Below are positions 1 through 14,311 of a stretch of 14,311 nucleotides of DNA, in pieces; positions within the stretch are counted from its first letter, which is position 1, and the number at the start of each line of letters is the position of its first letter. Location: NCBI GenBank assembly GCA_027024625.1, contig JALVRY010000256.1, forward strand, positions 1 through 14,311, given 5' to 3'. The position numbers were made by a program, and so were the translations under genes. Below the pieces are notes generated by a model. That model saw nothing but the letters and a program-made list of their open reading frames with translations. It did not search any database and had not been told where the DNA came from. The stretch comes from Thiotrichaceae bacterium (GTDB lineage: Bacteria > Pseudomonadota > Gammaproteobacteria > Thiotrichales > Thiotrichaceae).

Positions 1-2
1 AC

Positions 3-242
3 ATTGTGGTGGGCGGGGTGGGGGTGCACCCCGACGGCACCCTTGACGAGCACTGGCACCTCTCGGAAGGTGACGGGCGCGCCATGGCGAGAGAGGTGGG
101 GAAGAGAGCGGACCGCAAGAAGGTGAAGAAGCTCGTGTGGCTCGGCGGGCCGAACGAAGCGGAAGATTTCTACCGCGCCACCTCAAAGGAGCGCCGCGCC
201 ACGTTCGCGCAGAACATTCTCTCCCTCATCGAGGGAGAGTAA
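3..242 (+). CDS. Unrecognised GC-rich protein, 3' end only (5' truncated by window edge)
   Basis: The frame is open from base 3 to the TAA at 240–242, giving 79 visible residues; the true start lies left of the window. Third codon positions are G or C in 67 of 79 codons, which strongly supports coding in this frame and contrasts sharply with the A/T-ending codons of every other gene here. The peptide is hydrophilic and basic in the middle (KRADRKKVKKL), with VHPDGTLDEHWHL near the visible start and LSLIEGE at the end. No signal peptide or membrane segment is visible. I do not recognise the family. The composition change coincides almost exactly with the stop codon, so this is either transferred DNA or a fragment from another genome joined during assembly. 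Confidence 0.6.
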   Translation: MVVGGVGVHPDGTLDEHWHLSEGDGRAMAREVGKRADRKKVKKLVWLGGPNEAEDFYRATSKERRATFAQNILSLIEGE

Positions 243-644
243 TCTTAGGGCAAAATTATTTTAATTAATAACTATTCTAGGGTTTCTAGTTTGGGCTTTT
301 TATTATAAGAGAAGTCGCAACGGGCTAGTGCAACTCCTCAGCTTATAATTCAAATAAGTCGGGCATCATCCTTGACACCCTAAACTTTCTACATTCATCT
401 CAAGTTCAGTTTATCGAACCTTCACTCACTACAACGGGCGATTACATGATCGGTTGACACATCGCATATCTTTTTATTACATAATATCTCTCAATCTATT
501 GAAGTGCTGAATAAAAAAATATTCACCCATGCTTGCGATTCAAACAAAATGTAGAACATTATTTGAAAACAACCGAAAGCACACCGATAAACGGTATGCT
601 TATCCTGATTAGAGTTCTAATATCCATAATATACTCGTGTGGTA
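243..644. other. AT-rich gap with no supported gene
   Basis: About 400 bases between the GC-rich coding tail and the candidate lipoprotein. I see no open frame with a plausible start, ribosome-binding site and length, no tRNA and no CRISPR-like repeats. It holds one imperfect hairpin (577–601) and a consensus TTGACA hexamer at 454–459 with only a poor −10 partner. It may be decayed or regulatory DNA. Confidence 0.5.
577..601. repeat. Imperfect hairpin, 10-base arms
   Basis: AAGCACACCG (577–586) pairs with CGGTATGCTT (592–601) around a 5-base loop with one mismatch. There is no U-rich tract after it, so it is not a convincing intrinsic terminator. Confidence 0.35.
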
Positions 645-809
645 ATGATGAGAATTAATAGCTGTGTCATAAAATGTTTCACTTTACTGCTGATTTCAAT
701 CAACCTAGTCGCATGTCTTGATTTTGGGGAAGGTTGGAATACTATATTTTGTAGCCGTTTTTATGCATTTCAGCAAAAAGAAATGGGGATATTTACCGTA
801 TTTGAATGA
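645..809 (+). CDS. Candidate small lipoprotein, 54 aa
   Basis: A short frame starting at tandem ATG ATG (645 and 648) and ending with TGA at 807–809. The N-terminus has Arg3 and Lys10, then a hydrophobic stretch (CFTLLLISINLVA), then Cys24 in an LVAC context. This is the classic lipobox for lipid modification and signal peptidase II cleavage before Cys24. The mature part would be only about 31 residues (LDFGEGW… to …TVFE), with one further cysteine at 36. Small entericidin-like or LptM-like lipoproteins are this size, but I see no specific family match. The ribosome-binding site is weak (GTGG upstream). The stop lies 68 bases before gor. The lipobox is clear; whether the frame is expressed is uncertain. 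Confidence 0.45.
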   Translation: MMRINSCVIKCFTLLLISINLVACLDFGEGWNTIFCSRFYAFQQKEMGIFTVFE

Positions 810-877
810 ATACTGCTAAAATGACCCTTCGAATTTATAAATCAAGTTTCCAAGAATAAAAAAGGTTAGGTTTAAGT

Positions 878-2239
878 ATGAGCAAACATTTTGATTTAAT
901 AGCAATTGGAGCAGGTAGTGGTGGTTTGTCTGTCGCAGAGCGAGCAGCATCGTATGGTGCAAAATGTGCGGTGATAGAATCGGGCGAGCTAGGTGGGACT
1001 TGTGTAAACGTGGGTTGTGTTCCTAAGAAAGTGATGTGGTATGGAGCATCAGTTGCTCATGCCCTACGTGATGCTCCAGACTATGGCTTTGATATTGAAC
1101 AGAAAGGCTTTAATTGGGAAAAGTTAGTCGCCAAACGTGACAATATGATCGGTGGTATTAATGATTGGTATTACGATTTCCTAAAACAATCAGGTGTTGA
1201 GCTTATTGAAGGTTATGCCAACTTTGTCGATGACAAGACAATTGAGGTGGATGGAGAAACCTACACTGCAAATCAAATAGTGATTTCAACAGGTGGTCGT
1301 CCTATTGTTGATGAAACTATCGAGGGTCATGAGTACGGTATTACATCTGATGGTTTCTTCGAAGATTTAGATGAAGAATGCCCAAAGAAGGTTGTTGTGA
1401 TCGGTGGTGGTTATATTGCACTAGAATTAGCTGGAATGTTACAAGCACTCGGTGCTCAAACACATGTTATGCATCAAGGTTGGCCGGTTCTATTGGGTTT
1501 TGATGATATGTTGCGAGACTTGCTCCGAAAAGAAATGGAGCAAGACGGCATTACTTTTGATGATGATAATAAGCTTGGAAAAATCGAAAAGCAGGACGAT
1601 GGCAAGCTAAGCATCACCTTAGATAACGGCGATGTACTAAGCGATGTAGATCAGCTTCTTTGGGCAATAGGTCGTAAGCCAAATACAGATAATATTAGCT
1701 TAGATAAAACTAGCATTGAGCTAGGGCGTGGTGGTTTTGTACCTGTCGATGAGTATCAAGAAACCGTAGTTAAAGGAGTCTATGCGATTGGTGATATTAC
1801 AGGACAAGCACAACTAACTCCGATAGCCATTGCCGCAGGTCGACGTATGGCGGATCGTCTATATGGCGGCATGGAAGGTCGTAAAATGGACTATAGCCTA
1901 ATTCCAACGGTTGTCTTTACACATCCCCCCATGGCAACAGTCGGTTTAACAGAAGAAAAAGCCAAAGAACAATACGGTGATGATCAGGTTAAAGTTTATA
2001 AAACAGACTTTGTGCCGATGTATTATTCAATCGTTCGCCATAAAGTAAAAACTGCAATGAAAATGGTAGTTGTTGGTGAAGATGAGAAGGTTGTTGGTGT
2101 TCATATGATGGGCTTAGGTGTAGACGAAATGCTACAAGGTTTTGCCGTTGCCATTAGAATGGGCGCATGTAAGAAAGATTTTGATGATACTGTTGCCATT
2201 CACCCAACAAGCTCAGAAGAGTTAGTCACTATGCGATAG
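878..2239 (+). CDS. gor: Glutathione-disulfide reductase
   Basis: 453 residues, the usual length for Gor, a cytoplasmic FAD-dependent homodimer that reduces glutathione disulfide with a nicotinamide cofactor. The N-terminal FAD motif is GAGSGG (11–16). The redox-active disulfide is C42/C47 in [13 protein letters not shown]. The second dinucleotide fold is [11 protein letters not shown] (176–186). The second FAD motif is VYAIGDI (301–307). The dimerisation domain ends in HPTSSEE with catalytic H442 and E447. Odd point: the loop after the second fold reads [11 protein letters not shown], so the two arginines that grip the 2'-phosphate of NADPH in the E. coli enzyme (R198, R204) align with Q200 and L206. 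The start is preceded by a modest AGGTTAGG ribosome-binding site. The gene is converged on by the DUF484 gene. Confidence 0.93.
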
Positions 2240-2273
2240 CTATCAACAGAGGCTTTATAATCACAAAACTTAT

Positions 2274-2310
2274 AGAGAATACTGAGTTTGCTAAAAACTG
2301 GGTATTCTCT
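2274..2310. terminator. Hairpin between convergent gor and DUF484 gene, possible bidirectional terminator
   Basis: AGAGAATACTGAGTTT (2274–2289) pairs with AAACTGGGTATTCTCT (2295–2310) around a 5-base loop. Fourteen Watson-Crick pairs, one G·T and one G·G mismatch are visible. It sits between two convergent genes, where a shared terminator is expected. The trailing U-tract is poor on the + strand and short (TTTT) on the − strand. Confidence 0.6.
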
Positions 2311-2348
2311 GTATCTCAACTCGATGGCATCTGTGCTGATAAGAATAA

Positions 2349-3038
2349 TCAGTCCAAGTACTTAACCAATGCTCGTGATACTAATTCACCTAAATAATTA
2401 ATAAACAATGTCCCCATTGATGGGTTAAAGCGATGCTCATCGTTGCTGCCCAAAGCCAATACACCAATAGGTTTTGCCTCGTGTAGCGGGATTAATACAG
2501 CAGAACGAATGGACGCACCATGTTCACCAAACAAAAATACCTGTTGTTTAGGGCGTAGCTTGCCGCAAATAGCCTCATGTTTTTTGAATAAGCTATCAAA
2601 ATGCTTTAAAGACGGATGATTTGGCTTAATGAAGTGCAAGCCATCACTATTTTTCCCCTTACCAATTAATCGAAGAACAACATGGTCAGCATTAAATTCA
2701 TTTCGCAAAATATCTTGGCAGCTGGCCACTGTGGAATCTAAGCAATCGCTATGCATTAGTTCCAAGGCAAGGTGATGTAAACGACTAACGACATGCTCAT
2801 TGCTTCCTGCTGCTTTAATCAAATTATTTAACTGCTTTTCTAATATTTGATTTTTACTGCGTAATAAAGAAATTTGACGTTCAACCAAAGAAACGGCAAC
2901 GCCAGAAGGATGGGGGACATTCAGATTTTCTAGCAAATCTAAATGGCGATGAAAAAAGTCAGGGTTATTTGCCAAGTAATTGGCAATGCTATTTTCATCG
3001 CTACTTGCATCTCTTTTTTTTGTTGCTTGGCTACTCAT
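2349..3038 (-). CDS. DUF484 family protein (GAF-like)
   Basis: 229 residues, typical for the DUF484 family usually found directly downstream of dapF in gammaproteobacteria. The N-terminal region has the family signature IANYLANNPDFFHRH and, after it, VSLVERQISLLRSKN, which begins a helical, probably coiled-coil segment. The C-terminal half (about 100–229) has the look of a GAF-like fold (VLIPLHEAKPIGVLALGS). Biochemical function is unknown. Its ATG overlaps the dapF stop as ATGA (3035–3038), and an AGGAAG ribosome-binding site lies inside the dapF end, so the two are translationally coupled. In many relatives xerC follows next; here the gene instead ends against convergent gor. Confidence 0.88.
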   Translation of the reverse strand: MSSQATKKRDASSDENSIANYLANNPDFFHRHLDLLENLNVPHPSGVAVSLVERQISLLRSKNQILEKQLNNLIKAAGSNEHVVSRLHHLALELMHSDCLDSTVASCQDILRNEFNADHVVLRLIGKGKNSDGLHFIKPNHPSLKHFDSLFKKHEAICGKLRPKQQVFLFGEHGASIRSAVLIPLHEAKPIGVLALGSNDEHRFNPSMGTLFINYLGELVSRALVKYLD

Positions 3039-3865
3039 AATTCAATACTTCCTGTGAATACGCTATTTGCCGACCCAGTCATCATAACGGGAGCGTTTTT
3101 ATCTGACCATTGTACCGTTAATTGTCCACCAGGTAAGTCTACTTTTACATGATTTTCTAGCTTCTTTTGCAAAATACCAACAACGACAGCAGCACAAGCC
3201 CCTGTACCACAAGCTAAAGTTTCACCTGCTCCTCGCTCAAAAACCCGTAAACGAATATGTTTGGGTGAAATAATCTGCATAAACCCTACATTGACTCGAT
3301 TCGGAAATGCGGGGTGAGTTTCTATCTCTGCACCTAAAGTTTCCACAGGTGCGGCATCAAGGTTATCAACAGTAATGATTGCATGGGGGTTGCCCAATGA
3401 AACAGCTCCTAACTCTACAAGCTGATTACCTACTGATAAGTGATAAATGGATTGCTCAGAGTCTGCAATAAAGGGAATGTCTTTAGGTGTTGTGTAGGGG
3501 GTACCCATATTTACAGTGATATTACCGTCATTCTGAGCCGTTAACACAATTCTGCCTGTTTTCGTCATCACAGGAATATCGGTTTTGTCCGTCATGCCAT
3601 TATCAAGCACAAAACGAGCAAAACAGCGTGCCCCATTACCACACTGCTCTACCTCGCCACCATCGGCATTAAAAATACGGTAAAGGAAGTCGGCTTCATC
3701 GCCCTGATAGTCCTCAACAAATAACACCTGATCACAGCCAATACCAAAATGTCTATCCGCTATAAAGCGAATCTGTTCTTGTGATAGGTTGATCGTTTGT
3801 GTGATGGCATCAAATACAACAAAATCATTACCCAAGCCGTGCATTTTTGTAAATTGGTATTGCAT
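3035..3865 (-). CDS. dapF: Diaminopimelate epimerase
   Basis: 276 residues, full length. DapF converts LL- to meso-diaminopimelate, the precursor of lysine and of the peptidoglycan cross-linking residue, in the cytoplasm without a cofactor. The two catalytic cysteines are visible as C75 in EQCGNGARC and C219 in LACGTGAC. The N-terminal signature MHGLGNDF starts at residue 8. The start at 3865 is chosen because relatives begin a few residues before MHGLGND. Only a weak AAGG lies about a dozen bases upstream. It is first gene of a two-gene unit with the DUF484 gene and divergent from the TIR gene across 188 bases. Confidence 0.95.
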   Translation of the reverse strand: MQYQFTKMHGLGNDFVVFDAITQTINLSQEQIRFIADRHFGIGCDQVLFVEDYQGDEADFLYRIFNADGGEVEQCGNGARCFARFVLDNGMTDKTDIPVMTKTGRIVLTAQNDGNITVNMGTPYTTPKDIPFIADSEQSIYHLSVGNQLVELGAVSLGNPHAIITVDNLDAAPVETLGAEIETHPAFPNRVNVGFMQIISPKHIRLRVFERGAGETLACGTGACAAVVVGILQKKLENHVKVDLPGGQLTVQWSDKNAPVMMTGSANSVFTGSIEL

Positions 3866-4039
3866 GAATAGTTAAGACCTTAAATTGATTTGCTACAGAA
3901 TGAGCTGTGATTGTAACATCTACCACCACTATTCTAATAGTTCCCCCGAATGGGCATAAAGATCATCCTTTTTTTGATAAAAGGAAAAATTAAATTTTGG
4001 AGAGTAAACTATACTTACGGGGTTATTGTTACATTCTGT

Positions 4040-4045
4040 AAAGGA
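4040..4045 (+). promoter_or_regulatory. Ribosome-binding site of the TIR gene
   Basis: AAAGGA lies 8 bases before the ATG at 4054. This fixes the start and puts the TIR motif FISYRR directly at the N-terminus, with no room for a signal peptide. Confidence 0.7.
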
Positions 4046-4053
4046 CTTAACCC

Positions 4054-5325
4054 ATGAAAAAAGCGTTTATCAGCTATCGACGATCAGACAGCCCTGGCTA
4101 TGTACGTGCTTTATATGATCGTTTGGTACAGCATTTTGATTCACGACATGTGTTTATGGATGTGGACGATATTCAGCTTGGCTTCGACTTTGTCACCGTA
4201 TTAGATAAAAATCTAAAAGATTGCGCTGTAATGCTTGTTGTAATGGGAGAAGGGTGGCTGAATGCGCGTAACTCAAGTGGAGATCGCCGCTTAGATAACC
4301 CTGCAGATTTTGTTAGGTTGGAAATATCGAGAGCGTTGGAACGGGGTATTCCTGTTATCCCCATTTTGGTTAACCATGCTCAAATGCCCTCAGAGAGTGA
4401 TTTGCCTGATAATCTAAAAGCGTTAGCACGCCGCCAAGCCTTAGAGCTAAACAATAAGAATTATGATTACAGTATTCAGGACTTGGTTAAAGCACTAGAA
4501 AAATACCTAGGAAAGCCAAAGTCGCGTCCAAGGAATCAGCAAGCATTTATTAAAACTGAGCAAAAAATGCCGTGGTATTACAGTGTACCGTTTCTTGTTT
4601 TTATCACATTATTTATGTTTCCAGTGGGTTTTTTCCTTATATGGAAATCACCAAGACCCTTCAAATCAAAAGCAATGGCAGGAGGTATTGCTTTTGGTAT
4701 TTTTATTTTGATGGTTCTTATTGGTGGTGAAGATACTGATAATACAACTGATGGCGATAGTATAGATTCCGATCAAGTTATGGTTGCACCGCCACCTCCT
4801 AACCAATCTTCTAGCAATACAGATGCGGCGGGTTTTGATTGTAATGCAGCAGGAACGGATGCAGAAAAAGCAATTTGTGCGACAAGTGAAGCACGTCGTG
4901 CCGATAAAGAAATGAATGATGCCTATCGAAAGTTTGAGGAGAAGCTCCCTCCCGCTGAGCGAGATAATATGTGGGAGCAACAAAAAATTTGGCTACAAGG
5001 GCGTGATAATCATATTAAACACACCTGCTTAAATAAGCCAACTGAGCAAGCAGCGTCTAAATGTATTAGCAAGTTCTACCAAGAGCACACAGACTTTTTG
5101 AGTAAAATACTAAACTCACGCTTTATGGAAATGCGTGTATTCGATCCCCCCAGCAACATTCGTGATAAACCAAATGGAAAAATACTTTGTGCAGTTCCCA
5201 AAAAAGAAATTATCACTATCTACATTATCCCAGTAGAAGATGGTAATGATTCATGGTACTGGACAGAATACTGCGGTAAAGGTCAGTGGGGCATGATCCA
5301 TGATAGCCAAGTAAAACCACTGTAA
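4054..5325 (+). CDS. Membrane protein: TIR domain – hydrophobic hairpin – LprI/DUF1311-like domain – SH3-like tail
   Basis: 423 residues with four parts. Residues 1–153 are a bacterial TIR domain: FISYRRSD at the start, VFMDVDDIQLG (33–43), GEGWL (65–69), and DFVRLEISRAL, where E90 aligns with the catalytic glutamate of NADase TIRs such as SARM1. Residues about 174–197 and 206–225 are hydrophobic, separated by the basic stretch KSPRPFKSK. A low-complexity Asp/Ser/Pro linker follows. Residues about 260–350 resemble LprI/DUF1311: FDCNAAGTDAEKAIC, then WLQGRD, with cysteines 263, 275, 325 and 337. Residues about 358–423 resemble an SH3-like domain (NIRDKPNGK, then WYW and GQWGMI) with C379 and C407. 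Family knowledge: LprI-like domains are normally secreted and some inhibit lysozyme; TIRs act in the cytoplasm, often in anti-phage defence. Inference: a transmembrane receptor-effector. It is monocistronic between two inverted-repeat regions. The domain calls are firm for TIR, good for LprI, moderate for SH3. Confidence 0.85.
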   Translation: MKKAFISYRRSDSPGYVRALYDRLVQHFDSRHVFMDVDDIQLGFDFVTVLDKNLKDCAVMLVVMGEGWLNARNSSGDRRLDNPADFVRLEISRALERGIPVIPILVNHAQMPSESDLPDNLKALARRQALELNNKNYDYSIQDLVKALEKYLGKPKSRPRNQQAFIKTEQKMPWYYSVPFLVFITLFMFPVGFFLIWKSPRPFKSKAMAGGIAFGIFILMVLIGGEDTDNTTDGDSIDSDQVMVAPPPPNQSSSNTDAAGFDCNAAGTDAEKAICATSEARRADKEMNDAYRKFEEKLPPAERDNMWEQQKIWLQGRDNHIKHTCLNKPTEQAASKCISKFYQEHTDFLSKILNSRFMEMRVFDPPSNIRDKPNGKILCAVPKKEIITIYIIPVEDGNDSWYWTEYCGKGQWGMIHDSQVKPL

Positions 5326-5351
5326 ATCAACAATGACAAGAAGCGACAGTT

Positions 5352-5387
5352 CACCCGAAAGAACGGAATAGTAAGGTCTTTCGGGTG
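5352..5387 (+). terminator. Perfect 11-bp hairpin after the TIR gene
   Basis: CACCCGAAAGA (5352–5362) is perfectly complementary to TCTTTCGGGTG (5377–5387) around a 14-base loop, beginning 26 bases after the TIR stop. There is no clear T-run after it, so it may work with Rho or stabilise the 3' end rather than act as a textbook intrinsic terminator. Confidence 0.55.
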
Positions 5388-5403
5388 GTATTAACCATAT
5401 AGT

Positions 5404-5474
5404 TTAAGGAAGTTGATTAAGTCATGAGAGGTTTTCCCGATGCTAAAATTGCCCGACCCAATCAGCTTCCTTAA
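5404..5474. repeat. 15-bp inverted repeat with a 41-base loop, unexplained
   Basis: TTAAGGAAGTTGATT (5404–5418) pairs with AATCAGCTTCCTTAA (5460–5474) with a single G·T wobble. The 41-base interior contains CCCG twice and a GGTTTTCCC run, so it could fold further. It lies between the convergent TIR and RMF-like genes and is followed by TGGGTTTTAAAT. It could be a second transcript end, a small structured RNA, or a short mobile-element remnant. No second copy occurs in the window. Confidence 0.5.
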
Positions 5475-5493
5475 TGGGTTTTAAATTATTGAC

Positions 5494-5721
5494 TCAGCTT
5501 AGATTTAGACTAATCCTTTTATATCCCATTAATCGCTTAATAAGATGATTATGGCGTGAATCTTGAGTTTCCCTTTCTTTAGATCCAATAATATAACCCA
5601 GCCGCCATTCTTCAGGCTGTTTACGAATTTCTGTTAACTTCGGATTTTTCCCGTAGCGTCCCGTATTCCAGCCCGCGATCCAATGATTTTCTGCAATACA
5701 ACATTCATTTGTGCTGTTCAT
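5494..5721 (-). CDS. Small RMF-like protein, 75 aa
   Basis: The frame is open to an ATG at 5793, but the internal ATG at 5721 has a very strong ribosome-binding site just before it (AGGGGGAAGG, 5725–5734) and is the better start, giving 75 residues. The core reads AGWNTGRYGKNP, then W about 11 residues on, then RLGYIIGSKE. This G-x3-G-x2-G … W-x2-G pattern resembles ribosome modulation factor (E. coli Rmf has GYQAGIAG … WLGGW), the small protein that dimerises ribosomes in stationary phase. Related small proteins of other function share the pattern, so the role is tentative. The C-terminus is basic (HLIKRLMGYKR). It lies 211 bases downstream of the methyltransferase gene on the same strand, with its own promoter candidate. 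Confidence 0.55.
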   Translation of the reverse strand: MNSTNECCIAENHWIAGWNTGRYGKNPKLTEIRKQPEEWRLGYIIGSKERETQDSRHNHLIKRLMGYKRISLNLS

Positions 5722-5724
5722 TTG

Positions 5725-5734
5725 CCTTCCCCCT
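5725..5734 (-). promoter_or_regulatory. Strong ribosome-binding site that decides the RMF-like start
   Basis: On the − strand AGGGGGAAGG precedes ATG (5721) by 3 bases from its end and about 7 from its GGGG core. No comparable site precedes the upstream ATG at 5793. Confidence 0.7.
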
Positions 5735-5740
5735 AGTATT

Positions 5741-5770
5741 TTTATAATCGGCTTAAATAAACTACCACAA
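5741..5770 (-). promoter_or_regulatory. Candidate sigma-70 promoter for the RMF-like gene
   Basis: On the − strand TTGTGG (5765–5770) is followed after 18 bases by TATAAA (5741–5746). Transcription would start a few bases before the strong ribosome-binding site, giving a very short leader. This fits the shorter gene model, because the upstream ATG would lie outside the transcript. Confidence 0.4.
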
Positions 5771-5932
5771 GACAAAATAAAGTTAAATAACATCGATAAG
5801 AAAATCTTATATCGCTTTGTATTATATGACGATGTTGATCAAATAATAAGCGCCATTATGGGCTTGTTATCCTCATAAGATGCTTTATTACGAGTGTTCT
5901 GTAAGTAAAATGTTAGAAACAAGTCTTCTTAG

Positions 5933-6577
5933 TCAGGTTGGAGAGTTCTTTTCCAAAATCACAACATCATTTCCGATAACATGTAAAATCAAGCCCCATT
6001 GTTTTGCAACCCACTCAAAAGTCTCAATAGAAAAAAAGCACACATGCGTCATATCATTTTTATAATGCCAAGTTGCAAAACGGTCAGCATTAAGCACACG
6101 CTTAGTCATAATTCCTAGAACACCCTCTGGTTTTAAGCAGGATAAAAGTTGTTTAAATACTAGATTAGGATGGTGCAGATGTTCAACCACCTCTGTTGCA
6201 GTAATAAAATCATATTTTTGCTGCAAAGCATCTGGATTGTTTGCATAAAAATAATCATAGATTGCCATGCGATAGCCTGCTTGCTCAAACATCGTTGCTA
6301 ATACAGGAGAAGGCCCTGATCCAAAATCCAGACCAACACTTTTTGGCTGAATATAACACTGCATTGGTTCAAACATTCGACTGAGGAATTGATGATAGCC
6401 AAGATCGTTTACAGCATTCTGGTGCAAATCATAGATTGCCTTCTCCTCACTTGTAGAAATATAATACTCTGAGGGCACAAAAACCAAGGCACAATTATCA
6501 CATTGAAAATATGTACGATGCTTATCGCGGTGAAATAAAGAACTGTTGCTTTGCTGGCATAAGGGACAAGGAAGCAT
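5933..6577 (-). CDS. Class I SAM-dependent methyltransferase with N-terminal zinc ribbon
   Basis: 214 residues. The N-terminus carries two CxxC pairs, C4/C7 (CPLC) and C26/C29 (CDNC), a probable zinc ribbon. The SAM-binding fold follows: motif I is GLDFGSGPSP (82–91), an acidic residue follows the next strand (YDYF, 107–110), and ITATEVVEHLHHP (125–137) is the usual motif of Methyltransf_23-type enzymes. After a later strand (GVLGIMTKR) the sequence THVCFFSIETFEWVAKQWG is the usual C-terminal cap of this family. The substrate cannot be read from the sequence; relatives modify small molecules, sugars or quinone precursors. It is probably cytoplasmic, with no signal or membrane segment. No clear ribosome-binding site precedes the ATG, but an earlier start would disrupt the family-like beginning MLPCPLC. 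Confidence 0.8.
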   Translation of the reverse strand: MLPCPLCQQSNSSLFHRDKHRTYFQCDNCALVFVPSEYYISTSEEKAIYDLHQNAVNDLGYHQFLSRMFEPMQCYIQPKSVGLDFGSGPSPVLATMFEQAGYRMAIYDYFYANNPDALQQKYDFITATEVVEHLHHPNLVFKQLLSCLKPEGVLGIMTKRVLNADRFATWHYKNDMTHVCFFSIETFEWVAKQWGLILHVIGNDVVILEKNSPT

Positions 6578-6704
6578 AGATTTTCAGTGAAAGAGCACAA
6601 TAATTTAGGAGCCTACTCCACTCTCTGTAGTTTCCCAAATTTTTATATCCCTTAGATTTTCCCTTTTGTCTAAATAATGCGGCTTTTATTGCTTTTATGC
6701 ATTA

Positions 6705-6733
6705 TTAACTTAAATTCCCTATAAAGTTATATT
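6705..6733 (+). promoter_or_regulatory. Candidate sigma-70 promoter of the chemosensory operon
   Basis: TTAACT (6705–6710) and TATATT (6728–6733) are separated by exactly 17 bases, matching consensus at 4/6 and 5/6 positions. The leader to the first gene would be about 190 bases and would include the repeat cluster at 6859–6895. In DNA this AT-rich, chance matches are common. Confidence 0.35.
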
Positions 6734-6858
6734 TTACAAAGAACAATAAAATATAAATAACGCCAATTAGTAAATTGTATTCGTAAAAGAGCATGATTAT
6801 TACTACCGTTAATATGGGTATTTTTGCCGCTGGTCAATTTCTAAAGGGCAAATATACC

Positions 6859-6895
6859 AAATATCTTATCAATTAAGATTATAAAAATATCTTAT
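6859..6895 (+). repeat. Repeated ATCTTA half-sites upstream of the chemosensory operon
   Basis: AAATATCTTAT occurs twice (6859–6869 and 6885–6895), 26 bases apart. The first copy also forms the inverted repeat ATCTTA–TCAAT–TAAGAT (6863–6879). The cluster ends 37 bases before the first gene. It could be an operator or an RNA element in the leader. Confidence 0.35.
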
Positions 6896-6917
6896 ATTAG
6901 AATGCTAAAAATAAATA

Positions 6918-6924
6918 AAGAGGA
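6918..6924 (+). promoter_or_regulatory. Ribosome-binding site supporting a TTG start
   Basis: AAGAGGA ends 7 bases before TTG at 6932. No ATG in this frame lies close by, so TTG is the credible start of the response-regulator gene. Confidence 0.7.
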
Positions 6925-6931
6925 ATTATAA

Positions 6932-7303
6932 TTGTTACCTTCATCATTAAAAAACATATTAATTGCAGATGATTCCGCAACTGATCGGAAAAACTTATCG
7001 CTTACCTTGCAGAAATTTGGTTTAAATGTGACTGCTGTAAATTCTGGCAATGAAGTAACAATTAAGGCGGAAGAAATAAAACCTGATGCCATATTTTTGG
7101 ATGTCATTATGGAAGATGGCGATGGCTATCATGCTTGCCGAACGCTTAAAAGAAATGATGTTACCAGTGACATCCCAATTATCATTGTTTCAAGTAAATC
7201 TAATCGTGTTGATAAAATGTGGGCAAAAAAGTTAGGAGCAGATGCTTATGTAACTAAACCATTTACGGATGATGATTTACGAAAAGCGTTAGAGGATATT
7301 TAA
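6932..7303 (+). CDS. pilH: PilH-type single-domain response regulator (CheY-like)
   Basis: 123 residues, one receiver domain and no output domain. The acidic pocket is D13/D14 (IADDS), the phosphorylation site is D57 (IFLDVIM), the switch residue is S87 (IIIVSSK), and the conserved lysine is K109 (TKPF). The stretch NRVDKMWAKKLGADAY is typical of PilH/PilG proteins of the Pil-Chp system, which tune type IV pilus extension or retraction after phosphorylation by ChpA. It starts with TTG behind a good ribosome-binding site. It is the first gene of the operon, with 2 bases between its stop and the next ATG. Whether it corresponds to PilG or PilH is not certain; the VDKMW segment favours PilH. Confidence 0.85.
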   Translation: MLPSSLKNILIADDSATDRKNLSLTLQKFGLNVTAVNSGNEVTIKAEEIKPDAIFLDVIMEDGDGYHACRTLKRNDVTSDIPIIIVSSKSNRVDKMWAKKLGADAYVTKPFTDDDLRKALEDI

Positions 7304-7305
7304 TC

Positions 7306-7794
7306 ATGGGAAAAAGCATGGAAGCCCTAAAAAATAATCCAGATAATAGACAAGAAAAATCTAATAACATTAGTCATAGTTTATTTTGTTATGAGATTGA
7401 TAATAAACGGGTTTTAATAGAACCAGAAATACAAATGGAAGTTTTAGAGGAAACAAATGTTTACCCTGTGCCTAATGCTCCTAAATGGTACTCTGGGGTA
7501 ACAAGTTTGCGGGGTGATATTTTAGTAGTTGCCAATATGCACTTTCTTCTTAATGCTGTTAATAAACAAGAAAATAATCGCTTACTTAGGCTTAAACATC
7601 CAAGCTTTCCCCCTATTGTCCTAGTAATAGATACGTTGCCCTATCAAATAGATATAGCTGGTTCTGAAGAAAGTAACAAAAAAAATGAAGGTGAATTTCC
7701 TCGGTGGATTAAATACTCAATTACAAAAGGTAAAAATACTTTTCTATATTCAGATCATTCTATTCTATTTAAATCGATACAAAATAAAATGTGA
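7306..7794 (+). CDS. pilI: CheW-like adaptor, PilI type
   Basis: 162 residues with a CheW fold from about residue 25. The stretch VYPVPNAPKWYSGVTSLRG (52–70) is the diagnostic segment of CheW/PilI proteins, ending in the LRG motif, followed by GDILVVANMHFLL. CheW-type adaptors couple transducers to the kinase in the cytoplasm. The first 20 or so residues are polar and look unstructured. ATG at 7306 follows the upstream stop by 2 bases and uses GAGGAT at the end of that gene as ribosome-binding site; a second ATG at 7318 is possible. The position between the PilH-like and PilJ-like genes matches Pil-Chp clusters apart from the binding-protein gene that follows. Confidence 0.8.
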   Translation: MGKSMEALKNNPDNRQEKSNNISHSLFCYEIDNKRVLIEPEIQMEVLEETNVYPVPNAPKWYSGVTSLRGDILVVANMHFLLNAVNKQENNRLLRLKHPSFPPIVLVIDTLPYQIDIAGSEESNKKNEGEFPRWIKYSITKGKNTFLYSDHSILFKSIQNKM

Positions 7795-7854
7795 TGTTTT
7801 ACATCTGAATAAGCCAATATCAAATAATACATTCATCTAATACGGAGAGAGTTA

Positions 7855-9102
7855 ATGTATTCTCAACCTATAAAAAAAATATTCAGTTTAAGTTTGCCCA
7901 TATTCATTGTCCTTAATCTAAGTTTGTATTCAATAACTGCCTCCGCTGAAGAGGGTATTTCAGATGGAACGATACGCATAGGCGGTGTTCTTGATCTTGA
8001 AGGGCGTTCTAAAGGTTTAGGGCAAAATATGAAAGCTGGTATTGATGCAGCATTCAAAGGGGCTGTGGTAAAAAATAATAAAGTAAAATACCTAGCACTC
8101 AATGACTCTTACAATCCCCAAAAAACCGTCAAAAGCACAAATGAGCTAATCAATAATAAAGTCTTTATCTTTGCAGGAAATGTGGGTACGCCTACTGCCA
8201 AAGTCTCATTACCTATTCTTGCTGAACACCATATTCCTGCTGTTGGATTTTTTACAGGAGCCGGTTTATTACGCCCTGGCAAAGGAGACATAATTAACTA
8301 CCGTGCAAGTTATATCCAAGAAACAGCTGCCGTTATAAAAACAGCACTCAGTAATGGTGTTAATGCCAATAATGTTTGTGCCTATGTGCAAAATGATGCT
8401 TATGGCATGGCTGGTATTGCAGGAATTCTCAATGCTCTAAAAGGCAAAAAAAATAGCGAGAAAGCAATAGCCGCTCTTGAAAAAGTAAAGGCTCTTACGG
8501 GAGATAATCCTCAACGTAATGGTGTGGGGCCTGTTGGTGTTTATAAACGTAATAGTTATTCAGCTCGACAAGGCTACCTCTCACTTAAGGCATGGGAAAA
8601 GTCACAGCAAACACAGTGCAAATTAGTCATTACTGTTGGCTCTTATCAGTCAATTACTGAGTTTATTGCTTACAGTCGATATAAAAAAGAATCTTGGATC
8701 TATAGTGCTGTTTCTTTCACTGGTGCAGATAATTTTAAAGCTGCACTAAAAGAATTTAATATTGAGGATGGCGTAATCATGACGCAAGTTGTTCCTCCTG
8801 CTAACAGTACTATCCCAGTAGTTTTAGAAGCAAAACAAAAACTAGGCGAGGATTTTAATGCCGTTTCTCTAGAGGGCTTTATTGTTGGAAAACTCGTCCT
8901 GCATGGCTTAGAAAAAGTAGATGGCGATATAACACGTAATAAATTTACTCAAGCAATACTTAAAACACGTTTTGATTTAGGGGGGCTTACCTTAGATTTT
9001 ACTACGGATAACCAAGGTTCCGATCTCGTTGAATTCACTACATTTAAGTCTGGTGAATGGATTGATGGAAATGATACAAGCATCTGGAAAATAAAAGGTT
9101 AA
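7855..9102 (+). CDS. Periplasmic type I substrate-binding protein (LivJ/Peripla_BP_6-like) within the chemosensory operon
   Basis: 415 residues. A signal peptide is clear: basic KK at 7–8, a hydrophobic core, and TASA before a predicted cut after A31. The mature protein begins EEGISDGTIRIGGVLDLEG, the standard start of branched-chain amino-acid/amide binding proteins. NVGTPTAKVSLPILAEHHIPAV (109–130) is the usual first-lobe ligand motif; VCAYVQNDAYGM marks the second lobe. No ABC permease or ATPase genes are adjacent. Instead it lies 60 bases after the CheW-like gene and 6 bases before the transducer, with its own GGAGAG ribosome-binding site (7844–7849). The inferred role is ligand capture for the transducer rather than uptake. 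Precedent is BasB–BasT of Halobacterium, a binding protein paired with a transducer for branched-chain amino acids. The ligand here is unknown. Confidence 0.88.
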   Translation: MYSQPIKKIFSLSLPIFIVLNLSLYSITASAEEGISDGTIRIGGVLDLEGRSKGLGQNMKAGIDAAFKGAVVKNNKVKYLALNDSYNPQKTVKSTNELINNKVFIFAGNVGTPTAKVSLPILAEHHIPAVGFFTGAGLLRPGKGDIINYRASYIQETAAVIKTALSNGVNANNVCAYVQNDAYGMAGIAGILNALKGKKNSEKAIAALEKVKALTGDNPQRNGVGPVGVYKRNSYSARQGYLSLKAWEKSQQTQCKLVITVGSYQSITEFIAYSRYKKESWIYSAVSFTGADNFKAALKEFNIEDGVIMTQVVPPANSTIPVVLEAKQKLGEDFNAVSLEGFIVGKLVLHGLEKVDGDITRNKFTQAILKTRFDLGGLTLDFTTDNQGSDLVEFTTFKSGEWIDGNDTSIWKIKG

Positions 9103-9108
9103 ATAACT

Positions 9109-10962
9109 ATGATAAATATTAAAGATATTATAAGTTTTGAGAAACTAAGTTTAGTAAAACGCTTAACTATTCTTGTGGTTTTTCCAATTGTATTAACCCT
9201 TATTTTTGGACTTTTTACACTTCAATCATTCAATAATAATAGAAATACACTTCACGATATATCTGGCCGATCAGATATTCTATTATTAGCACACAACCTC
9301 TTAGCAAATGTGCATGGGCCGATACAGAATACAATCCTTAATGTTAATAGTGGTAAGCTAACATGGGGGGATGGACTTAAAATACTGTTGGAACATCAGA
9401 AAACGGTAAAAGCACAACTTAAACAATTTAATGCTTTTAATGCAGCAAATGCTATTAAAGAAAATGTTAGTGCAGAAGAAGCTAAGCTGGCAATGCCAGA
9501 ATTTTTATCTGCACTTGATGATGTTATTAAAATAGTCAGAAGTGAGAATAAAACACATCTAAAGTTATTTGTACTAGAAGAAATGCACGATCGAATGAAT
9601 CCGCTAGTAACCGCGGTAACGAATTATCAAAGGGAAGATGTAGAATTAACAAACCAAGAAATTTTTAATACATTAGAAAAAATAAGTACAGATGAAAATA
9701 TTATCTTCATACTACTTATCGCAAATTTATTTTTCTTACTTGCACTTGGTTACCTTGTATTTAGATCCATATCAAAACAAACAAATTCACTTACATCAAC
9801 TATTGAGGCTCTAAACGAAGGAAATAGAAAAGCAAGAACCTCAATTACAGGCAAACATGAGTTAGCACAACTTGGAACTGCACTCAATCGTTTATTAGAT
9901 GAAAAAGACCAAACAGAAAGATTTATTCAACAAGAAAATGAAACATTAAATGATTCTGTCTTTTCACTACTTGAATCAGTAGCTGACCTTAGTGAAAGAA
10001 ATTTAACAGTACGAGCAGTAGTAACGGAAGACGTTACTGGTCCCCTCGCCGATGCAATCAATCAACTTGCAATTGATACCAGTAGCGTATTGAAGAAAGT
10101 TCAAAATATTGCAGTATCTGTAGAATCAACCTCTAAGACTGTTGACCAACATACGCTTACCGTAAAAGAGCTGGCGGAATCTGAGTATTCTGAAGCCAAA
10201 CAAACATCGGAAGCGGTTGATAACTTAATAAAACGCTTAAACCAAATTGCAGACTCATCTTCATCCGCAAATGATATTGCAAACGAAACAACACAAGCCA
10301 CGGAAAAAGCCTACCAATCTGTGGGGAAAACACTAGACAGCATGACGGAGATACGAGAAACCGTTCAAGAAACAGGTAGACGTATTAAACGTCTAGGAGA
10401 ACGCTCTCAAGAAATCACGCACATTATCGACTTGATCAACACCATCACAGAAAGAACAACAGTGCTTGCTTTAAACGCGAGTATGCAAGCACTCTCCGCA
10501 GGTGAGGCAGGAAAAGGATTCTCTGTTATCGCGGAAGAAATTCAACGCTTAGCAGAAGGTTCGCGTGAATCAACAGACCAAATCGCTAACTTGATCAAAA
10601 ATATCCAGCAAGAAACGCGTACAACAATGACAACAATGGATAATACGATTGAACAGGTGATTAGTGGTTCTTCTCTAGCAGAAGAGGCTTCTGAGCAAAT
10701 GCAATTAACATTGGATGCGACAAATAAACTAACGCAATCTGTTGAGTCTATTGCACAGGCATCTAAAGAACAGGTGGAAATCAGTAAGAACCTCCATATT
10801 CGTTCAGCAGAAATTCTGAAAGCCACCCAATCAACGGGTCAAGAGATGGAGTCATTAAGCGGCCTAACAAAAGACATGGTAAGAGATGCTCAAGACCTCG
10901 TACATTCGGTCAATGTATTTAAGTTAGAAGACACAAAGTTTTCCAAAGCAAAAGCTGCGTAA
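9109..10962 (+). CDS. pilJ: PilJ-like methyl-accepting chemotaxis transducer
   Basis: 617 residues. Membrane segment 1 is about 19–39 and segment 2 about 198–218, enclosing a roughly 160-residue, mostly helical periplasmic domain. A HAMP domain follows (about 219–272), then a second HAMP-like segment (about 283–336, [17 protein letters not shown]), a tandem arrangement also seen in PilJ. The signalling domain spans about 350–600, with the hairpin tip [24 protein letters not shown] and [27 protein letters not shown] instead of LNAAIEA is the PilJ-type variant. There is no C-terminal CheR/CheB docking pentapeptide; the protein ends KFSKAKAA. Its start is 6 bases after the binding-protein stop, with AAGG 10 bases upstream, arguing strongly for coordinated expression. 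Confidence 0.88.
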
Positions 10963-11062
10963 ATAACCCTAGCCACCCTGAATTAAGCGCTCAATAAATG
11001 CCTATTCTCTCCATTTATAGAGTTAACTTAATCGTGAGCTATTTAGTTAGAGGATCATTAGA

Positions 11063-14000
11063 ATGAGTTTGGACTCTGAAACACAAATCGCCTTAGCAGA
11101 AGAGTTAGAAGACATAGCAATGGAGCTGGCGAATATTTCTTTATTGTCTCCTCCCCAAAATGATGTAACTAACGATCAAATCTATCAAAAAACTCACTCA
11201 GAAACAGAGCGTCTTAACGATATTTGTGAGCTATACGGTTATAACGAACTAAATATTATTACAACATGGGCTGATAAGAATGTAGTTTCATTAGAAACAG
11301 ATTTAGACGGCTTGATAGAAAGAAATAAAGCAGGATTATTTTATACTTGGCTTGAGTTACTTACTGCCTTACTGCGTAATTATGATGAAGAATTACTGAC
11401 AGAGTTAGAAACTAGCTTACTTGATCCTTCATGGGTGCTCCCTATTGCAAAACAAGATTTACAATCACTATTACAGTCCTTAGCTGATGCCCCAATAGAA
11501 GTTGACCATAATTCACAAAATGCGACCGAAGAATTATCAGAAGATGAGAAAAAATCATCTACTCAAGAATCAAGTTACCTACTCGCTTGGGATGATGATA
11601 TTCACCCTGAATTACTAGAATCTTTTTTTATTGAGACACCCGATCAGGTAACTCAAGTAGCAGAACTAATCAGAAATATAAGTAAAGGTAAGATTGAGGG
11701 TGACACACATAAATCCGCTGCCCGTATTGCCCACACAATAAAGGGAGCAAGTGCAGTTGTTGGTATAGATGCCGTTGCAAGCTTTGCTCATAAATTAGAA
11801 GATATATTAGAGTATTCTGTTGAAAATAAGCTTCCTGAAGAAGTAACTACACTACTAATCGAATCAGCAGATTGCCTAGAATCTATGTTTGATAGCTTAG
11901 TAACACAAAGCTTACCGCCTCAACAATACCCTAAACTACTAGAAAAATTGTCTTATTGGAGTGATAACTTTACTTCGACTCATGCCCATGAAGGTACTCC
12001 CACACATGCAGATGAGATAAGCACCATAGAGCCAGAGAAAGAGCATGACAAAGGGATCGATTTATCTTGGGATGATGATGTTCACCCTGAACTTTTGGAA
12101 GCTTTCTTCATTGAAACACCTGATCAAGTTACTCAAGTTGCACAATTAATTAGAAATATTAGTACAGGAAATGTGGATATAGAAACACATCAATCTGCAG
12201 CTCGAATTGCTCATACAATAAAAGGATCAAGTGCGGTTGTTGGTCTTGAGCCTGTTGCAACATTTTCCCATAAATTAGAAGGTATTTTAGAGTATTCCGT
12301 TGAAAACCAGCTCCCTAAAGAAGTCTCTGAATTATTGATTGAATCAGCAGACTGCTTAGAATCAATATTTGATAGTTTAGCGACACAAAGCACAGCTCCA
12401 CCACAATATTCTCAGTTATTAGAAAAATTATCCTACTGGGAAGAAACCTTTGCCTCAGATCAAGTCTGTGAAGAAGATGCTGAGCAAGATCAAATAGAAG
12501 AAACAGACTCAACAACTGAAAAAAATACCGAAAGCTATAAATTAGCATGGAACAAAGATGTCCATCCAGAACTGCTAGATGCTTATATGGGAGAAACACC
12601 AGAGCATGTTATTGAGCTTACAGAATTGTTACGACGGATTAGCAAAGGTGAAACAAAAAAGGAAATATATAAAAAAGCATCACGTCTCTCTCATACAATA
12701 AAGGGTACAAGCTTTGTTGTTGGCATCACACCCGTTGCCGACTTGTCTAATAAATTAGAAGAAATTCTGGAATATGCAACGGAGCATTCACTGCCTCCTG
12801 CCTTACCCTCTTTACTAGAAGAATCTGCTGATTTACTAGAAAGTCTCTATGACTCTTTATTATCTGAAGGTACACCGCCTAAAGAGTATCCTGACCTCTA
12901 TGCAAAACTATGTGATTGGGATAAAAACTTACCGAAGCAAGCTACAACGCAGGAAGAATTACAGAAAAAACTTAAAATAGAAAAGGCTACTCCCGACTTA
13001 TCGAGCATGGCAGGAGGATCTCCTCATGCCGCTGAAGATAAAGTAAGAAAAGCGACTAAATTTAGTATTGACCTTCCTCCGCTACAGGAAATATTGCCAA
13101 CACCTACAACGCCGATGCAGCAGCCTCCTCCTGCCACACATCGTGCTAATTTAAATGAAGCATCATTGCGTATACCTATTTCTGTTATTGAAAAGTTACT
13201 CAGCCATTCCACCGAGCTGATTACCATCAATACACAAATGTCTGATCAAATACAGGCACTTCTTGCGGAAAGAAACACAATCAATAACCGTAATGAGCAA
13301 ATTCGGAATATGCTGAATGAGTTAGAGTGGGCAGTAAATAAACAAACGGCAATAAGCTCTAAACAACTAAGCAAACATAAAAAACATAGCCACCTAGACA
13401 GTTTAGAAATGGATAGCTATAACGAATTACACAGTATTGTTGGACTCCTTTCAGAGGCTATTGATGATGATCGTGAAACATCACTCTCATTAATGCAGCA
13501 ATTAGGTGATTTAAAAGGAGAAACCTATAAACAAAAGCGTTTAAATAAGGAGGTTAACAATACTATTCTCAATATGCGTATGGAACCGGTGAAAATTCTA
13601 GTTCCTCGCCTTGAACGCATTATTCGTGAAACATGTCGCCAAACAGGCAAACAGGCTGATTTTAAAGTCATCGGCGAAAATATCACAATTGACACAGATA
13701 TTCTTAAAGGCTTAGTTGACCCATTACTCCACTTACTTAGAAATTCTGTTGACCACGGCATAGAATCACAAGAACAGAGGAAGAAGAAATCTAAAAGTAG
13801 TACTGGAAATATAGAATTATCTTTTGTCCAGCAGGGCGATCAGGTGGTGCTAACTCTCAAGGATGATGGGGCAGGTATTGATGCTGATAAAGTCTACAAA
13901 ACCGCAGTCAAAAAAGGTCTGGTCAAAGCAAAAAGTAAATTATCTAACAATGAAAAACTCCGCTTAATACTATTATCAGGCTTCTCTACCCGTGACAAAG

Positions 14001-14311
14001 TAACAGAAATATCAGGGCGAGGTGTTGGCATGGATGTCGTTAATACTGCTATCAAAAATATGTCTGGTAGTATTACTATCGAAAGTAAAAAAGACCAAGG
14101 TACTGAAATTCGCATACAAGTTCCGTTGACCTTATCTGCTGCCAATATATTACTTGTTAAAGTATTAGGTCATACCGTTGCTCTTCCCAACTCGACAATT
14201 CAACAAGTACATTATCTTACTCAAGACAGCATTATTTTTGATGATGAAAAACTCTTTATTGATTACAACGGTCAAGCAATCCCATTATTAGCTTTATCTA
14301 CGTTGCTTAAC
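11063..14311 (+). CDS. chpA: ChpA/PilL-type CheA histidine kinase with three tandem HPt modules (3' truncated by window edge)
   Basis: The frame is open from ATG 11063 to the window end (1083 residues, no stop), so the gene continues. AGAGGA (11049–11054) is 8 bases upstream. Residues 1–173 are acidic and helical, without an obvious HPt. Three HPt modules follow, with phospho-accepting histidines H224, H384 and H544, each in a HTIKG motif. A proline-rich linker comes next (about 670–700), then a long helical dimerisation region (about 705–835). The kinase core shows the N box HLLRNSVDHGI (890–900), G1 DDGAG (934–938), F box GFSTR (973–977) and G2 GRGVGM (985–990). A CheW-like regulatory domain begins at about 1022 and is cut off. 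ChpA kinases of the Pil-Chp system phosphorylate PilG/PilH; a C-terminal receiver domain is likely beyond the edge but not seen. It is the last visible gene of the operon. Confidence 0.92.
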   Translation, partial: MSLDSETQIALAEELEDIAMELANISLLSPPQNDVTNDQIYQKTHSETERLNDICELYGYNELNIITTWADKNVVSLETDLDGLIERNKAGLFYTWLELLTALLRNYDEELLTELETSLLDPSWVLPIAKQDLQSLLQSLADAPIEVDHNSQNATEELSEDEKKSSTQESSYLLAWDDDIHPELLESFFIETPDQVTQVAELIRNISKGKIEGDTHKSAARIAHTIKGASAVVGIDAVASFAHKLEDILEYSVENKLPEEVTTLLIESADCLESMFDSLVTQSLPPQQYPKLLEKLSYWSDNFTSTHAHEGTPTHADEISTIEPEKEHDKGIDLSWDDDVHPELLEAFFIETPDQVTQVAQLIRNISTGNVDIETHQSAARIAHTIKGSSAVVGLEPVATFSHKLEGILEYSVENQLPKEVSELLIESADCLESIFDSLATQSTAPPQYSQLLEKLSYWEETFASDQVCEEDAEQDQIEETDSTTEKNTESYKLAWNKDVHPELLDAYMGETPEHVIELTELLRRISKGETKKEIYKKASRLSHTIKGTSFVVGITPVADLSNKLEEILEYATEHSLPPALPSLLEESADLLESLYDSLLSEGTPPKEYPDLYAKLCDWDKNLPKQATTQEELQKKLKIEKATPDLSSMAGGSPHAAEDKVRKATKFSIDLPPLQEILPTPTTPMQQPPPATHRANLNEASLRIPISVIEKLLSHSTELITINTQMSDQIQALLAERNTINNRNEQIRNMLNELEWAVNKQTAISSKQLSKHKKHSHLDSLEMDSYNELHSIVGLLSEAIDDDRETSLSLMQQLGDLKGETYKQKRLNKEVNNTILNMRMEPVKILVPRLERIIRETCRQTGKQADFKVIGENITIDTDILKGLVDPLLHLLRNSVDHGIESQEQRKKKSKSSTGNIELSFVQQGDQVVLTLKDDGAGIDADKVYKTAVKKGLVKAKSKLSNNEKLRLILLSGFSTRDKVTEISGRGVGMDVVNTAIKNMSGSITIESKKDQGTEIRIQVPLTLSAANILLVKVLGHTVALPNSTIQQVHYLTQDSIIFDDEKLFIDYNGQAIPLLALSTLLN
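11585..12064 (+). repeat. HPt tandem repeat unit 1 (480 bp)
   Basis: Encodes residues 175–334, from AWDDDIHPELLESFF through H224 (AHTIKG) and KLEDILEYS to KLSYW (W299), plus a linker. Unit 2 lies exactly 480 bases downstream and is very similar in the folded part. Confidence 0.85.
12065..12544 (+). repeat. HPt tandem repeat unit 2 (480 bp)
   Basis: Encodes residues 335–494: SWDDDVHPELLEAFF, H384 in AHTIKG, KLEGILEYS, KLSYW (W459), plus a linker. It is closest to unit 1; the linker is unrelated in sequence but of the same length (37 residues between flanking tryptophans). Confidence 0.85.
12545..12931 (+). repeat. HPt tandem repeat unit 3 (diverged)
   Basis: Encodes from AWNKDVHPELLDAYM through H544 (SHTIKG) and KLEEILEYA to CDW (W619). 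Landmarks stay in exact 480-base register with units 1 and 2, but the sequence is clearly more diverged. Confidence 0.8.

What the first reader, a model, noticed from the sequence alone, without database searches (positions are those of the whole stretch)
4054..5325. TIR domain fused across the membrane to an LprI-like and an SH3-like domain: candidate envelope-sensing TIR effector
Seen: an N-terminal TIR with the catalytic-type glutamate (E90), a hydrophobic hairpin, a cysteine-paired LprI/DUF1311-like domain and an SH3-like tail in one 423-residue protein. Known: TIR NADases act in the cytoplasm, many in anti-phage defence; LprI-like domains are secreted and some bind lysozyme; SH3-like domains often bind cell wall. 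Inference: the outer domains could sense lysozyme-type attack, a phage lysin or wall damage and switch on NAD+ cleavage inside. I know of no described system with this domain order.
Basis: partly seen in the sequence, partly recalled or inferred. Interest (0 to 1): 0.75.

Follow-up and report, generated by a model that had tools for sequence, protein, structure and literature searches.

The report
Receptor-like TIR protein with wall-facing module
This bacterial gene encodes a membrane protein with a SARM1-like TIR enzyme domain that should lie inside the cell and two small cysteine-bearing domains of kinds linked to the cell wall that should lie outside; a related species carries the same outer part on a different, protease-like inner domain, which suggests an alarm receptor with exchangeable effectors.

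Summary
ORF 4054-5325 (423 aa) has a TIR_2 domain (7.5e-11) and an LprI domain (2.2e-8). Its tail misses Pfam's SH3 models but its predicted fold matches SH3 domains. E90 aligns with SARM1's glutamate; SARM1 and TIR-1 are the nearest solved sequences. Of 63 genomes of the order, 4 carry TIR-TM-LprI-SH3 (one with an in-frame TGA), 2 carry TIR-TM-SH3, and one carries CHAT-TM-LprI-SH3 (CHAT 3.9e-26): the inner effector is swapped on the same outer module. Three others have secreted LprI-SH3_3 proteins. Six module cysteines are invariant, and charges favour TIR inside, module outside. A true hairpin would contradict that; six relatives show one segment there.

A null mutant of the LprI protein ScwA kept normal lysozyme sensitivity (PMC7933661, passages), and the neighbours examined are ordinary genes, different each time. 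NADase activity, ligand and trigger are inferred. New variant of a known kind.

The parts
4054..5325 (+). whole gene, 423 aa TIR - membrane segment(s) - LprI - SH3-like protein
   Evidence: ORF; relatives with same order
4066..4479 (+). TIR domain, residues 5-142 (PF13676), SARM1-like by sequence profile
4321..4323 (+). E90 codon, catalytic-type glutamate, invariant in 11 aligned TIRs
4585..4641 (+). hydrophobic segment 1, residues 178-196; a second segment of this kind is also in G036; possible re-entrant or membrane-lying segment
   Evidence: hydropathy
4672..4728 (+). hydrophobic segment 2, residues 207-225; likely the membrane-spanning one (4 K/R before, 7 D/E after)
4840..5094 (+). LprI domain, residues 263-347, conserved cysteines C263, C275, C325, C337
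5122..5322 (+). SH3-like (SH3b-type) tail, residues 357-423, conserved C379 and C407

Best explanation
A one-gene, receptor-like inner-membrane protein. The N-terminal SARM1-type TIR lies in the cytoplasm; one membrane-crossing helix leads to an extracytoplasmic tail of an LprI domain and an SH3b-like domain, held by what are probably three disulphides. The outer module probably binds peptidoglycan or a wall-associated protein and reports a change there; clustering would bring TIRs together and switch on cleavage of NAD+ (or production of an ADP-ribose signal), ending in growth arrest or death. Shown here by sequence: domain order, conserved cysteines, conserved E90, relatives, effector swap. 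Predicted: SH3 fold, topology. Inferred: ligand, disulphides, clustering, NADase activity, outcome.
For: TIR and LprI over their Pfam cut-offs. The TIR profile finds solved SARM1 and TIR-1 NAD+ hydrolases at 1e-13 to 2e-11, ahead of the other solved TIRs listed (SPARTA TIR 0.00067, TcpB 0.026), with E90 on the SARM1 glutamate. Six module cysteines are invariant in 6 of 6 LprI-SH3 proteins aligned, the SH3 pair in 8 of 8. Six relatives with one segment show more K/R before than after it. LprI elsewhere: 31 of 37 loci have a hydrophobic stretch within 45 residues before LprI, as a signal peptide or anchor would give. Three proteins of the family have LprI followed by Pfam SH3_3 (5.2e-9 to 8.3e-7) behind a signal-like N-terminus, so the LprI-SH3 tandem exists as a secreted unit. 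Tail fold resembles SH3 parts of wall hydrolases. The same module sits on CHAT in G025. Same genome has TIR-TM-2xSH3_3; a class relative has TIR with 5 PASTA stretches, 2.1e-59. 21 of 22 class-wide TIR loci have a membrane segment after the TIR.
Confidence: 0.5

Rival explanations
1. Anti-phage sensor: the LprI-SH3 module detects lysozyme-like enzymes or a phage lysin and triggers abortive infection through NAD+ loss.
For: TIR and CHAT are named as effector domains of bacterial defence systems (PMC10907252, passages); weak partial matches to Thoeris models; SH3 fold like that in a phage endolysin.
Against: No defence system recognised among the neighbours scanned (the neighbour hits below 0.01 in PADLOC were a CheY-like, a RIO kinase and a RelA-like protein). 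A null mutant of the LprI protein ScwA had normal lysozyme sensitivity (PMC7933661, passages). In 50,697 phage records only two hits, both to the LprI part; three pattern scans of viral contigs found no relative.
Confidence: 0.17
2. Envelope housekeeping regulator: the module tunes wall enzymes, as ScwA affects MltD, and the TIR is a scaffold or makes a mild signal, not a death effector.
For: The genes sit among ordinary metabolic genes. ScwA controls MltD levels (PMC7933661, passages). Secreted LprI-SH3_3 proteins without any effector exist in the family.
Against: E90 is invariant in 11 aligned TIRs, which a pure scaffold would not need; the swap to CHAT joins two effector types; patchy presence, 4 of 63 genomes for the full TIR form.
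Confidence: 0.15
3. Two-component signalling: the TIR makes a cyclic ADP-ribose-type signal read by a separate effector elsewhere in the genome, as in Thoeris.
For: N-terminal 70 residues match Thoeris ThcB4 and ThsB1 models partly.
Against: 47.2 bits against a 220-bit cut-off; no partner gene next to it in the window; nearest solved relatives by sequence are named NAD+ hydrolases. A partner elsewhere in the genome was not searched for.
Confidence: 0.12
4. The two hydrophobic segments form a true hairpin and the LprI-SH3 module is cytoplasmic.
For: Two segments, 2.49 and 2.24 mean hydropathy, in the window, and two in G036.
Against: Invariant cysteines in even number; six relatives (G046, G040, G034, G032, G025, G022, the last cut at its N-terminus) show one segment in this place; positive loop between the segments and acidic stretch after the second favour the tail outside; LprI-SH3_3 tandems behind signal-like N-termini.
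Confidence: 0.06

Closest known systems
SARM1 / TIR-1 NAD+ hydrolase TIR domain
   Same: closest solved relatives by sequence profile, glutamate aligned with E90
   Different: SARM1 has ARM and SAM domains and no membrane tail (my knowledge); here the TIR is N-terminal, membrane-anchored, with an outer tail; the weak model does not rank SARM1 first by fold
Animal Toll-like receptors
   Same: works like: outer sensing part, one membrane helix, inner TIR (TLR description in PMC7075850, passages)
   Different: opposite chain order, no LRRs, SARM1-like TIR; no claim of membership
LprI-domain periplasmic proteins (ScwA, M. tuberculosis LprI)
   Same: LprI domain with conserved cysteines, extracytoplasmic (PMC7933661 passages)
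   Different: those have no cytoplasmic enzyme; M. tuberculosis LprI also has MliC, absent here
Secreted LprI-SH3_3 proteins of the same family (L099, L091, L102)
   Same: LprI followed by a bacterial SH3 domain
   Different: signal-like N-terminus instead of TIR and membrane helix, SH3 of the SH3_3 type, an extra C-terminal part
Bacterial conflict systems with membrane segment plus wall-binding domains (iSTAND ternary systems)
   Same: PMC7159879 (passages) describes peptidoglycan-associating domains PEGA, OmpA, PASTA, Sel1 typically after a TM segment, and TIR and caspase-like effectors
   Different: those are multi-gene ternary systems; this is one gene with LprI-SH3
Thoeris ThcB4 / ThsB
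   Same: partial TIR similarity over about 70 residues
   Different: far below cut-off, no partner gene nearby

Membership tests
TIR domain family (PF13676) | score above curated cut-off | tested here: met
   43 bits vs 28
TIR NAD+ hydrolases (SARM1 type) | catalytic glutamate at the aligned position | tested here: met
   E90 aligned with the glutamate of DWVHKE in SARM1; invariant in 11 aligned TIRs
TIR NAD+ hydrolases (SARM1 type) | glutamate inside the NAD pocket in 3D | tested here: inconclusive
   model aligns with solved TIRs incl. AbTir and SARM1 but best with DNPH1; TIR pLDDT modest; coordinates not available
TIR NAD+ hydrolases (SARM1 type) | cleaves NAD+ | not testable with these tools
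   -
LprI (PF07007) | score above curated cut-off | tested here: met
   34.9 bits vs 22
LprI (PF07007) | conserved cysteines | tested here: met
   four in 6 of 6 LprI-SH3 proteins aligned
Lysozyme-inhibiting LprI of M. tuberculosis | MliC domain | tested here: not met
   only TIR_2 and LprI at E up to 10
Bacterial SH3 (PF08239, SH3_3) | score above curated cut-off | tested here: not met
   window tail no hit; 2 of 9 members, best E 0.0014
SH3 fold, SH3b type | fold match of the predicted tail | tested here: met
Thoeris (ThcB4) | NCBIfam cut-off | tested here: not met
   47.2 bits vs 220
Thoeris | partner effector gene next door | tested here: not met
   none among the window's neighbours
Anti-phage defence gene | defence-gene neighbourhood | tested here: not met
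   immediate neighbours only, on mostly short contigs
Anti-phage defence gene | reduces phage plating | not testable with these tools
   -

The most novel reading that the evidence does not exclude
A bacterial wall-watching receptor kit: an LprI-SH3 outer module that lineages of one family secrete on its own or plug onto interchangeable inner death effectors (SARM1-type TIR, CHAT protease), a Toll-like-receptor-like logic in which damage to the cell's own wall, not a foreign molecule in the cytoplasm, trips the enzyme.
Probability: 0.33. Interest if true: 0.82.

Novelty: new variant of a known kind. Interest (0 to 1): 0.6.

Why it matters
The bacterial TIR effectors worked out so far are cytosolic and sense cytosolic cues (my knowledge). 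A SARM1-like TIR tied through the membrane to a wall-facing module, with the effector exchangeable for a CHAT protease, would make it directly testable whether bacteria monitor their own envelope with receptor-like death enzymes, and would give an envelope-side parallel to Toll-like receptors. Searches of the held library for TIR with LprI (2 papers, listing only) and TIR with PASTA (5 papers, listing, one of them read in passages) showed no description of this layout; papers outside that library were not searched.

Tried and rejected
SPOR domain in L017: suggested itself by eye, no Pfam hit; dropped. LprI match to the solved DUF1311 protein 3gi7: E 1.9, too weak to use. PDB profile searches with the LprI-SH3 alignment (best E 0.0094 to an uncharacterised protein) and the SH3 alignment (best 0.076) gave nothing usable; replaced by fold search. 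Cyanobacterial genomes could not be surveyed; 7 plasmid records, all cyanobacterial, carry the SH3-like domain; of the 4 read, 3 look secreted by eye (L061, L063, L064) and one is zinc ribbon - membrane segment - SH3-like (L062). Viral contigs: three pattern scans, no relative. Phages: 2 of 50,697 records, LprI part only. Plasmids with the whole protein: 12 records, TIR, LprI or SH3 part only, none covering 80%. Genome-contig scan: 1 relative, which by length and position is the G036 contig. Disulphide distances and the E90 pocket could not be measured (no coordinates). The 608-aa SH3 hit in G037 was not read. Five of 22 class TIR loci (L113, L122, L123, L126, L127) were not given to Pfam. Corrected while checking: I had first taken the LprI-SH3 pair to be confined to the six close relatives; one search also lists longer matches, which searches show to be three secreted LprI-SH3_3 proteins and one Sel1-like-SH3 protein (by eye).

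Full report

Relatives. In the 63 genomes searched for the order (a contig that matches the same-genus relative G036 is titled Thiotrichaceae bacterium), P0001 matched 21 genomes at 1e-8. The close LprI-SH3 module (E below 1e-70) occurs in 6 of 63: G000 (window), G036, G046 and G040 with TIR; G025 with CHAT; G022 with the N-terminus lost at a contig end. G034 and G032 have TIR, one membrane segment and SH3 but no LprI. G043 has the SH3 part at a contig start. SH3-like hits of any sort: 12 of 63. Pfam gives CHAT 3.9e-26 and LprI 0.00047 (20.9 bits, just under its cut-off of 22) for G025, while the module profile scores it 2.3e-75. The CHAT module is 39-47% identical to the others, inside the 37-58% spread of the set. 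A looser version of the pair exists in the same family: G049, G062 and G058 have proteins with a signal-like N-terminus, LprI, and Pfam SH3_3 at 5.4e-8, 5.2e-9 and 8.3e-7 (LprI 25.1, 21.3 and 17.9 bits against a cut-off of 22). So LprI followed by SH3 is a secreted unit in its own right, which I take as support for an outer position of the window's module. Beyond the order, matches of the module profile in 369 class genomes (23 with a match, own and family genomes included) and 398 phylum genomes (59 with a match) reached only the LprI part, ending by model position 122 of 167, apart from the window itself and one SH3 hit in G037 of the same family (Sel1-like repeats by eye). The SH3 profile found only the window's genome among 398 phylum genomes at 1e-7.

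Topology. The six cysteines of the outer module are invariant in 6 of 6 LprI-SH3 proteins and the SH3 pair in 8 of 8 aligned. Six relatives (G046, G040, G034, G032, G025, G022) have a single strong segment between the N-terminal domain and the module; for G022 the upstream part is missing. K/R before and after it: 5:0, 1:0, 2:0, 2:1, 5:2, 5:2, consistent with N-in, C-out (the script also flags weaker stretches inside the TIR or CHAT domain of G034, G032 and G025 and at the start of LprI in G022). The window protein and G036 have two segments; in the window the loop between them carries four K/R and seven D/E follow the second, so I read segment 2 as the crossing helix and segment 1 as a dip or membrane-lying helix. 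This is a judgement, not a result. In 37 LprI loci from the class and phylum searches in which a simple pattern located LprI, 31 have a hydrophobic stretch within the 45 residues before it and 6 do not (L051, L057, L058, L148, L154, L169).

Wider pattern. Class-wide, 22 TIR loci were read; 21 have a membrane segment after the TIR by hydropathy (thresholds 1.6 and 1.4; L103 and L106 are weak; L122 has none; for L108, L111 and L115 the segment is taken only). Of the 17 of those 22 given to Pfam, one carries five PASTA stretches and two carry FGE-sulfatase domains; most others had no named outer domain. The window's own genome has five TIR hits: one is TIR-TM-two SH3_3 (TIR 1.2e-21, SH3_3 2e-17) and one TIR-TM-TPR (membrane segments read by eye). 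So TIR-TM-outer domain is a recurrent layout, and TIR has met SH3-type outer domains more than once in this genome.

Neighbourhood. The window gene lies next to a divergent DapF-like gene (with a DUF484-like gene beyond it; both named from memory) and, downstream, a 99-codon ORF and a methyltransferase. Relatives sit by PdxA and a BKACE enzyme (G046), MutM-type glycosylase (G040), methyltransferase and RIO kinase (G025), HAD and rhodanese-like genes (G032), RelA-like (G036), an epimerase-family protein (G022) (rhodanese and RelA named by eye; G034 and G043 read by eye only). PADLOC hits among 9 such neighbours were to the RIO kinase (best 6.4e-6) and the RelA-like protein (2.4e-16, candidate PDC-S33), which I take as generic domain matches; among 7 window neighbours a CheY-like protein hit SduA at 1.2e-4. 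I see no defence island, on contigs that are mostly short.

Mechanism. Best reading, 0.5: a receptor-like inner-membrane TIR whose outer LprI-SH3 module watches the wall; clustering on a wall change switches on NAD+ cleavage. The step from LprI to lysozyme is weak: the ScwA study (PMC7933661, passages only) saw no lysozyme phenotype in a null mutant and credits MliC for that role in M. tuberculosis LprI; ScwA instead affects the lytic transglycosylase MltD. That makes wall enzymes or wall damage a likelier cue than lysozyme itself.

Known or new. Prior work describes TIR, CHAT and wall-binding domains in bacterial conflict systems (PMC7159879, PMC10907252, PMC8195603; passages only). None of the passages I read has TIR or CHAT on an LprI-SH3 tail. 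I file it as a new variant of a known kind: transmembrane bacterial TIR proteins.

Noticed in passing
window 6932-14311: pil-chp-like chemosensory operon in which a 415-aa secreted binding-protein-like gene (7855-9102) sits directly before the MCP-like gene (9109-10962); names from sequence by eye, unusual order from memory.
   Followed up: no
L136:460-1917 (G000:C442): second TIR-membrane-two SH3_3 protein in the same genome, not found by the window protein as query.
   Followed up: partly
L099 (G049), L091 (G062), L102 (G058): Proteins with a signal-like N-terminus, LprI and SH3_3 in tandem, plus a further conserved C-terminal part.
   Followed up: partly
L014, L015, L016, L011, L018, L026, L009, L024, L010: Order relatives with the reverse layout: N-terminal export signal-like segment (not seen in L010, cut at its start), outer domain often with a NILYNPPxEM-type stretch, membrane segment, C-terminal TIR, as in Toll receptors.
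   Followed up: partly
L111 (G402:C8): TIR followed by a membrane segment and five PASTA stretches (2.1e-59).
   Followed up: partly
L108, L120 (G383): TIR-membrane-FGE-sulfatase proteins; FGE-type domains are hypervariable sensors in some published conflict systems (recalled).
   Followed up: no
L030:3284-3286: in-frame TGA inside the TIR of the G036 relative on a contig titled with coverage 2.05; error or decay cannot be told apart.
   Followed up: no
L064 (Planktothrix plasmid NZ_LR882946.1): secreted-looking protein with the same SH3-like domain lies close to an annotated brxC (BREX) gene.
   Followed up: no
L140 (G000:C415): 428-aa protein with a vWA-like N-terminal part (by eye) and a C-terminal TIR.
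   Followed up: no
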